Shown piece by piece: positions 1-64,000 of a DNA stretch of 64,000 nucleotides. The notes under the pieces are model-generated. The model had not been told where the DNA came from. It did no database searches and worked only from the letters and a program-made list of their open reading frames with translations. The DNA is taken from contig QCHT01000001.1 in NCBI GenBank assembly GCA_003279445.1, forward strand, positions 186,001 through 250,000, written 5' to 3'. Source of the stretch: Prochlorococcus sp. AG-402-G10. Lineage in GTDB: Bacteria > Cyanobacteriota > Cyanobacteriia > PCC-6307 > Cyanobiaceae. Numbering within the stretch: the stretch's first letter is position 1; each line of letters starts with the position of its first letter. The position numbers and the translations under genes are program-made.

Positions 1-329
1 TCTGACTGAAGCTCACTTGGTAGCCTTCGTTGCCCTAGACGAAGTTCATGAGCTACGGTCATACCTATGAAATGACGTTCGGGAAATTGAAATACCACCC
101 CACACATTTCTCTCCTTTGTCTTTTTGTTACTATTTGGTCCTCGTATAAGATTGTTCCTTTGTTTTGAGAAACCAATCCACTGATGACTTCTACGAGGCT
201 TGTTTTACCAGTTCCGCTTGCTCCTGAAATTATTAATGGTTGATCTCTTTTGACATCTAATGAGATGCACTTCAATATTGGTTTCTCAGATGTTGAGGGA
301 TGATAATAAATGTTTCTCAACTTAAGCAT
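1..329 (-). CDS. ABC transporter ATP-binding protein (3' part missing)
   Basis: The N-terminal 109 residues of an ABC ATPase, running off the left edge of the window. A Walker A motif, GASGTGKTS, lies near residue 40, and a Q-loop-type VVFQFPERHF near residue 80; the signature and Walker B would lie outside. The FPE after the Q-loop resembles ATPases of cobalt/ECF-type importers and chloroplast ABCI11-like proteins, so a metal or vitamin import role is possible but only inferred. The ATG at 327-329 fits a compact start. It is divergent from the DUF3531 gene. Confidence 0.8.
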   Translation of the reverse strand, partial: MLKLRNIYYHPSTSEKPILKCISLDVKRDQPLIISGASGTGKTSLVEVISGLVSQNKGTILYEDQIVTKRQRREMCGVVFQFPERHFIGMTVAHELRLGQRRLPSELQS

Positions 330-447
330 TATGGATGGTTATATATTCCTATAAACTTATGATAAGTTTAAAGCTATTACTTAGAACTTACATGCTAGGT
401 ATAATTTAAGTTTATTTTTATAAGACTACAAATAATCACATACTAAT

Positions 448-897
448 ATGGAAATACGCTTTAGAGAAATAGATCCGTTTAACTGCTGGATATGGATACG
501 GTTTGAGGATATTCCCAGCCAAGGTGAAAAGAATTATATTGACGGAGTTTTTGACAGTTGGTACGTAATCGGACGACTAGGAGGGTTCAATTCTGGAAAC
601 CTGCAAGCACACCAGGCAGGCTCAGACTTAAGTTGGATGAGCTATAGCAGTGATGAAGAATCCTCTAATTTACCTGCATTAATGCACAATTTAGGACAAT
701 TAGAATATAAAGATGAATGGGCCCGATGTTGGGTTGATTTGGGTACCTCAGATGCTATTGCTCTAGATGTGTTGGTCAATACTTTATGTCAAATAAATGG
801 AGACATTGTTCGCCTGAAAGAACTATGTATAGGTGGTGTTAATGAGGATTGGGATGTTGTAGATCACCCAGATTCAATATTTGAAGCAACTGACTAG
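448..897 (+). CDS. DUF3531 family protein
   Basis: A 149-residue soluble protein rich in Trp and acidic residues. The N-terminal block MEIRFREIDPFNCWIWIRFE and the following VFDSWYVIGRLGGFNSGNLQ match the DUF3531 family of cyanobacteria and plastids as I remember it. No signal peptide or membrane segment is visible. The stop lies three bases before the ATG of rsmE, so the two are probably co-transcribed. The molecular function of the family is unknown to me. Confidence 0.8.
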   Translation: MEIRFREIDPFNCWIWIRFEDIPSQGEKNYIDGVFDSWYVIGRLGGFNSGNLQAHQAGSDLSWMSYSSDEESSNLPALMHNLGQLEYKDEWARCWVDLGTSDAIALDVLVNTLCQINGDIVRLKELCIGGVNEDWDVVDHPDSIFEATD

Positions 898-900
898 TGT

Positions 901-1668
901 ATGACTGAGTTGAAACGTCTCTTGGTCAATCATGATCGAATTAGGGAATCTTTTGAAAAGGGAAATTATTTAGAACTTACTGTTAAAGAGAATCACTACC
1001 TTTCAAGGGTTCTTCGACTTAAAAGAGGAGCTCAATTTAATGTAATTGATGGTATGGGAAACCTTTGGACTGCTGATTTCATTCAAAAAAATATCGTTAG
1101 ATTATGTGCTGACCTAGGCTCACCATCAGAAAGTTGCGCTAAACCATACCCAGAAATATGCTTAGCTGTAGCTGTCCCTAAAATCGGCTTTGACGATGTT
1201 TTGAGAATGTCATGTGAAATTGGGATAGATACGTTGTTGCCAATCAATACGGAGCGTTCGCTGTATAACGAAGTCTCTTCTCAACGATTTGCTAGATGGC
1301 AAGCAATTCTGAATGAAGCTGTTGAACAATCGGAGCGACTGTGGAAGCCAAAACTTATGGATATGAGTTCTTTCTCTGATTGGACCAATACTGTAAGTGA
1401 TAACTCTTTGTTTACTATTGGTACTACTCGATTAGATCATGCTATCTATTTAGAAAAGCTATTATTAAATTTAGATGAAGCAAAGGATGAAATTTGGGTA
1501 GCAATAGGACCTGAAGGTGGTTGGACTGATAATGAACTTGATGTAGCTAAGAAAAAAAATTGCACATATGTTGAATTTGGAGAATCTATTCTTAGAACCT
1601 CAACAGCAGCAATATCAGCTTGTCAACTTTTATGCTCCTGGCGTAGATCAAGTTCCTATGTTTCATGA
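901..1668 (+). CDS. rsmE: 16S rRNA (uracil1498-N3)-methyltransferase RsmE
   Basis: A 255-residue SPOUT-class methyltransferase that N3-methylates U1498 of 16S rRNA using S-adenosylmethionine. The N-terminal PUA-like part contains HYLSRVLRLKRG near residues 32-43. The C-terminal SPOUT knot shows IGPEGGWTDNE near residues 202-212 and LGE/FGESILRTSTAA near 226-238, the family's cofactor-binding loops. The length is normal. It follows the DUF3531 gene by three bases. Confidence 0.95.
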   Translation: MTELKRLLVNHDRIRESFEKGNYLELTVKENHYLSRVLRLKRGAQFNVIDGMGNLWTADFIQKNIVRLCADLGSPSESCAKPYPEICLAVAVPKIGFDDVLRMSCEIGIDTLLPINTERSLYNEVSSQRFARWQAILNEAVEQSERLWKPKLMDMSSFSDWTNTVSDNSLFTIGTTRLDHAIYLEKLLLNLDEAKDEIWVAIGPEGGWTDNELDVAKKKNCTYVEFGESILRTSTAAISACQLLCSWRRSSSYVS

Positions 1669-1723
1669 TTTCCGTAAATTACATTCTAAAGTAGATTGTC
1701 TTTGAATTATAAATTATATTCTT

Positions 1724-2464
1724 TTGACTCTTCTTCTTCACTCTGGTTGGTTCTGGGCGTTCTTTATTAATTTTATTATTATCTTAATTGCTCATCGCCT
1801 TCCATTTCTAACTAAAGAGGGTTGGTTTCATGCAGGAATTCTAGGCACAATACTCATGGGATGTATTGGCTGGAATGCTTGGCTGGCGGTTGCGTTTTAT
1901 ATGTTATTTGGTACAGCTGTTACAAAACTAGGTTTTTCGTTCAAGATGTCTAAGGGTATTGCAGAAGGAAGGGGAGGTAGACGAGGACCGGAGAATGTCT
2001 GGGGATCTGCAGCAACTGGAGCAATTTTGGCACTTGTATATAAATTCTTTAATGGTTCCGGTGAGTATTTAATTTTTCTAGGCTTTGCATCAAGCTTCTC
2101 AGCAAAGTTAGCTGATACTTTTGGAAGTGAAATCGGTAAGAGGTGGGGACGTAAAACGTACCTAATTTCTAACCTTCGTCTTGTCCCACCGGGGACAGAT
2201 GGCGCTATTAGTCTGGAGGGAACATTTGCAAGTTTTGTTGGTAGTCTCCTAATGGGATTTATAATGTATAAACTAAATTTTTTGACTTCTTTATTATCAT
2301 TATTAATTGTAATTATTACCGGTTTTATAGCGACTCTAGCGGAAAGTTTTTTTGGTGCATTTTTTCAACACAAAATCGGATGGATGTCTAATGAGTTAGT
2401 TAACTTCATTCAAACAAGCTTTGCTTCGGTGCTTTCAATTTGTTTTGCACTACTATTAGTTTAA
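1724..2464 (+). CDS. DUF92 (TIGR00297) integral membrane protein
   Basis: A 246-residue polytopic membrane protein, mostly hydrophobic, with conserved motifs GRGGRRGPENVWGSAATGA (about residues 83-101) and a DTFGSEIGKRWGRKTYLI block (about 131-148) ending in PPGTDGAISLEGT. These are hallmarks of DUF92. Plant and cyanobacterial members include VTE6-type phytyl-phosphate kinases acting in tocopherol and phylloquinone salvage, so that role is plausible but not shown. The chosen start is TTG at 1724; no ATG lies nearby upstream. Confidence 0.85.
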   Translation: MTLLLHSGWFWAFFINFIIILIAHRLPFLTKEGWFHAGILGTILMGCIGWNAWLAVAFYMLFGTAVTKLGFSFKMSKGIAEGRGGRRGPENVWGSAATGAILALVYKFFNGSGEYLIFLGFASSFSAKLADTFGSEIGKRWGRKTYLISNLRLVPPGTDGAISLEGTFASFVGSLLMGFIMYKLNFLTSLLSLLIVIITGFIATLAESFFGAFFQHKIGWMSNELVNFIQTSFASVLSICFALLLV

Positions 2465-2495
2465 GTCATTACCCTTCAATCCTCCTTGTAGTAAT

Positions 2496-3140
2496 TTAGG
2501 ACTGAGCCCATTTTTGAAGTGAGGGCCAATTAGATATTTTCTCAAAGAGCCATTTGTGTCCTTCTGAGTTTAGATGTATCCCGTCGGGCATAATTAAACT
2601 TTCATAAGATGGCTTACTCCTCATTTCTTGAAATGTTGCCAGGAATGGTATATCTAGCTCAAGGCAGCATTCTTCTATTAATCTTTCATAGCTTGAACAA
2701 GCTGTATTTGAATACCATAAACACTCAGCAAATGGCATTTTCTCTTCGCTTACAGCTGTTAGTCCCATAACCATAACAAATGTTTCCTTCTTGATTTTTT
2801 TAAGGAGCTCTTCGAGGCCAAACTTAAATGCTTCTTTTGAAAGCTGAGGTCTACCATCAATCCTTCCAACCTTGGCTGTGTCATTAATTCCTACGGCTAA
2901 AATCAGTCCGGTTGGCAGTTTCCTTCTTAATTCACCGCGACAGTACCATTCTCTGTGCCACCTCTGTGCCACTTTTTCAAGTCCATCTCCTCTAATCCCT
3001 AGCGGATAAAGTATGGGATTACATGAGGAATCCATCCAATGTCTTCTAAGCCTGCCACACCAACCCCCACCTTCACTATCTCCCCATCCATAGACAGAGC
3101 TATCTCCAATGACTATTAATTGCTTTATTTCTGATTTCAT
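2496..3140 (-). CDS. SGNH/GDSL-type hydrolase
   Basis: A 214-residue protein with the SGNH hydrolase blocks in order: VIGDSSVYGWGD near residues 10-21 (nucleophile Ser), the conserved Gly around residue 49, GINDTAK near residue 83 (Asn block) and PDGIHLNSEGHKWL near residue 185 (Asp-x-x-His). It is likely an esterase or lipase with an unknown substrate. No signal peptide is seen, so it is probably cytosolic. It lies 21 bases downstream of the phosphonate-type permease on the same strand, so it may share its transcript. Confidence 0.85.
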   Translation of the reverse strand: MKSEIKQLIVIGDSSVYGWGDSEGGGWCGRLRRHWMDSSCNPILYPLGIRGDGLEKVAQRWHREWYCRGELRRKLPTGLILAVGINDTAKVGRIDGRPQLSKEAFKFGLEELLKKIKKETFVMVMGLTAVSEEKMPFAECLWYSNTACSSYERLIEECCLELDIPFLATFQEMRSKPSYESLIMPDGIHLNSEGHKWLFEKISNWPSLQKWAQS

Positions 3141-3161
3141 GAAATATCTATAAAGGAATTG

Positions 3162-4757
3162 TTATGTATGAAAAGCATTATTACCTTGTTTATTAAGTAG
3201 ACGTCTCTGTAATTTTTCACTTAATGTCTCACCAATTAAGGTGATTGACATAAAAGTAGCTGTTATCAATAGTACTTCCTCCCAAGCAAAAGAACTCAAA
3301 GATTCCTTCAACTGCCATCCTAATCCAACACCCCCTACTGCTCCTACTACGATAGTCTCTCGCAATATAACATCAGTCCTATACAATGAATAGGTTAAAT
3401 AACTATTGCTTTGAAGAGACATTTTCCCGTATAGCCACGCTAGGTGGCTATTCGCTCCAGTAGCCTTTATTCCTGTAAAAATATTAGTATCTTGGTTGTC
3501 AATATTTTGTTTTAATAGACGACCTAAAACACCCATGTTTTGTATCCCCAAGGCTAAGGCTCCTACAGAAATACTTGGGTTTGTACAGAGCAGTAACAAC
3601 ATAGTAGTTAATGGTGTTGGAATTAATCTACAAAATATCCAAAATATGCTGAGAGCTTTTGCTCGATATCTTGCTTGAGATAGCATAAGCAATATGGGTG
3701 GTAAACCAATCGCAATTCCAGAAGCAAGAAGCATTAATAATACTGTTTCTAATATTAGCTTCAACCAAGGTAGTGATGTTATTGCACTTAACAGATTAGT
3801 TGAACTTGGAATACTAAATAAATGAATAGTGAAAGGCACAAATAGATTTACACCAAGTACATTAAGCCAAATTAGACTTGTACCCAATAGTATTAATAAA
3901 ACCAGTAAGCACATTAATGAGAATTTACCAACATTTCTGAAGTAGAATTTTGGCTTTTGAAGATATTCAAGCGCTTTCTCAAGTAACAAAATTGCGAAAA
4001 ATAGTATCCATAGTGATGTCCACATTTCATTAAATTTTAGGGATAAAATACTTAACTGCATTTCTGTACCAATTCCTCCTAAACCAAAAACACCCAAAAG
4101 AGTAGCTCCTCTTATGGCACATTCAAATCTGTATGAACCATAGTTTCCTATAATAGGTATTAACTTTGGTATAAAAGCTGTTGTTAATACCTGTATTTTA
4201 CTTGCCCCGATATGCTTCAATGCTATTAAACTTTTTAGGTCTATCTTATCAATTTGTTCTGCAAAAACCCTTGCCATTAGAGCTGAATATGGTATTGCAA
4301 TAGCAAGTATTGCTATCCATGGTGCCATCCCAAAGATCTGAAGAAATAGTAATCCCCATATCAATTCGTGAGTTGCTCTTGGTAGAGTTAATATACGCCT
4401 AATTATAGTTGTTATATATTCTGGTATACCAATTATTCTAGTCAATGAATAAGAGCTAAAAATAGCAAGGAATAAACCCATTGATATACTTATTACCCAT
4501 GAGATTATTGCAAAGCAAAAAGTAATCTGTAGACCAATCCAACTACTTTGGACTACATCTTTATCAAAGGAAGGATGAAGTCCAGAGAAAATAAAACTTA
4601 TTAATGTTGATATTCCTCCTATATGTAGACCATGAGCACACTGAATAAATACAGGAATTATAGCTAATATGGGCAGGATTGTTAAAGTAACCTTGCTTAT
4701 ATTTGTTTCTTTCAAGGATTTAGCAATATAAGTTAGAGATTTCACCTTTTGAGACAC
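3162..4757 (-). CDS. phnE: Phosphonate-type ABC transporter permease (two fused permease domains)
   Basis: A 531-residue inner-membrane permease. Two tandem binding-protein-dependent permease domains are visible, each with the EAA-type coupling loop (ALKHIGASKIQVLTTAFIPK in the first half, GIKATGANSHLAWLYGK in the second), separated by a membrane segment near residues 280-300. Canonical PhnE is about 260 residues, so this is a natural duplication fused into one chain. The start overlaps the end of the ATPase gene by 38 bp, indicating coupled translation. Substrate could be phosphonate, phosphite or phosphate analogues; no binding protein is adjacent. Confidence 0.85.
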   Translation of the reverse strand: MSQKVKSLTYIAKSLKETNISKVTLTILPILAIIPVFIQCAHGLHIGGISTLISFIFSGLHPSFDKDVVQSSWIGLQITFCFAIISWVISISMGLFLAIFSSYSLTRIIGIPEYITTIIRRILTLPRATHELIWGLLFLQIFGMAPWIAILAIAIPYSALMARVFAEQIDKIDLKSLIALKHIGASKIQVLTTAFIPKLIPIIGNYGSYRFECAIRGATLLGVFGLGGIGTEMQLSILSLKFNEMWTSLWILFFAILLLEKALEYLQKPKFYFRNVGKFSLMCLLVLLILLGTSLIWLNVLGVNLFVPFTIHLFSIPSSTNLLSAITSLPWLKLILETVLLMLLASGIAIGLPPILLMLSQARYRAKALSIFWIFCRLIPTPLTTMLLLLCTNPSISVGALALGIQNMGVLGRLLKQNIDNQDTNIFTGIKATGANSHLAWLYGKMSLQSNSYLTYSLYRTDVILRETIVVGAVGGVGLGWQLKESLSSFAWEEVLLITATFMSITLIGETLSEKLQRRLLNKQGNNAFHT

Positions 4758-5457
4758 CTAGGGAATCAGAATCGACAACAATTCGACCATCTTTCAATCC
4801 AATTACTCGATTAAATTTATCAATTAGCTCAGGCCTGTGTAAACTAACTATACAACTTTGAGCACTATTTAGTGACTGATTCATTTGCTCTCTAAGCAGT
4901 ATTTTTAGGATAATAGTAATTAGAGTTGGATCTAAGTTAGAGAATGGTTCGTCAGCAACAATTAAATCGGACTCTTGACGTAACAGTCTTGCTATGGCAA
5001 CCCTTTTCCTTTGCCCGCTTGAAAGTTTTTCAATGTTCATATTGACTAAACTATTAGAAAGGCCAACAGCATTTAGGCATTTAATGCACTCTTGATACTC
5101 GATCACTCCAAATAAATTAGCTATCGCCCAACCAACACTGTGTCTGCCAAGTGCTCCACAATTTATATTCTGTCCAACTGTTAATTCCTCTATCAGCCTT
5201 AAGTCTTGCCATAGTGACCCAATTTTTCGCCTCTTGTTATCGGAACAATTTCTTATATCCTTACCATTAAGGATTACCTCTCCTGTTGTAGGACGTAAGG
5301 ATCCATTAATAATGTTGAGCAGAGTAGTTTTCCCAGAACCACTTTTACCAATTAAAGCTATGTGATCACCAGTGTTTATAGAGATATTTATATCCTTAAC
5401 CCTTATACTAGTTAAGCTTTCTAGCGATACATTCTTAACTTCTATCAATTTACTCAT
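4720..5457 (-). CDS. phnC: Phosphonate-type ABC transporter ATPase
   Basis: A 245-residue ABC ATPase with all core motifs: Walker A GKSGSGKTT (about 37-45), Q-loop SLWQDLRLIEELTVGQN (about 81-97), signature LSSGQRKRVAIARLL (about 144-158) and Walker B DLIVADEPFSNLDP (about 163-176). The motor for the fused permease that it overlaps. The Q-loop sequence and gene order fit the PhnC family. Its upstream neighbour is a 132-base spacer and then the end of aspC, so no phnD precedes it. Confidence 0.85.
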   Translation of the reverse strand: MSKLIEVKNVSLESLTSIRVKDINISINTGDHIALIGKSGSGKTTLLNIINGSLRPTTGEVILNGKDIRNCSDNKRRKIGSLWQDLRLIEELTVGQNINCGALGRHSVGWAIANLFGVIEYQECIKCLNAVGLSNSLVNMNIEKLSSGQRKRVAIARLLRQESDLIVADEPFSNLDPTLITIILKILLREQMNQSLNSAQSCIVSLHRPELIDKFNRVIGLKDGRIVVDSDSLGVSKGEISNLYC

Positions 5458-5589
5458 TTTCTGGAAATTGAGTGAGATAGTTGCTTAAGTATATAGCTTA
5501 TATAGTAGGCATATTTGAAGGTATAGCTATATACTATTGATATTTTAATTATGCCGTTATTACATGCCATTTGAATTCTAATTGTGCTC

Positions 5590-6777
5590 TTATTGATTCA
5601 TTAATCTTTCTATTAATCTCTTAAGTCTATCTAGGCCATCACGAATAGTTTCATCTGATGCTGAGCAAGATAATCTGATGCAGTTGTCTTGGCCGAATGC
5701 AATCCCTGGAACCATTGCTAGACCCTCTTCTTCTAATGCCATTTTGCAGAAATCTATTGAACCCGGTAAGTTTCCTATCAGTTGAGGGAATGAATAAAAG
5801 GCTCCTGATTGCTCGTGAACAACTAATTCTTTAATTCCTTTTAACCCTTCAGTAAGGAGATTCCTTCGCTTATTGTAGCTATTGATCATGTAGTCAATTC
5901 CTGAGGGCTGTTCTTGAACTGCTGCTAGCGCTCCCTTTTGAGCAAAACTACAGACGTTACTAGTACTTTGACTTTGCAGGGCTGTCGCTTTCTTGATAAT
6001 GGTTTCATTTCCATATAAATATCCTATTCTCCAGCCTGTCATGGCCCATGCTTTCGCAAATCCATTAACTATAAAAATCCTTTCTTTTATATCCTCTGCT
6101 AATTGTGCAATAGATATATGTCTTTCTTCCTCAGATATTATGAATTCATAAATCTCGTCACTTACGACGTAAATATGTGGATGTCTTCTCAGAAGCTCGG
6201 CAATTGCCTCCAACTCTTTTAATTTCATTACCTTTCCTGTTGGATTGCATGGTGAATTTAGTATTAATATTTTTGTTTGAGGTGATATCTGAGACTCCAT
6301 TTTACTAATGTCTAGCGAGAAACCATTCTCTGCTAGTGCATCAACAATGATTGGCTTTCCTTGGGCAAACCTTGCAATATCAGGATAGCTAAGCCAGTAG
6401 GGGGAGGGAATTAAGACTTCATCTCCTGGGTCCAGGAGTATTTGAAATAAGTTGAAAATTGCTTGTTTCCCTCCATTTGTAATAAGAATATTTTCTTTAG
6501 TTGAAGGAACTTTGTTTATTGTTAAAAGCTTGTGAGCAATTGCCTCTCTAAGACACGGGTCACCTGCGGCAGGACCATACCTTGTTATACCTTCATCAAG
6601 AGCCTTCTTAGCTGCCTCAATAATGAAGGTTGGGGTATCGAAATCAGGTTCCCCGGCACTTAAACTGCAAATATTCTTCCCATTCTTTTTTAACTCTTGA
6701 GCAAGTGAACTGATCTCGAGCGTCATAGAAGCTTTGAGACCAAGTGCTCTTTTTGAAATTGAATTTTGATGGATCAT
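5590..6777 (-). CDS. aspC: Aspartate aminotransferase (class I/II)
   Basis: A 395-residue fold-type I PLP aminotransferase transferring the amino group between aspartate and 2-oxoglutarate; some cyanobacterial members also accept prephenate. Visible motifs: SAGEPDFDTP near residue 40, PSPYWLSYPD near residue 124, NSPCNPTG near residue 174, SDEIYE near residue 207 and the PLP-lysine region NGFAKAWAMTGWRIGY near residues 238-253 (Schiff-base Lys in GFAKAWAM). The C-terminal CIRLSCSAS supplies the carboxylate-binding Arg. It is monocistronic, divergent from the VOC gene. Confidence 0.93.
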   Translation of the reverse strand: MIHQNSISKRALGLKASMTLEISSLAQELKKNGKNICSLSAGEPDFDTPTFIIEAAKKALDEGITRYGPAAGDPCLREAIAHKLLTINKVPSTKENILITNGGKQAIFNLFQILLDPGDEVLIPSPYWLSYPDIARFAQGKPIIVDALAENGFSLDISKMESQISPQTKILILNSPCNPTGKVMKLKELEAIAELLRRHPHIYVVSDEIYEFIISEEERHISIAQLAEDIKERIFIVNGFAKAWAMTGWRIGYLYGNETIIKKATALQSQSTSNVCSFAQKGALAAVQEQPSGIDYMINSYNKRRNLLTEGLKGIKELVVHEQSGAFYSFPQLIGNLPGSIDFCKMALEEEGLAMVPGIAFGQDNCIRLSCSASDETIRDGLDRLKRLIERLMNQ

Positions 6778-6869
6778 TCTTAAATCATCGTTTTTGGGAT
6801 CTTTCGCTAAGATCAGAAAATTCCTGATTGAGTGTTTTGAATGAGCTATTTAAATTATATAAATCTCTA

Positions 6870-7271
6870 ATGGATTTTACTAAAACTAATTTAGTAATTT
6901 CATCAAGAGAACCTGAGAAATTAGGAAAGTTTTATTCCTCAATAATGGGTTTAGAGATCTCAGGAGGCTTTGGCTTGATGGATTTTTGCTTAAGAGACAG
7001 GAATCCTCAGAAAATAACCTTTTATAAGCCTTCGAATAAACATAATAAAGCCCGTTTTTGTCCACCCACTTTGGCTCTTTGCTTTGAAGCTTATCCTGTT
7101 CAAGATCCTATCAATGTAATTGAGGGATGTATTGAGGAAATTATTTCCTTTGGTGGAGAATTAATTGAGGGACCAATAACCGAAGGGTTTGGAGTAGAGG
7201 CTTGGTTCTCAGATATTGAGGACAATTACTTTTTGGTTGTTATCCCTCTGCTTCAAGAAGATAAGAAATAA
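6870..7271 (+). CDS. VOC (glyoxalase/bleomycin-resistance) superfamily protein
   Basis: A small metal-dependent-fold protein. DFTKTNLVISSREPEKLGKFYSSIMGLEI is a typical first beta-alpha-beta VOC module, and FGGELIEGPITEGFGVEAWFSDIEDNYFLVV the C-terminal module with the conserved Glu/Asp region. The ATG at 6870 places this module at the N terminus (133 aa) and is preferred over an upstream ATG at 6828, which adds 14 unconserved-looking residues. Substrate unknown. It precedes the UDG gene by 23 bases. Confidence 0.75.
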   Translation: MDFTKTNLVISSREPEKLGKFYSSIMGLEISGGFGLMDFCLRDRNPQKITFYKPSNKHNKARFCPPTLALCFEAYPVQDPINVIEGCIEEIISFGGELIEGPITEGFGVEAWFSDIEDNYFLVVIPLLQEDKK

Positions 7272-7294
7272 AATTAATTAAAGGGCATTAAGCT

Positions 7295-7897
7295 ATGTCT
7301 CTTCTTTCCTATTCAAAACACTTACCCTGCAGTTCATGTACAGAAAGTTCAGTTGTTGTTTCTAGGGGTAACCCGTCAGCTTCCTTAATGCTGATTGGTG
7401 AAGCTCCTGGAGCAACTGAGGAAAAATTTTTAAAACCCTTTGTTGGCAAATCTGGAAAAGTTTTAAATACACTTTTAGAAGCGGCTAGTATTGATTATGA
7501 GAAGGACGTTTATATATGTAATTTAATAAAATCTAGACCTCCAAATAACCGTCCTCCAACAAAGCAAGAGATTACTTTGCATTTACCATGGTTATATCAA
7601 CAAATTAAAATTATTGACCCATTGATCATTGTTTTGATTGGCTCCACTTCATTACGCGCAATACTTGGTCTCAAGTCTAAAATTACTGAATTACGAGGGA
7701 CATGGCACAATTGGAATGGTATTTATTTAATGCCAATCTTCCACCCTGCTTATCTTCTGAGGAATCCTTCTAGATCTGTTGGGAAACCTTATGAGTTAAC
7801 CTGTATTGATCTAATAGAGGTTAAAAAAAAGCTTACTGAACTAAATTCATATGCAAAAAACTCCAACTCCTTCTTTAAAGCGAATACAATCTCATGA
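7295..7897 (+). CDS. Family 4-like uracil-DNA glycosylase
   Basis: A 200-residue uracil-DNA glycosylase relative for base excision repair. Family 4 motifs are present: [21 protein letters not shown] near residues 33-53, [17 protein letters not shown] near 78-94 and the C-terminal [11 protein letters not shown] near 150-160. The N-terminal cysteine pair CSSC (residues 12 and 15) of the iron-sulfur site is present, but the two later ligands expected in KCRPP and about 16 residues on are Ser and Leu. The stop overlaps the ispG start (ATGA), so the genes are coupled. Confidence 0.85.
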
Positions 7898-9138
7898 CAA
7901 CTAATACCGATAATAAATTAAGCGAACAGCTTTTATCTCGACGTTATAGTACTCAAATCGAACGGAGAAGAACATGTTCGGTGAAAGTTGGCAATATCTA
8001 TATTGGCAGCGATCATCCAGTGAGTGTTCAGTCAATGATTAATGAAGACACTTTGGATATAGAGGCTTCTACAGCTGCTATTAGAAGATTGCATGAAGTT
8101 GGGTGTGAAATTGTCAGATTGACTGTACCTTCTCTTTCTCATGCAAAAGCTGTTGGAGAAATAAAAAAAGCCTTGGAAGCCTCGTATATGCCAGTTCCCT
8201 TAGTAGCAGATGTTCATCATAATGGAATGAAAATTGCGTTGGAGGTGGCAAAACATGTTGATAAAGTTAGGATAAATCCAGGTTTGTTTGTTTTTTCTCA
8301 ATCTGACTCAAATAGGACTGAATTTTCAAAAGAAGAAATCTCATCTATTAAAAATAAGATAATTCAAAACTTCGAACCAATTGTTAATTCCTTAAAAGAA
8401 CAAAATAAAGCATTACGAATAGGAGTTAATCATGGATCCTTGGCAGAGAGAATGTTATTTCAATATGGTGATACGCCCGAAGGTATGGTTGAATCTGCGA
8501 TGGAATTTATTCGTATTTGTGACTCTTTAGATTTTCATAATATTGTAGTTTCAATGAAGGCCTCAAGACCTCCTGTCATGCTAGCGGCTTATAGACTTAT
8601 GGCAGATACTATGGATAGGGAAGGTTATCGTTACCCACTTCATTTAGGAGTAACAGAAGCAGGTGATGGAGACTATGGTCGAATTAAAAGTACTGTAGGA
8701 ATAGGAACACTTTTATCAGAAGGAATAGGAGATACTATAAGAGTTTCTCTCACCGAAGCTCCAGAGAAGGAAATTCCAGTTGCGTATTCAATATTACAAA
8801 CAGTAGGACTAAGGAAGACCATGGTCGAATATATCAGTTGTCCTAGTTGTGGTAGAACCCTTTTTAATCTTGAGGAAGTCGTAGCAAAAGTTAGAGAGGC
8901 TACATCTCATTTGACTGGTTTAGATATAGCAGTTATGGGTTGTATTGTGAATGGCCCAGGTGAGATGGCAGACGCGGATTATGGATATGTAGGAAAAGGT
9001 AAGGGGACGATTGCTCTTTATAGAAGAAGAGATGAGATACGCAAAGTTCCAGAAGATCAAGGAGTTCAAGCCCTAGTAGATTTAATTAAACAGGATGGTA
9101 AATGGATTGAACCGGAAACCAAATCAAATAATATTTAA
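7894..9138 (+). CDS. ispG: 4-hydroxy-3-methylbut-2-enyl diphosphate synthase (flavodoxin/ferredoxin) IspG
   Basis: A 414-residue enzyme of the MEP isoprenoid pathway, converting methylerythritol cyclodiphosphate to HMBPP in a two-electron reduction. The TIM-barrel part shows [13 protein letters not shown] and VADVHHNG, and the C-terminal iron-sulfur domain [13 protein letters not shown] plus [11 protein letters not shown] carries the three cluster cysteines and a Glu ligand. The length and insert are typical of cyanobacterial GcpE. In plastids and cyanobacteria the electron donor is ferredoxin. It overlaps the UDG gene by four bases. Confidence 0.97.
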
Positions 9139-9149
9139 ATAGAACAATA

Positions 9150-10511
9150 ATGGCAATAATAAAATACCTTGCTAATAGAAAAGTTCAACCCTTATTATTG
9201 AAAAAATTAAATTACTGGCTGTTATTAACTTTCTTATTATTACTTCCTGGCTATGCTTCTTCCAAAGCCAATACACCCTTAATAGAGAATAGTCCGAAGG
9301 AAGTAATTGATCAGGTATGGCAGATTATCTATAGAGATTATATGGATATATCAAATGTTTATTCCCGTAAGAAGTGGATGAAATTAAGAAGTAAAGTTTT
9401 ATCAGCTAATTATGAAGACTCTACAGATTCATATGAAGCTATTAGAGCAATGCTTTTGACCTTAGAAGATCCTTATACCAGATTTCTTGATCCTAAGGAT
9501 TTTAATGAAATGCGTATAGATACTTCAGGTGAACTTACAGGAATAGGTATTCAAATATCTATCGATGAATTAACTAAGGATATTATAGTTGTAGCCCCTA
9601 TTGAAGGTACCCCCGCCTTTGAAGCTGGCATTCAATCAAAGGACATTATTTCTTCTATAAATGGTACTCAAGCAAAAGGTATGAGCATAGAGAATGTTGT
9701 GAAATTAATCCGAGGTAAAAAAGGTACTTCTGTCATTATTGGAATCTCCAGAAATAAAAAATATATTGAGATTCCTTTAATTAGAGATCGCATATCTATC
9801 CGCACTGTAGTAAGCAAGTTAAATATAACTGATACTGATCATAAGTTAGGTTATATAAGAATTAAGCAATTTAGTGCTAATGCGGCTAGAGAAATGAGAT
9901 CTTCAATTTTATCATTGGAGAAACAAGGAACTGAAGCATATATTATTGATTTAAGGGGTAATCCAGGTGGCCTTTTAGAAGCAAGTATTGATGTTGCAAG
10001 ACAACTTCTTGATAGTGGTGTAATTGTAAGTACTCTAACAAAAGATGGCGTATCTGATGTTAGGAGAGCTACTGGTAATGCTTTAACCTCTAAGCCTCTA
10101 GCTGTTCTGGTAAATGGGGGATCTGCAAGTGCGAGTGAAATATTGTCTGGGGCAATCCAAGATAATAATAGAGGCATTCTTGTCGGTCAAAAAACATTTG
10201 GAAAAGGGTTGGTCCAATCTGTAAGACCCTTGGTTGATGGTTCAGCCCTTACAGTGACTGTTGCTAAATATTTGACGCCCAATGGAACTGATATTAATAA
10301 GAATGGAATAACTCCAGACTTTAAGGCCTTAAATAATAGCAAAAATAATAAGTTTTTAGTATCTGATCTAGGAACATTAAGGGATAATCAGTATGTTGTT
10401 GCTGAAAATGCTCTTGTAAAAATGCTATCCCAGAAATATTTAAAGCAAGCATTTATTCCAAATACTTCTAATCTACAACATGCATTAAATATAAAAATTA
10501 GGATTAAATAG
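9150..10511 (+). CDS. ctpA: Carboxyl-terminal processing protease (S41 family)
   Basis: A 453-residue exported serine protease. It has an N-terminal hydrophobic signal (about residues 19-36, ending near YASSKA), a PDZ domain (about 125-200, GIGIQISID and FEAGIQSKDIISSING) and an S41 catalytic domain with the nucleophile in NGGSASASEIL (about 325-335) and the general-base Lys in FGKGLVQ (about 350). CtpA paralogues cleave the D1 precursor C-terminus of photosystem II; which paralogue this is cannot be decided here. It follows ispG by 11 bases. Confidence 0.9.
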   Translation: MAIIKYLANRKVQPLLLKKLNYWLLLTFLLLLPGYASSKANTPLIENSPKEVIDQVWQIIYRDYMDISNVYSRKKWMKLRSKVLSANYEDSTDSYEAIRAMLLTLEDPYTRFLDPKDFNEMRIDTSGELTGIGIQISIDELTKDIIVVAPIEGTPAFEAGIQSKDIISSINGTQAKGMSIENVVKLIRGKKGTSVIIGISRNKKYIEIPLIRDRISIRTVVSKLNITDTDHKLGYIRIKQFSANAAREMRSSILSLEKQGTEAYIIDLRGNPGGLLEASIDVARQLLDSGVIVSTLTKDGVSDVRRATGNALTSKPLAVLVNGGSASASEILSGAIQDNNRGILVGQKTFGKGLVQSVRPLVDGSALTVTVAKYLTPNGTDINKNGITPDFKALNNSKNNKFLVSDLGTLRDNQYVVAENALVKMLSQKYLKQAFIPNTSNLQHALNIKIRIK

Positions 10512-10514
10512 CTA

Positions 10515-10529
10515 CCAAAAGTCTTTTGG
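10515..10529. terminator. Palindrome between convergent ctpA and nadA
   Basis: A perfect 7-bp inverted repeat (CCAAAAG / CTTTTGG) around a single base fills the 34-base gap between two convergent genes. The spacing and the AT-rich flank are consistent with a short bidirectional terminator, but there is no long T-run, so this is inference. Confidence 0.4.
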
Positions 10530-10545
10530 GAAGTTTATTTAGGTA

Positions 10546-11442
10546 TTAATTACTCAAAGAAAGCATTTTCATAATAGGTGCAAGCGCTTTTATTCTTATA
10601 GTCTCCTCAAGTTCAATCTCTGGGCTAAGAGAAATAAGACACTTTAATACCTTTTCTGCTGTATTTAATCTCATATAGGGGCAAATATTACAATTACATC
10701 CATCATTACCAGGGACTGGAATAAACTTTTTCAAAGGGTTATTTTGCTCCATTTGGTGAATTATTCCTGGTTCAGTTAATACGATAAATTCGTTTGATGA
10801 TGAGGACTTGGAATAACTTAATAGCTTGCTTGTTGAACCTATAAAATCCGCATATTGAAGTAGTACTTCTGTACATTCTGGATGAGCTATAACATCCGCT
10901 TTAGGATATTTTATTTTTAATTTTAGTATTTCTTCCTCATTAAAAGTTTCATGTACCATGCATGAACCTGGCCATAAGGTCATCTTCCTACCTGTTTGTT
11001 GTTCTACCCATCTTCCAAGGTTTTTATCTGGTGCAAATAATATTGGCATATCTTTAGGGATTTTCCTAACCAGATCAACAGCATTACTACTCGTACAAAT
11101 TAGATCGCTTTGAGCTTTTATTGCCGCAGAGCAATTGATATAGCTAATAACAAAATGATCGGGATGTTCGCTACAGAAATTTCTAAACTCATCCTCAGGA
11201 CATTCGTTGGCTAAGGAGCATCCAGCCTCTAAATCAGGAATTATTACTTTTTTATCTGGTGAAATTATTTTTGCAGTTTCTGCCATGAAGTGAACACCAC
11301 AAAATACAATGACATCTGCATTTGTCTTGGCAGCCTTCCTGGATAGCTCTAATGAATCTCCAATGAAGTGGGCAATGTCCTGAATAAATTCATCTTGATA
11401 ATAATGAGCGAGTATTACGGCATTATGTTTTTTTGAAAGCAA
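10546..11442 (-). CDS. nadA: Quinolinate synthase NadA
   Basis: An iron-sulfur enzyme condensing iminoaspartate with dihydroxyacetone phosphate to quinolinate for NAD synthesis. Motifs include NAVILAHYYQ, CGVHFMAETAK, PDLEAGCSLANECP, APDKNLGRWV, HPECTEVLLQYADFIGSTS and CNCNICPYMRLN, holding the three cluster cysteines. The first canonical start in frame is TTG at 11442, giving 298 aa. The frame stays open upstream to 11557 and encodes a NadA-like prefix (PAPINQAAIKEQINLL), so the true start is probably near 11520 with a CTG codon. Confidence 0.93.
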   Translation of the reverse strand: MLSKKHNAVILAHYYQDEFIQDIAHFIGDSLELSRKAAKTNADVIVFCGVHFMAETAKIISPDKKVIIPDLEAGCSLANECPEDEFRNFCSEHPDHFVISYINCSAAIKAQSDLICTSSNAVDLVRKIPKDMPILFAPDKNLGRWVEQQTGRKMTLWPGSCMVHETFNEEEILKLKIKYPKADVIAHPECTEVLLQYADFIGSTSKLLSYSKSSSSNEFIVLTEPGIIHQMEQNNPLKKFIPVPGNDGCNCNICPYMRLNTAEKVLKCLISLSPEIELEETIRIKALAPIMKMLSLSN

Positions 11443-11611
11443 ATTGATCTGCTCCTTTATTGCTGCCTGGTTGATAGGAGCCGGTAAAACCGTCTGATGG
11501 CTAGATACAGCGGTATACAGTTTTATTAGTGCGATTTGAGGCAGTATAGAGCTTAACTACATTATTTTTCTGTCTAAAATTTGTATCGCTATTGCTGGAG
11601 ATCTCCATGGT

Positions 11612-12418
11612 TTGTGGTCACAAGATGATCACAAGCTTTTAGAAGCTTTGAATCCCGATGCAGTTCTATTTGTTGGAGATCTGGGAAATGGAGAAATTCG
11701 CTTTATTAAAGAAATCCAAGAAATTAAAATTCCTACAGCTGTCGTCCTTGGAAATCACGACAGGGGCAATGATTTTTCTGGGTATCAATTGAAGTCCCAA
11801 ATAGATTTTCTGGGCGAGAAAGACTGTTCTTGGTCTAGGAAGATCTGGAGTTCGCCACCAGTTGTCATCGTTGGGGCAAGACCCTGTAGTGCTGGTGGAG
11901 GTTATTACCTATCTCCACAAATGCGAGCTGTTTTTGGCCCCGTGACTCTTTCGGAGTCTATAAGACGTATTGTTGATTCCTCTTTGGATACTCCTGGGGA
12001 TCTACCACTAATAATTCTTGCTCATTCTGGCCCTACTGGACTCGGGTCGAATGCACACAGTCTCTGTGGGAGGGATTGGAAGCAGCCAGAAATAGATTGG
12101 GGTGATAAGGACCTTGAATTAGCTATTGATAAGATTAAAGAAGCTAGATCTGTAGACCTAGTGGTATTTGGTCATATGCATCACCATCTTAAAAGAGGAA
12201 AAGGCGTTAGAAACACATTCATAATGGATGAAAAAAGATCCATAGCTTATTTGAACGCAGCCTCAGTTCCAAGAAAAGGTGTTGATGTAAATGATGAGTT
12301 AATTAGTCATTTTTCATGGGTTGAATTTAATGAGGGAATGCTAACTCATGTTTCCCATCGATGGTTTTGCCCTGATGCTTCAATTGCTTATCAGGAGGAT
12401 TTATATAACCTTCAATGA
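11612..12418 (+). CDS. Cyanobacterial calcineurin-type metallophosphoesterase (TIGR04168-like)
   Basis: A 268-residue phosphoesterase relative with VLFVGDLGNGE, VVLGNHDRG, ILAHSGPTGLG and FGHMHHHL, the dimetal-binding blocks II to V. Motif I (IAIAGDLHG) lies upstream of the TTG at 11612, in an open frame reaching back to 11540, so the protein must start earlier. No ATG, GTG or TTG is available there; CTG at 11570 or ATT at 11561/11564 are the candidates. The substrate is unknown. Confidence 0.85.
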   Translation: MWSQDDHKLLEALNPDAVLFVGDLGNGEIRFIKEIQEIKIPTAVVLGNHDRGNDFSGYQLKSQIDFLGEKDCSWSRKIWSSPPVVIVGARPCSAGGGYYLSPQMRAVFGPVTLSESIRRIVDSSLDTPGDLPLIILAHSGPTGLGSNAHSLCGRDWKQPEIDWGDKDLELAIDKIKEARSVDLVVFGHMHHHLKRGKGVRNTFIMDEKRSIAYLNAASVPRKGVDVNDELISHFSWVEFNEGMLTHVSHRWFCPDASIAYQEDLYNLQ

Positions 12419-12544
12419 ATGGAGTAAGAATTTTTGTAGGATGATTTACTATGCGTTAATGTTTTTATGTTGATCAAAAGTATTAAACTTTATATAAAAT
12501 TTGACTATATCTAAATTCTTTGTCGTTCTAATTATTAGATGAAA

Positions 12545-13327
12545 TTATTTATCGTTGGTTCTTGGACTAAGAGTAAAGGCGATCATTGAGCAAGCAACAA
12601 AGGAAATTATATTTCTTGCTAATGGTAGTATTTCACTGGTCCTTGTTATTACTGGCGCAATACCAAAAACTCCAAATAACATTACCCATAGAGGAGACAT
12701 AAGTAATAGCCACTTCCATTCTATGAAAATTTTATTACTTCGTGGAACTGCAGATAAGCCGGCGATAAGTCCACCTAAGATTGAAGTGATAAGTGTCCAA
12801 ATCCATTGTTCCCTGGGCAATCCTGGAACAAAATCACATCCTCCTTTGTCTAAGCAAGTTGTTACTGAGCTAATAGAATCTATTATTGCACCATCCTCCC
12901 CGTGATCCCTTACGTAGAATTGATTGCCGTATCTAGATTGAAGTTCTACCCAGAATATTCTTGGCATAAGAGCAAAATAAGCTTCTCCAACATTAAAATT
13001 CAATAGATTGCCTCCCCTTGGATCTGCAATTAATACCAAGCTGCTTTCGTCTAGTTTCCAAAAGTCTTTAATTGCTTTGCCAGGAGTTTTTTCATATTGA
13101 GTAAGAACTTTTATTTTCCACCCAGTATTTTTTTCATACTCATATAACGACGTTTCTAACGATGCTCTTTGCTCATTACTTAGGGATTTCGCAAGATCTA
13201 TTATTGGAGTTTGGTGATCTGGTAACAAATCAGAATTATCTGCAGCGAATGATGGCATAGCTAAAACTAAGGTTATCAAGATCATGAAAATGACCCTACG
13301 AACAGAAGTTATTAAGCGTGTTCTCAT
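12545..13327 (-). CDS. TPM-domain thylakoid protein, Psb32-like
   Basis: A 260-residue protein. It has an N-terminal signal peptide (hydrophobic about 11-26, cleavage near SFAADN), a TPM/TLP18.3 domain at about 36-150 with PIIDLAKSLSNEQRASLE and the SLVLIADPRGGNLLNFNVGE block, and two or three membrane helices after residue 175. This layout matches cyanobacterial Psb32 proteins, which protect photosystem II from photodamage and act in its repair. A lumenal domain with a membrane anchor is inferred. It is divergent from the MidA-type gene. Confidence 0.82.
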   Translation of the reverse strand: MRTRLITSVRRVIFMILITLVLAMPSFAADNSDLLPDHQTPIIDLAKSLSNEQRASLETSLYEYEKNTGWKIKVLTQYEKTPGKAIKDFWKLDESSLVLIADPRGGNLLNFNVGEAYFALMPRIFWVELQSRYGNQFYVRDHGEDGAIIDSISSVTTCLDKGGCDFVPGLPREQWIWTLITSILGGLIAGLSAVPRSNKIFIEWKWLLLMSPLWVMLFGVFGIAPVITRTSEILPLARNIISFVACSMIAFTLSPRTNDK

Positions 13328-13357
13328 TTACGATTTTTACTTAGCCTACTCTCTCTA

Positions 13358-14566
13358 ATGAATTGTGTTCATGTGAAATGTCCTAATTGGCTGGCTGTCC
13401 TAATGCAAGAAGCAGGAGGAATAGTCCCTTTCTCACAATTTATGAACTGGGCTTTGAATGGAACTAAATATGGTGCGTATGCTTCAGGTAACCTAAAAAT
13501 TGGGAAGAAAGGTGATTTCGTTACGTCCCCATCTCTAGGTCCTGAATTTTGTGAATTATTAGCAAAGCAGGTTGCAGATTGGATTTTAGAGATCGAAAGG
13601 AATTCTATAAAGAGTACGCCAATATCTATTGTAGATATTGGACCTGGTGAAGGAGACCTGGCCTTGAATTTAATATCAGAGTTTATCCAAAGTTATCCTA
13701 ATTTATTAAGCAAAATAGAATTTGTTTTAATAGAGATCAACGAGGGGATGATAGTTCGTCAAAAGAAAAAATTAAAATCAATAATCAATGCAAAAATAAG
13801 GTGGACTAATTTTAGCGAACTTTCTAATAGTCCAGTTACTGGGGTAATGATAGCTCATGAGATACTAGATGCTCTACCTGTTGATAGGATTGTATGGTTG
13901 AATCAAAAAATATATTTACAAGCAGTTAAATTAATTAACGAATCAAGCGAGAATTATCTTGAATTTACTAATATCTCATTAGATAATTCTATCAAAGATT
14001 ATTTATATTTAATAAACCACCATTTAGGAATAAAAATACCTCCAAATAACGCCCCAAATGGTTGGACATCTGAGATCCATACTTCTCTTGAATCATGGTT
14101 TAAATTAGTTTCATCAAGTTTAGTAAATGGACCCTTATTAGTCATTGATTATGCATTAAATGCTTCTCGTTTCTATCAACCTTCAAGGCTTAACGGCACG
14201 ATCATCTCTTATCGTAATCAAAGAGCATACCAAGATGTCTTAGCAGAAGCAGGCTTTTCTGATATTACTGCTCATTTATGTATCGATACTCTCAATATGT
14301 TTGCTGAAAATAGTAATTTCAGGTTTGTCGGTGAACGTAGACAAGGTCTATCATTATTATCATTAGGGTTATCGGCAAAGTTAAACTCCATACAATCTTC
14401 AACTTCTAATAATTTAGAAGTGGCTCTTAACACTCGAGAAAACCTATTGCGACTTGTAGACCCGATGTGTTTAGGAGAGTTTAGATGGTTGATTTATGAA
14501 AAGACATCTCATAATTCTCTCTCAAGCATGTCATTACCGCTCTTTTTATTAGACCCTCAAGATTAA
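13358..14566 (+). CDS. SAM-dependent methyltransferase, MidA/NDUFAF7 family (DUF185)
   Basis: A 402-residue class I methyltransferase. The family blocks are clear: [19 protein letters not shown] (about 55-73), [13 protein letters not shown] (about 94-106, SAM site) and [12 protein letters not shown] (about 167-178). NDUFAF7/MidA symmetrically dimethylates an arginine of complex I NDUFS2 in mitochondria; in cyanobacteria a role in NDH-1 assembly is only inferred by homology. Its 3' end overlaps the convergent aroB by four bases. Confidence 0.88.
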
Positions 14567-15675
14567 CTCCTATCAAGTAGGTTTAATAAATTTTTTATCT
14601 CTTCAATATCAATTTCACTGGAAATATTGACCTTACCAATTGCAGATGGGAGAACAAATCTTAATTTACCTGATCTAACTTTCTTATCTCCTTGTAGCGA
14701 TCTAATTACAGAGTTATGCTCTAATTTAGGCCACTTCACTGGTAGACAAGCTTTTCGTAGAAGGTTTGTTTGTCTTAATGCTTCGCTACTTGACCACAAA
14801 CCTTTTTCTACAGACAATTGTCCAATTGCTACCATCCCAATTGATACGGCTTCACCATGAAGCCAGTGTCCGTAACCAGTTAGATTTTCAACCACATGAC
14901 CAAAGGTGTGGCCGTAATTGAGAACAGCACGTATACCAGTTTCTTTTTCATCTCTTTCAACAATATCCGCCTTTGCTTTGACTGAGTTGCTTATTATTTC
15001 AAGAATCATTTTTTCTCCTAATGATTCAAAACTATTCAAATGATTTGTTCCTTCAAGACTTTTGAATAGTTGGGAATCACCTATTACTCCATATTTAATA
15101 ACTTCTGCCATCCCTGCGCAGAATTCCCTTTGTGGAAGTGTTTTAAGTGTATTTATGTCTATTAGTACTAGTTTAGGCTGATGAAATGCTCCTATAAGGT
15201 TTTTTCCATTTGGATGGTTAACTCCGGTTTTCCCACCAACAGAAGCATCCACCATCGCAAGGAGTGTTGTGGGAACTTGCACAAAGGAAATACCTCGAAG
15301 CCAAGTTGCTGCTGCAAATCCAGCCATATCGCCTATTACTCCTCCACCAAGAGCAATTATTAGGGAATCCCTCTCAAGTTGATGTTCATAAGCTGCATTG
15401 TGAATGAGAGAGATAGTTTGAATAGTCTTATGCTTCTCACCAGCATTGAGAATTAGCTGCTTTGCTAGAAAACCTGCACTCTCAAGGCTTTTTAAAATTG
15501 AACCACAATATGGAGTTGCAACGTCATCATTTGAGACTACTAGTATCCTCGTGCCAGGGCTTATACCGAGATTAAGAAGCTCGTTCCCTATGGAGTGCAA
15601 AACATGTGAACCTACTCGGACTTCGTATGGGTTGGTTGCTAGGTTGACTTTGATCGTAAAGTTTTCTTTTTTCAC
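14563..15675 (-). CDS. aroB: 3-dehydroquinate synthase AroB
   Basis: A 370-residue NAD- and metal-dependent enzyme catalysing the second step of the shikimate pathway (DAHP to dehydroquinate). Visible motifs: [19 protein letters not shown], the NAD-binding [19 protein letters not shown] near residues 110-128, [13 protein letters not shown] near 152-164, and the metal-ligand region [12 protein letters not shown] and HGEAVSIGM near 248-275. The length is normal. It is convergent with the MidA-type gene and divergent from purK. Confidence 0.96.
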
Positions 15676-15756
15676 AATATAAATAATGAATTTTGAGAAA
15701 ATAAAGTAAGTTTCTCATAATGTTCTATTTAACCTCATTAAGGTGGAGAATTATCA

Positions 15757-16926
15757 TTGAAAATTGAAGCTAATCAGAATTGTTCAATAGGGGTTGTTGG
15801 TGGTGGCCAATTAGCTCAGATGTTGGCAAATGCTGGAAAAGATTTAGGTGTTCAAGTTGTTGTTCAGACAGGTTCAGAATTTGATCCAGCTATTTCTAGT
15901 GCTGCTGATGTGATCTATGCAGAAACTGAAGATCTTGATGGAACTAAACAATTAGCTCAAAAATGTACGAGCGTAACTTTTGAAAATGAGTGGGTTGATA
16001 TTGAAGGCCTTTCAATTCTAGAGGATTCTGGTGTTGTATTTGTACCAAGTCTTTCAGCAATATCACCTCTGGTTAATAAGCTATCTCAGAGAAAATTACT
16101 TAATAAGCTTAATATTCCTGGACCAGAATGGATAACACTTTCATCTTTTAGCATTACAGAATTGATGCTTAAAGATGGTTGGAAATTCCCACTTATGGCA
16201 AAGTCTTCCCTTGGTGGTTATGACGGCAAGGGGACTAAAGTTATTAGAAATTATAGTGAATTAAGGGATCTTCTAAGATCTGTTAACCCTAAAAATTGGT
16301 TCCTTGAAAAATGGGTTGACTATGACCTCGAATTATCTTTAGTTGTATCAAGAGATTTAAATGGAGAAGTCAGAACCTTCCCTATAACAGAAACTTATCA
16401 AGTAAATCAAATATGTGATTGGGTTTTAGCCCCTGCTGATATTAGTCATCCAGTGGAGGCCATGGCTCAAAATATAGCATTATCTATTGTAAGAGAATTA
16501 GATTACAAAGGTGTCCTAGCAATTGAATTCTTCTATGGCGAAGAAGGTTTACTTGTTAATGAGATTGCTCCAAGAACACATAATTCGGCGCATCTAACTA
16601 TCGAAGCTTGCAAGGCCAGCCAGTTTGAGCATCAAATTGCAATTGCTTCTGGTTTACCTGTTAAGTCAGCTGAACTCATAACCTCAGGTGCGATGATGGT
16701 TAACTTACTTGGTTTTAATGATGAAGCTGACTCTTTAGATAACCGTTTAAATCAACTAAGAAAAATACCGCGCTTAACTATTCATTGGTACAACAAGAAC
16801 AAAAACACGCCAGGCAGAAAATTAGGTCATGTAACTCTACTTTTAGAATCATCAGACAAACATCTCAGAAGAAAGGAAGCTTTAGATGTACTCAGCAAGA
16901 TCCGCTCAATCTGGCCTATTGAGTAA
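15757..16926 (+). CDS. purK: 5-(carboxyamino)imidazole ribonucleotide synthase PurK
   Basis: A 389-residue ATP-grasp enzyme carboxylating AIR to N5-CAIR in purine synthesis. GVVGGGQLAQMLANAG marks the N-terminal Rossmann part, and PLMAKSSLGGYDGKGT with LEKWVDYDLELS and NEIAPRTHNSAHLTIEA the ATP-grasp domain. The start is TTG at 15757, with a good Shine-Dalgarno (AAGGTGGAG) about nine bases upstream, and no ATG fits better. In cyanobacteria the 6S RNA gene is often next to purK, as found here. Confidence 0.94.
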   Translation: MKIEANQNCSIGVVGGGQLAQMLANAGKDLGVQVVVQTGSEFDPAISSAADVIYAETEDLDGTKQLAQKCTSVTFENEWVDIEGLSILEDSGVVFVPSLSAISPLVNKLSQRKLLNKLNIPGPEWITLSSFSITELMLKDGWKFPLMAKSSLGGYDGKGTKVIRNYSELRDLLRSVNPKNWFLEKWVDYDLELSLVVSRDLNGEVRTFPITETYQVNQICDWVLAPADISHPVEAMAQNIALSIVRELDYKGVLAIEFFYGEEGLLVNEIAPRTHNSAHLTIEACKASQFEHQIAIASGLPVKSAELITSGAMMVNLLGFNDEADSLDNRLNQLRKIPRLTIHWYNKNKNTPGRKLGHVTLLLESSDKHLRRKEALDVLSKIRSIWPIE

Positions 16927-17151
16927 TTCGATTGTATAAACTATAAATGAACTGCTTTGTTGGTGATGACCTCTAAGTGCTCTGATCTGACTCTCTTTCG
17001 ACTTAAGGAGACTGTCGTAAAGGCGAAGTAAACCAGTCTTGTAACTGGAAATGGACCCTAACTTTGACTCCTTTTCTGGTTTTTCCAGGTCGAACGCTTC
17101 TGGCACACGGCAAAACGGTTCAATTTTTATATTTAATAAGTAGTTATCCAT
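16906..17151 (-). CDS. Hypothetical small protein (81 aa)
   Basis: An open frame opposite the 3' end of purK (21-base overlap), reading MDNYLLNIKIEPFCRVPEAF at its N terminus. It has no membrane segment, and a basic central helix-like section (residues 42-63). I recognise no family. The codon pattern is not obviously random, but the evidence for expression is weak. It ends before the promoter of the putative 6S RNA. Confidence 0.35.
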   Translation of the reverse strand: MDNYLLNIKIEPFCRVPEAFDLEKPEKESKLGSISSYKTGLLRLYDSLLKSKESQIRALRGHHQQSSSFIVYTIELLNRPD

Positions 17152-17209
17152 TCTAAGCTGCGCTTTTCAGAATCTTTAATCAAAAAAGTACCTTCCTAAT
17201 ACCAATCCC

Positions 17210-17215
17210 TATAAT
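17210..17215 (+). promoter_or_regulatory. Candidate -10 element of the 6S RNA gene
   Basis: A perfect TATAAT hexamer lies about seven bases before position 17222, the presumed 5' end of the structured RNA. No convincing -35 element (TTGACA-like) is visible, which is common in AT-rich picocyanobacterial promoters. The start point is inferred. Confidence 0.45.
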
Positions 17216-17221
17216 TCTACG

Positions 17222-17444
17222 TAGAAGAAAAATCCTTTTAGAAGTTGGGCAAAATTACACCTTTCCCTGTATTCAGTTGGCCGACAATAGGCCAACTGTA
17301 CTAATTAATTCAATCCACACTATGGATAGCGTAGCCCTCGCTCAAAGCATCACTATCTGTGGGACTTGTTTTTATTGAAGAGTTGGTCTAGAAATAAGGT
17401 TCCCCATCACCCAGGCTCCGCGTTACACGCTGGGTCTTTTTTTT
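17222..17444 (+). ncRNA. ssrS: Putative 6S RNA
   Basis: 6S RNA binds the sigma-70-type RNA polymerase by mimicking an open promoter. Here a long interrupted rod can be drawn by eye: GGCCAACT (17290) with AGTTGGTC (17381), TTCAAT (17309) with ATTGAA (17374), CCACA (17315) with TGTGG (17358) and GATAG (17325) with CTATC (17353), leaving an internal bubble of 11 bases against about 11. An intrinsic terminator follows. Its position just downstream of purK is the location I recall for cyanobacterial 6S RNA. An alternative hairpin at 17276-17296 competes for one arm. The 5' end is inferred from the TATAAT. Confidence 0.7.
17409..17444 (+). terminator. Intrinsic terminator of the 6S RNA gene
   Basis: An outer stem ACCCA (17409-17413) with TGGGT (17431-17435), an inner GCG/CGC stem around TTACA, and then a run of eight T at 17437-17444. 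This is a typical rho-independent terminator and sets the 3' end of the upstream RNA. Confidence 0.8.
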
Positions 17445-17699
17445 GGCGAATTTTTCCTTGATTAAGATTATTTATTAGTTTGTATCTAGGAATTTACATT
17501 TCATAGTATTCCACTATCTATGTTGATATTGATTGCCCGGGCTATTGAGCGAATATTAAAGTAATTTAATATTTCTAGTTCTAATTAAATAATTAAAGGC
17601 TATAATACCTATTGTAGCAAATCATTTAAGGTATTTAAATTCGTTGCGATATTTGACCAAGTTAATAGTTATGTCTGCATAATTGATTAATTCAGTTAC

Positions 17700-17915
17700 T
17701 TATTCCTCCTTAGGTAGTTGAACCCAACCTATGCTCCATTTTGCATAAGTCTTTAATTCATTCCAATTGAGTTTAAAATTAATATCTTTGTCAAGGACTG
17801 CTGCGAGAATAACCCACCTCTCATCACCCTTTCCACCATATTCTGTTACCTCAAAATGCCTATATCCTTGTATTGAGGAGCTAGAAGTCCAGGCTTTGTT
17901 AGGAGGCCATCTCAT
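17700..17915 (-). CDS. Trp-rich TIGR02450/DUF2389 family protein
   Basis: A 71-residue protein with the family's features as I know them: KAWTSSSSIQGYRHFEVTEY near the N terminus, a central VILAAVLDKDINFKLNWNELK and a C-terminal W-x-x-GW (KWSIGWVQL). Small proteins of this family occur in gammaproteobacteria and marine cyanobacteria; the function is unknown. It stands alone in an AT-rich region. Confidence 0.75.
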   Translation of the reverse strand: MRWPPNKAWTSSSSIQGYRHFEVTEYGGKGDERWVILAAVLDKDINFKLNWNELKTYAKWSIGWVQLPKEE

Positions 17916-18170
17916 ATAGCGTACAAATAAATCTGAAAAGTCGTAGAAAGGTTGCTTTTTAAGCTTTTCCTTTTTTTTATTTTAATATAAATTTCATAGA
18001 TTACAATTAAATTAAGATGAATAAATGGATTCTCTCTTAAATTCGTATGATAATGACAGCTTTATGGAGGATTGAATAAAATATCCTTATCATTCTAATT
18101 TATGATAAAAATTTTTTGAGGTTTCTCAATAATCTATCACTGTTACCTTGATTTTTATAAGTGTATTGCA

Positions 18171-18611
18171 ATGCCAAATTTTTCTATAAGAATTTTGCGA
18201 TTCGTTGGAAGACTTTTTCTTGCTTCAACCTTTGCAATAGCAGTTCCGCCAAAGATTGTTAAATATCCTTATGTGTTGAATTCTATTGTTGCTCGCGGAA
18301 TACCAGAGAGTTATGCAAATCTTTTACTTATTTCCGCAATTTGCATATTAGTAATAGGATCAGTATCCGTTATTTTTATCCAAGAATCAATTATAGGTCC
18401 TTTACTTTTACTAGTTTTCCTGGTCCCAACTACAATAATATTCCATCTAAATCCATTTCAGTCACACCCTTTCTTTATGAATATGGGTCTAATAGGTGGG
18501 TTATTACTTGCTTTAGCAAACTCTCGATCGCTAAGTATTGATCGGAATACTTTAACAATAGGATCATTATTTGATTTTATTTATAAGAGGCTTAGTAAAT
18601 TGCTTCGCTAA
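18171..18611 (+). CDS. DoxX-family membrane protein
   Basis: A 146-residue protein with four predicted membrane helices (about 14-30, 46-66, 71-91, 103-119). The helix 1 block LRFVGRLFLASTFAIAVPPKI and the late HPFFMNMGLIGGLLLAL match the DoxX fold. The precise activity in cyanobacteria is unknown; DoxX proteins are linked to respiratory or thiosulfate electron transfer and redox protection. It is monocistronic in a gene-poor stretch. Confidence 0.75.
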   Translation: MPNFSIRILRFVGRLFLASTFAIAVPPKIVKYPYVLNSIVARGIPESYANLLLISAICILVIGSVSVIFIQESIIGPLLLLVFLVPTTIIFHLNPFQSHPFFMNMGLIGGLLLALANSRSLSIDRNTLTIGSLFDFIYKRLSKLLR

Positions 18612-18818
18612 ATATCATGATTTAATATTTAAAAATAAACTAATTATAGAATGCTTTAATTGACACTACCTATCATAGTTGATTCAGACCCCGATACTTA
18701 CACAATTCGAAAAGTACTGTTTTTTCAATTTCAAAAGAGTAATATTATTGTTTTGATATCAGAATAAAGTTATTGTCTATCTTGCAGAAAGACTATTTTA
18801 ATTAAATATATAATTTTT

Positions 18819-18959
18819 ATGACGCAACAAATTCAGGATCTATATTCTCTAGGCATTGAACCTTCAGATGTACTAGGATTTCAAACAGAGGAGGAATTAC
18901 TGGATGCTCTTATACCTCTTATGCAAGAGCTAGATCTCGAGGATGTTCTAGTAGCCTAA
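18819..18959 (+). CDS. Small acidic hypothetical protein (46 aa)
   Basis: A 46-residue frame beginning MTQQIQDLYSLGIEPSDVLG and ending in an acidic amphipathic helix (EEELLDALIPLMQELDLEDV). The ordered hydrophobic/acidic pattern looks like a real protein rather than a chance AT-rich frame. No family recognised. The ATG at 18819 is the only in-frame start, with no strong Shine-Dalgarno. Confidence 0.6.
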   Translation: MTQQIQDLYSLGIEPSDVLGFQTEEELLDALIPLMQELDLEDVLVA

Positions 18960-19550
18960 ATAAGAAATTTATTACTCCTGTCAAAAAAATATATGATTTT
19001 GAAAAATAATATTTTTTTAGCATTATATTCTATCTATCAATAATTTAATTATTCTAAAAACTTTTTTATCCATTTTTATATTGAGAGGCACTTATAGGCT
19101 CTTGGTAATACTTATTGTTCCAGACAACCTTAAACTATGATTTTAATGGAAAAGTCTATTTATGATAGTTTTGTGATTTTATACCAAAATATACAGAAAG
19201 AATTAATAACAAAATAATCAAGAAGGAATTTGAGTGACTGAAAAATTCTATTAACATAATCAAGCTACCTACTCCCTAAGGTTACTTAAGTAATCAGGAA
19301 AGCTAAAAAAAGGATATACTTATTAAAGCAGGACTAAGAGCCAAGAAGGAGAGTTGACAAAAATCATACAAGATATGAAAAATATTTAAATATAAATTTG
19401 TATAAGGAAATAATAATGATAAAAAATATTAAGATGTTGATTACAATGGAAATCTTCCTTTCTTAAAATATAATATTTTTGATAATTAGATAAGCAATTC
19501 ACGGTAATTCAATAATTTGTATCTCAGTAGAAATTCGCTTACGGCTCTAA
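18960..19550. other. AT-rich interval with no gene recognised
   Basis: About 590 bases of AT-rich sequence with only short frames lacking starts or protein-like pattern. A TTGACA occurs at 19355 but has no matching -10 at the right distance. I see no tRNA, terminator or repeat. Confidence 0.5.
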
Positions 19551-19778
19551 TTAATTTATTTCCGTTAATTCCTGTTCAAAAAACCATTGTGTTATTCCAA
19601 TATTTAATTTTACTACTAAACCGAATTGATTCCCATCAACCATTTTGTAACCCACTAATTTTCCATGAGGATCTTTTTTTAATTTAGTTATTACATTTAT
19701 AGGTAACCTATCCTTTAGATTATTTAAGTCAACTTCCAATAGTTGTCCTTTTTTTAGCTTGGAGGAGTCGGAGATCAA
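19551..19778 (-). CDS. DUF2862 family protein
   Basis: A 75-residue protein with KKGQLLEVDLNNLKDRLPINV, GYKMVDGNQFGLVVKL and the C-terminal TQWFFEQEL, the recurrent blocks of the cyanobacterial and plastid DUF2862 family, a small SH3-like beta protein of unknown function. Its length is normal. It is flanked by other small genes. Confidence 0.75.
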   Translation of the reverse strand: MISDSSKLKKGQLLEVDLNNLKDRLPINVITKLKKDPHGKLVGYKMVDGNQFGLVVKLNIGITQWFFEQELTEIN

Positions 19779-19866
19779 AATTTATGCTCAGGTAGTCAGT
19801 AGTTAAGAACTGTACTTAACTTATCTATTTTATTTAAAAGGAAATAAATATTGATAAGTAATGTTA

Positions 19867-20031
19867 TTACTGAAGTGTACCTTTTGCTCTTAGTGTTGAA
19901 TAGTCAATACCAAAAGGTCCGTACAGCCTTGAGAATGAATTGAAGGTTTTTCTCTTGTCTTCATTAATTGTTTCATCTACTAGCTTAACCCTTGATATTA
20001 ATTTACCCATTAACTTATTTAAGTTAGTCAT
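19867..20031 (-). CDS. Hypothetical small protein (54 aa)
   Basis: A 54-residue frame with N-terminal helix MTNLNKLMGKLISRVKLVDE and a Gly/Pro-containing tail (RLYGPFGIDYSTLRAKGTLQ). The basic N-terminal half and patterned tail suggest a real gene. No family recognised. The next upstream neighbour on the same strand is another small gene, about 215 bases away. Confidence 0.5.
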   Translation of the reverse strand: MTNLNKLMGKLISRVKLVDETINEDKRKTFNSFSRLYGPFGIDYSTLRAKGTLQ

Positions 20032-20246
20032 TACATAATAATGTCAGTGGTTTTTAAATTTTAATTTGATTATCAATAAGGTCAAGGAAATTTCCTAAAT
20101 ATTCAACAAGACTTAACCTAAGGATATTTAGACCTAGATAATTTAAAAATAAGCGAAGAATCAACTATGTCTTGATAGATACTTATATAAGCAAATGCAT
20201 ACATGTTGTGATTTGATTCTTGAAATTGCAGAATACTAAATTTGAT

Positions 20247-20405
20247 TTATGCTACTTGGGGCTCATCTTTTAAAGATCTATTATCTTCTACTAGACTTAA
20301 CTCTCTATTATTAGTATTCTCAATTGAATTTGTCCAATGAAATATCAAGACTTTGAGTTCTTTAATACGCTCTTCAGCTTTCTCAATCTTGTCTTGGATA
20401 GTCAT
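20247..20405 (-). CDS. Hypothetical small coiled-coil protein (52 aa)
   Basis: A 52-residue frame. Residues 1-22 (MTIQDKIEKAEERIKELKVL) form a heptad-like amphipathic helix, and the tail is acidic and polar (VEDNRSLKDEPQ). No family recognised. The heptad pattern argues against a chance frame. Confidence 0.5.
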   Translation of the reverse strand: MTIQDKIEKAEERIKELKVLIFHWTNSIENTNNRELSLVEDNRSLKDEPQVA

Positions 20406-20819
20406 TTAATGATTTATTCATTTCTTTTACTATGCGTTAAATTTTGGCTAAAGCAAGAGTTAGTTGTTTAGAAACTGACAATTACATGATAAGTAGTATT
20501 GCCTAGGAGCATGGACGGGTTCCTTCTCTGAAATTAATTGTGTGCGTTTTCACAATAGATTTCCATCCTTACTCATTTGATTTTTGTATCTTTTACGGGG
20601 ATGGCTCATAATGACTAAACTTCAGATATTAGATGTGTTTGTGTATTTTTGATCAATTTTACCGATGTTAGATCTTATAGTATTTATTACTTAGAGGAAT
20701 ATGCTATCAATCCTTTAGTATTGCTTTGTTTTTCCTTGGGGCCTTCATTTGTTTTTGATATAAGAGAATTAATTGGCCCAAAGCATCTTACTGTCATATA
20801 TTAATGATACTTACCTAGC
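20406..20819. other. Interval with no gene recognised
   Basis: About 410 bases with only very short frames (the longest with an ATG is about 13 codons at 20610). I see no RNA fold or repeat worth naming. Confidence 0.45.
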
Positions 20820-20825
20820 TTGAAA

Positions 20826-21065
20826 ATGAAAAAAGTTAAATATGCAGAAGTAGCTCCTTGGGACGGTGGACCAGAGCAGACTCATACCAACGATCCTGAG
20901 TGGATCATGCAAAAAGGCATTATTGAAGTGATTTTTAGCAGGAACCAATTAGACCATAATTATTTCCATATAAGACGAGGAGAGAAGGAAGAACAGGTTT
21001 TTACATTTCAAGCGCGTTATTTGTATCAGGAGCTATTAGACAAGGGATTTGTTTTAAAGGAATGA
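20826..21065 (+). CDS. Conserved-looking hypothetical protein (79 aa)
   Basis: A soluble protein with Trp- and Pro-containing N terminus (YAEVAPWDGGPEQTHTNDPEW) and a mixed alpha/beta body (IIEVIFSRNQLDHNYFHIRRGE, then ARYLYQELLDKGFVL). No family recognised. The ATG at 20826 is preferred; a TTG at 20820 would add two residues. Its ordered composition stands out against the AT-rich flanks. Confidence 0.65.
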   Translation: MKKVKYAEVAPWDGGPEQTHTNDPEWIMQKGIIEVIFSRNQLDHNYFHIRRGEKEEQVFTFQARYLYQELLDKGFVLKE

Positions 21066-21207
21066 TTTGATTGCGTAGATCTACTTATCTTTGGCTTTAA
21101 AAGGCTACCTGGGAATTTAATGAGTAGATATCCCTATCTCTTTTTCATGATTTTTTATTTGGAAAAGGTATTCTTCCCCTTAAATCACAGCAATATTCAT
21201 TACATAC

Positions 21208-21423
21208 TTTTCCACAAAGCTTTATTTGTAATTTATTTCCACATAATTCTTAGATTTAACTCTTACTCTGCAAATTTTTTAACAATCAATACATTCTCTT
21301 GTAAAGTCTTGCTATGACAGCTTATAGATCCATTACATTTCCTTTTGATTTATCCACATATCTCACTGGCCTAGCTGTTGATTGATAATCACGTAAATAT
21401 GAGTGTTGTGGAAAAGTGGAAAA
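21208..21423. promoter_or_regulatory. Cluster of DnaA-box-like 9-mers
   Basis: Five sites occur within 216 bases: TTTTCCACA at 21208, ATTTCCACA at 21235, the E. coli consensus TTATCCACA at 21350, and on the other strand TGTGGAAAA at 21407 and AGTGGAAAA at 21415. The stretch 21066-21558 holds no convincing gene. A DnaA-binding regulatory or replication-related role is inferred; the usual cyanobacterial oriC lies near dnaN, which is not in this window. Confidence 0.4.
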
Positions 21424-21558
21424 CTGTAGTTGCTGTCCCTCTGACTATTGCTGTTAGTTAGTTAACTTGTCTAAGAAGAATTAATTTGCAAGGCAATCTA
21501 GATCTACTAGTTGAATACACCGTAGCTCTAGACTTTTGTGAAGGACCTTTAGGGCTAC

Positions 21559-24500
21559 TTATTGTTTGATCTTTTCAATTATGTTATTAGTTAAACTCTT
21601 ATCAATAGAGGCTATTTGACCTGCCATTTTCGTTAACCAATCTATCAGTTTTTCTAATAGATTATCGACATCTAATGTCGCTATTCCTCTGAAGGTAACA
21701 GTAGATATGTTTCCTGCGCTCTTAAAAATAAGTCTGCTTTGAAGATGAGGATCTATACCCTTTCTCAATGTATTGAATGTAGATTCATTCATTAATGTTT
21801 CCATTACTATATTAGGCTTCCTTTGCATAATTCTGGAGAAACCAGCTGTTTTGGCTATTATTTTCAATTTCATTATTAAAACAAGTGATTGAACTGGTGG
21901 GGGGAGCGCTCCAAATCTATCAATCCAAGAGGCTGTTAACTCTAATAATTTATCTATAGTTTCGCAGTCTGATGCTGATTTGTAAGCTATTAATTTTTCT
22001 TCATTTTCGGTAATCCATGTTCCTGGTATAAATGCTGTTACTGGTAAGTCAACCTTTGTTTCTTCTACTACTGGGATTGCTTGACCTTGTATTTCAGCTA
22101 TAGATTCGTGGAGTATTTCCATATATAGATCAAAACCTATAGCTTCCATTTGACCACTTTGTTCTATACCTATTAGATTTCCAACTCCTCTGATTTCCAT
22201 ATCCCTCATTGCTAGTTGGTATCCGCTACCTAGTTCGCTAAATTGTTGAATTGCTTTTAATCTTTGGATTGCTTTAGGTTGTATTTGGGAGCTAATTGGA
22301 TAAAAAAGCCAAGCATGAGCTTGTATTCCACTCCTACCTACTCTTCCGCGAAGTTGATAGAGTTGAGATAAACCGAAGGTATGTGCATCCTCAATTAATA
22401 TCGTATTAACAGTTGGTATATCTAAACCACTTTCGATAATTGTTGTGCACAACATTATGTCGGCCTCTCCGGAACTGAAAGCTATCATTGCATTCTCAAG
22501 TTCTCCCTCGTCCATTTGGCCATGCGCAATTATTAATTTAATGTTTGGTACCATTTCTTTTATTTTTTCGGCAACTATTCCTATTCCACTTATTCTTGGT
22601 ACTACATAAAAAATTTGGCCTCCTCTTCCAATTTCCTGGCATATTGCACTTCTAACTATTTCATCTTCTTTATGAACTAAATGTGTTTTAATTGCTCTTC
22701 TTAACGGTGGAGGAGTTGTTATTAAACTCATTTCTCTTACTCCAGATAGGCTCATATATAGGGTTCTAGGGATAGGCGTTGCTGAGAGAGTTATAACATC
22801 TACATGCTTTTTTAATGATTTTATCTTTTCCTTCTGAGTTACTCCAAATCTTTGCTCTTCATCTATAACTAATAATCCAAGGTCCTTATACTCTATGTTT
22901 TTTGAGAGCAGCAAATGAGTACCAACTATCGCGTCTATTTGTCCATCTTTAAGCTCAGTAATTATTGTTTTTCTTTCACTAGCAGACTTAAACCTATTTA
23001 GTAAGGAAACTTTTATTGGATATGGGGCAAATCTATCTGATAACGTCCTCCAGTGCTGCTGCGATAACACTGTCGTTGGAGCTAGAAGTGCAACTTGCTT
23101 CCCAGACGTAATTGCCTTAAATAATGCACGAATAGCAACTTCAGTTTTACCAAAACCAACATCTCCACAAACTAATCTATCCATAGGATTTGCTTTCTCC
23201 ATATCTCTTTTTATTTCTGCTACGGCTTTAACCTGATCTGGTGTTGCCTGAAATGGGAACGCTTCTTCTAATTCTCTTTGCCAGGGACCATCTTTCGGGA
23301 AAGCATATCCTTTTGTATTTAGCCTTTCAGCATATAGTTTAATTAAATCAATGGCGACCTTGCTAATAGCTTTTCTTGCTTTTTCTTTTGCATTTGACCA
23401 AGTATTGCCACCTAATTTATTTATCTTTGGAGCTTTATCATGAGAACCTCTATACCTACCTAAGGAGCCGAGCTGATCAGCTGCTACTCGAAGTGTACCA
23501 TCCAAATATCTAACTAAAATATAGTCCCTACTTTCATTATTAATGACTAATTTCTCAATCTGCATAAATTGTCCAACACCATGGTTTCTATGAACTACAT
23601 AATCCCCATTGGTCAACTTTGATGGATTTACTACCTTACTAGCTGCTATTTTCCTTTTTCTAATGTAACCGTTAGAAGAAACTATTTGTTGACCAAAGAA
23701 TTCTTTATCAGTAAGTAACAAAATTTTCCATGGAGCTAGTTCTATTCCTTCTAAGTCAGTATTACTATTAATCTTTAGAGATACAGGTGTCCGTTGACTT
23801 ATTAACTTACTTATATTAACCAAATCATGACTATTCTGAACAAATTTTACAATACATTCATGTTCCTCTAGCAGTGCACTGGCTCTACTTGGTTGAGCTG
23901 AGGATATCCATATAGAATAATTTTTCTTTTGGTAATTTTTAATTAATTCACTTAGTTTTCCAAATTGATTTGGATAAGTAGTAATGCCAGTTGATTTTGA
24001 ATGGAAAGTATTTTTTGTATTATTAGCTACTATTAGGGATTGAAATAAATCAATTCCAATGAAATTTTCTAGCGGGCTAAAAGGGTCTTGTTTATTAGTA
24101 TTTATTGAGGGTAAAATACTAATTATCTCTTTAGTGTCTTTATAATTTTTTAGAAGTTCAGCATAAGTTAAATCAAGATGATCCAACCATATCTTGGTAT
24201 GGGAAAGGCACTGCTTCCTCTCATCCAAAACTACAAAAGTAGAATCACTTATATAATCTAAAATAGAACAGCTGTTATGCTGATACTTATATAAAATTTG
24301 TCTTATATTTTGGAGTTCCTCATTAGTATCATTTTTATCTTGATTATAATTTTCTAGCTCTCTTGATTGCACATTAATATTAATTGGCACAATTGAAATC
24401 TCTTCTATTTCATCCAGTGACCTTTGAGTAACAGGATCAAATTCTCTTAATTTATCTACTAGGTCTCCATAGAGCTCCAAACGATATGGCAATTCATTAT

Positions 24501-25068
24501 TAATTGTATATATGTCAACTATGTCTCCCCTTCTACTCCACATTCCCTCTTGATCTGTGGTAGAGGCTTTGGTATAACCGCAATTTGATAAATTAAAACT
24601 AAGTTCAGTTAAATCTAGTTCATCACCTTTCTTAATTGATATACATTTTTCCTTGAGACCTAATGGAGGAGGTAGATGCAAGTGTAATGCTCTTTCAGTA
24701 CATATAATGGCAATGGAATCTCTTTGAGAATTTGATATTAGTTCACTTAATACAGTTAATTGTCCCCAGATTATTTCCGAAGCTATTGGTGTAGATTCAA
24801 AAGGAGAAACTTCGCTATTAGGGTAAAGAAAGGTTTTTTCCCAGCCAAGAAGATCTAATATTGAAAGCCATCTATTTCCATCCTCAATTGTAGGAACAAT
24901 TACTAGTAAAGGGCTTTCAGCCTTTTTAGCTAATGATGAACTTATCAGCACTTTCCCGGTTAATGACTCTGCATTAATCGTCAGCCTGTCTTCACGAGTA
25001 CATCTGTTTATTAGCTCTTCAGTCAGGGACGAATCGGCTAAAGTTGATATTACTGACTCTAAGGACAT
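21559..25068 (-). CDS. mfd: Transcription-repair coupling factor Mfd
   Basis: A 1169-residue superfamily 2 translocase that removes stalled RNA polymerase and recruits UvrA. The N-terminal UvrB-like module includes RRGDIVDIYTI. The polymerase-interacting domain (about 495-550) carries GDYVVHRNHGVGQF and YLDGTLRVAADQL. The RecG-like motor has Walker A GDVGFGKTEVA (about 635-645), DEEQRFG (about 733), and QLRGRVGRSGIQAHAW. The C-terminal TRCF domain follows. Length is normal for the family. It is downstream of a 237-aa gene on the same strand. Confidence 0.97.
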   Translation of the reverse strand: MSLESVISTLADSSLTEELINRCTREDRLTINAESLTGKVLISSSLAKKAESPLLVIVPTIEDGNRWLSILDLLGWEKTFLYPNSEVSPFESTPIASEIIWGQLTVLSELISNSQRDSIAIICTERALHLHLPPPLGLKEKCISIKKGDELDLTELSFNLSNCGYTKASTTDQEGMWSRRGDIVDIYTINNELPYRLELYGDLVDKLREFDPVTQRSLDEIEEISIVPININVQSRELENYNQDKNDTNEELQNIRQILYKYQHNSCSILDYISDSTFVVLDERKQCLSHTKIWLDHLDLTYAELLKNYKDTKEIISILPSINTNKQDPFSPLENFIGIDLFQSLIVANNTKNTFHSKSTGITTYPNQFGKLSELIKNYQKKNYSIWISSAQPSRASALLEEHECIVKFVQNSHDLVNISKLISQRTPVSLKINSNTDLEGIELAPWKILLLTDKEFFGQQIVSSNGYIRKRKIAASKVVNPSKLTNGDYVVHRNHGVGQFMQIEKLVINNESRDYILVRYLDGTLRVAADQLGSLGRYRGSHDKAPKINKLGGNTWSNAKEKARKAISKVAIDLIKLYAERLNTKGYAFPKDGPWQRELEEAFPFQATPDQVKAVAEIKRDMEKANPMDRLVCGDVGFGKTEVAIRALFKAITSGKQVALLAPTTVLSQQHWRTLSDRFAPYPIKVSLLNRFKSASERKTIITELKDGQIDAIVGTHLLLSKNIEYKDLGLLVIDEEQRFGVTQKEKIKSLKKHVDVITLSATPIPRTLYMSLSGVREMSLITTPPPLRRAIKTHLVHKEDEIVRSAICQEIGRGGQIFYVVPRISGIGIVAEKIKEMVPNIKLIIAHGQMDEGELENAMIAFSSGEADIMLCTTIIESGLDIPTVNTILIEDAHTFGLSQLYQLRGRVGRSGIQAHAWLFYPISSQIQPKAIQRLKAIQQFSELGSGYQLAMRDMEIRGVGNLIGIEQSGQMEAIGFDLYMEILHESIAEIQGQAIPVVEETKVDLPVTAFIPGTWITENEEKLIAYKSASDCETIDKLLELTASWIDRFGALPPPVQSLVLIMKLKIIAKTAGFSRIMQRKPNIVMETLMNESTFNTLRKGIDPHLQSRLIFKSAGNISTVTFRGIATLDVDNLLEKLIDWLTKMAGQIASIDKSLTNNIIEKIKQ

Positions 25069-25121
25069 CTATTTTATATTTATAATTAGTAAGGATTGAT
25101 CAAAGACTAACATACTTTAAG

Positions 25122-25835
25122 TTAGTTTCTACGATCTAATTCTTGCTCCAATAATTGTATGAATTTCAAAAGTTCTTTTTTTGTTAATAAATTTCTGCTA
25201 TTCTTATTAAATTGTTTATTAAGAAAATCTCTAGCCTTTACTGTCTCCCAACCTAAAATATCTAGCAGTTTATTTGATTTTAGAATTAAGTTTTCAGAAT
25301 TAAAAAGCTCTTTATAATCTTTAGCTGCTGAGCCTTCCTTTATTTTTTTTAGTAGAGATATAAATAACATAATATCCTCGTAACTTGTTATCCGGTCTCT
25401 ACTTCGGTATTGTAGAGATTCATTTATAAAAAGATCTTCATCTTCCTTAGACCACCCTATTCTCTTTATTTCATAGTCTATAGCATAAATCTCTTCGCTC
25501 CAGTCATTAGGACTATCAATAGTTTGATTAGTAGTTGATTTGTAAGTGGGGAGATCTATTGAGGGATCTTTTGAATCTTTTGAATTTTCAGTGTTAATTA
25601 ATGGTTGCTTATTAGTTGCCTTAGTTTGCTTATTGCTAGTGTTATTTTTTACAACCAATTCGGATTGAGATAGATTGACTCTTCCCATTGCCTTACTTAT
25701 CGCATTGTTCTCGGCTTCGTTGACATCCTTCCCTTGTCCTAGTGCACTTGAAACTAGCATTTGGTTTTCAGAAACAGTTATTCTTACGATAATTTTATTT
25801 TCGTCAACATGGCAAAGTTCAGAATTAATTTGCAT
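25122..25835 (-). CDS. Cyanobacterial hypothetical protein (237 aa)
   Basis: The first 60 residues look like a small alpha/beta module (IIVRITVSENQMLVSSALGQ, then EAENNAISKAMGRV), reminiscent of a dsRBD-like or Rad52-like helix with the pattern A-x-G-x-G-x-x-x-x-EAE-x-x-A. A low-complexity Asn/Thr/Lys linker (about 62-105) follows, then a helical C-terminal domain (about 110-235). I cannot name a family with confidence. It precedes mfd by 54 bases on the same strand, which might link it to DNA metabolism, but that is context only. Confidence 0.65.
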   Translation of the reverse strand: MQINSELCHVDENKIIVRITVSENQMLVSSALGQGKDVNEAENNAISKAMGRVNLSQSELVVKNNTSNKQTKATNKQPLINTENSKDSKDPSIDLPTYKSTTNQTIDSPNDWSEEIYAIDYEIKRIGWSKEDEDLFINESLQYRSRDRITSYEDIMLFISLLKKIKEGSAAKDYKELFNSENLILKSNKLLDILGWETVKARDFLNKQFNKNSRNLLTKKELLKFIQLLEQELDRRN

Positions 25836-25926
25836 TTTTTCAGTGGGATTTAATCCTGATATAGAGTCTATTTTACTTTCACTATAATAAGTTTACTTCA
25901 GATATGGAGCCAAGGCTTTATCTTCT

Positions 25927-26634
25927 ATGGATTCAGCAGCATTAGATTCCTTCACTCCTTTATTAGATGGTGTCGATAGATGGGGAGAACTTGCCCCACT
26001 CTTACCATTATTAATTCTCCTTGAGATTGTGTTGTCGGCAGATAATGCTGTAGCACTTGCTTCAATCACTAAGAGGCTTAACAATATACAATTACAACGC
26101 AAGGCTCTCAACATAAGTATTGTATTCTCACTTGTCTTAAGAATTGGCTTAATATTAGCAGCTAATATAATAATTAAATATACATTTATACAGATAATAG
26201 CATCCTTTTATTTGCTTTCAATTGTTATTAATAAATTCATTTTTGATGGTGATCAGGAAGATATCCAAACAAAATTGAAGGACGATCCTCCTCTTAATTT
26301 TCTTAAAATGATAGCACTCCTAGCGTTTACTGATCTTGCTTTTTCGGTTGACAGCGTAACTGCTGCTGTTGCTATAAGTGATCAATTGCTTCTTGTTATT
26401 ACAGGCGCAATTGTAGGAGTGATTGCCCTTCGCTTTACAGCAGATTATTTTATTAGATGGCTTGAAATATATACAAATCTAGAGAATGCTGGTTATCTAG
26501 CTGTGGCCTTAGTAGCTATAAAATTATTATTAGAAATTCTTTTTAAAGGTATAGAATCATATGAATTTATATTCTTTGTACTTCTGGTATTTATATTTCT
26601 ATGGGGATTTTCTGATCGGGTAAGGACTAATTGA
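25927..26634 (+). CDS. TerC-family integral membrane protein
   Basis: A 235-residue protein with about seven membrane helices and the TerC signature in LLPLLILLEIVLSADNAVALASI (about 27-49) and FTDLAFSVDSVTAAVAIS (about 131-148). Both carry the S-[AV]-D motif thought to bind Mn or other metals. The plant homologue (PDM/TERC) supports thylakoid biogenesis, and bacterial members export Mn. A thylakoid or plasma membrane location is inferred. It is convergent with fmt, overlapping by eight bases. Confidence 0.88.
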   Translation: MDSAALDSFTPLLDGVDRWGELAPLLPLLILLEIVLSADNAVALASITKRLNNIQLQRKALNISIVFSLVLRIGLILAANIIIKYTFIQIIASFYLLSIVINKFIFDGDQEDIQTKLKDDPPLNFLKMIALLAFTDLAFSVDSVTAAVAISDQLLLVITGAIVGVIALRFTADYFIRWLEIYTNLENAGYLAVALVAIKLLLEILFKGIESYEFIFFVLLVFIFLWGFSDRVRTN

Positions 26635-27661
26635 TGGGATGACTGTTAAAGCTCATTTCCTTATGCTTATTATAAGTTGACAGTTGCTGGATAAGTGATT
26701 TTCCAAATAGCTCACTTTTACCTTCTATCTTAGCTCCTTTTACTAACAATAGGCTTTCGCTTGTTTTCACTACTATTCCTACTTCAGAATTGGTATCTAT
26801 AATTTGGCCAGGTTTTATATTTTTATCTTCCTTCCCTATAAATGATCTTATATTTTCATCAAGATAATTAGCGAATTTATCATTAATCGGTATAGTTTGT
26901 GTGATCTTAATTCTTTTATTAAAAAAAAATGTATAACAGTTTGGGTAAAGACCTAATACTTTTTGATGTATCTTTGTTGATGTGTCGTGCCAGTTAATCA
27001 GGTAATCATCCTTATTAATTAATCTAGCATAGGTTTTTTCCCTGTCTATATTTTCTTGGTTAATTAAGCCTATACTTTCAATTGACTCATCATTATTTTT
27101 ACATTTTTGTATCTTATTGAGTGCGATGATAATTTTTCTAGAGGATAAGTTACTTAGCTTTTCTTTCACAATATCTGAATTATCTAAACAACCTATGTCT
27201 ATGGATTCCTCAAGTAAAACTGCTCCAGTATCAAGTCCTTCATCCATTTTAATTATACAAACACCAGTTTGTTTATCTCCGTTAGTAACAGCCCATTGAA
27301 TTGGAGCTGCTCCTCTCCACTTTGGTAATAGAGATGCGTGTATATTCCAACAACCATATTTAGGCAGATTTAGTATCTTCTTAGGAAGGATTTGTCCGAA
27401 AGCAACGACAACATATAAATCTGCTTCTAAATCCTCTAAAAATTTCCATGTTGCTTCGTCTGATTTTATTTTCTCAGGAGTAAATGTTGGAATATTTAGC
27501 TCAATTGCTTTTTGCTTAATGGGGGAGAATGATAAGTCTTTTCCACGACCTCTTTTTTTGTCTGGTTGAGTAACTACGGCAATTATGTTATGCGAACTAT
27601 TTCTTATAGCTTCAAAGATTGGTATGCAGAATTCTGGGGTACCCCAAAAAATAATATTCAT
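26627..27661 (-). CDS. fmt: Methionyl-tRNA formyltransferase
   Basis: A 344-residue enzyme formylating initiator Met-tRNA using 10-formyl-THF. The N-terminal formyltransferase domain shows IIFWGTPEFCIPIFEAI, HASLLPKWRGAAPIQWAV (catalytic Asn-His context) and DEGLDTG. The C-terminal domain includes RLINKDDYLINW. The length is slightly above E. coli Fmt because of insertions. Its start overlaps the stop of the upstream tldE by four bases. Confidence 0.95.
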   Translation of the reverse strand: MNIIFWGTPEFCIPIFEAIRNSSHNIIAVVTQPDKKRGRGKDLSFSPIKQKAIELNIPTFTPEKIKSDEATWKFLEDLEADLYVVVAFGQILPKKILNLPKYGCWNIHASLLPKWRGAAPIQWAVTNGDKQTGVCIIKMDEGLDTGAVLLEESIDIGCLDNSDIVKEKLSNLSSRKIIIALNKIQKCKNNDESIESIGLINQENIDREKTYARLINKDDYLINWHDTSTKIHQKVLGLYPNCYTFFFNKRIKITQTIPINDKFANYLDENIRSFIGKEDKNIKPGQIIDTNSEVGIVVKTSESLLLVKGAKIEGKSELFGKSLIQQLSTYNKHKEMSFNSHPIN

Positions 27662-29028
27662 TTGTCACCAGTTATTGCCAACTCTTCTACCCAAATATGA
27701 GGTGCTACGCCTTGGTGAGCAAAAACCTGCTTGCTTTCTACCTGAATAATATTGTTCAGTAGATCCATGATGTCACCTGCTATCGTCGCCGATTCAATTG
27801 ATGTCTTTTCTTGATTGGTTACTAACCAGCCATCAAAGGGGAGGGAAAATGAACCTTGACTAGCTTTTATACCAGCATGCAAAGCATGTAGATTCTCAAC
27901 CAGCACAAATTCTTCTGTAGTCTCTTTATAGTCAAGTTTTGGGCATTTAGCTGATTGCCCATTTGTTCTAAAAATGACTGGCCAATCAGATGAAACTGAG
28001 GCTTTTGAACCAATACTCCCGTGTCCTGTTGGTCTTGTTTTGAAATATCTGGCAGTTGCTTCTGAGTGTATAAAGTTCTTAAGGATCCCAGCTTCTATAA
28101 TTGAAATGTTCTGTGTTGGCGTTCCTTCTCCATCAAATGCACAAGCTCCATAATTAGCTTGATGTAAACCATTATCATTCATTGAAAGTATTTCGCTTGA
28201 AATTTTTTTACCAATAGAATTTTTTGTAGAAAGACTAATTCCGTCAATTACTGATCTGGCATTATAAATATTACTGAAAGCAGTTAAGAGGTCTAAAATT
28301 GCTTCCGGTTTAAAACAAACTAAGTATTTTCCTGTTTTAATTGGTTTGTAATAAAGGTGACTTAAGGTCCTCGATGCCGCTTCATTAATACAATCGTTTA
28401 TATTTATATCTTCAGCACCATAGCCAATTTTTATAGAACCTGAGCTTCTTGGCTTTCTTCCAGATTCTTCGGCTCTTGCATACAGATATAGGCTTGCTTG
28501 AGTACCTTCTATATGTCTAAGTGCTCCGTCACTATTTATGTATACTCTTTCAAACATTGATTCTGCGAAACCATTATAAGGAACACTTTTTATAGATTTA
28601 TCTGCAGTTAAAAGTTTACCTTCTGCTTCTATTAGAGAGCTTAAGAGTTTTTTTACACCAAATTGTTTTCTGAATGGATTATCTATTTTTGGTAGCTCTT
28701 CTTTTGAACATATTGAAAAATCTGGAGTCTCTTCTTTATTACCAAAATGACTAGCTTGCAATGCACTACTTAGGGCTTTCCTTAAACCTACTTCTGACAA
28801 GTCAGAAGTACTTGTAATACCAATCTGATTATTACTCCATACTCTTATAGTTATAGAACTCTTTTGAGATGCCTTTAGCTGTTTAGGCTGACCTTTATCA
28901 ATTTGCACTGAAACATCTTTAGCTATAGAGGCGCCTAAATCCCATTTAGATACATTCAGTTCGCTAGAAAGTAGAGATAATCTATCTCTTAAATTATTTT
29001 TATTTATAAGATTAATGTTAGATGACAT
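27658..29028 (-). CDS. pmbA: TldE/PmbA-type metallopeptidase subunit
   Basis: A 456-residue member of the TldD/PmbA (U62) family. Unlike its partner it lacks the HExxxH zinc motif, as expected for TldE. C-terminal Gly-rich blocks such as GSIGSKASVSSDWPVIF and GIKASQGSFSLPFDGWLV are typical. In bacteria the TldD/E heterodimer degrades peptides and matures some RiPP-type products. It follows tldD by two bases and overlaps fmt by four, forming an operon tldD-tldE-fmt. Confidence 0.88.
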   Translation of the reverse strand: MSSNINLINKNNLRDRLSLLSSELNVSKWDLGASIAKDVSVQIDKGQPKQLKASQKSSITIRVWSNNQIGITSTSDLSEVGLRKALSSALQASHFGNKEETPDFSICSKEELPKIDNPFRKQFGVKKLLSSLIEAEGKLLTADKSIKSVPYNGFAESMFERVYINSDGALRHIEGTQASLYLYARAEESGRKPRSSGSIKIGYGAEDININDCINEAASRTLSHLYYKPIKTGKYLVCFKPEAILDLLTAFSNIYNARSVIDGISLSTKNSIGKKISSEILSMNDNGLHQANYGACAFDGEGTPTQNISIIEAGILKNFIHSEATARYFKTRPTGHGSIGSKASVSSDWPVIFRTNGQSAKCPKLDYKETTEEFVLVENLHALHAGIKASQGSFSLPFDGWLVTNQEKTSIESATIAGDIMDLLNNIIQVESKQVFAHQGVAPHIWVEELAITGDK

Positions 29029-29030
29029 TA

Positions 29031-30476
29031 CTATCTTCCTCCTATTGTTATTGAATCAACCTTGATATGTGGTTGACCTACAGTTACATTAATGTTCCCA
29101 CTGATTGAGCCACAATAACCAGCTGCAAGATCTAGATCATTTGCGCACATTGATATCCTAGGCATAACATCAACTGCCTCTCCTATTAAGGTTGCTCCTT
29201 TTACCGGTTCAGTTAATCTTCCATTTTTAATTATATATCCTTCTTCTACTGAAAAATTAAATTGGCCTGTTGCACCTACGCTTCCTCCTCCCATTGATTT
29301 GCAATAAATCCCATCGTCAATACTTTCAATAAGTTGTTCTGGAGTGTACTCACCCTTTTCTATATATGTATTCCTCATTCTACTTGCTGCTGCAAAGGCA
29401 TAACTTTGCCTTCTACCACTTCCGGTCCTTTTATGACCTGTCCTTAGTTCGCCAGCTCGGTCAGAAAGAAATCTCTTTAAAATACCATTCTCTATAAGTG
29501 TTGTTTTTTGAGTCTCCATGCCTTCGTCGTCCATTTCTATTGATCCAAAAGCTCCTTCTGTGACCCCTTCATCTACCGCAGTAACTGCACTGTTAGCTAT
29601 CTTTTGATTTAGCTTTTTTTCAAAAGGACTTGTCCCTCTTTCAATTTGAGTGGTTTCAAGAAGATGGCCACAAGCCTCATGGAAGATTACTCCACCAAAT
29701 TTATTTGCTAACACAACAGGCATTTGCCCTGCTTCTACGTATTTCGCATAGAGCATTCTCTCGGCACTAGCATTAATCTCTATAGCTGCTTTTTCTGAAT
29801 CCCAGTCAGTTAATGTAGAAGGTCTACCTTCAGTTCCTATACGTCTTCCTATACTAGATCTGTGCTCCTTGTCTAAAGCGAGTACATTTAGTCCTATAGA
29901 TTGGTATAGGCGTAGATCACGACAAAAAGTTCCATCGCTTGATGCCACGATAACTTCCTGAATTGTTTTAGAGTAACTACCTCTTCTTACACTTAAGTGA
30001 GGTCCATTCTTTCTTAGGTGATCTGTCGCTTCAAGGATTTTGCTTGTGCTTTCCCTAAGTGTTGGACATTCCGTTAGAAACCTTGTTTTTGATTTGCCGA
30101 AATTATTTAGTTCATTTAATCCTTCAAAAGATTTCTTCGTTTGACTATTTGTCTCAAGGCCGAGCATTCCCAATGCCTGATCTAAAGCAAATTTAAGACC
30201 TTGTTCAGACAAATCGTTTGTTGAGACGAAACCATCTCTTTGACCTAGAAAAACTCTTATACCAACTCCTTTTCCTATAGAAGGGTTAACACTTGTAACC
30301 GTATCCTGCTCTGCTAACAATCCTAAGCTGTCTATATTTTCTATGAAAATCTCAACGAAGCTTGCTCCAGCTGATATGCCATAGGCAATTAATTCTTCAA
30401 GATTTTGTTTGAAAAGATCGTCTATATAGCGAGTTTCAAGAAAATCTTGACTAAGACGTGCTGTTGTCAATGTCAA
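29031..30476 (-). CDS. tldD: TldD metallopeptidase subunit
   Basis: A 481-residue U62-family protease. The zinc motif is VIFHEACGHLLE near residue 265 (HEACGH), followed by RGTSPFEKKLNQKIANSAVT and the Gly-rich GGSVGATGQFNFSVEEGYI near residue 400. It works with TldE, encoded directly downstream. Whether a small peptide substrate is encoded in this genome cannot be seen from the window. It is divergent from the ferredoxin gene. Confidence 0.93.
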   Translation of the reverse strand: MTLTTARLSQDFLETRYIDDLFKQNLEELIAYGISAGASFVEIFIENIDSLGLLAEQDTVTSVNPSIGKGVGIRVFLGQRDGFVSTNDLSEQGLKFALDQALGMLGLETNSQTKKSFEGLNELNNFGKSKTRFLTECPTLRESTSKILEATDHLRKNGPHLSVRRGSYSKTIQEVIVASSDGTFCRDLRLYQSIGLNVLALDKEHRSSIGRRIGTEGRPSTLTDWDSEKAAIEINASAERMLYAKYVEAGQMPVVLANKFGGVIFHEACGHLLETTQIERGTSPFEKKLNQKIANSAVTAVDEGVTEGAFGSIEMDDEGMETQKTTLIENGILKRFLSDRAGELRTGHKRTGSGRRQSYAFAAASRMRNTYIEKGEYTPEQLIESIDDGIYCKSMGGGSVGATGQFNFSVEEGYIIKNGRLTEPVKGATLIGEAVDVMPRISMCANDLDLAAGYCGSISGNINVTVGQPHIKVDSITIGGR

Positions 30477-30610
30477 TAAATGCTCTCTTTCAATTTTTAT
30501 TTTACGCTTTAAAATTCAAATCCATTACTAAAGTTGAGATACCCTTTCATTTATTTGTTTATAGTTATAGATCTAGTATCCCATTAGAAATCCAAAGTGA
30601 TTTTTTAGGT

Positions 30611-31327
30611 ATGAGTGAAAAAAAGCCTTTTTATGTATTGGTTGCCTCTATTGGACAACTTTGTGGCAATGGTCAATTACGTGAAACAATTTCCGAAAGA
30701 CGTAATAGGCAAGGAAACGATGTTCCCTTTTGGTATCTTTCACCAGAATTGATTAAACGGTTCAGTGTATCCCTTGAAGAAGTTGAGGCAGTGGTAGCAG
30801 AGGATCAAACAGCAATTAATTGGTTGCGACTTAGATTTGGAGGACAAGTTTCTATAATGGAATTTGATTTGGATCAGCTTAAGAGCGAAGCAATGGATCT
30901 ACCCCCCAGCAGCCCCTTTAAAGGATATAAGTGCTTCTCACTAAATCAATTCACCATGAATAGCAACCAATCCCATAAAATTACTATTAATTTCAAACAG
31001 GAGAATAAAAAAATAACGATGAATGTACCTGATGGATCAAGTATCCTTCAGCATTTTGAAGAGAATGGCGAAGAATTACCTTTCTCTTGCAGAAATGGTT
31101 GTTGCACTACCTGTGCAGTGAAGATAGTTTCTGGAACAATTGATCAGTCCCAAGGTATTGGATTATCTAAACAAATGCAGTCAAAAGGGTATGGTTTGCT
31201 TTGCATCGCACTTGCAAATGGATGTGCTGAGTTAGAGACCCAAGAAGAAGATGAAGTTTATGAATTACAATTTGGCAAATATTTGGGATCTATTAAAAAT
31301 AAAGCTGGAAATCCATTCGATATTTAG
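30611..31327 (+). CDS. 2Fe-2S ferredoxin-domain protein with N-terminal extension
   Basis: A 238-residue protein. The first 110 residues (MSEKKPFYVLVASIGQLCGN...) form a module without a cluster, which I cannot name. The C-terminal plant-type ferredoxin domain carries CRNGCCTTC (pattern C-x4-C-x2-C, about residues 158-166) and a later Cys in LLCIALANG. It is longer than a soluble ferredoxin of about 97 aa. The ATG at 30611 is preferred over upstream starts, because the extra 51 residues look unlike the rest. It is divergent from tldD. Confidence 0.8.
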   Translation: MSEKKPFYVLVASIGQLCGNGQLRETISERRNRQGNDVPFWYLSPELIKRFSVSLEEVEAVVAEDQTAINWLRLRFGGQVSIMEFDLDQLKSEAMDLPPSSPFKGYKCFSLNQFTMNSNQSHKITINFKQENKKITMNVPDGSSILQHFEENGEELPFSCRNGCCTTCAVKIVSGTIDQSQGIGLSKQMQSKGYGLLCIALANGCAELETQEEDEVYELQFGKYLGSIKNKAGNPFDI

Positions 31328-31351
31328 TTTATATATTTTAAATGCTTCTTT

Positions 31352-32395
31352 TTAGCTATATCTAACACAATTTGTTTTCTCCATAGGTAGTACAAATTGT
31401 TTGACTATCAAAATAATAAACTTACTTAGGGCCAATGGCTTTCTTACACCACTTTCTTTTCTCCAATTTTTAAAAGAGTTTAAAATATCTAATCTCATCT
31501 TAAGAAATTTACCATCATCAAACTTGTAAACCCAAGGGAATGCATTACGCGATGTATTATTTGTTTGTATGATTACTTCTTCATCAAATAATACTGGGTC
31601 TATTCCTAGTAGTTCATAGAATTCACCCCTTTCACAGACAGTAAGTGTATGGGTCAGAAATACTGTCCAGAGAAAAAATCTACTTAGTATTTTTCCTCTA
31701 AATCCTTTAGTCATACCAGGCCAACAACGCATCATCATATTTATACAATCTCCGTGACGATTCTCGTCCTGGCACCAAGGTTCAAAAAAGTCAAATAAAG
31801 GAGCACATACTTTATCTGGATTTGCTTTAAGATGCCTATTAATTAATATATATCTCCAATATCCAATTTTCTCAGATAGATATAATGAGTATAAAACCCA
31901 ACTCAGTGGAAAGAATGTTGCTGCTCTCTTCTTTGGAAGGTTGGGCAAGTCTACGTTAATACCCTCAGTCTTTAGTGCTCTTCCAAGAAAGCCAGCATGA
32001 CGAGCTTCATCTCTAGCTAAAAAGGTGAAAAATTGACCAAGTTCAGTTCTACCTGCTTTCTTAAAGCGGTTAGAAATTTCTTTGAAGAGTAAAAAACCGG
32101 AAAATTCAGAAACTACTGATCGCACTAAATAACTTTCATAGACTGCTTTATCTTCTGGAGAAAGTTCTTGTAACCTTTCTAGGGATGCTTTACGGTCAAA
32201 ATGCTTTAAGTTGTAATCTGCTTCCATTTCCTTAAACATTGCCTCAAAGTCCTTTCGGGCAATTTCTAAGTCTGTTTTGGCGGCTTTTTCAAATTCTGTA
32301 GTATAAAACCTTGGTGTAAGTAGGTTCTCGTCTAAATGTGGAGGAAGTTCATTGCGTCCAATTGTTCCAATTCCTCCAGGTGTAGCAGTCGTCAT
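31352..32395 (-). CDS. acsF: Mg-protoporphyrin IX monomethyl ester (oxidative) cyclase AcsF
   Basis: A 347-residue aerobic cyclase making the fifth ring of chlorophyll, giving divinylprotochlorophyllide. The di-iron carboxylate fold is visible: EFSGFLLFKE near residue 93, a DEARHAGF helix near residue 128 (EX2H) and DENRHGD near residue 209 (EX2H). The start LDENLLTPRFYTTEFEKAAK is strongly conserved. An auxiliary Ycf54 subunit is expected elsewhere. It is convergent with the ferredoxin-domain gene, which could supply electrons, though that is inference. Confidence 0.97.
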   Translation of the reverse strand: MTTATPGGIGTIGRNELPPHLDENLLTPRFYTTEFEKAAKTDLEIARKDFEAMFKEMEADYNLKHFDRKASLERLQELSPEDKAVYESYLVRSVVSEFSGFLLFKEISNRFKKAGRTELGQFFTFLARDEARHAGFLGRALKTEGINVDLPNLPKKRAATFFPLSWVLYSLYLSEKIGYWRYILINRHLKANPDKVCAPLFDFFEPWCQDENRHGDCINMMMRCWPGMTKGFRGKILSRFFLWTVFLTHTLTVCERGEFYELLGIDPVLFDEEVIIQTNNTSRNAFPWVYKFDDGKFLKMRLDILNSFKNWRKESGVRKPLALSKFIILIVKQFVLPMEKTNCVRYS

Positions 32396-32529
32396 TTACT
32401 TCTTCAATTCGGTTTTCAATAGTAACGCTTTTTGGACGCTTTCGATCAAAAACTTCATGTTGCTAGAAGAAGAGAGGTTCAAACTAGATATGAATCTAAA
32501 CCCAACTAAGTTGCTGAATTCTGCTCTAG

Positions 32530-32970
32530 TTAGTTGTTGCCAAACCACTTTTGAGCATTTAACCTCTGCATTAATCGAGAAGTTAAAAGCTGAAGAGTTA
32601 TTTTTTTTTCATCTATAAGGAATGATTCTAGGCAGCTTGGCTCAGAGCTTGACTCTGCTAAAGAAATATTTTTTAAGGACTTAATGCTGTTGGAACTAAA
32701 GGTTAGATAAAACTTTCTACCAGTGGGAAATTCACAGTGGATTAGCCAGCATTCTCCTCCTGTTACAGGCCTCTCTCCTTTTCTAAAGACCAATGAATTG
32801 GCTGGACATGATTTTTTCTTTAATTCATTTTCAATGGATGGAAGAAGATGCTCGTTAATAAATTCTTCAAAGGGCTTTTCTTCGATTTTTGGAGGTTTTT
32901 GCGGCTTAGCAGGTGGAGCATCTGTTGAATTTGATTGCTGATTTAATGCAGGCTCTTTCTTTTGTTCCAA
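32530..32970 (-). CDS. DUF2996 family protein
   Basis: A 146-residue cyanobacterial/plastid protein. It has a Pro/Lys-rich leader (APPAKPQKPPKIEEKPFEEF), a core GGECWLIHCEFPTGRKFYLTF and a C-terminal helix (LQLLTSRLMQRLNAQKW). This layout matches DUF2996; plant members associate with thylakoid NDH or assembly factors, but function here is not shown. The low-complexity N terminus is normal for the family. Confidence 0.7.
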   Translation of the reverse strand: MEQKKEPALNQQSNSTDAPPAKPQKPPKIEEKPFEEFINEHLLPSIENELKKKSCPANSLVFRKGERPVTGGECWLIHCEFPTGRKFYLTFSSNSIKSLKNISLAESSSEPSCLESFLIDEKKITLQLLTSRLMQRLNAQKWFGNN

Positions 32971-33036
32971 GGGTTGATCATTGCTATTTTAATCTTATAC
33001 AAAAACTATGAATTGTTAGAGATTTAGAAAAATTGG

Positions 33037-33582
33037 CTACCAATCTTCATTAGGAAAAGATGACCAGTCATTTTCTATTACAGAATCTGCTTCTTGAGAA
33101 AAAGGAACACGATTGTCCTTAGAAGAATATGATATGGGGCGCATCTCATCATATTCTTGCTCATGTTTTGACTGATCATATAAATTACTTTCTATAGGCT
33201 TACGTATGATCTTATAAGGGACGGATATTGTGGGAGACGGTTCTCTAATTCCTCTTTCGAGATAATACTCTTGATTATCATTTTCATTAAATTCATCGAA
33301 ATTATCTACCTCTTCATTTGAAATCACTTCGTCCTTTATTTTTTTTCTAACGCTGCGCATTTTTGGAATTGAATGATTACTTCCTAATAGAATATTTAGA
33401 GATGAGACTGAAAACCCTAATGTACTTCCCGCAGCTAAGAGCAAACCAATATTTGCTTGCTTTATCTCCCATATAAGAAATTTTATATTTGTTATTCTAT
33501 TCAAGTTAAATATTGCTACATAGAATGTAAAAAATATAGGGACTATAGAACTTATTAATATGGTATTTTTTATAATTTTCAT
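33037..33582 (-). CDS. Hypothetical two-helix membrane protein (181 aa)
   Basis: Two hydrophobic helices (about residues 7-25 and 46-66, the latter with GLLLAAGSTLGFSVSSLNILLG) are followed by a polar, acidic, Ser/Pro-containing tail that is probably unstructured and ends in WSSFPNEDW. No family recognised with confidence; the paired-helix head resembles small LapA-like proteins only in general shape. It starts four bases after ubiX, so it is likely co-transcribed. Confidence 0.6.
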   Translation of the reverse strand: MKIIKNTILISSIVPIFFTFYVAIFNLNRITNIKFLIWEIKQANIGLLLAAGSTLGFSVSSLNILLGSNHSIPKMRSVRKKIKDEVISNEEVDNFDEFNENDNQEYYLERGIREPSPTISVPYKIIRKPIESNLYDQSKHEQEYDEMRPISYSSKDNRVPFSQEADSVIENDWSSFPNEDW

Positions 33583-33586
33583 TGAA

Positions 33587-34189
33587 TTATGACTTCCATC
33601 TATTGATCTCTTTTAAATCAAGATTTAATGAGTCGAATAGCCTAACAACCATAAAATCAATCATTTCTTTTATATCACTTGGATGGGAGTACCATGCTGG
33701 AATACAAGGCACTATTTTGGCCCCAGATTCACATAAGGTCGTCATATTCCTTAAGTGTATTAGATTAAATGGACTTTCTCGTGGAGAAATGATTAGTGGC
33801 CTGCCTTCTTTTAAATGTACATCAGCACAACGTTCTAACAAATTAATTGAGCTACCAGAAGCTATTCTTCCAAGGGTTCCCATCGAACAGGGGAGAATGA
33901 CCATTCCTTTTGTTTTATAACTTCCACTTGCAATACTCGCTGAATTTTCATTCCATTTATGACATGTAAGCTTGCCATTAGAATTTTCAAGTCGCTCTCT
34001 CCAAAACTTTTCTTGTTTTAAAGAGTCTAAGGGAATATGAATATTATTTTCTGAGGTCCAGACCTCATATGCTCCTTTACTTAAAATAAGATTTACAGAG
34101 TAATTTGCTTGAAGAAGTAAATCTATAGATCTTTCAGCAAGTATTTGCGCAGATGCGCCTGTTACCCCTATTACTATTGGAGAAATCAT
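33587..34189 (-). CDS. ubiX: Flavin prenyltransferase UbiX
   Basis: A 200-residue flavoprotein that prenylates FMN to make the cofactor of UbiD-type decarboxylases. Motifs VIGVTGASAQILAERSIDLL at the N terminus, KGMVILPCSMGTLGRIASGSS (about residues 93-113) and RPLIISPRESPFNLIHLRNM (about 130-149) are diagnostic. The length is normal. It overlaps the stop of the Zam-like gene by one base, so it is translated right after it. Confidence 0.93.
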   Translation of the reverse strand: MISPIVIGVTGASAQILAERSIDLLLQANYSVNLILSKGAYEVWTSENNIHIPLDSLKQEKFWRERLENSNGKLTCHKWNENSASIASGSYKTKGMVILPCSMGTLGRIASGSSINLLERCADVHLKEGRPLIISPRESPFNLIHLRNMTTLCESGAKIVPCIPAWYSHPSDIKEMIDFMVVRLFDSLNLDLKEINRWKS

Positions 34190-36501
34190 TATTTTATTAT
34201 ATTAGAGTCTGAATCAATTGATATTTCCTTATCTCTATTAGTTTTAGATTCATCATCATATAGATCTAGATCAATTTGGTTTCTTAGTAAATCTACTTTT
34301 TGTATTCTTACGTTGACATTATCTCCAATCTGATAGGTTTTTTTATTTTTCCTACCTACTAATAGATTCTGCCTAGATCTATATTCGTACCAATCATCAT
34401 CAAGAGAACTTACATGGACGAGACCTTCAGCTAGAGATGGTTCAATTTCGACAAAGAAGCCATAGCTTTGAACACCTGTAATTGTTCCTTGAATAATTTG
34501 ATTAATATTTTTCTCTACAGACCTTAATTGAATTATTGAAATTAAGCCTTCCCTAAAGTTCTTAGCCTGATTTCTTTTGGTGTTCAACTCAGTGATTTGG
34601 CTTTCACTACATAATTTGCGGATCACAGATTTTTGAGTATTAGTGAAGATTTGCCAATCTATATCCGAACTAGAACATTTCCTTCCTAATGGCCGATGAT
34701 CAGCTGACTTAATATTTTTGTTTTGCTTACCTTCAACTAAAAACTTACAGAGTATATATTGGTTAATAATATCTGCGTAATTCATTCCAGGATTACTCCA
34801 TGGTGTTTCATCATACAAGGGTAAATTGAATGGTTTAGAATTAGAGTATTTATTAGGATACTCTTCGTCTCCCGATGAATATTTATAACTATAGTCAAGT
34901 ATATAATTTTTTGCTAATTTTTGGATAAAATGTTTATTTGGACTAGCTTTAACTGATTTCAATAATTCAGTAAAACTGACTATTCCATCTTCATTTACAG
35001 TTATTTTTGTGTCAAGTAATAATGCTGATTTAATAATATCGTTGACTTGGAAATTCTCTTGAAATGTTTTTGATAGGTTTATTGAATCGATATTATAGGT
35101 TTTAAAATGCTTAGATAATATTATATTTGAATACTTAGTAAGTAAACTAATGATAGATTGTGGATCGCTCATGTTAAAAGAGGGCATCCAGCCGTCTAGG
35201 TCTGAACCTGGAGATGAATAGATTAAATCTTTTAAGTTGCTAATTTTGGGAAGATCAGGATCCAACTCTATAAGGCCAGCTTCCATTAGGGTATTATTTA
35301 CTAAATTGCTGAGGAATATTATTGATTCAATGGTATTTATGGAATTTTTAATTGACTTTATTTTAACTGGAATAGTCTTAGCTCCTGGTTTTCTCTTAAT
35401 TACAATTTTCAATTGTTCTTCGTCTATCATTGCGACTGGTTTTATTGTGCTTTGATAAAAATCCCAATTTGTGGCATCACCTTCTTTGTTAATTAGCATT
35501 TCTATTGTTATTGCACTATTAACTTCATCAACTTTAAAGGCAGCAGCATCATGCAGTTTACTATTTAGTAGATTTTGCCAAGTACTGCCCAAACAAATTG
35601 ATTTTGACCTACTCTTAATCCACTCATCTAATTTACTACCTAAATTAATTCTTTCACTAACAGCTGGGACATGGACCCATAATTTAAAGCCTCCTTCATT
35701 TGGTTCTGCATAAATAGAAGCTAAGAGAGGTGATTCTTCTGAATACCAAGATCTAAATAATAATGTAGGTTGATCTTCTAGGTTCTTACGTTGTTTAGTT
35801 AAAGGTTTCTTAACTGAAACATTAGGAGGACTATCATTACTAGATAAATTATATTTTGTTTTAATTATCTCTAAATCACCCTCAGGTCCATCATCTAAGC
35901 TTAATTTTCTTACAATTTCACCCTTAGCTAATAATTGAGCTAACGGATACCTATTTATTTTTACATCTATAATATTATTTTCTTTATTTGAGTTGATGTA
36001 TTTCGAGTCCTTTTCTGGTAATTCTATCGTTGATAATATTCTTTCATCGAGAGGCTTAGCTGTTGGATGGCCATCATTTATTACAAGAGAAGCAAGTATA
36101 TTTGTTCTTGCCCTTTGTAATATGCAAAGAACCTCACCTTCTGGTGATCTTCGCCTGACACCTTCTTTCGTTACCTTTACAAGTACTTTGTCTCCATGCC
36201 AGGCATGGTTAAGGAAGTTCTCTCGTATGTAGATATCTTCTTCTCCGTCATCCCTAACCGCAAAACAATAACCTTTGCTACTGCACCGAATAGAAGCTTT
36301 GATTGCCTTCTCGTCTAAGGATCTTTTTACAAAATTTTCATTATCTTTTTCAATAATTTTTAGCTTAGCAAGTGCATTTAAGGCAATATCAAGCCTAGTT
36401 CTCTCTATCTTCTTGGTTAACTTGAGCATTTTTTCCAACGTTTTTAACTCTACACCACCCTCTCTGGGTAACATCTCAAGTATTTTGGCTACCGTAAACA
36501 T
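34189..36501 (-). CDS. Zam-like RNB-family protein with a degenerate catalytic motif
   Basis: A 770-residue protein with RNase R/II domain order: an N-terminal helix-turn-helix-like region (1-60), a cold-shock OB domain (about 70-160), an RNB domain (about 240-620) and a C-terminal S1 domain (about 665-748, GTITGVQSYGFFVEI, LAEGLVHVSSL). Where active enzymes have the Asp cluster of TIDPADARDFDDA, this protein reads LFRSWYSEESPLLASIYAEP (residues 248-267) with no Asp, while the flanking EPNEGGFKLWVHVP is retained. It fits the cyanobacterial Zam (acetazolamide resistance) branch, probably an RNA-binding, non-nucleolytic member. Confidence 0.85.
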   Translation of the reverse strand: MFTVAKILEMLPREGGVELKTLEKMLKLTKKIERTRLDIALNALAKLKIIEKDNENFVKRSLDEKAIKASIRCSSKGYCFAVRDDGEEDIYIRENFLNHAWHGDKVLVKVTKEGVRRRSPEGEVLCILQRARTNILASLVINDGHPTAKPLDERILSTIELPEKDSKYINSNKENNIIDVKINRYPLAQLLAKGEIVRKLSLDDGPEGDLEIIKTKYNLSSNDSPPNVSVKKPLTKQRKNLEDQPTLLFRSWYSEESPLLASIYAEPNEGGFKLWVHVPAVSERINLGSKLDEWIKSRSKSICLGSTWQNLLNSKLHDAAAFKVDEVNSAITIEMLINKEGDATNWDFYQSTIKPVAMIDEEQLKIVIKRKPGAKTIPVKIKSIKNSINTIESIIFLSNLVNNTLMEAGLIELDPDLPKISNLKDLIYSSPGSDLDGWMPSFNMSDPQSIISLLTKYSNIILSKHFKTYNIDSINLSKTFQENFQVNDIIKSALLLDTKITVNEDGIVSFTELLKSVKASPNKHFIQKLAKNYILDYSYKYSSGDEEYPNKYSNSKPFNLPLYDETPWSNPGMNYADIINQYILCKFLVEGKQNKNIKSADHRPLGRKCSSSDIDWQIFTNTQKSVIRKLCSESQITELNTKRNQAKNFREGLISIIQLRSVEKNINQIIQGTITGVQSYGFFVEIEPSLAEGLVHVSSLDDDWYEYRSRQNLLVGRKNKKTYQIGDNVNVRIQKVDLLRNQIDLDLYDDESKTNRDKEISIDSDSNIIK

Positions 36502-36611
36502 GATTAGATGATCTGTACTTTGAGTAGGTAATTAAGTACAGTTGCTCAATAAGTATATTCTAAGGCTTTAAGCAGAAAGGAATTTTATGAAACTTCAAAG
36601 GTTATTTATCA

Positions 36612-36911
36612 TTATTCAGTCGAATCCCTACCCTCATTTTCCTGGCTTGTCATTATTAGATTAAGCCCTATAAGCAAGAAACCAGTTGCTGCAACTAACT
36701 CTATTAGAAGTTCAGGTATAAATTTTGCAATAGAGCCACCTAATAAGACCCCTAGCAATGAAGCAAGCACCAAAGCGGAGGACGATCCAAGGAAAACAGC
36801 TAATGGCCGTTCGCTAGATCCACTAATAGCTAAAGTTGCTATTTGAGTTTTATCTCCCAATTCAGCTATAAAAATTGTCAGAAATATTGAGAAGAAAATA
36901 GTAATTGACAT
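36612..36911 (-). CDS. GDT1/UPF0016 half-transporter, second half
   Basis: A 99-residue protein of three membrane helices with one ELGDKTQIATLAIS motif at about residues 17-30. GDT1/TMEM165 family transporters (Mn or Ca/H exchange) usually have about 200 residues with two such motifs in tandem. Here each half is a gene, so a heterodimer is expected. In Synechocystis the fused homologue (Mnx) exports Mn into the thylakoid lumen. It follows the other half by 11 bases. Confidence 0.85.
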   Translation of the reverse strand: MSITIFFSIFLTIFIAELGDKTQIATLAISGSSERPLAVFLGSSSALVLASLLGVLLGGSIAKFIPELLIELVAATGFLLIGLNLIMTSQENEGRDSTE

Positions 36912-36922
36912 TTTACGTAAAA

Positions 36923-37267
36923 TTAAAAGAAATAAATTTTAAATACATTAAAAAAGATATATATACTAATAAAAATCATAATACTTCCAGCTACATTATT
37001 AAAGGTGCTTTGACTAATTTTACTTGATATATAGGTGCCTAGGATGACTCCAATTAAACTAGAGAGAATAAGAGCCAATGCAGCTGCAAAAAAGACGTAA
37101 AATGGCCTGCCAGTATCTGCAGATAGAAGTAATGTGGCTATCTGTGTCTTGTCTCCTAACTCTGCAATAAAGACTGTAGTGAAAGTGGCAATAAAAGTTT
37201 TGAGAAAGCCATTATTAGATACTCCTTCTTTATCTAGCATATTTTCAATAGACTTATTTGATGTCAT
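36923..37267 (-). CDS. GDT1/UPF0016 half-transporter, first half
   Basis: A 114-residue protein with a short polar N terminus (MTSNKSIENMLDKEGVSNNG), then helices with the family motif ELGDKTQIATLLLSAD at about residues 36-51. It pairs with the half directly downstream. The two motifs are nearly identical, which suggests split or unfused duplication. It overlaps the YkgJ-like gene by four bases. Confidence 0.85.
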   Translation of the reverse strand: MTSNKSIENMLDKEGVSNNGFLKTFIATFTTVFIAELGDKTQIATLLLSADTGRPFYVFFAAALALILSSLIGVILGTYISSKISQSTFNNVAGSIMIFISIYIFFNVFKIYFF

Positions 37268-37632
37268 TTTGAGTAATTTTTTGAAGAATTAATCCTCATA
37301 AAGTTTTTCATTTCCTTACTTCTTCCGCCATATAAATATCTTATTTGTTGCTTACAACAGGAAATAGCAAATTGGTCAAAGGTTTCGTTTTCTAATTGAA
37401 ATTTATGCGAAATTTTTTTTACATCACAAAAGCTAGGTCTATTGTTATAGATAGTGCATTTCCTATAAACCTTATCAAAATGACGGCACCATCCATCACT
37501 AGCAACCATAGATAAATAAAGGGCCTGGTCTTTTTGAGAAAGAGCTCCTAAAGCCTCCTGACGCTGGCCTGGGTCAAGCTTGCAACAAGCACCGCAGTAA
37601 TCTGTACAGCTCCATTTTGCCTGCTTAGCCAT
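37264..37632 (-). CDS. YkgJ-family cysteine-cluster protein
   Basis: A 122-residue protein with the family's zinc/iron-binding Cys pattern: WSCTDYCGACCKLDP near the N terminus, WCRHFD near residue 50 and CTIYNNRPSFC near residues 60-70. The ATG at 37632 (MAKQAKWSC) is preferred over an upstream ATG at 37665 that adds 11 basic residues. The molecular role is unknown. Overlap with the transporter half implies one transcript. Confidence 0.85.
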   Translation of the reverse strand: MAKQAKWSCTDYCGACCKLDPGQRQEALGALSQKDQALYLSMVASDGWCRHFDKVYRKCTIYNNRPSFCDVKKISHKFQLENETFDQFAISCCKQQIRYLYGGRSKEMKNFMRINSSKNYSK

Positions 37633-37753
37633 AATGCCTCGCTTTAATGCCTTGCTATTACTCAATGCAACAGAGTAATTACAAATAATAAATCAATCTC
37701 AATTATAACCACCATAGATTTATAATAAAATAACTAAAATTCAACTCACTTCA

Positions 37754-37837
37754 ATGGGAAACCTTTTGCCTCTTGCTGCTGTAGCACTAGCAGGTCCAGC
37801 AATCATTGCCCTTGTATTCTATAGAAGGGGAGCATAA
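37754..37837 (+). CDS. psb30: Photosystem II subunit Psb30 (Ycf12)
   Basis: A 27-residue single-helix peptide, MGNLLPLAAVALAGPAIIAL at the start and ending FYRRGA. The Gly-Pro-Ala near the middle of the helix and the basic RRG at the stromal end match Psb30/Ycf12, a small PSII core subunit near cytochrome b559. Its shortness is typical for Prochlorococcus. It is divergent from the YkgJ/GDT1 operon and convergent with recJ. Confidence 0.82.
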   Translation: MGNLLPLAAVALAGPAIIALVFYRRGA

Positions 37838-37872
37838 ATAACCTTTAAGACTTAAATTCGAAAAGGAATATA

Positions 37873-39762
37873 TTAATTTTTAATATTAATCCCAAGTATA
37901 GATATGCTTGTATCTATTAATTCCTTTATATACGGCCCTTTTCCATTTGTAAATTTATAATAATCATTTTTATTGCCAAGTACACATTTTAAACAATCAT
38001 TTTCTTGATTCATAATAATCAATGTATTATTACTACCTAACTTGCACCTATATTTTCTTTTATTTATTCTAAATTTAATTTCTTCAGAATATTTGTTTAT
38101 ATCAATAATATTTAATATTGGAATTATTCCTCCCTTTGTTAATTTAGTTTCGATATTAAATACGATATCTATTTTTTTTGGCAGGTAATTCTTGTCTTTA
38201 TTTCCTCCCCACTTTATAGCCTCAATTATTTTGCCACTTTGTGATAATTTTAATATTAATTGGTCAAAATATCCATAGGAGGAAGATAAGACGTTGCAAC
38301 CTCGGGTCCAAAATATCGGCTGACTATTATTTACTCCAAATGGTTCTAACATGTTAATATCTTCTAATAATTTTGTGTTAATATCACTAAAATATATATT
38401 TGACTCTGGAATCAATTTAAATAAATTTTTTTCATTAGTCATCCAACTATTAGAAATTGATTGAAGTTTATTCTCTAATTTCATTAAATTTCTTGCTTTA
38501 ACAGTGAAGCCTGCAGCTGCAGAATGACCTCCATATTGTTCTAATAAGTCTGAGCAACTATTAAGAGCATCGACCATGTCGAAATTTTTAGGTGATCTTG
38601 CAGAGCCTCTGAAGTTTCCATCTCCATCGCTAGTTAGGATGGCCGTAGGCCTACCAAACTTGTCCATTAATCTTGATGCTACTAAACCTATAACACCAGG
38701 GTTCCAATGAGGTTGAGCTAATAGTATAAATGAGTTAATATACTTATTGTCTGCTGTTACTATCTTTAGAGCTTCCTTCTCAACACTAGAAGTGATAAAC
38801 TTTCTCCGTTTATTTATTTCTTCACAGGTAGATAATTTTTCCGACAATTTAGATTCATCCTTTTCTAGAAGAAGTTCTATAATTAGCTTTGGATCATCTA
38901 TTCTACCTATTGAGTTTATTCGTGGTGCAATTTTAAAACCAATATCATGTGATGTAATTGACTTATTATGAATTTTTGCATTCTTCATCAAACCTTTTAA
39001 GCCGATGCATTCTGTGTTTCGAATATTTTTTATCCATTTTTTTAACCAGTATCTATTAGCCCCTGTCATACTTGCCATATCTGCAACTGTACCTATACAT
39101 AAAAGGTCTCTAGCAGTACCTAGAAAATCCTTCCCTTTAAATGTATTTGCAATACTTTCAGCTAATATATAAGTTACGCCAACTCCAGCAATGCTTCTAT
39201 AGGGAGAATCCTGAGGTGTAGTGTCTGGATGAATTAATGCAAATATGTTAGTTAAACTACAATTAATCTTATGGTGATCTGTAATTATTATCTCTATTCC
39301 TAATTTCTTTGCATGGTTAATTGCTACATTAGCTGAAACTCCATTGTCTACTGTAATAATTAATTTTATACCTGCTTTTGCAACTTTATTAACTAATGAG
39401 ACATTTAGACCATAACCTTCATTCTGTCTAGAAGGAATTAATGGTACTGGCCTCCCTTTTATTTTTGACAGCACATCTACAAGGAGAGCTGTACTAGTCA
39501 TTCCATCAGCATCATAGTCTCCACAAATTGCGATAGATTGGGATGTTTTTACTGAATTAATTATCTTCTTTGTTGCTTTCTCTAAATCTGGGAAATGTTC
39601 GGCTGGTTGTGGCAGTGGCTGTGGATTCAGATAATTATCAATAGCCTTAGGGTTAGTAAGTCCCCTTCTAATTAAAACCTCTTTTAGCTTGCTTGAAAGA
39701 GGAATATCAGATAATGATTCAATATTTAGGTTTTTAGGTACATTCCAGATATGATCTGACAC
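37873..39762 (-). CDS. recJ: Single-stranded-DNA-specific exonuclease RecJ
   Basis: A 629-residue 5'-3' ssDNA exonuclease of the DHH family. Motif I ICGDYDADGMTSTALL lies near residues 78-93, and motif III ITDHHK near residue 159. The DHHA1 region shows GGHSAAAGFTV near residue 410, and the OB part DINMLEPFGVNNSQPIF near residue 470. The length is normal. Its start faces the HAD hydrolase gene across a 54-base spacer. Confidence 0.95.
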   Translation of the reverse strand: MSDHIWNVPKNLNIESLSDIPLSSKLKEVLIRRGLTNPKAIDNYLNPQPLPQPAEHFPDLEKATKKIINSVKTSQSIAICGDYDADGMTSTALLVDVLSKIKGRPVPLIPSRQNEGYGLNVSLVNKVAKAGIKLIITVDNGVSANVAINHAKKLGIEIIITDHHKINCSLTNIFALIHPDTTPQDSPYRSIAGVGVTYILAESIANTFKGKDFLGTARDLLCIGTVADMASMTGANRYWLKKWIKNIRNTECIGLKGLMKNAKIHNKSITSHDIGFKIAPRINSIGRIDDPKLIIELLLEKDESKLSEKLSTCEEINKRRKFITSSVEKEALKIVTADNKYINSFILLAQPHWNPGVIGLVASRLMDKFGRPTAILTSDGDGNFRGSARSPKNFDMVDALNSCSDLLEQYGGHSAAAGFTVKARNLMKLENKLQSISNSWMTNEKNLFKLIPESNIYFSDINTKLLEDINMLEPFGVNNSQPIFWTRGCNVLSSSYGYFDQLILKLSQSGKIIEAIKWGGNKDKNYLPKKIDIVFNIETKLTKGGIIPILNIIDINKYSEEIKFRINKRKYRCKLGSNNTLIIMNQENDCLKCVLGNKNDYYKFTNGKGPYIKELIDTSISILGINIKN

Positions 39763-39816
39763 ATTAATACCTCAATAAACCCTATTAACTTCTTGCACCA
39801 TAATTGAGAATAGAGA

Positions 39817-40560
39817 ATGAATCGTTTGCATACAGTTTTTTGGGATCTAGATGGCACCATGGCAGATACAGAGATGATGGGCCACAGAAAAGCTTTTAAC
39901 CAATCATTTTCAGAATTCCATCTAGACTGGACTTGGGACAAGAACACTTATAGTAGGTTACTTTCCATTCCAGGTGGTAAAAATAGAATTAAGTATTTTG
40001 CAAAAGAAAAGAATGTTAATCTAGATAATATAACAATTAATTTATTGCATCAACAAAAACAAAAGTTTTATCAGGAAATATTGCATTCTGGAAGTATAAG
40101 CCTAAGGAGAGGAGTTATGAGACTAGTTTTAGAGCTTTATGCTAGAAATACTAATCAATGGATTGTCACAACTTCTTCAAAATCGGCAGTTAAAGCCTTA
40201 TTAAAAAAATTCTTTCCTAGAGGGATGTCCCCCTTTGGAGGATATACAACATTTGATGATGTTCTAGATCTTAAGCCTCACCCAGAAGCTTATTTTAGGG
40301 CCATTAAAAATAGTCTTGCAGAACCAAGTAATTCATTAGCTATTGAGGATTCCTTAATTGGTTACCAAGCAGCCTCAGCATCCAAGCTTAAGTCACTAAT
40401 TACTTTGTCACCCTGGTTAAAAAAGATACCAGAAGGTATAAATGAAACCCAGCTAGTCGTTGATAGTCTAGGTGATCAAGATAATGCTTCTGTTGCACTT
40501 CAAGGAAATATACTAGATTCTATTATTACTTACAAATCCCTACAATCATTAATTAATTAA
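39817..40560 (+). CDS. HAD-superfamily hydrolase (CbbY/beta-phosphoglucomutase-like)
   Basis: A 247-residue Rossmannoid phosphatase. Motif I FWDLDGTMADTE (about residues 8-19) holds the nucleophile and general acid Asp, and KPHPEAY (about 150-156) with IEDSLIGYQAA (about 170-180) gives motifs III/IV. The all-helical cap (about 20-90) places it in subfamily I. Substrate uncertain; CbbY relatives act on sugar phosphates such as xylulose bisphosphate. The ycf20-like gene follows six bases later. Confidence 0.88.
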   Translation: MNRLHTVFWDLDGTMADTEMMGHRKAFNQSFSEFHLDWTWDKNTYSRLLSIPGGKNRIKYFAKEKNVNLDNITINLLHQQKQKFYQEILHSGSISLRRGVMRLVLELYARNTNQWIVTTSSKSAVKALLKKFFPRGMSPFGGYTTFDDVLDLKPHPEAYFRAIKNSLAEPSNSLAIEDSLIGYQAASASKLKSLITLSPWLKKIPEGINETQLVVDSLGDQDNASVALQGNILDSIITYKSLQSLIN

Positions 40561-40566
40561 AGCTTT

Positions 40567-40902
40567 ATGAAAGTCTATAAAACTAATTATGATTCATTTG
40601 TTAACTCTTTATTCAAGGGCTTAAATAATTCCCTTGTTGGGCCTTGGAAAAGCAGAAGTATAGGATTACTGTCAGTATTGATTGGTTACTATTTGGCGAG
40701 TACAATTACAGCTTATTATCTTGAGGAATTTCGTCAAAGAGTTTTAGTAGTTGGGCTTTTATGTTTTCTTCTCGAAATAGCAATTAGATATAGAAGAAAT
40801 TTAATTAGGTTAAATCAATTTCCATTATTGCTAATTGTCGATAATTTTAGAATTGGTATTACTTACGCAATTGTATTAGAGGCATTTAAACTTGGCTCAT
40901 AG
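40567..40902 (+). CDS. ycf20: Ycf20-like protein (DUF565)
   Basis: A 111-residue membrane protein with blocks SLVGPWKSRSIGLLSVLIGYY, FRQRVLVVGLLCFLLEIAIR and LLIVDNFRIGITYAIVLEAFK, the pattern of cyanobacterial and plastid Ycf20/DUF565. Two to three helices are expected. Plant homologues are involved in thermal dissipation (NPQ); the mechanism is unknown. It is likely co-transcribed with the HAD gene. Confidence 0.85.
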   Translation: MKVYKTNYDSFVNSLFKGLNNSLVGPWKSRSIGLLSVLIGYYLASTITAYYLEEFRQRVLVVGLLCFLLEIAIRYRRNLIRLNQFPLLLIVDNFRIGITYAIVLEAFKLGS

Positions 40903-40942
40903 CCGGTACTAATCGATACCGACTAAACGAACTAATTAGAGC

Positions 40943-41116
40943 TTATTCGTCGTCACCCTCTTCCTGGACAGGGTAAACAAAACCTTGAGCTCGACCACTG
41001 AGTATCGATTTTCCTAGTGATAATGCTTTCTTAGCAGCATCTCCCGCTTTAGCCTTCCAAACGGAATGACGTTGATTTCTTTTACCTTTTGATGTCTTTT
41101 TCTTTGGTACAGCCAT
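40943..41116 (-). CDS. rpmF: 50S ribosomal protein L32
   Basis: A 57-residue basic protein starting [20 protein letters not shown] and ending QEEGDDE; the Ala-Val-Pro-Lys-Lys-Lys start and the RHSVWKAKA block are diagnostic of L32. It lacks the zinc cysteines of some orthologues, as usual for cyanobacterial L32. Its promoter probably lies in the spacer before the FtsH-like gene, from which it diverges. Confidence 0.95.
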
Positions 41117-41252
41117 TTTAATTAATTACCAAGCTTCTATTATCTGTCCCTTGAAGGCCTTTAGTCAAATATTTGAGGCTTGTAAAACAAAAATATAAAG
41201 CTAAATAATTATAAAATTTCAAATTTAACTTAATATAATTGTTAAGTGCCAC

Positions 41253-43037
41253 TTGCTTAAGAAAGTGTTTTCGAGGTTTATCTCAAATAAAGATAATGAT
41301 TCTAATAGCTATAGCAGCCTATTAGAAGACATGGCATCTCAAAATATCGAATCACTGATCCTTATTCCATCTAGAAGAGAAGTCCTTGTTAAATACAAAG
41401 ATGGACAGTCAAAGTTAATTCCTATTTTCCCTAATGATCAAACAGTACTTAAGACTGCAGAATCAAATGGTATTGCATTAGAAGTAAGAGATGGAAGGGA
41501 CGAAGAGACTTTCTCTTCTTTTACAGCTAGTTTTACTCTTGGTTTTATATTTATTTTACTCTGTATAATATTAATCAAGAAGTCTGTAAAATTAGCTAAT
41601 AAAAGTCTTTCCTTTTTGAGTGGTAAACGATCTTTTGATGATACAACAACTATAGAGACTCGTTTTGATGATATAGCCGGTATTCCAGAGGCTCTAGAAG
41701 AGGTCAAAGAGATAGTTTCTTTTTTGAAAATACCAGAGAATTATAATAATTTAGGAGCTACTATTCCTAAGGGTTTTCTTTTAACTGGCCCTCCTGGAAC
41801 AGGTAAAACATTACTAGCTAAGGCTCTAGCAGGGGAGGCTGGTGTGCCCTTTATTTCTACATCTGCTTCCCAATTTGTAGAATTATTTGTTGGTATCGGA
41901 GCAAGCCGAGTGAGCAGTCTTTTTGCTCAAGCCAAGAGTAAATCTCCGAGTATTATCTTTATTGATGAAATAGACTCAATTGGACGAAAGCGAGGTTCTG
42001 GAATTGGAGGTGGTAATGATGAAAGAGAACAAACACTTAACCAATTACTCATAGAAATGGATGGCTTTTCAGAAAACTCTGGTGTAATTGTCATAGCTGC
42101 GACTAATAGGGAGGAAGTACTGGACCCAGCATTAATTAGGCCAGGTAGATTTGATAGAAGAATAAATGTATCTCTTCCAAATAGAAAAGGTAGAGAAGAT
42201 ATTTTGTCTATTCATGCACTATCAAAACCATTATGTGACAAAGTTCTTCTTAAGGAATGGGCTATTCGAACACCCGGTTTTTCTGGAGCAGATCTATCTA
42301 ATTTATTAAATGAAGCAGCTATAATTACAGCTCGAGAAAACAAGAAAAGAATAGGAGAACAACAGTTGGAGAAGTCTCTAGATAGAATTACACTGGGATT
42401 AAGAGATTATCCCCTTAAGAGCTTAAATCAACTAAGAATAATTGCTTATCACGAGATAGGCAAGGCACTTGTTGCATATCTAACTCCATCAGCAGATTCA
42501 GTGGATAAGATAACAATACTTAGAAGAAGTGGAAGTTTAACTGGAAATACAAGGTTTACCAATTTAACTCAAAATAGCGAAGATGGACATTTTTCTAAAA
42601 GATATCTTGAAGATAAACTAATGGTTTCACTTGGCGGAAGAGCAGCTGAGGAACTTATTTTTGGAAATTCTGAAATAACTCAAATATCATCAAATCAATT
42701 GGAAGAAGCAACATTACTAGCTAACAAAATGGTTACAAAGTATGGTTTTTCAGACTTAGGGCCAATTTCAATAGCTATTGATAAGTTGGCAAGAGATTTT
42801 GAATCCAATTTATTGGGTTCAAAATCTATTTACGCAAATAGGACAAATAGACAAATAGATAGTCAAATAGCAATATTAATAAAGACTTCACAAGAAAAAG
42901 CCAAACAAACAATAAGTCCCTACCTAAATGTATTAGATATTATGGCAACATCACTTTTAGAGGAGGAGGTATTCACCAAGGAACGTTTTGAAATACTTTT
43001 TAAAACAGCCACTAACTCCTCCGCAGTATCACTATGA
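41253..43037 (+). CDS. FtsH-like AAA+ protein without protease zinc ligands
   Basis: A 594-residue FtsH relative. An FtsH-extracellular-like region (about 20-85) is followed by one membrane helix (about 91-109). The AAA module is complete: Walker A GPPGTGKT (179-186), pore loop FVG (212-214), Walker B IIFIDEID (234-241) and second region of homology [20 protein letters not shown] (282-301). The protease domain is folded-looking, but HEAGH reads HEIGK (400-404), and the third ligand region after [11 protein letters not shown] reads NQLEEAT (481-487), with Gln for Asp. No first helix is present. The start is TTG at 41253, with an in-frame stop at 41226. It overlaps the next gene by four bases. 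Confidence 0.9.
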
Positions 43038-43855
43038 AGAGCTTCGTAGAAGATTTATTGGGGGTAAGGATATCATTTAATAATTTCTTCCTGAATTTTC
43101 TTTTTATAATGTTCTACTTACTTTGGGGGCAATTTCTTCACAAAGTAAATCTTTTATCTAGCTATGAGTGGACTAATAACTCTAATTCTTTAACCATGTA
43201 CCACATACTGTCATCTATTATTTGTTTTATTCCATTCTTTATACTATGGAAATGGTATAAATCATGGAATAGATTAATTTCAAATACTAAAAGTATTTCT
43301 ATAAAGGAGGAAACCTTATCAATTAGTAAATACATAGCGTATTTATTATTAATTCTCACGATTATTTACCTAATATTTATATTTTCTATCAAATATCTTA
43401 TAGATAATTATATTAATCTTGATTATTCTAACACTTCTTCATATCTTTCTTACTTAAGAGAATATATTTTTAATCCGTATTTCCTGTTGATTTATATTCT
43501 TATAGCATTATTTTCTCTTGTTAGTAGGAATAGTAGATTTTTACTTATTTTAAATAGTATTCCTTTATATATAATTTTAACACTATATATTTTTAAGATA
43601 GATTACTTGAACCTTAGTTCAGTAAACTCTATAAATGGATTTATTTTTAGTCAAGATAGAATATATATATGTCTAATACTAATCTTTGCGTCTTTAAACA
43701 ATTTGCTATGCGCTTTACTTAACTATATGATATTTGGAACAGGATTGTCAGATTTAAATTGTAATTACTTTAATCACTACAATTATAATTATATTAAGAC
43801 CTTATTACAATTGACAATATTTTCTTTTGGATTGGCTTTCGGAATCTCTAGTTAA
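43034..43855 (+). CDS. Polytopic membrane protein of unknown family
   Basis: A 273-residue protein very rich in Ile, Leu, Tyr and Asn, with about seven hydrophobic helices (roughly 17-35, 56-72, 100-121, 147-164, 168-188, 209-232, 254-271). I recognise no family or catalytic motif. Its ATG lies within the stop of the FtsH-like gene (ATGA), so translation is coupled and a physical partnership is plausible. The high Asn/Tyr content partly reflects the AT-rich genome. Confidence 0.75.
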   Translation: MKSFVEDLLGVRISFNNFFLNFLFIMFYLLWGQFLHKVNLLSSYEWTNNSNSLTMYHILSSIICFIPFFILWKWYKSWNRLISNTKSISIKEETLSISKYIAYLLLILTIIYLIFIFSIKYLIDNYINLDYSNTSSYLSYLREYIFNPYFLLIYILIALFSLVSRNSRFLLILNSIPLYIILTLYIFKIDYLNLSSVNSINGFIFSQDRIYICLILIFASLNNLLCALLNYMIFGTGLSDLNCNYFNHYNYNYIKTLLQLTIFSFGLAFGISS

Positions 43856-43887
43856 CTTTAATTAAAAAATTGCTTGAGAAGCAGTAG

Positions 43888-44481
43888 TTACAGTGACGAA
43901 AAGTATTCCTTACTTCCTTTTGGATCAGGTAGCATAGTTTTATCACCTGGCGTCCAGTTTGCTGGGCAGACTTGATCTGGGTTAGAAGCAACATACTGAT
44001 ATCCCTGCAATACTCTTAATGTTTCATCTACATTTCTGCCTACTGGGGCCTTGTTAACTGTGCTATGCATTATTACACCCTCGGGATTTATTAGGAATAA
44101 ACCTCTATCGGCCTCTCCATCATCATTAAGGACATTATAAGCACTTGCTATTTCCCTTTTTAGATCTGAGATTAATGGATATGTAATGTCTCCTATACCT
44201 CCTCTATTTCTAGGAGTTTGTATCCAAGCAAGGTGACAATGGACACTATCTACAGAGACTCCAAGAACTTCTGTGTTTTTTGAGGAGAAATCACTGAATC
44301 TATCACTAAAAGCAGTTATTTCTGTTGGACAGACAAAGGTAAAATCTAAGGGATAGAAAAACAAAACTACCCATTTCCCTCTGTAATCAGATAGGCTGAT
44401 CTCCTTGAACTCTTGGTCTATTACTGCTTCTGCAGTGAAAACTGGTGCCTCTTGGCCAACTCTTAAACACCCTTCTGTCAT
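43888..44481 (-). CDS. 2-Cys peroxiredoxin
   Basis: A 197-residue typical 2-Cys peroxiredoxin reducing hydrogen peroxide and organic peroxides with thioredoxin. The peroxidatic Cys51 is in [12 protein letters not shown] and the resolving Cys172 in [10 protein letters not shown]; the catalytic Thr54-region and later Arg are retained. The C-terminal YF-like tail (SKEYFSSL) and [10 protein letters not shown] (GGLG-type) indicate a hyperoxidation-sensitive form. It is convergent with the membrane protein gene. Confidence 0.95.
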
Positions 44482-44611
44482 GATCGATAATTTAATTTAA
44501 TGAATTTTAGGTCTGTTTGAATTTTATCTACAAACCATTTATAATTTAACATAGATAATAAATGAGTGTGGTGTCAAAGTTGAATACACCTGCTCTTCTA
44601 ATTTCTAACGC

Positions 44612-44770
44612 ATGAGTCAAACAAAATGGGACATGTCAGTCCTGAGAAAATTTAATTCAACCTCCCATACTCGAATTATCTCATTTCTTAAAAATGAACT
44701 TATAAAGCATCCACTACCAAGAGCTGATAAAAACCTTACTAATACCAACAAGGATAAAATAATATCATAG
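44612..44770 (+). CDS. Small basic hypothetical protein (52 aa)
   Basis: A 52-residue frame, MSQTKWDMSVLRKFNSTSHT at the start, then RIISFLKNELIKHPLPR and a polar tail. The pattern W-D-x-S-V-L-R-x-F-x-S-T-x-H resembles small conserved picocyanobacterial proteins I vaguely recall, but I cannot name a family. A longer frame on the opposite strand is less protein-like. It is divergent from the peroxiredoxin gene. Confidence 0.6.
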   Translation: MSQTKWDMSVLRKFNSTSHTRIISFLKNELIKHPLPRADKNLTNTNKDKIIS

Positions 44771-44886
44771 GATATTATTTTTACATAGCAAAAAAATAAA
44801 GGCATCATATATTTTTTCCATATTCACAATAAAAATAAAGAAATTTTGCTGGTTATACCTTCTAAGAAGATAATATAATTATAAAA

Positions 44887-44960
44887 TGTCAGTGGAGAGA
44901 CTTGAACTCTCGACCTCAGCGTTATGAATGCTGTGCTCTAACCGGCTGAGCTACACTGAC
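44887..44960 (-). tRNA. tRNA-Met (anticodon CAU)
   Basis: A 74-base cloverleaf read on the reverse strand: acceptor GTCAGTG pairing with CACTGAC, D-arm AGCTC...GAGC, anticodon loop TTCATAA with CAU, T-arm GAGAGTTCAAGTCTCTC and A73 discriminator; CCA is not encoded. One A-C mismatch closes the anticodon stem. An elongator Met is most likely, but a lysidine-modified tRNA-Ile2 also has CAU and cannot be excluded by eye. Confidence 0.9.
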
Positions 44961-45178
44961 AGGTGTTACCAATATATAATAAACCAGAGTTGAAATTATT
45001 CCAAGTACTTCATCAGCTTCTTCTGTATAAAACATATTCATCCAATTATAAGCCTTTAATACTGACAACTTCTATATAGGTATGTTAGAAAAAAGTTAGA
45101 TAATCATCGTAGTAAAAAGGATACCTCTAGCAAAAATTCTATACAAAAGAATTTATGGAACAAAAAAAGACCTCTCTG

Positions 45179-45673
45179 TTAATCCCTACAAGATAGGTAA
45201 GCATTAAAGATAGCAATTCCACAAGCAACTGCTATGTTTAGGCTCCTTACGCCTTTTTTGTCTTCCTTATTGGCTATTCCAGGCATAGGAATTGTACAGA
45301 TCGTATGACATTTATCCCTAATTGATTGCGGTAAACCTGTATCCTCTCTCCCGAATAATAAGCAATCGTCATTAGTAAATTTAAATTGACTAATGTCTAT
45401 TCCATCTTTCTTACTAAAACCTATGATCCTAGAATTTGAATTGTATTTCTTATATAATTCGAAATTTTCATGTAGATTTAAATCTATATTTTTCCAGTAG
45501 TCTAAGCCGGCTCTCCTAAGATATTTGTCTTCAATTGAAAAACCTAGGGGCTTAATCAGATCAAGAGGAAGATTGTAAGCGAGGCATGTTCTACCAATGT
45601 TTCCTGTATTCTGAGGAATTCTTGGTTCAAAAATTCCTACTCTAAAACTTCTTGTTGATAAGGGTTTATTCAT
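45179..45673 (-). CDS. trmL: tRNA (cytidine(34)-2'-O)-methyltransferase TrmL
   Basis: A 164-residue SPOUT methyltransferase of the YibK/TrmL type, methylating the 2'-O of the wobble base in tRNA-Leu. Motif 1 IFEPRIPQNTGNIGRTCLAY lies near residues 14-33, motif 2 LLFGREDTGLPQ near 105-116 and motif 3 MPGIANKEDKKGVRSLNIAVA near 130-150. The length is normal. It overlaps cobU by four bases. Confidence 0.93.
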   Translation of the reverse strand: MNKPLSTRSFRVGIFEPRIPQNTGNIGRTCLAYNLPLDLIKPLGFSIEDKYLRRAGLDYWKNIDLNLHENFELYKKYNSNSRIIGFSKKDGIDISQFKFTNDDCLLFGREDTGLPQSIRDKCHTICTIPMPGIANKEDKKGVRSLNIAVACGIAIFNAYLSCRD

Positions 45674-46212
45674 ATAGGAACACTATTTTGAGTAAGATTG
45701 ATTGCTCGTCCATGTATAACTAGCCAGGATTGTTTAGCAATTGAATCTACCTTATTTATAGTTGACCCAAGTCTATCTATAAACAAGTTACCAATAATAG
45801 TTGGAGGACATACTCCCCATCCAACTTCCTCAGCTACTAACACAACTAGACCATCAAAGGACTGTATGGCTTTAATTGTATCTTGAAGAAGTATAATCCA
45901 ATTTTCTTCAGATAATTCAAGATAGGCATTAACAAAACCCCCAATTGAATCGATTAAAAGAGTACCATTACTATTTATTTTTGCTATTACTGATATGATA
46001 TTTGTAGACTCTATTGTTTTCCAAGTAAATGGCCTGGACTTACGATGTTTTATAATTCTATTCTCCCAAGACTTTGTACCATCATTTAATATTCCAGTAG
46101 CTAAATAGGTTACATCATTCTTATTTGCTAACATTTTTTCTGCAAATTTACTCTTACCACTTTTGACATGTCCGGATACTAAAATAATACCTTTGGAAAA
46201 ATTACTAACCAC
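45670..46212 (-). CDS. cobU: Adenosylcobinamide kinase/guanylyltransferase CobU
   Basis: A 180-residue bifunctional enzyme that phosphorylates adenosylcobinamide and attaches GMP in cobalamin nucleotide-loop assembly. The P-loop GHVKSGKSKFAEKM (about 14-27), the WENRIIKHRKSRPFTWKT segment with the guanylylated His, and VAEEVGWGVCPPT (about 132-144) are diagnostic. Together with cobN and metH in the same window it shows that the cell makes and uses B12. Its stop overlaps trmL. Confidence 0.92.
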   Translation of the reverse strand: MVSNFSKGIILVSGHVKSGKSKFAEKMLANKNDVTYLATGILNDGTKSWENRIIKHRKSRPFTWKTIESTNIISVIAKINSNGTLLIDSIGGFVNAYLELSEENWIILLQDTIKAIQSFDGLVVLVAEEVGWGVCPPTIIGNLFIDRLGSTINKVDSIAKQSWLVIHGRAINLTQNSVPI

Positions 46213-46227
46213 CTTAAAGATATAGAT

Positions 46228-46599
46228 TTATTTTGAGAAAAACCACCAAGTAGCTAATGGCGCAGCAATAGCAATTATAAGAACACCTATAACCAATGGG
46301 ATAGCCATCGATCTACCTAATTCCTTTTTCCTCATAACATTAAAATTAGGGTCTGTTATAGGAGCTGTAAGCGAGGTTGACTCCTTAACCTCATAGTTAA
46401 GAGCTGCAAAAGGCATTGAAATTGAATGGAACTGATTGAATTTTATTGTCGCTGATATAGCACTTGAGGGTTTAGCTAAAACAAGGCAAGCCATAAGAGA
46501 CAAAGAAATACAAAATATTTGGAGATTTCTTCTTATCACAGTTAATAAAAAATAATTTCTACTACTTTGGCATTTTTTGCTTACTTTGTCTATAATCAT
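46228..46599 (-). CDS. Hypothetical exported/membrane protein (123 aa)
   Basis: An N-terminal signal-like helix (about residues 27-44, ending in KPSSAISA, a plausible signal peptidase site) leads to a short soluble part, then a second hydrophobic helix near the C terminus (about 97-120, IPLVIGVLIIAIAAPLATWW). Likely lumenal or periplasmic with a C-terminal anchor. No family recognised. It sits between cobU and the CCB gene on the cobU strand. Confidence 0.55.
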   Translation of the reverse strand: MIIDKVSKKCQSSRNYFLLTVIRRNLQIFCISLSLMACLVLAKPSSAISATIKFNQFHSISMPFAALNYEVKESTSLTAPITDPNFNVMRKKELGRSMAIPLVIGVLIIAIAAPLATWWFFSK

Positions 46600-46695
46600 T
46601 ACAAACTAACTCAAACAATAGGATTATCAATCCTAAGGAAATTTAATTTCACTAATGCTTGAGCTTATAAATTAATCAAATCAAGCTATAAATAA

Positions 46696-47310
46696 ATGAA
46701 TAATTCTTCTAATATATCAATTTTTATTGGCTTTATTATGTTGACTCTAAGCTTAGTCAATGCTATTACTATAAATGAGCTATCCCCAGCAATAATAAGA
46801 GCTGAGGTACTTTCTGCTTTAACATCAATTACTATTTTACTAATAGGTTTTCTACAAGAAATACCAACTCGTAAACAAAATAATAAGTTAACAATTAAAG
46901 GAAAAGAGGGCTTCTATATCTCAGATGAATTAACTCAGGAAGAAAAAAATGAATTAGCCTGGGGTACTCATATGATATTAACAGCAACAGCTTCTGTGAC
47001 AGTACTAATATATAATAAAGGTACAACTATATTGAGAAGAGGCATTATTTCCGAGGACATTTTTAAACCAGGTAAAATATGTTTATCTTCAACACAGAAA
47101 TCAAAATATATATCATTAGTAAGTACTAAGTTTTATCCTGGTAAGGCAGAGTTTGACCCCATTGTAAAGGATTTACCAGCTGTAATTGTTCTACCTATAT
47201 CTTCAGACTGTTGGCTAATCGTAGGCGGGTGGTCAGAAAGGTGTTTTACAAAATCAGATGAAATTTGGCTGGAAGGATGGTCAAAGAAGATATCTTCAAT
47301 CTTTAAATAA
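46696..47310 (+). CDS. Cofactor assembly of complex C subunit B (CCB2/CCB4-type)
   Basis: A 204-residue protein with two N-terminal membrane helices (about 7-24 and 36-54) and a soluble domain including GKEGFYISDELTQEEKNELAWGTHM and a C-terminal CWLIVGGWSERCFTKSDEIWLEGW. This is the pattern of CCB2/CCB4 (DUF2930) proteins, which attach haem c-i covalently to cytochrome b6 at the n side of the thylakoid membrane. The assignment is by remembered sequence pattern. It is convergent with lptC. Confidence 0.8.
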   Translation: MNNSSNISIFIGFIMLTLSLVNAITINELSPAIIRAEVLSALTSITILLIGFLQEIPTRKQNNKLTIKGKEGFYISDELTQEEKNELAWGTHMILTATASVTVLIYNKGTTILRRGIISEDIFKPGKICLSSTQKSKYISLVSTKFYPGKAEFDPIVKDLPAVIVLPISSDCWLIVGGWSERCFTKSDEIWLEGWSKKISSIFK

Positions 47311-47313
47311 TAA

Positions 47314-47961
47314 CTAATTATAAATGAATATTTTAGTTAAAACCTTACTTTCATTGTTGGTAAAGGTTATGGTATTAATATCACCATTCCACAAGGCATT
47401 CTCTGCTTGGATACTTATTTTTGCTTTGTTGTGCAAGTTGGAATAATTATATTCATCAATCCCTGTAAACTTAACTATATTTTTTTTATGATTATAAATA
47501 GCCTTCTTTGCTAAAAAACGAGAGCCTTTGATCTTAGCTATTATATTTCCATCAACTGTTGCTTGCGCTAACTCCTTAAGCCAAATAATTCTCTCTGCTT
47601 TTATTGAAAAATCGTCATTCAGTAAGCTGATCATCTCAATTCCTGAATCTAGTAGAATTTTCTCTCCATTACCAGTTAGGTTAGAAGTATTAGATGTTAA
47701 CTTATAAGTTGGCTTGTTACTTTGGAAAAAAATAACTAATGAATCCTTTGCTTTTATTGATTTATCTAGTTCATTTATTTTAGCCTTTTTAGTCTTAAAT
47801 GTGAATTGCTTTATTCCATTTTTATCTGCTTGTTCAACATATATATCCTTAAATTTAAAGGAGGAGTTTTCTTTATTATCAGGCTTTTTAGAACAGGATG
47901 ATAATAAAATTACAAGTAGAAAAAAGAAGCTTATACTTTTGTATTTTAGTAATTTATTCAT
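47314..47961 (-). CDS. lptC: LptC-like LPS export lipoprotein
   Basis: A 215-residue protein with a lipoprotein signal peptide: basic start, hydrophobic LLVILLSSC (lipobox L-S-S-C, Cys near residue 23). The rest is repeated beta strands with KFKDIYVEQADKNGIKQF and KAKINE, and later AERIIWLKELAQATVDGNII, matching the LptC/OstA jelly-roll. It bridges LPS between the LptBFG extractor and LptA. Cyanobacterial LptC is often longer; this one is of bacterial size. Its start overlaps metG by eight bases. Confidence 0.8.
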   Translation of the reverse strand: MNKLLKYKSISFFFLLVILLSSCSKKPDNKENSSFKFKDIYVEQADKNGIKQFTFKTKKAKINELDKSIKAKDSLVIFFQSNKPTYKLTSNTSNLTGNGEKILLDSGIEMISLLNDDFSIKAERIIWLKELAQATVDGNIIAKIKGSRFLAKKAIYNHKKNIVKFTGIDEYNYSNLHNKAKISIQAENALWNGDINTITFTNNESKVLTKIFIYN

Positions 47962-49489
47962 CTTCTAGTTTGACAAGAATTGGTGACGGTTTTGGTAAAG
48001 AGGTTGATTTTTTTAATTGGCCCCATTCAAGATCTATATTCCAGTTTAGATGATTATCATCATAAGATAATTGGTTTAAAATATCCTTGCTTAATTTTGG
48101 TATTATTGGATTAATTAAAACCGCAAGAATTCTAATTGTTTCTAGGACATTATAAATGCAATATCCTACCCTTTGCTTGTTCTTGTCTTCTTTAATCAGC
48201 GTCCAAGGTTTATTATCATTTAAATAAAGATTAGCTGATGATGCTAAATTTAGAATTGATGAACAAGCCTCCTTAAAAGATAAATTTTCAAGATTTTCCT
48301 TTACTTCTATTATCGTATTAATTGATAGATTCTTCAAATACTCTTCATTTGAATCATAACTAAAATCGGGAACTTTGTTTGTAAACCATTTACGGCTCAT
48401 GGATGATGTCCTGTTTAACAAATTTCCTATCGTATTTGCTAAATCATTGTTAACTAAGTCTATAAATCTTTTTTGTTGAAAATCTCCATCCTGTCCAAAT
48501 CTAAAATCACTTAATAAATACCATCTGATAGCATTTTCTCCATACTTATTTAGAAGCAGCTCAGGATCCAGGACATTACCTAACGACTTGCCCATCTTCT
48601 GGCCCTCTCTAGTTAAAAAACCATGCCCAAAAACTTTTGTAGGTAAATCCAAATCAGCTGAGAGTAACATTGCTGGCCAGTAAACGGCGTGGAATCGCAA
48701 TATATCCTTTCCTATAATGTGAATTTCTGGGGGCCAGCCAAAGTCATTTATATCGTCTAAATCAATTTCTTGCCCTTGTGGCAGGAGAGCAGAAATATAT
48801 CCTAGAAGTGCATCAAACCAAACATAAAAGGTGTGTCCATCGTAACCTGGAACTGGTATTCCCCACTCTAGGTTTAATCTTGAGATTGAAAAATCTTTTA
48901 GACCCTTGGAAACAAAATTAATAATTTCATTCCTTCTTGATTTGGGTTGGATAAATTCTGGATTTTGTAATAAATTCTCAATTTGAGTCTGATAATTTGA
49001 GAGACAAAAAAATAAATTCTCTTCATCTCTCCATTCAAGTTCTTTTAGGTGAATAGGGCAAAGGGGATTGCTCGCGTCCTTTGACTCTTCCTTATATTCC
49101 TCGCAACCAATGCAATACCAGCCTTTTTGATTTCCTATGCGGATATCTCCTTTAGACTGAACTCGTTGAAAAAATTGTTCAACCAATTTTTGATGATGGG
49201 GATCGGTGGTCCTAATAAAATAATCATTAGATATTGACCACTTCTCCCATAGGGATTTATATTTTTGAGATATTGTATTGCAGTGGTTTATAGGGGTTGT
49301 TTTATTTGATGCAGCTGTTCTCTGTATTTTTTGACCGTGTTCATCCACGCCTGTAATAAACATTACTTTATTTCCATTTAACCTCTGAAACCTTGCGTAG
49401 GCATCTGAAGCAATTGTTGTGTATGTACTACCAAGGTGTGGTTTATCATTAACATAATATAAGGGTGTGGTAATCGTTATATTTGACAT
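47954..49489 (-). CDS. metG: Methionyl-tRNA synthetase
   Basis: A 511-residue class I synthetase. The HIGH-type motif is in TTPLYYVNDKPHLGSTYTT (PHLG, with the first His replaced by Pro, as in many MetG). A zinc knuckle CIGCEEYKEES...CPIH is near residues 126-150, and the KMSKS motif reads KMGKSLGN near residue 300. ATG at 49489 is preferred over a longer frame with 41 extra unconserved residues. It lies 70 bases after the RNB gene and overlaps lptC. Confidence 0.95.
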   Translation of the reverse strand: MSNITITTPLYYVNDKPHLGSTYTTIASDAYARFQRLNGNKVMFITGVDEHGQKIQRTAASNKTTPINHCNTISQKYKSLWEKWSISNDYFIRTTDPHHQKLVEQFFQRVQSKGDIRIGNQKGWYCIGCEEYKEESKDASNPLCPIHLKELEWRDEENLFFCLSNYQTQIENLLQNPEFIQPKSRRNEIINFVSKGLKDFSISRLNLEWGIPVPGYDGHTFYVWFDALLGYISALLPQGQEIDLDDINDFGWPPEIHIIGKDILRFHAVYWPAMLLSADLDLPTKVFGHGFLTREGQKMGKSLGNVLDPELLLNKYGENAIRWYLLSDFRFGQDGDFQQKRFIDLVNNDLANTIGNLLNRTSSMSRKWFTNKVPDFSYDSNEEYLKNLSINTIIEVKENLENLSFKEACSSILNLASSANLYLNDNKPWTLIKEDKNKQRVGYCIYNVLETIRILAVLINPIIPKLSKDILNQLSYDDNHLNWNIDLEWGQLKKSTSLPKPSPILVKLEDE

Positions 49490-49559
49490 TTTTTTGTTTA
49501 CAGCCTCTATTGGGAAGCTTAATTTTTTCTTGTATATATTATATAGTAGATATAGATTA

Positions 49560-50783
49560 TTAACAATACAGTCTAGTAAGAAGAACTTCGTGTTCAGTAT
49601 TGATAGATTCAACAGAAAGTTTAAATTTATTTCCTAACTCTAGGCTTTCGTCAATATCTAACTGACAAATCATATCAACACTAAGATCACAAAAATATAT
49701 TAAAGCAATTGATTTTTTTTTATTAAGCCATTGCATAAAAATCACGGTCCAATACGTCTGATTATTTAGCGTGATCCAATTTAACAAGCTTCTTCTCTTA
49801 TCATTCCTAAAAATTATAATATTTTCTCTTTGCTTTTTTTTAAAAGAGTTAATTCTACTACCTATGAATTCTATATCTAGGAGATCTTCATTATTAATGT
49901 GCCTAATTAATTGGCATTGAGTAAGATAATCTAGATATCTTCTTAATGGAGAGGTAGCTTGTACATATCCTCCTAGACCAAGACTATTATGGCCCATTGA
50001 TTTCATATTTATAGTAGTCTTTTGCAGGGATTTCCTTAAAAGAAAATTTTTTATATGTAAGTTTGATCCTTCCATAACTTGGTTAAATTTTGACTTGTCT
50101 ATTTTTGATTGATTTCTGTAAGGAACTGGTATATTTCTATCTTTACAATATTTTGCTACAAATTCCCCATATATAATCATTGATTCACTAACTAAGTCCC
50201 TAGCTGGTGTTTTACAGCGTTGTGAAAAAATATATTCAGTATTAATTTTTGAAATATAGCCTTCAGGTTCTGATATTGTTATAGCACCATTTTTGTGCCG
50301 CTCTAGTGAATGCTTCTTAGTAATTCTTTCTATAGCTAATAATTCCGACTCTTCTCCTGGCTGATAATCAAGAATTTCATCTGCATCTTCGTAAGAAAGA
50401 GCATATCGAGGACGTATAATAGCTTTATGAAAGCTATATTTTTTAATAATTAATTTTTCATCAAGTTCAATTTTAAGACTTAAAACTATACGATTCTCTC
50501 CCGACAATAGACTTAGATTGTTTTGAATTAGTAGAGGAGGAAACATATATTCAGTCTTCTCTACCATATATATAGTAGAGGCTTTTGCAAGGGCCTCTTT
50601 TGCTACTCTAGAATTAATATCTATAGAAATAGCTGGACAAGCTATATGGATCCAAAATATATGATTGGATGATATATATTCATAAGAAATAGCATCATCT
50701 ATTTCATGAGCACCAATATCATCTATGGTATAAGTTTTTAAATATGTTAGGTCTAGATAGTCTTTATATAAAGAATAATTCAA
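49560..50783 (-). CDS. RNB-family exoribonuclease (RNase II type)
   Basis: A 407-residue protein that is essentially an RNB domain. The catalytic Asp cluster is intact: TIDDIGAHEIDDAISYE (residues 19-35), and the later QATSPLRRYLDYLTQCQLIRH near residue 278 gives the conserved R/D helix. Upstream cold-shock domains are absent. The start is TTG at 50783; the frame is open upstream to the rpsR stop at 50916 without an ATG or GTG, so a further N-terminal segment cannot be excluded. Same strand and order as rpmG-rpsR. Confidence 0.85.
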   Translation of the reverse strand: MNYSLYKDYLDLTYLKTYTIDDIGAHEIDDAISYEYISSNHIFWIHIACPAISIDINSRVAKEALAKASTIYMVEKTEYMFPPLLIQNNLSLLSGENRIVLSLKIELDEKLIIKKYSFHKAIIRPRYALSYEDADEILDYQPGEESELLAIERITKKHSLERHKNGAITISEPEGYISKINTEYIFSQRCKTPARDLVSESMIIYGEFVAKYCKDRNIPVPYRNQSKIDKSKFNQVMEGSNLHIKNFLLRKSLQKTTINMKSMGHNSLGLGGYVQATSPLRRYLDYLTQCQLIRHINNEDLLDIEFIGSRINSFKKKQRENIIIFRNDKRRSLLNWITLNNQTYWTVIFMQWLNKKKSIALIYFCDLSVDMICQLDIDESLELGNKFKLSVESINTEHEVLLTRLYC

Positions 50784-50915
50784 AAGAATATCTTTATTCT
50801 TTTGAATTATTTCATCTATTTCGTTAAAAAATTCCTGATAATGATGACTTTTCTTGATAATAGGAAGTTTAAGGATATATAACCTATATCTATACCTCAG
50901 CTTCTGTGAAGCTAA

Positions 50916-51137
50916 CTAGCCATCAGAATTAACAAACGGTAGCAATGCAATTATCCTTGCTCTTTTAACAGCGGTTGTTAGATCTCTCTGTTGTTTTGCT
51001 GTAAGACCTGTTAAGCGTCTAGGCAAAATTTTCCCACGTTCCGTAATAAATTTCTTTAGGGTTTCTACGTCCTTATAATCAATAGGATCTCCTGGTTTGA
51101 TTGGTGATAGTTTTTTCTTAAAGAAGGAAGTTGGCAT
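50916..51137 (-). CDS. rpsR: 30S ribosomal protein S18
   Basis: A 73-residue basic protein with the S18 core: [20 protein letters not shown], then [20 protein letters not shown] and LLPFVNSDG at the end. The length is normal. Follows rpmG on the same strand by 39 bases, the usual cyanobacterial order rpmG-rpsR-RNB. Confidence 0.96.
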
Positions 51138-51176
51138 TTTATTAAATTAAATTTTGAGTAATAAAGTTAAAGGTCT

Positions 51177-51374
51177 TTATTTAATTTCCTTATGAATGGT
51201 CATTTTATTTAGTTGAGGACAGAATTTTTTAAGTTCCAACCTATCAGTTGTGTTTCGTCTGTTCTTTTCTGTAGTGTATCGAGAGACTCCAGGAGAACGC
51301 TTCTCTGAACTTGGGGCAGAACGGCATTCAGTGCACTCCAAGGTGACAACTATCCTGGTACCTTTTTTAGCCAT
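51177..51374 (-). CDS. rpmG: 50S ribosomal protein L33
   Basis: A 65-residue protein starting [20 protein letters not shown], with the C-x-x-C pair in ECTEC and [20 protein letters not shown] (second Cys). Ends MTIHKEIK. The ATG at 51374 gives the family length; an ATG at 51440 would add 22 unconserved residues. It starts the rpmG-rpsR-RNB cluster, opposite pheT across a 117-base spacer. Confidence 0.94.
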
Positions 51375-51491
51375 AAGGAAATAGTGTCGCTTTTGCGAGA
51401 GATGGTGACAAACAATTATCCTACAAGCATAGGTGATCATTTTCCAAGAATGCTTTGAAACCGTAGGATCAATGCATAACCCAAAACAAAA

Positions 51492-53990
51492 ATGAAGGTT
51501 TCTTTAAATTGGTTGAAAGAACTTGTTGAGATCCCATGTGATGTTGACGAAATAGCTGAGTCCCTTTCTATGTCGGGGTTTGAAGTTGAGGAATTAGTAG
51601 ATCTTACCCTTTTAGCCAACGGAATCGTTGTAGGGTTTGTCCAGGAGGTCTCTCCACATCCCAACGCGGATAAACTACGCGTTTGCAAAGTTGATGTTGG
51701 AGAAGAAAACCAATTACAGATTGTATGTGGAGCAGCTAACGTTAGAGAGGGCATTCATGTACTTGTTGCCTTGGAAGGAAGCTACCTAAAAGCAATTGAT
51801 CTAAAAATAAAAGTTAGTGAATTGAGAGGTGTCTTAAGTCAAGGGATGATTTGTTCATTAACTGAAATTGGTATCAATTCAAAAAATCAAGGCATAGCAG
51901 TCCTTGAAGAAATGACGAACGATGTATCTGCTCCTGGCTCATCGCCTCGCGATCTTCTTGGATTAAATGACATAATTTTAGATCTAGCGATTACAGCAAA
52001 TAGACCAGACGGAATGTCAATGGTAGGAATTGCTAGGGAGATTTCAGCCCTTAAACAAACTAAATTGACACTACCATCAATATCTGAAGATATAAAATTA
52101 TCACTATTCTCACCCAATACAAATTCAAAAGAGATAGTTTCTTCTAGGGCAAATTTCTCCCTACGTCAAATAAATAACGTTAGAGGAGATGAACAATCAC
52201 CAAAATGGATTAAAGAACGACTAACTAATATTGGGTTAAAACCCATTAATTCCATAGTTGATATAGCAAACTATGTGATGATAGAACAAGGGCATCCTTT
52301 ACATGCTTATGACGCAGATTTAATTGATCAATTAATTGGTAGAAAAGCAAATATTAAAGATTTTGGCTTTAGGAAAGCTAAAGAAGGAGAGAAGTTCCTA
52401 GGTATTGATGATAAGGATTACCTATTATCAAATAATTGTAGTGTTATAACATGTGCTGATAAAATAATTGCTATAGCGGGTATTTTAGGAAGTAAAAATA
52501 GTGCAGTTAATTCTCAAACTAAATCAATTTGGCTAGAAGCAGCACTCTTTAAGCCTGATGCTATAAGAATAACTTCAAGAGAAATAGGTCTTAGAACCGA
52601 ATCAAGTAGTAGATATGAGAAAGGTATCTCGCAAGAACAAACTATACCTTCTGCCCAAAGAGCAATCGACCTCCTAATGGAACAATTTGATTGTAGAATA
52701 GAAAATAATTGGGCAATAAATGTTACTAACTATAAAGCTAAATCGATAATTTTGAGTAGAAATAAGATCCATAAAATTCTCGGGAAAGTCCTATGTTCTG
52801 AGGTAAATAACAAATCAGGCAACACGGATATAAACAATAATGTTCATTATACTAAAAATGATTTAAGTGACTCAGAAATCTCAGGAGCACTAACTAGACT
52901 CGGCTGTTCTTTATTACCGCATAATATAGGATGGGTAGTAACTGTACCTCCCATAAGAAGTAATGATCTAAAAAGGGAAATCGATTTAATAGAAGAGATA
53001 GCTAGAATAGTAGGGTATGAAAGATTTGACTCAAGCTTACCTGCTCCCATAAAACCTGGAGGACTTACAGATTCACAAATAATAGAAAGACGTATAAGGA
53101 AATTATTTACTTCCTCTGGCCTACAGGAAATTACAACTATGTCTTTAGTAGCAAATGACAAGGTTTATAAAAATAGAATTTCGTTAACTAATCCATTACT
53201 TTTAGAAACAAGCTGTCTTAGAAATAATCTTTGGGAAGAGCACATATCTATTTGCAAAAGAAATATTAATGCAGGACAAACTGGATGTTGGATCTTTGAA
53301 ATAGGATCAATATATATACAAGATAAAGGGGATATAAGGGAAAAAAAGCTTATATCTGGAGCAATAACAGGTAATAGAACAATTGGAAAGTGGCAAGAAT
53401 CTACTAAACAAGATTCTATAGATTTCTATGAGGCAAGGGGTCTACTAGATTCAGTATTTAAAAGCCTTAATTTAAGTGTAATTGACCAAGAACTGACGGA
53501 GGATGCATTATTACATCCAGGAAAAGCTTCGAAATTAATTTTAGAAGGTAAATCTCTAGGAAAATTTGGTCAATTCCACCCTACCTTCTCAGAACAATAT
53601 GGCCTAACAAAAAGCATTTATTTATTTGAGATTGAATTAGAATTAATGCTCATAGCAACTAGTAGAAAGGGTAGATTGTTCCCTAAATATAAACCTTTCC
53701 CTATTGTTCCAAGTATGGAAAGAGATATTTCCTTACTCGTAAATAAAAATATAAAATGTTCAGAATTAATCAGTATTATAAGAAAAGCAGGCAAACCTTA
53801 CCTAGAAAAAGTCGAGTTAATTGATAGATACGAAGGAAAAGATCTTACACTAGGTAAGATTAGTCAAGCATTTAGAATTACATATAGAAGTAAGAAAAAT
53901 ACATTAACTGACCTGGAGATTGAACCAATACAAGAACATATAATGAAACAGCTAAAGTCAAAATTCGATGTAGAGTTAAGAAGTAGTTAA
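51492..53990 (+). CDS. pheT: Phenylalanyl-tRNA synthetase beta subunit
   Basis: An 832-residue bacterial-type PheT: an N-terminal EMAP-like tRNA-binding domain (about 40-150, [19 protein letters not shown]), B3/B4 editing domain (about 225-400, [18 protein letters not shown] and [13 protein letters not shown]), B5 with [19 protein letters not shown] (about 496-514), and the C-terminal anticodon-binding FDX-ACB domain (about 735-830, [19 protein letters not shown]). Works with PheS, encoded elsewhere. Its 3' end overlaps the convergent methyltransferase by 15 bases. Confidence 0.96.
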
Positions 53991-55349
53991 ACTTAAAAAT
54001 ACTAATGATTCAAGATGTGTCGTCTGAGGAAAGAAATCAAATGAATATATTGATCTAATATAATATAAGTTATTATTACATATAACTTTTAAATCACGAG
54101 ATAGTGTTGCTGAATTACAACTCAAATAACATAAATGTTGTGGCTTTTTAGATAATATAGTTAATAAAACCATATCAGACAAACCTTTTCTAGGAGGATC
54201 AACAATTAAATAATCAGATGTATTCAAAAGTTCATTTAGGTGAGTCTGAACGTCTCCATGAATGAATTCTACAGAACTTAGAGAATTATTTGCTTTATTA
54301 ATTAATGAAAAATTATATGAATCATCATTCTGCTCAATACCTATGACTTGAATACCTAATGTGGAAACAGGAAGAGATATTGTACCAATACCAGAATATG
54401 CATCTATTACTCTATTCGTATTTTTCATAGTTTTAACATCCCTTCTTATAAGGTCTACAACCCGCTGTGCCTCAAGAATATTAACTTGAAAAAAAGTTTG
54501 AATACCAATAATAAATTTTAGATTGCAAAACAACTCAAATATATATTTTCGGCCGTATAAAACAATAGTAGTAGTACCAAATATAATATTATTTTTTAAA
54601 GGTTGAATATTGTTTACTATACTTACTATTTTTGGGAACCTGTCTGACAATTCAATTGCGATTGAATTGAATTCAACATTAAGGGGGTGACCTGAAATAA
54701 AACCAACTTGAATTTCCCCTGTATAATAACTCTGTTTTAAAACTATATGCCTGAGGTAACCCTTATCAATACAGTCTGGGTGCGCCTTTAATCCCGTATT
54801 GTTGACAATTGTTTTTATAGCAATGAAAACAGAATTTAGATCTGCGTAGATAACTGGACAATTATCTATATTGACAATCTCATGACTTCCAGGTCTGTAA
54901 TAACCAGATATGATGCCAGTTTGCTTAGTTTTTTTAACTGGAATAATAGCTTTATTACGATAATTATAAATTTGAGAGGATAATTTACTATTTATATCTG
55001 GAAGATTAGTAAGACTACCAATTCTTTTCAAATTATCTAAAAGGGTTTTATTCTTTATTTGGACTTGATACTTATAATCAATCTGTTGAAGTGAGCATCC
55101 ACCACAATCATTAAAAACTTTGCATGAAGGCTCTCTTCTATAAATTGATTGATTAATTAGTTCATTTAACTCAGCGTGCCAAAGATTGCCTTTATTGTAT
55201 GTGCAGGTAACCTCAGCTAAATCTCCTGGAATTAGACCCTGAACAAAAATAACGATCGACTCAAACTTACATATCCCAATTCCTGATTTATCAAGATCAT
55301 GACAAATCACTTTAATGACACTGCCAGGAAACAATGCGGCTGAGATCAA
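53976..55349 (-). CDS. 23S rRNA (uracil-C5)-methyltransferase, TrmA/RlmD-type
   Basis: A 457-residue class I methyltransferase with an N-terminal TRAM domain (about 5-60), an iron-sulfur cluster region CKVFNDCGGC (about 76-85) plus CPVIYADLN, and a C-terminal SAM domain: RVIDAYSGIGTISLPV, IVDPPRKGL and the nucleophile Cys in YLSCNSATLSRDL. This pattern fits RlmD/RlmC rather than TrmA, because of the cluster; the exact uridine is undecided. It is convergent with pheT. Confidence 0.9.
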   Translation of the reverse strand: MISAALFPGSVIKVICHDLDKSGIGICKFESIVIFVQGLIPGDLAEVTCTYNKGNLWHAELNELINQSIYRREPSCKVFNDCGGCSLQQIDYKYQVQIKNKTLLDNLKRIGSLTNLPDINSKLSSQIYNYRNKAIIPVKKTKQTGIISGYYRPGSHEIVNIDNCPVIYADLNSVFIAIKTIVNNTGLKAHPDCIDKGYLRHIVLKQSYYTGEIQVGFISGHPLNVEFNSIAIELSDRFPKIVSIVNNIQPLKNNIIFGTTTIVLYGRKYIFELFCNLKFIIGIQTFFQVNILEAQRVVDLIRRDVKTMKNTNRVIDAYSGIGTISLPVSTLGIQVIGIEQNDDSYNFSLINKANNSLSSVEFIHGDVQTHLNELLNTSDYLIVDPPRKGLSDMVLLTILSKKPQHLCYLSCNSATLSRDLKVICNNNLYYIRSIYSFDFFPQTTHLESLVFLSLTTS

Positions 55350-55513
55350 AAGTTTTTACTAATGCTCATATATAAAAATAGCCGAACTAATCCGTACCAG
55401 CAGTATCATTCGAGACTTAGAATTAGTCTATTAACGGGACTCATACGATACTAATAAGAGCTATATAAAGAGAGATAAAAATGATTTAGGAAATTTTTAT
55501 TTAAAGACTCAAA

Positions 55514-55534
55514 CTTATTCATACCATGAATAAG
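55514..55534. repeat. Perfect 9-bp inverted repeat
   Basis: CTTATTCAT and ATGAATAAG flank a three-base ACC loop. It can form a short hairpin; it is not followed by a T-run. Confidence 0.6.
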
Positions 55535-55553
55535 AAGCTGTCTACTTGGTCTC

Positions 55554-55610
55554 ACATGATACTAGGAATAAGTCTCTATATGAGACTAGGATGAGCAGTA
55601 TGAGTCATGT
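55554..55610. repeat. Nested inverted repeats (imperfect hairpin)
   Basis: An outer arm ACATGATACT (55554-55563) pairs with AGTAT plus TCATGT (55597-55610) with a small bulge, and an inner arm AGTCTC (55571-55576) pairs with GAGACT (55582-55587) around TATAT. Built by eye. Confidence 0.5.
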
Positions 55611-55636
55611 TTACGTGAATGAGTTCAAATAAAGAC

Positions 55637-55714
55637 GCAGGGCTAAAGACGACGCTAAAAGCTTGCGTAACTGCCTAATAGACAGTTACGCAAGCTTGAA
55701 TTCCATTGCCCTGC
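55637..55714. repeat. Nested inverted repeat with perfect 15-bp stem
   Basis: A perfect 15-bp stem, AAGCTTGCGTAACTG (55659-55673) with CAGTTACGCAAGCTT (55683-55697), surrounds a nine-base loop. It is enclosed by a second 7-bp stem, GCAGGGC (55637) with GCCCTGC (55708). No T-run follows on either strand at the right place, so this is not a plain terminator. Likely a structured RNA or protein-binding element. Confidence 0.65.
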
Positions 55715-56003
55715 AGTAGGAGTTTCTTGCGTTTATCTATCTGGCCGAAATTTGTCCATATTTATTTATTTACCTGGATTCACTATGGCTAAAACAAAAA
55801 AAAAGAAAGCTTTTTAACTGTATCTACCTACAAATATATAGTCCTCGGTAATTTTAAATAGCAAAAATATCTTCTTTGATTCATTGTTTTCCTATTGATA
55901 ATGATGGCTCATTGATTCATTTACTCCTTTTTGAAAAATGGGCAACGTATTCATATTCTTATTTTAGACTCTATCCTAGACTAATATCGAGTCTCTAATT
56001 AGA

Positions 56004-57083
56004 CTAATGATACTGACTATCTTTCTTTTTGTATAAGTCTTTTAGTAGTTGATAAGCTTCGTTAACTTTGCGCATAGCTTCTGTTGAGCCCCCAGAATCA
56101 GGATGATTTGAAAGAGCAAGCTTTTTATATGCATCTCTAACTGTAGAAAGTGATATTGACTTACCTGCAGTTACTGGCAAATCTAGTAATCGAAGAGCAC
56201 CATGGATTGTCATTGTTGATTCAAGTGTTTGGAAGGAGGTAACATTATGTCTTCGTTTAAAACTATTTACGAATCTTCTTATAAGGGTAGGAATTCTATC
56301 CCGCAAAGTGTTTGTTGCAAATGGATCTTCTAGTACTCCAGCAATAACCATTATCAATTCAAATGAAGGTTCTTTCTTTTCCCAAGACGGGCAGAACCTT
56401 GTCATTAGTTTATTAGCAGCAAACCAAGTAAAGGGAAGGTTGTCAGTATCATCAAGATATGGCCAAATTTCCCTTGCAATCCATATCATCCCAGCTTCTA
56501 TTACCTCATCCTTAGGTTTATTACCATATAGAGCAATCCAGTGTGAAATTGCTTCGTCTATACATGCCTGAACAACAGATTGGTTAATTGAATAGATAAT
56601 TGAATGATAATCTTTATCGGGACTTCGTGTTTTACCTAAGCTTGTTTTCAGTCGCTCTGTCTTTTTTCTTATGAACCCTGGCAGATCGATATCTTTAGTT
56701 TGCCTATTCTTAAACCTAAATACATCACTATTTTTTTTCTGATCTATTTCTACTTTTGTTTCTTCTGAATTCGATGATACTTTTTCTATTTTATCAGAGT
56801 TAATTAATATGATTGCATTATCTTCAATATAGCTATTTTCTTGTATATCTTTTATTTCAAGTTGATTTTCCTCTAGATCAACAATAGAAGTTGATGTAAA
56901 TGGCAAATCCTTATCTAACTCTGGACTCTCATTATCATCAAATAGAGTCTCTAATAATCTTTCTAATACAGCCCCTCGTCTTCTTAAGCCCCACTGATCT
57001 TTTAATTCGTCAAACCGATCTATTAAATCGATTGGAAGATCTACTGATATTCTCCTTAATCCTTCATTATCCGATGATGGCAC
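56004..57083 (-). CDS. J-domain protein with an N-terminal ribbon-helix-helix-like motif
   Basis: A 359-residue protein. Residues 9-49 (LRRISVDLPIDLIDRFDELK...GAVLERLLETLF) fit a ribbon-helix-helix DNA-binding fold. A low-complexity Glu/Lys/Asn linker (about 50-130) and a helical middle (about 150-290) follow. A C-terminal J-domain (about 310-355) has the HPD motif in NHPDSGG (327-329). J-domains stimulate DnaK ATPase. The combination suggests a chaperone-linked DNA-binding protein, but this is inference from the pattern. The first 48 residues start with an ATG at 57083. Confidence 0.8.
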   Translation of the reverse strand: MPSSDNEGLRRISVDLPIDLIDRFDELKDQWGLRRRGAVLERLLETLFDDNESPELDKDLPFTSTSIVDLEENQLEIKDIQENSYIEDNAIILINSDKIEKVSSNSEETKVEIDQKKNSDVFRFKNRQTKDIDLPGFIRKKTERLKTSLGKTRSPDKDYHSIIYSINQSVVQACIDEAISHWIALYGNKPKDEVIEAGMIWIAREIWPYLDDTDNLPFTWFAANKLMTRFCPSWEKKEPSFELIMVIAGVLEDPFATNTLRDRIPTLIRRFVNSFKRRHNVTSFQTLESTMTIHGALRLLDLPVTAGKSISLSTVRDAYKKLALSNHPDSGGSTEAMRKVNEAYQLLKDLYKKKDSQYH

Positions 57084-57285
57084 TGTTGAAGAACAACTGA
57101 ATTTACATTACGTGTCCATTATGATTTAAACAGCGTGAGCAAATTCTTATTTACATTTTGATAGAGTGAATTATTTTTCATTAAATTTGGGTGAGGGGTT
57201 CAAGTTGGCAAATAAAGATGGAGAAAATATAATAGTCACATGATTTGTATTTTTTAACTATGATAAAAGAAATATATTCTAAATC

Positions 57286-57471
57286 ATGTTCATTTCAGAC
57301 ATTTGTACATCAGCTAGTTCTCCGGAGAAAAGAAGGAGTTATTTTCACAAAAGGAAACTTGAAATGCTAACAATGTATAGGGATTCATTAGAAAGGAGAA
57401 TATCAGCTATATCAGCATCAATAAAGACATTGGAAGAACAAATAGATAGAGATTCACAGCTATCAGAATAA
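57286..57471 (+). CDS. Small coiled-coil hypothetical protein (61 aa)
   Basis: A 61-residue frame whose residues 15-55 (KRRSYFHKRKLEMLTMYRDS, then LERRISAISASIKTLEEQI) form a long amphipathic helix with heptad-like spacing. No family recognised. The start ATG at 57286 is preceded by an AT-rich promoter-like region. Its end overlaps the convergent Ap4A phosphorylase gene by nine bases. Confidence 0.6.
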   Translation: MFISDICTSASSPEKRRSYFHKRKLEMLTMYRDSLERRISAISASIKTLEEQIDRDSQLSE

Positions 57472-58317
57472 ATTTGTATCAACTACAGCTTCTAATAAAT
57501 TTATTGGTCCATTTTCTTTAAACCATCTTTCATCTGAATTAACTGTTCCAAGGAAATACCCAGCAAAAGCTAGAGCATTTAATCCATATCCGTGTGCAAA
57601 TTCTTTTGATCTTCTAATTAAAGCAATCCACGATGGAGATATCAGTAGATTATAGGGGAACAATGGCTTTGAAAAACTGTTAGGACTTCCTAATCCAGCT
57701 ACAGAAGTAAGTTCCAAGTAATTTATGTATAAATCGCATTCTCTATCATTATTCCTTGTTCTCACAAATATATTTTTGCTGAGTAAACTACTTTCACTGA
57801 AGGTTGAAGTAGCTGGCTCGTTATACCAACTCTCAAAAGGACAAATCATTTCATTGTCTGTACGTCTAAGCAGTTGAAGGTGTCTATGAGTTTGACTTGC
57901 GCCAGCTTTAGGGCCACTATTAAAAAACCAGAGACCAGATGTATCTAGTTCTATTGATAATAGTGAATTGAAGTCACTATTATCTAACCATCCATCCTGG
58001 GGTTTCCATGAACTTGTAATTAATAGCATATGACCAGTTTGGACTGGAAACTTGTTAAGTATTAGGACATGATCATTTCCTATCATATCTATCTCAAGAT
58101 TTTTATCCCATGGTAAGAATGGATTTAGTTTTGGTCCAGTAACACTAGATAGTTTAAAATTTGTAGACTTTATTTTCCTATATTCATAAGATAAATCATT
58201 TCCAAAAAATAATTTTCTACATTCTGTATAAAGTGGTTGTAGACTTTTTGTAGTTACAGCTAATTGACTAATTTCTAGAGATTTCTGCCAATATTTTTCT
58301 TTTCTGTTGCTAACCAT
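57463..58317 (-). CDS. Ap4A phosphorylase / ATP adenylyltransferase
   Basis: A 284-residue HIT-superfamily nucleotidyltransferase that phosphorolyses diadenosine tetraphosphate to ATP and ADP. The N-terminal domain includes NPFLPWDKNLEI; the middle shows VLILNKFPVQTGHMLLITSSW. The active-site H-x-H-x-Q (GASQTHRHLQLLRR, nucleophile His) is near residue 142. A C-terminal YNLLISPSWIALIRRS matches the ATP-adenylyltransferase C-terminal domain. In cyanobacteria it modulates dinucleotide alarmones. It is convergent with the small gene at 57286. Confidence 0.9.
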   Translation of the reverse strand: MVSNRKEKYWQKSLEISQLAVTTKSLQPLYTECRKLFFGNDLSYEYRKIKSTNFKLSSVTGPKLNPFLPWDKNLEIDMIGNDHVLILNKFPVQTGHMLLITSSWKPQDGWLDNSDFNSLLSIELDTSGLWFFNSGPKAGASQTHRHLQLLRRTDNEMICPFESWYNEPATSTFSESSLLSKNIFVRTRNNDRECDLYINYLELTSVAGLGSPNSFSKPLFPYNLLISPSWIALIRRSKEFAHGYGLNALAFAGYFLGTVNSDERWFKENGPINLLEAVVDTNLF

Positions 58318-58843
58318 ATCAATGATTTAGATAATATTATAAGGTTTAAATTAAAAAAACCTCACTATATTATCTTAATTATACAGATAAGTAATATATC
58401 AATCAATTTATAACAAATTAGTTTAATGGAGAAACTTGCAATTTTTGTGAGGCATTCTATATGAGTAATTTAGCCTGCAATTCAATAATCTCTTTTCGGG
58501 TAACTTCTGTGGCTCAAACTACTCAAGGCTTAAATTTAGGTCAAGCATGCTAAAACAGCGCGTATGGAGCTTACTGGGGCGCCTAGAGCCTATGCACGGA
58601 AGATTCTCGCCGATCGTCTTATCAATGTTCTTGATTACATTTTAACATTTCTTCTTAGATTTAATTATTCTAAAAATATTATATAAAGCCTATATTTATG
58701 AAAAGCCTTGTTAGGAAAGTATTTTCACCAAAAAAGGAAGAAAAAATGTCTTTCCTTTATTAAATATTTGCCAGCTTCTGAAGAAAAATGCTTGACGTAA
58801 TAGGGGGGGGAAGGTCTAGGAATCAATCAGTAATATCTCCTCA
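58318..58843. other. Interval with two tiny overlapping frames and a G-run
   Basis: A 526-base stretch. The part at about 58500-58620 is visibly richer in G+C than its flanks. It has a 30-codon frame at 58461 (MSNLACNSIISFRVTSVAQT at the start) overlapping a 32-codon frame at 58547 (MLKQRVWSLLGRLEPMHGRF at the start), neither of which I recognise. A run of eight G lies at 58803-58810. A small RNA or tiny protein is possible but not supported. Confidence 0.4.
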
Positions 58844-59080
58844 ATGGATTGGGAGTTCTCAGAAGACACTGCTTTTATCGCTCTTTGCGCAGCATTTCGT
58901 GAAAGTGGTGAAAAGGCAGTAATCGAATTTCTGGCAAATGGTGAGGGTGCCTTTCATTACCAGGAATTAATTCAAAATGCCGCTGGTGAGGGAGTGGACC
59001 TAAGTGACTCAGAAGAAATGGATACATTTCAGGAAGAAATAATTGAAATGATGGAACAAATATGTGGTGAATCAAACTAA
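58844..59080 (+). CDS. Small acidic hypothetical protein (78 aa)
   Basis: A 78-residue soluble, very acidic protein starting MDWEFSEDTAFIALCAAFRE, with helical patterning throughout and a C-terminal MDTFQEEIIEMMEQICGES. The regular helix and Cys residues suggest a real conserved gene of marine picocyanobacteria. The function is unknown. It is convergent with metH, 10 bases from its end. Confidence 0.75.
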   Translation: MDWEFSEDTAFIALCAAFRESGEKAVIEFLANGEGAFHYQELIQNAAGEGVDLSDSEEMDTFQEEIIEMMEQICGESN

Positions 59081-59090
59081 GAGTTTTGTG

Positions 59091-62000
59091 TCAGGCACTG
59101 AAATATTTAGCCTTTGAATGCAACGCTATAATAGCCGTGGTGCTTTGTTCAGGTATAAGTTGGTCAGACTGATCAATAGTTAATCCAATTCGAGAAGCTT
59201 CAAGCCAGTCTAATTGTTTTCTAGAATCACTAACATTAGGGCATGCTGGATATCCAAATGAGTATCTGCAACCTCTATATCGTTGGGCAAGTATGCCTCT
59301 AATATCATCTGGTTCCTCTGCTGAGAATCCACATTCGATTCTTATTAATGAGTGACTATATTCAGCTAATGCCTCTGCTAATTGCACAGTCAAGCCATGG
59401 AAATATAAATAATCAGAATATCTATCTTCTTTAAAAAGAAATTGGGCAAATTTAGAAGCTACTTCGCCCATAGTTACGGCCTGCATAGGGAGGAAATCTA
59501 TTGGTTTGTTATTCAATTCCTCTCTGAAATAATCAGAAATACAATATTGGCTCTTACCTTTCTGTCTAGGAAAATTAAAAGTACCTAGTAATCTTGCTTG
59601 ATTAAATGAATATACCTTTAATTGATTACCAAACCTCATACATGGAAAATAACCATAAACTAGAGATGGGTTAATTAGTTGTTCCTCTATAACTCTATAT
59701 TTCCAATCAGCAAGGATTTTAGATGCTTTTGAATCGAGAAACTTAGTATGATCAGCTTTAGTTTGATCTTTAGCTTTTTTAAATTGCCACTGGCTTGAAA
59801 ATAGAGCATTTTTATCTAAAAAATAAAATAATTTTTCTACATCTAACTCTTTATATTGCAGTACTCTCGTTCCTACAAAAGGAGGAACAAGAGGCTGTTC
59901 CTCCTTTATAAATGGTGATCTTACTATTGAAGTATTTATTTCTTTAGTAGTATTCTCAGGTGAAAGAATAATATTATCAATTCTAGACTCCTCTTGTATT
60001 TCTTTTTGTTTAATAGATATTCCTTCAGGAACAGAATCTATAAAACCAACTTTATCATTCCATTTATTAGAATCCTTAGCTTTCATGTACTCGTCCATAA
60101 ATCTTAAATCAGTAAAAGCATCTTTCCCATAAATAACTATCCCAGCATAAACACTATTACAATCTCCATTTACAAATTTAGGAGTAAGTGCTGCACCTCC
60201 AAGGATTACCGGTACAGAAATTCCTTCTTTATTTAGAGCCTCAAGATTATCCTTCATAAAAGCTGTAGATTTAACTAGTAGACCACTCATCGCTATGCAA
60301 TCTGCTTGGTATTTATTTTGTGCTGCAATGATCTCTGAGATGTCCTGTTTTATACCTAAATTTACCACCTCATATCCATTATTTGATAATATAATATCTA
60401 CTAAATTCTTACCAATATCATGTACATCTCCTTTAACAGTTGCTATCAAGAATTTGCCCTTTGATTGGACACCTTGTTCATCAGTTTCCATATAAGGCTC
60501 TAAAATTGATACTGCATATTTCATAGTTTCAGCAGCTTGTAATACAAACGGAAGCTGCATTTTCCCTGAGCCAAATAAATCACCAACTACCTTCATCCCA
60601 TCCAACAAAAAATTATTTATTATATGTAAAGGTTCATATAGTTTAAGTGCAGAATTCAAATTATCCTCAAGATCTACCTTTTCTCCATCTATAATATGTT
60701 TCTTTAGCCGTTCTTCTAAGGGAAGCTTCTTTAATTCGCTTGTTCGTTGTTTAAGACTTTGAGGGGAAATATTAGAAAATAAATTAGTTAAGTGAGTTAG
60801 TGGATCATAAATGCATATACCATCCTCGAATTTACGTCTATCATAGATAAGATCTAAACAAACTTTTAGTTGATCCTTGGTTATTTTTTGGAGTGGGAGA
60901 ATCTTAGCCGGAGATACAATTGCTGAATCTAGTCCAGCCTTTAAACATTCATCTAGAAATACAGAATTTAAGGTGATGCGAGCAGCTGGATTTAAACCAA
61001 AACTTACGTTAGATATTCCAAGTATGATATGAACATTTGGATATAAATTCCCTATTTTAGCTATTGCTTTAATTGTTTCACTAGCATTTTTACGATCCTC
61101 CTCTAAGCCTGTAGAAATTGGAAGTACTAATGGATCATAGAAAATATCAGAATCATTTATGCCATATTCTGTAGTATCTGTATATGATCTCTTAACTATT
61201 TCTAATTTATTCTCATGGCCGCGGGCCATGCCATTTTCGTCAATTGTACCAATAACTAAAGCTGAACCATAAGCCTTACAGAGTTCTAGAACCTTGAAAA
61301 ATCTCTCATTCCCATCTTCATAATTAGTAGAGTTGAGAATACATTTACCACCCGCTCGTTTTAGTCCTCTCTCCATTTTTCGATAATCTGTAGAATCCAA
61401 CATTAAGGGGAGATTTATATTAGTAACAAGTCTTGAAACCAATTCCTCCATATCTTCTTCTCCATCTCTTCCGACATAGTCGACATTTACATCAATTACA
61501 TGAGCTTGCTCATTTAATTGAGTTTTAGCAACCTGAATTAATCCATCCCAGTCATCTTCATTTAGAAGGTCCCTAACCTTTTTTGATCCACTTGCATTTA
61601 AACGTTCACCTACTATTAGGAATGAACTGTCTTGATTATATTCTGTCATTTCATATATTGATGAGATACCTTTTTTTTCCTTATTATTAGACCTAGCTAG
61701 GATGCTTGAATCCTTTATATCGCTAGTTAGGTCTACTAGTGATTTAATATGTTCAGGAGTAGTGCCACAACAACCTCCTACAATTCGTACTCCTAAATCT
61801 TTTATAAAATGCATTAATTGTATTTTTAATTCTATCGGAGTCAATCTATAATGAGCCTTACCTGATATATTTTCAGGCAGGCCTGCATTGGGCACACAAC
61901 TAATTTCAAATGGTGATACTGCACTTAAATATTCTATATGTGATTTCATTTCTGCTGGACCTGTAGCACAGTTAATCCCTAAAATATCTATTTTAAATGG

Positions 62001-62648
62001 CTCCAGTATATTTATGACTGCTGATATTTCTGTACCAAGTAACATAGTACCTGTGGTCTCCATTGTTACTGAAACCATTATAGGAAGTGTTTTATTCCTA
62101 GAATTAAAAGCTTTATTTACTCCGTTAATTGCACACTTTATTTGGAGGATATCCTGACATGTTTCAATAACAATTAAGTCGACATCTCCATCTATAAGAG
62201 CTTCAACTTGCTCAGTATAGGAATCAACTAGCGTATCAAATTTGATATGTCCGAGTGTAGGAAGCTTCGTTGTCGGACCTAGAGAGCCTGCTACAAATCT
62301 AGGCTTATTTTTAGTAGTATATTCGATTGCTAATTCTTTTGCTAAAGTAGCAGCTTTAAGGTTTATTTCATATACATCATTTTGTAGGTTATATTCCTCC
62401 AAAACTATAGATGTTGCTCCAAAAGTATTTGTTTCTATGACATCGCAGCCAGCTTCTAAATAACTTCTATGAACCAACTTAACAGCTTCTGGATTTGTCC
62501 TAACTAAATTCTCATTACAACCCTCTAGTTCTGTTCCTCCAAAATCCTTCGCCTGTAGATTCTGATCTTGAAGAGCTGTTCCCATAGCTCCATCAAAAAC
62601 TATTATAGGCTTCAAACTAGAATTAAAGTAATCTATAAAGCTAGTCAT
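59091..62648 (-). CDS. metH: Cobalamin-dependent methionine synthase MetH
   Basis: A 1185-residue modular enzyme transferring the methyl of methyl-THF to homocysteine through B12. Domains in order: homocysteine-binding with zinc ligands GINCATG (about 226) and GGCCGTTPEH (about 292-301); pterin-binding with VGERLNASGSKK (about 345); B12-binding with the cobalt His in TVKGDVHDIGKN (about 739-750); and a C-terminal AdoMet reactivation domain with RRxxFGYPACPN-like YRGCRYSFGYPACPN (about 1130). Length is normal. With cobU and cobN it implies de novo B12 use. Confidence 0.97.
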   Translation of the reverse strand: MTSFIDYFNSSLKPIIVFDGAMGTALQDQNLQAKDFGGTELEGCNENLVRTNPEAVKLVHRSYLEAGCDVIETNTFGATSIVLEEYNLQNDVYEINLKAATLAKELAIEYTTKNKPRFVAGSLGPTTKLPTLGHIKFDTLVDSYTEQVEALIDGDVDLIVIETCQDILQIKCAINGVNKAFNSRNKTLPIMVSVTMETTGTMLLGTEISAVINILEPFKIDILGINCATGPAEMKSHIEYLSAVSPFEISCVPNAGLPENISGKAHYRLTPIELKIQLMHFIKDLGVRIVGGCCGTTPEHIKSLVDLTSDIKDSSILARSNNKEKKGISSIYEMTEYNQDSSFLIVGERLNASGSKKVRDLLNEDDWDGLIQVAKTQLNEQAHVIDVNVDYVGRDGEEDMEELVSRLVTNINLPLMLDSTDYRKMERGLKRAGGKCILNSTNYEDGNERFFKVLELCKAYGSALVIGTIDENGMARGHENKLEIVKRSYTDTTEYGINDSDIFYDPLVLPISTGLEEDRKNASETIKAIAKIGNLYPNVHIILGISNVSFGLNPAARITLNSVFLDECLKAGLDSAIVSPAKILPLQKITKDQLKVCLDLIYDRRKFEDGICIYDPLTHLTNLFSNISPQSLKQRTSELKKLPLEERLKKHIIDGEKVDLEDNLNSALKLYEPLHIINNFLLDGMKVVGDLFGSGKMQLPFVLQAAETMKYAVSILEPYMETDEQGVQSKGKFLIATVKGDVHDIGKNLVDIILSNNGYEVVNLGIKQDISEIIAAQNKYQADCIAMSGLLVKSTAFMKDNLEALNKEGISVPVILGGAALTPKFVNGDCNSVYAGIVIYGKDAFTDLRFMDEYMKAKDSNKWNDKVGFIDSVPEGISIKQKEIQEESRIDNIILSPENTTKEINTSIVRSPFIKEEQPLVPPFVGTRVLQYKELDVEKLFYFLDKNALFSSQWQFKKAKDQTKADHTKFLDSKASKILADWKYRVIEEQLINPSLVYGYFPCMRFGNQLKVYSFNQARLLGTFNFPRQKGKSQYCISDYFREELNNKPIDFLPMQAVTMGEVASKFAQFLFKEDRYSDYLYFHGLTVQLAEALAEYSHSLIRIECGFSAEEPDDIRGILAQRYRGCRYSFGYPACPNVSDSRKQLDWLEASRIGLTIDQSDQLIPEQSTTAIIALHSKAKYFSA

Positions 62649-62683
62649 ATTACATAAAATATATCATAAAGTAATACTCCTAA

Positions 62684-63604
62684 TTAATAACCCCTCAAGT
62701 CAATTTTAGTAACCCAATCGCGAAAAACCTCTGATTTATTTTCGGTAATTTTGATAAGTAAGCGTTTTAGTTTCATCATTATAGGACGATCATTTTTAAG
62801 AACCGTAGTTTCGATTTTTTTAATTGGAGTAATTTTTGCTGCCGTACCAGTAAGAAATACTTCATCTGCTATGAAAAGCTCAGTTTTATCGACTGGTCTT
62901 TCTATTACGTTTATATTCAAATAATTAGCAATTTCTATGACACTTGCCCTTGTAATGCCTTCGAGGATATCTTGATCAACACCTGGAGTAATCAGATTTC
63001 CATCTCTAACAAGAAACAAGTTCATACCACTTGCCTCACTAACTTTGCCTCTTGAGTTCAATAATAGTGCCTCGTCAAATCCAGATTTAACAGCCTCTGT
63101 CTTAGCTAGGGAGCTTGTTATATATGCACCGCTTATTTTTCCTCTCAATGGCAAGGAACAATCTTCTTGTCTCTGCCAACTGCTAATTCGGCAAGTAACC
63201 CCTTCCGGAGAAAGATAGTCTCCAAGCTCTAAACCATAAATGAAAAAGTCTGTTTCTATATTATGTAACCTTGGGGCAATACCCAGATCACTTGTAAAAA
63301 CAAATGGCCTTATATAAATAGGCTTTGAAGGCTTGTTTGCTTGAATCCACTTTTCGATACTATTAATAATGGTTTCTTCGCTTAATTCGGTGAGGAGAAG
63401 ACTTGCGCTTTGGGAGAGTCTCTTAGCGTGTCTGTCTAGCCTAAATAAAAGGAATTTGTCAGAATCAGTGGGATCTGGGATAGCCCTCATTCCACCAAAA
63501 GCGCCTGTACCATAATGGAGGGCATGGGTTGCTATAGATATTTTTGCTTCTTCAAATGGTACGCACTTGCCTTTGAACCAAGCGTAAGGAAGAAAATCAT
63601 GCAT
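62684..63604 (-). CDS. ilvE: Branched-chain amino acid aminotransferase IlvE
   Basis: A 306-residue fold-type IV PLP enzyme making Leu, Ile and Val from their 2-oxo acids. THALHYGTGAFGGMRAI is near residues 26-42, the PLP-lysine region GKISGAYITSSLAKTEAVKSG near 155-175 (Lys in the SLAKTEA stretch), and ASGMNLFLVRDGNLITP and EVFLTGTAAKITPI near the C terminus. Length typical. It is divergent from cobN, spacer 74 bases. Confidence 0.95.
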   Translation of the reverse strand: MHDFLPYAWFKGKCVPFEEAKISIATHALHYGTGAFGGMRAIPDPTDSDKFLLFRLDRHAKRLSQSASLLLTELSEETIINSIEKWIQANKPSKPIYIRPFVFTSDLGIAPRLHNIETDFFIYGLELGDYLSPEGVTCRISSWQRQEDCSLPLRGKISGAYITSSLAKTEAVKSGFDEALLLNSRGKVSEASGMNLFLVRDGNLITPGVDQDILEGITRASVIEIANYLNINVIERPVDKTELFIADEVFLTGTAAKITPIKKIETTVLKNDRPIMMKLKRLLIKITENKSEVFRDWVTKIDLRGY

Positions 63605-63678
63605 AACAATAAAACACCTTGCTCATCTTTCCTTTACGGTTTTTCACGATTAGATCAACCAACTTAGATAATAGGTTA

Positions 63679-64000
63679 ATGCATAGAATCGCCAGTCTTC
63701 CAACTGAGGAACCTTCTGAAAATTTAGCACTAATTGAGCAACCTCATGCGCCTATCCTCTTCCTTACAACTGCAGCTTCAGATGTTTCAACATTAGCTTA
63801 TCTTCTTCATGAGAAAAAGGGTTTTAAGCAAAGATATGAAATAAGAGCTATTCACATCAATTCCCTTAAACACAATGCACAAATTGACCATTATATTTCG
63901 ACCACATGTTCTAAAGCTAAAATAATAATAGTCAGATTTCTTGGTAGTCGTTCTATCTGGTCTTATGGTTTTGAACAATTAATCGACTGGGCTAATAAGG
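63679..64000 (+). CDS. cobN: Cobaltochelatase subunit CobN (3' part outside)
   Basis: The first 107 residues of a protein that runs off the right edge. APILFLTTAASDVSTLAYLL at the start and AKIIIVRFLGSRSIWSYGFE, together with the spacing, match the N terminus of CobN/BchH-type chelatase large subunits. CobN inserts cobalt into hydrogenobyrinate diamide; a BchH-type Mg chelatase reads differently here, so CobN is preferred. The ATG at 63679 is the only early start. Confidence 0.85.
   Translation, partial: MHRIASLPTEEPSENLALIEQPHAPILFLTTAASDVSTLAYLLHEKKGFKQRYEIRAIHINSLKHNAQIDHYISTTCSKAKIIIVRFLGSRSIWSYGFEQLIDWANK

Follow-up and report, generated by a model that had tools for sequence, protein, structure and literature searches.

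Prochlorococcus is among the ocean's most abundant photosynthetic bacteria, and protease-free FtsH machines are known mainly from chloroplasts. Within the stretch of DNA that we analyzed (64,000 nucleotides of the single-cell genome of Prochlorococcus sp. AG-402-G10, referred to hereafter as the window) lies an FtsH gene whose product combines a complete ATPase signature with a degenerate zinc site, which raises the questions of how this site was lost and what such a protein might still do. The product scores over the Pfam cut-offs for AAA (residues 176–307, 149.6 bits), AAA_lid_3 (residues 331–374) and Peptidase_M41 (residues 393–580, 141.7 bits), and falls half a bit short of the NCBIfam FtsH_fam model (599.5 bits, cut-off 600). 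Its score is the lowest of the four M41 matches in its own genome (1.62 Mb in 37 contigs, 89.72% complete), though two of the others are partial. The protein has both domains of an FtsH zinc metalloprotease, AAA+ and M41, and lacks the HEXXH and Asp ligands, which is the constitution of the functional class FtsHi (M41 without HEXXH, motor retained). The initial annotation had described an intact ATPase (Walker A, Walker B, FVG pore loop and second region of homology), a protease site reading HEIGK without its second His, and Gln at the acidic third-ligand position (NQLEEAT, column 482); sequence and orthologue alignment confirm these observations, and the interpretation placed on them is partly supported, as set out below. 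The features of the locus are collected in Table 1.

Table 1. Features of the ftsH locus in the window, in order of position.
Feature	Position	Strand	Basis
RecJ-like protein, neighbor; not found beside ftsH in nine HL loci	37873..39762	-	Pfam, locus comparison
HAD-family hydrolase, conserved neighbor	39817..40560	+	Pfam, locus comparison
DUF565 (PF04483) protein, conserved neighbor	40567..40902	+	Pfam, locus comparison
Small ORF between DUF565 gene and ftsH	40943..41116	-	Read by eye
Putative ftsH4-type gene with TTG start, homologue of Synechocystis FtsH1, encoding a protease-dead FtsH of 594 aa	41253..43037	+	ORF, profile matches, alignment
Sole predicted transmembrane segment, about residues 90–108; none found upstream	41520..41576	+	Hydropathy; AF2 helix 82–122
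Walker A GPPGTGKT, residues 179–186	41787..41810	+	Lys185/Thr186 in 35/35 dead-clade sequences covering the site
Pore loop FVG, residues 212–214	41886..41894	+	Phe212 in 35/35 dead-clade sequences covering the site
Walker B IIFIDEID, residues 234–241	41952..41975	+	Asp238/Glu239 in 35/35 dead-clade sequences covering the site
Second region of homology, residues 283–302, with Arg296 and Arg299	42099..42158	+	Both Arg in 35/35 dead-clade sequences
Degenerate zinc motif HEIGK, residues 400–404	42450..42464	+	Sequence and orthologue alignment
Third-ligand codon, Gln482 replacing Asp (NQLEEAT)	42696..42698	+	Orthologue alignment
Multi-TM protein of 273 aa, putative remnant of the UPF0182 N-terminal membrane domain; start overlaps ftsH stop by 4 nt	43034..43855	+	ORF, hhalign
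Peroxiredoxin (prx), neighbor	43888..44481	-	Pfam, locus comparison

Orthologues were collected from 205 genomes (G000–G204, comprising the window genus and an even draw of the family), 172 of which yielded a usable copy. The complete site (His-Glu-x-Gly-His plus Asp; such copies are called active here) is present in 136 of these and lost in 36 (called dead), the latter belonging to seven genera (11 copies from g1, the window genus, two from g4, three from g16, nine from g17, one from g27, two from g39 and eight from g56); none of the sampled genera mixes dead and active copies. Beyond the family, the best-match FtsH loci have an intact site in 26 of 26 cases (30 loci were read, the other four proving to be family members, one active and three dead), as do 11 of 11 further outside loci. 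Since the site is intact in 136 of the 172 orthologues and in none of the 36 of the window clade, the loss is both real and derived; orthologues with HEXXH plus Asp, which the initial annotation had named as evidence against its reading, thus exist in the family at large and are absent from the clade that matters. Among the 33 genomes of the 205 without a usable orthologue, the neighboring gene prx was sought in 26 and found (E ≤ 1e-60) in three, in one of which (G038, 99% complete) it sits at a contig start; the remaining seven hold partial matches to the ftsH gene or none. As prx is mostly absent too, we read these missing copies as assembly gaps rather than as demonstrated losses of ftsH.

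The second His is replaced in all 36 dead copies, by Lys in 18, Arg in 16, Ile in one and Thr in one (basic in 34 of 36), and column 479, which is Ala in ≥99% of active copies, is Ser in 34 of the 36. In a careful tree of 49 rows (LG+G4 without a mixture model, 25 of the 36 dead rows), from which the ligand columns and column 479 had been removed, the dead copies form one clade (UFBoot 100, SH-aLRT 97), which argues against several separate losses. A quick tree of 85 rows that includes paralogues (29 of the 36 dead rows, ligand columns removed, with long-row warnings) recovers the same clade with an SH-aLRT of 96. The shared Ser479 and the shared truncation of the neighboring gene described below fit a single origin. 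Two loci of the clade, L163 (G039) and L253 (G016), with the zinc motifs RESAR and RNASK, carry Walker A as GSPGTGKT rather than GPPGTGKT.

As to strains, we take G159 (genus g17) to be MED4, G082 (g29) to be MIT9313, G001 (g1) to be SS120, G089 (g39) to be MIT9211 and G120 (g56) to be NATL2A. The published FtsH4 primer pairs match exactly at the dead G159 locus (the MED4 pair) and at the active G082 locus (the MIT9313 pair; PMC6300248). The dead lineage thereby appears to include MED4-type cells, with MIT9313-type cells retaining the protease site, and by inference the clade would span the HL, LLI, LLII and LLIII types, LLIV being active. In the available part of the same paper, picocyanobacterial FtsH4 is mapped to Synechocystis FtsH1 with a homology “less obvious” than that of the others (Bonisteel et al, 2018; PMC6300248), an assignment that recurs in Table 1 of a later paper together with Slr1390 and “cell viability” (PMC11262661); the former also describes MED4 transcripts as balanced among isoforms 1, 2 and 3, ftsH4 being unnamed in that passage. 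In a quick paralogue tree (with long-branch warnings), the family orthologues and 26 loci from other cyanobacteria split from the FtsH2, FtsH3 and FtsH4 types at a branch with an SH-aLRT of 98; these 26 rows had been selected for matching the family protein best, which favors their grouping with it. From the primer matches and the tree placement, we assign the window gene as the picocyanobacterial ftsH4, a putative homologue of Synechocystis FtsH1 and type-B subunit.

Gene order upstream is stable across the 71 loci compared, of which 30 are dead and 41 active: the DUF565 gene precedes ftsH in all 71, the HAD gene is present in 70 and recJ in 61, recJ being not found in nine HL loci and in L243. 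The nine HL-type loci in which recJ was not found in the expected position ahead of the HAD gene are L193, L201–L203, L205, L206, L208, L210 and L211. The fetched flank contains the peroxiredoxin gene in all but one of the 30 dead loci and in 26 of the 41 active ones. The small ORF on the opposite strand between the DUF565 gene and ftsH presumably encodes ribosomal protein L32 (rpmF), and its antisense position makes it probable that ftsH has a promoter of its own. A promoter scan, to which we gave no weight, returned 28 sites for an expectation of 20.0 (sd 4.2).

Downstream, the gene between ftsH and prx was read in 72 loci (41 active, 31 dead). Behind active ftsH, the adjacent frame spans 843–953 residues in 27 of 41 loci (L246–L252, L216–L232 and others; full-length UPF0182 directly behind ftsH4, with an overlap of 4 nt in some), and 579 residues, cut by a contig end, in one; the other 13 have none (genera g24, g54, g6, g45, g23, g10 and g30, plus one contig end), and in three of them (G036, G057, G035) UPF0182 lies 1.8–3.4 kb downstream. 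The large frame (about 920 residues in many active copies) coincides with a match to PF03699 (UPF0182). Behind dead ftsH, the frame has only 249–277 residues in 25 of 31 loci (its junction with ftsH ranging from −11 to +55 nt), runs off the contig in one and is absent from five, all of them g56 (LLI-type). PF03699 matches occur in 130 of the 201 family genomes searched and in none of the 35 dead-clade genomes among them, nor in the window's own genome; the window ORF itself has no Pfam match. Profile comparison of 26 short with 27 full proteins by hhalign nevertheless aligns 246 colinear columns (probability 98.6, E 6.9e-16) to UPF0182 profile columns 21–277, the remainder of the full protein having no counterpart; the reversed control gives a probability of 0.5, and genus subsets range from 80.5 (HL, the weakest) to 98.1, with reversed controls of 0.2–0.8. 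An LSDW-like motif at 215–252 occurs in 17 of the 26 short and 16 of the 27 full proteins. This homology, combined with the shared slot between ftsH and prx, identifies the short gene at the sequence level as a putative truncated N-terminal domain of UPF0182 that has shed the remaining about 650 residues. The neighbor in the dead clade is thus less than a third of full length, or absent (LLI), and the truncation looks to have fallen on the same evolutionary branch as the loss of the FtsH site.

The tie between the two losses is loose, since active FtsH also occurs in genomes where UPF0182 is missing. PF03699 is matched in 125 of the 136 active genomes, and eight of the 11 without a match belong to genus g9, where UPF0182 was not found in any of eight genomes with active ftsH (G021, G075, G102, G124, G142, G157, G171 and G193), apparently an independent loss. 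Outside the family, UPF0182 was not found in 11 of the 55 genomes drawn (four of four in f12, four of four in f15, and G212, G216 and G250), and the best-matching FtsH, whichever paralogue it may be, is intact in all 11; in the two complete outside genomes compared (G219, G226), ftsH and UPF0182 lie far apart. A strict tie is thereby ruled out. Loss of UPF0182 does not force the death of FtsH, and the co-loss is a single evolutionary coincidence, not many.

A further difference from the usual FtsH arrangement concerns the membrane. Two N-terminal TM segments are usual, although not universal, in FtsH; hydropathy finds one TM-like segment in the window protein. Among copies with a visible frame start, a first-TM-like segment is found in none of 35 dead and six of 70 active ones (66 active loci being too short for assessment), and five of these six carry it farther upstream (248–279 residues before the Walker motif), leaving G044 at the usual distance; in relatives outside the family, it is present in six of ten and not found in four. 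Picocyanobacterial orthologues, active and dead alike, thus seem mostly to lack the first segment. Because it is missing from most active copies too, its loss probably preceded that of the protease, and its absence could alter assembly.

What might such a protein do? We consider it probable that the ftsH4 product takes part in a mixed hexamer as an ATP-driven, protease-dead subunit, cutting being left to FtsH3. The M41 zinc site would have been destroyed in the common ancestor of the seven Prochlorococcus genera, with Lys or Arg taking the place of the second His in nearly all descendants, and sequence comparison shows that selection has preserved the AAA+ motor together with its pore loop and Arg fingers. 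In cyanobacteria, FtsH1/3 and FtsH2/3 heterocomplexes are described, with FtsH1 and FtsH2 as type-B subunits and FtsH1/3 essential (PMC11287208, in the part available). By analogy with Synechocystis FtsH1/3, the dead FtsH would most likely join an FtsH3-type subunit (named FtsH2 in picocyanobacteria), and the mixed hexamer would hydrolyze ATP and pull and unfold membrane or regulatory proteins, which the FtsH3 subunits would cut. The basic residue at position 404 may substitute for the charge of the zinc, keeping the dead domain folded. The adjacent UPF0182 gene lost a large C-terminal part, seemingly on the same branch; the two changes co-occur, and a functional link between the genes would make this the remodeling of a two-gene membrane module. 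A bolder proposal, which we put forward tentatively, is that the FtsH1 and UPF0182 module was rebuilt to be protease-free as a whole, the zinc being exchanged for a Lys/Arg charge, FtsH becoming a motor or scaffold subunit and UPF0182 being cut down to a membrane anchor. Were this so, the essential role of cyanobacterial FtsH1 would be unfolding or scaffolding, not cutting, and UPF0182 would be a partner of FtsH.

The main rival to the mixed hexamer is a hexamer made of the dead subunit itself, perhaps with the UPF0182 remnant, that would extract or translocate proteins without proteolysis in the manner of chloroplast Ycf2-FtsHi. We regard this as unlikely. It would accord with a kept motor, with the loss of the second His in every covering copy and with a remnant gene that follows ftsH closely at 25 of the 31 dead-clade loci read. 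An AF2 model of the window protein, which is modest (mean pLDDT 72.9, pTM 0.45) and was used for fold only, matches FtsH structures, with Ycf2-FtsHi motor structures among the fold matches. Known cyanobacterial type-B subunits, however, act with FtsH3 according to the accessible text of PMC11287208, and no remnant gene follows ftsH in the five loci of LLI type that were read.

Alternatively, the protease may have been lost by drift in shrinking genomes, the rest of the gene being on its way out. This fits the long branches of the dead clade, the neighbor that has lost most of its length and the zinc motifs, which vary in their degeneration from genus to genus. The reading frame nonetheless speaks for a maintained gene. 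No internal stop was found in any of the 36 extracted dead copies (that of G006 being a fragment); the matches of G012, G028, G077 and G153 contain an in-frame TAA where they overran an end of the frame, and the open frames there span 586, 580, 577 and 583 codons, respectively. Among the extracted proteins, an internal stop occurs in one alone, an orthologue from an active genus (L230, G180:C1:1006717-1016441), which has an in-frame TGA within the match. Lys185, Thr186, Asp238, Glu239, Phe212, Arg296 and Arg299 are kept in all 35 covering copies (the 36th, from G006, is the fragment), bearing out the earlier reading of the ATPase as intact. Conservation is unevenly distributed. Among columns conserved at ≥99% in active copies, the dead set retains (at ≥95%) 100 of 133 in the AAA domain, 14 of 45 in M41 and two of three in the N-terminal part. 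We estimated dN/dS with our own NG86 script from pairs with dS < 1.5. The four dead sets (from three genera) give 0.05–0.11 for AAA, 0.10–0.20 for M41 and 0.10–0.35 for the N-terminal part, and the five active sets 0.014–0.040, 0.044–0.078 and 0.07–0.14; where measured, selection on the dead clade is thus purifying, well below 1 in both domains, and roughly two to three times weaker than in active relatives. The gene is, moreover, present in all nine HL-type genomes drawn, of about 1.6–1.7 Mb each. The weakened selection accords with such decay; on balance, the data leave the idea improbable.

A peptidase that remains active with a rearranged metal site seems more improbable still. Glu401 is kept in 23 of the 36 dead copies and Asp482 in 22, which would accord with such an enzyme, but the second His is lost in all 36 and the first in 28 (retained in eight), mostly to Lys, Arg, Asn or Gln. 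The same counts divide the double ligand loss proposed in the initial annotation: the loss of the second His is universal in the clade, whereas that of the Asp is not. An artefact of sequencing or assembly, which the fragmentation of the window genome would have allowed, is refuted by the orthologues, as had been argued from the two ligand losses: HEIGK recurs in a second single-cell genome (G007) whose FtsH is 93% identical, and genomes of the clade assembled as a single contig, G001, G089, G159 and G120 among them, lack the site too. The 36 site-less orthologues likewise exclude a single-strain oddity. The loci L006 and L056, which represent this second genome and both read HEIGK, apparently come from one and the same contig of 52,261 bases. 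A scan of genome contigs returned a single close relative (93%); the other 79 FtsH proteins were distant (≤49%), and some of them served for alignment depth.

The loss of the protease site across this lineage bears on a larger problem, in that a 2024 review singles out why Synechocystis cannot do without FtsH1/3 as the chief unanswered question on this protease (PMC11287208, in the part available). Dead MED4-type and active MIT9313-type cells would offer a direct comparison of whether cutting by this subunit is needed or the motor alone suffices, and the UPF0182 family, for which we found no described function and no literature in cyanobacteria, becomes linked to FtsH by neighborhood and by a loss on seemingly the same branch. 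In G001, which we take to be SS120, the motif reads NEAGK, and the one FtsHi described from that strain is very probably an orthologue of the window gene. That protein was reported from Prochlorococcus marinus SS120, and no FtsHi was observed among the chlorophyll-a cyanobacteria of that study (Mishra et al, 2019; PMC6460958), and a 2021 review repeats the observation (PMC8197885). In its available part, the report concerns one strain and motif inspection, without the clade, its origin, selection or the gene neighborhood. In the literature searched, which mostly excludes subscription papers, we found neither a loss across the whole clade nor a truncated UPF0182 mentioned; the clade, its origin and the neighbor truncation accordingly appear to be new.

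Two known systems are closest. Synechocystis FtsH1 (slr1390), the partner of FtsH3, belongs to the same family branch by our tree and by the published FtsH4 assignment, as far as those sources were available (PMC6300248, PMC11262661); unlike it, the dead clade is without the zinc site, and most picocyanobacterial orthologues checked have no recognizable first TM segment. Plant and algal FtsHi1–5 (with FtsH12 and Ycf2) likewise join an AAA+ motor to an M41 domain without HEXXH, and motifs of theirs such as NEAAM and REAAV, as given in the accessible text of PMC11266112, resemble the NEVGR type of the dead clade. Plant FtsHi is part of a protein-import motor, whereas the dead FtsH is nested among active picocyanobacterial FtsH. 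The kinship with plant FtsHi suggested in the initial annotation is therefore not supported as worded; given this nesting within the ftsH4 family, in trees composed without plant rows, an independent loss is the better reading and looks parallel to that of plants. The dead clade would thus give plant FtsHi a counterpart in free-living bacteria and provide a test case for protease-free FtsH.
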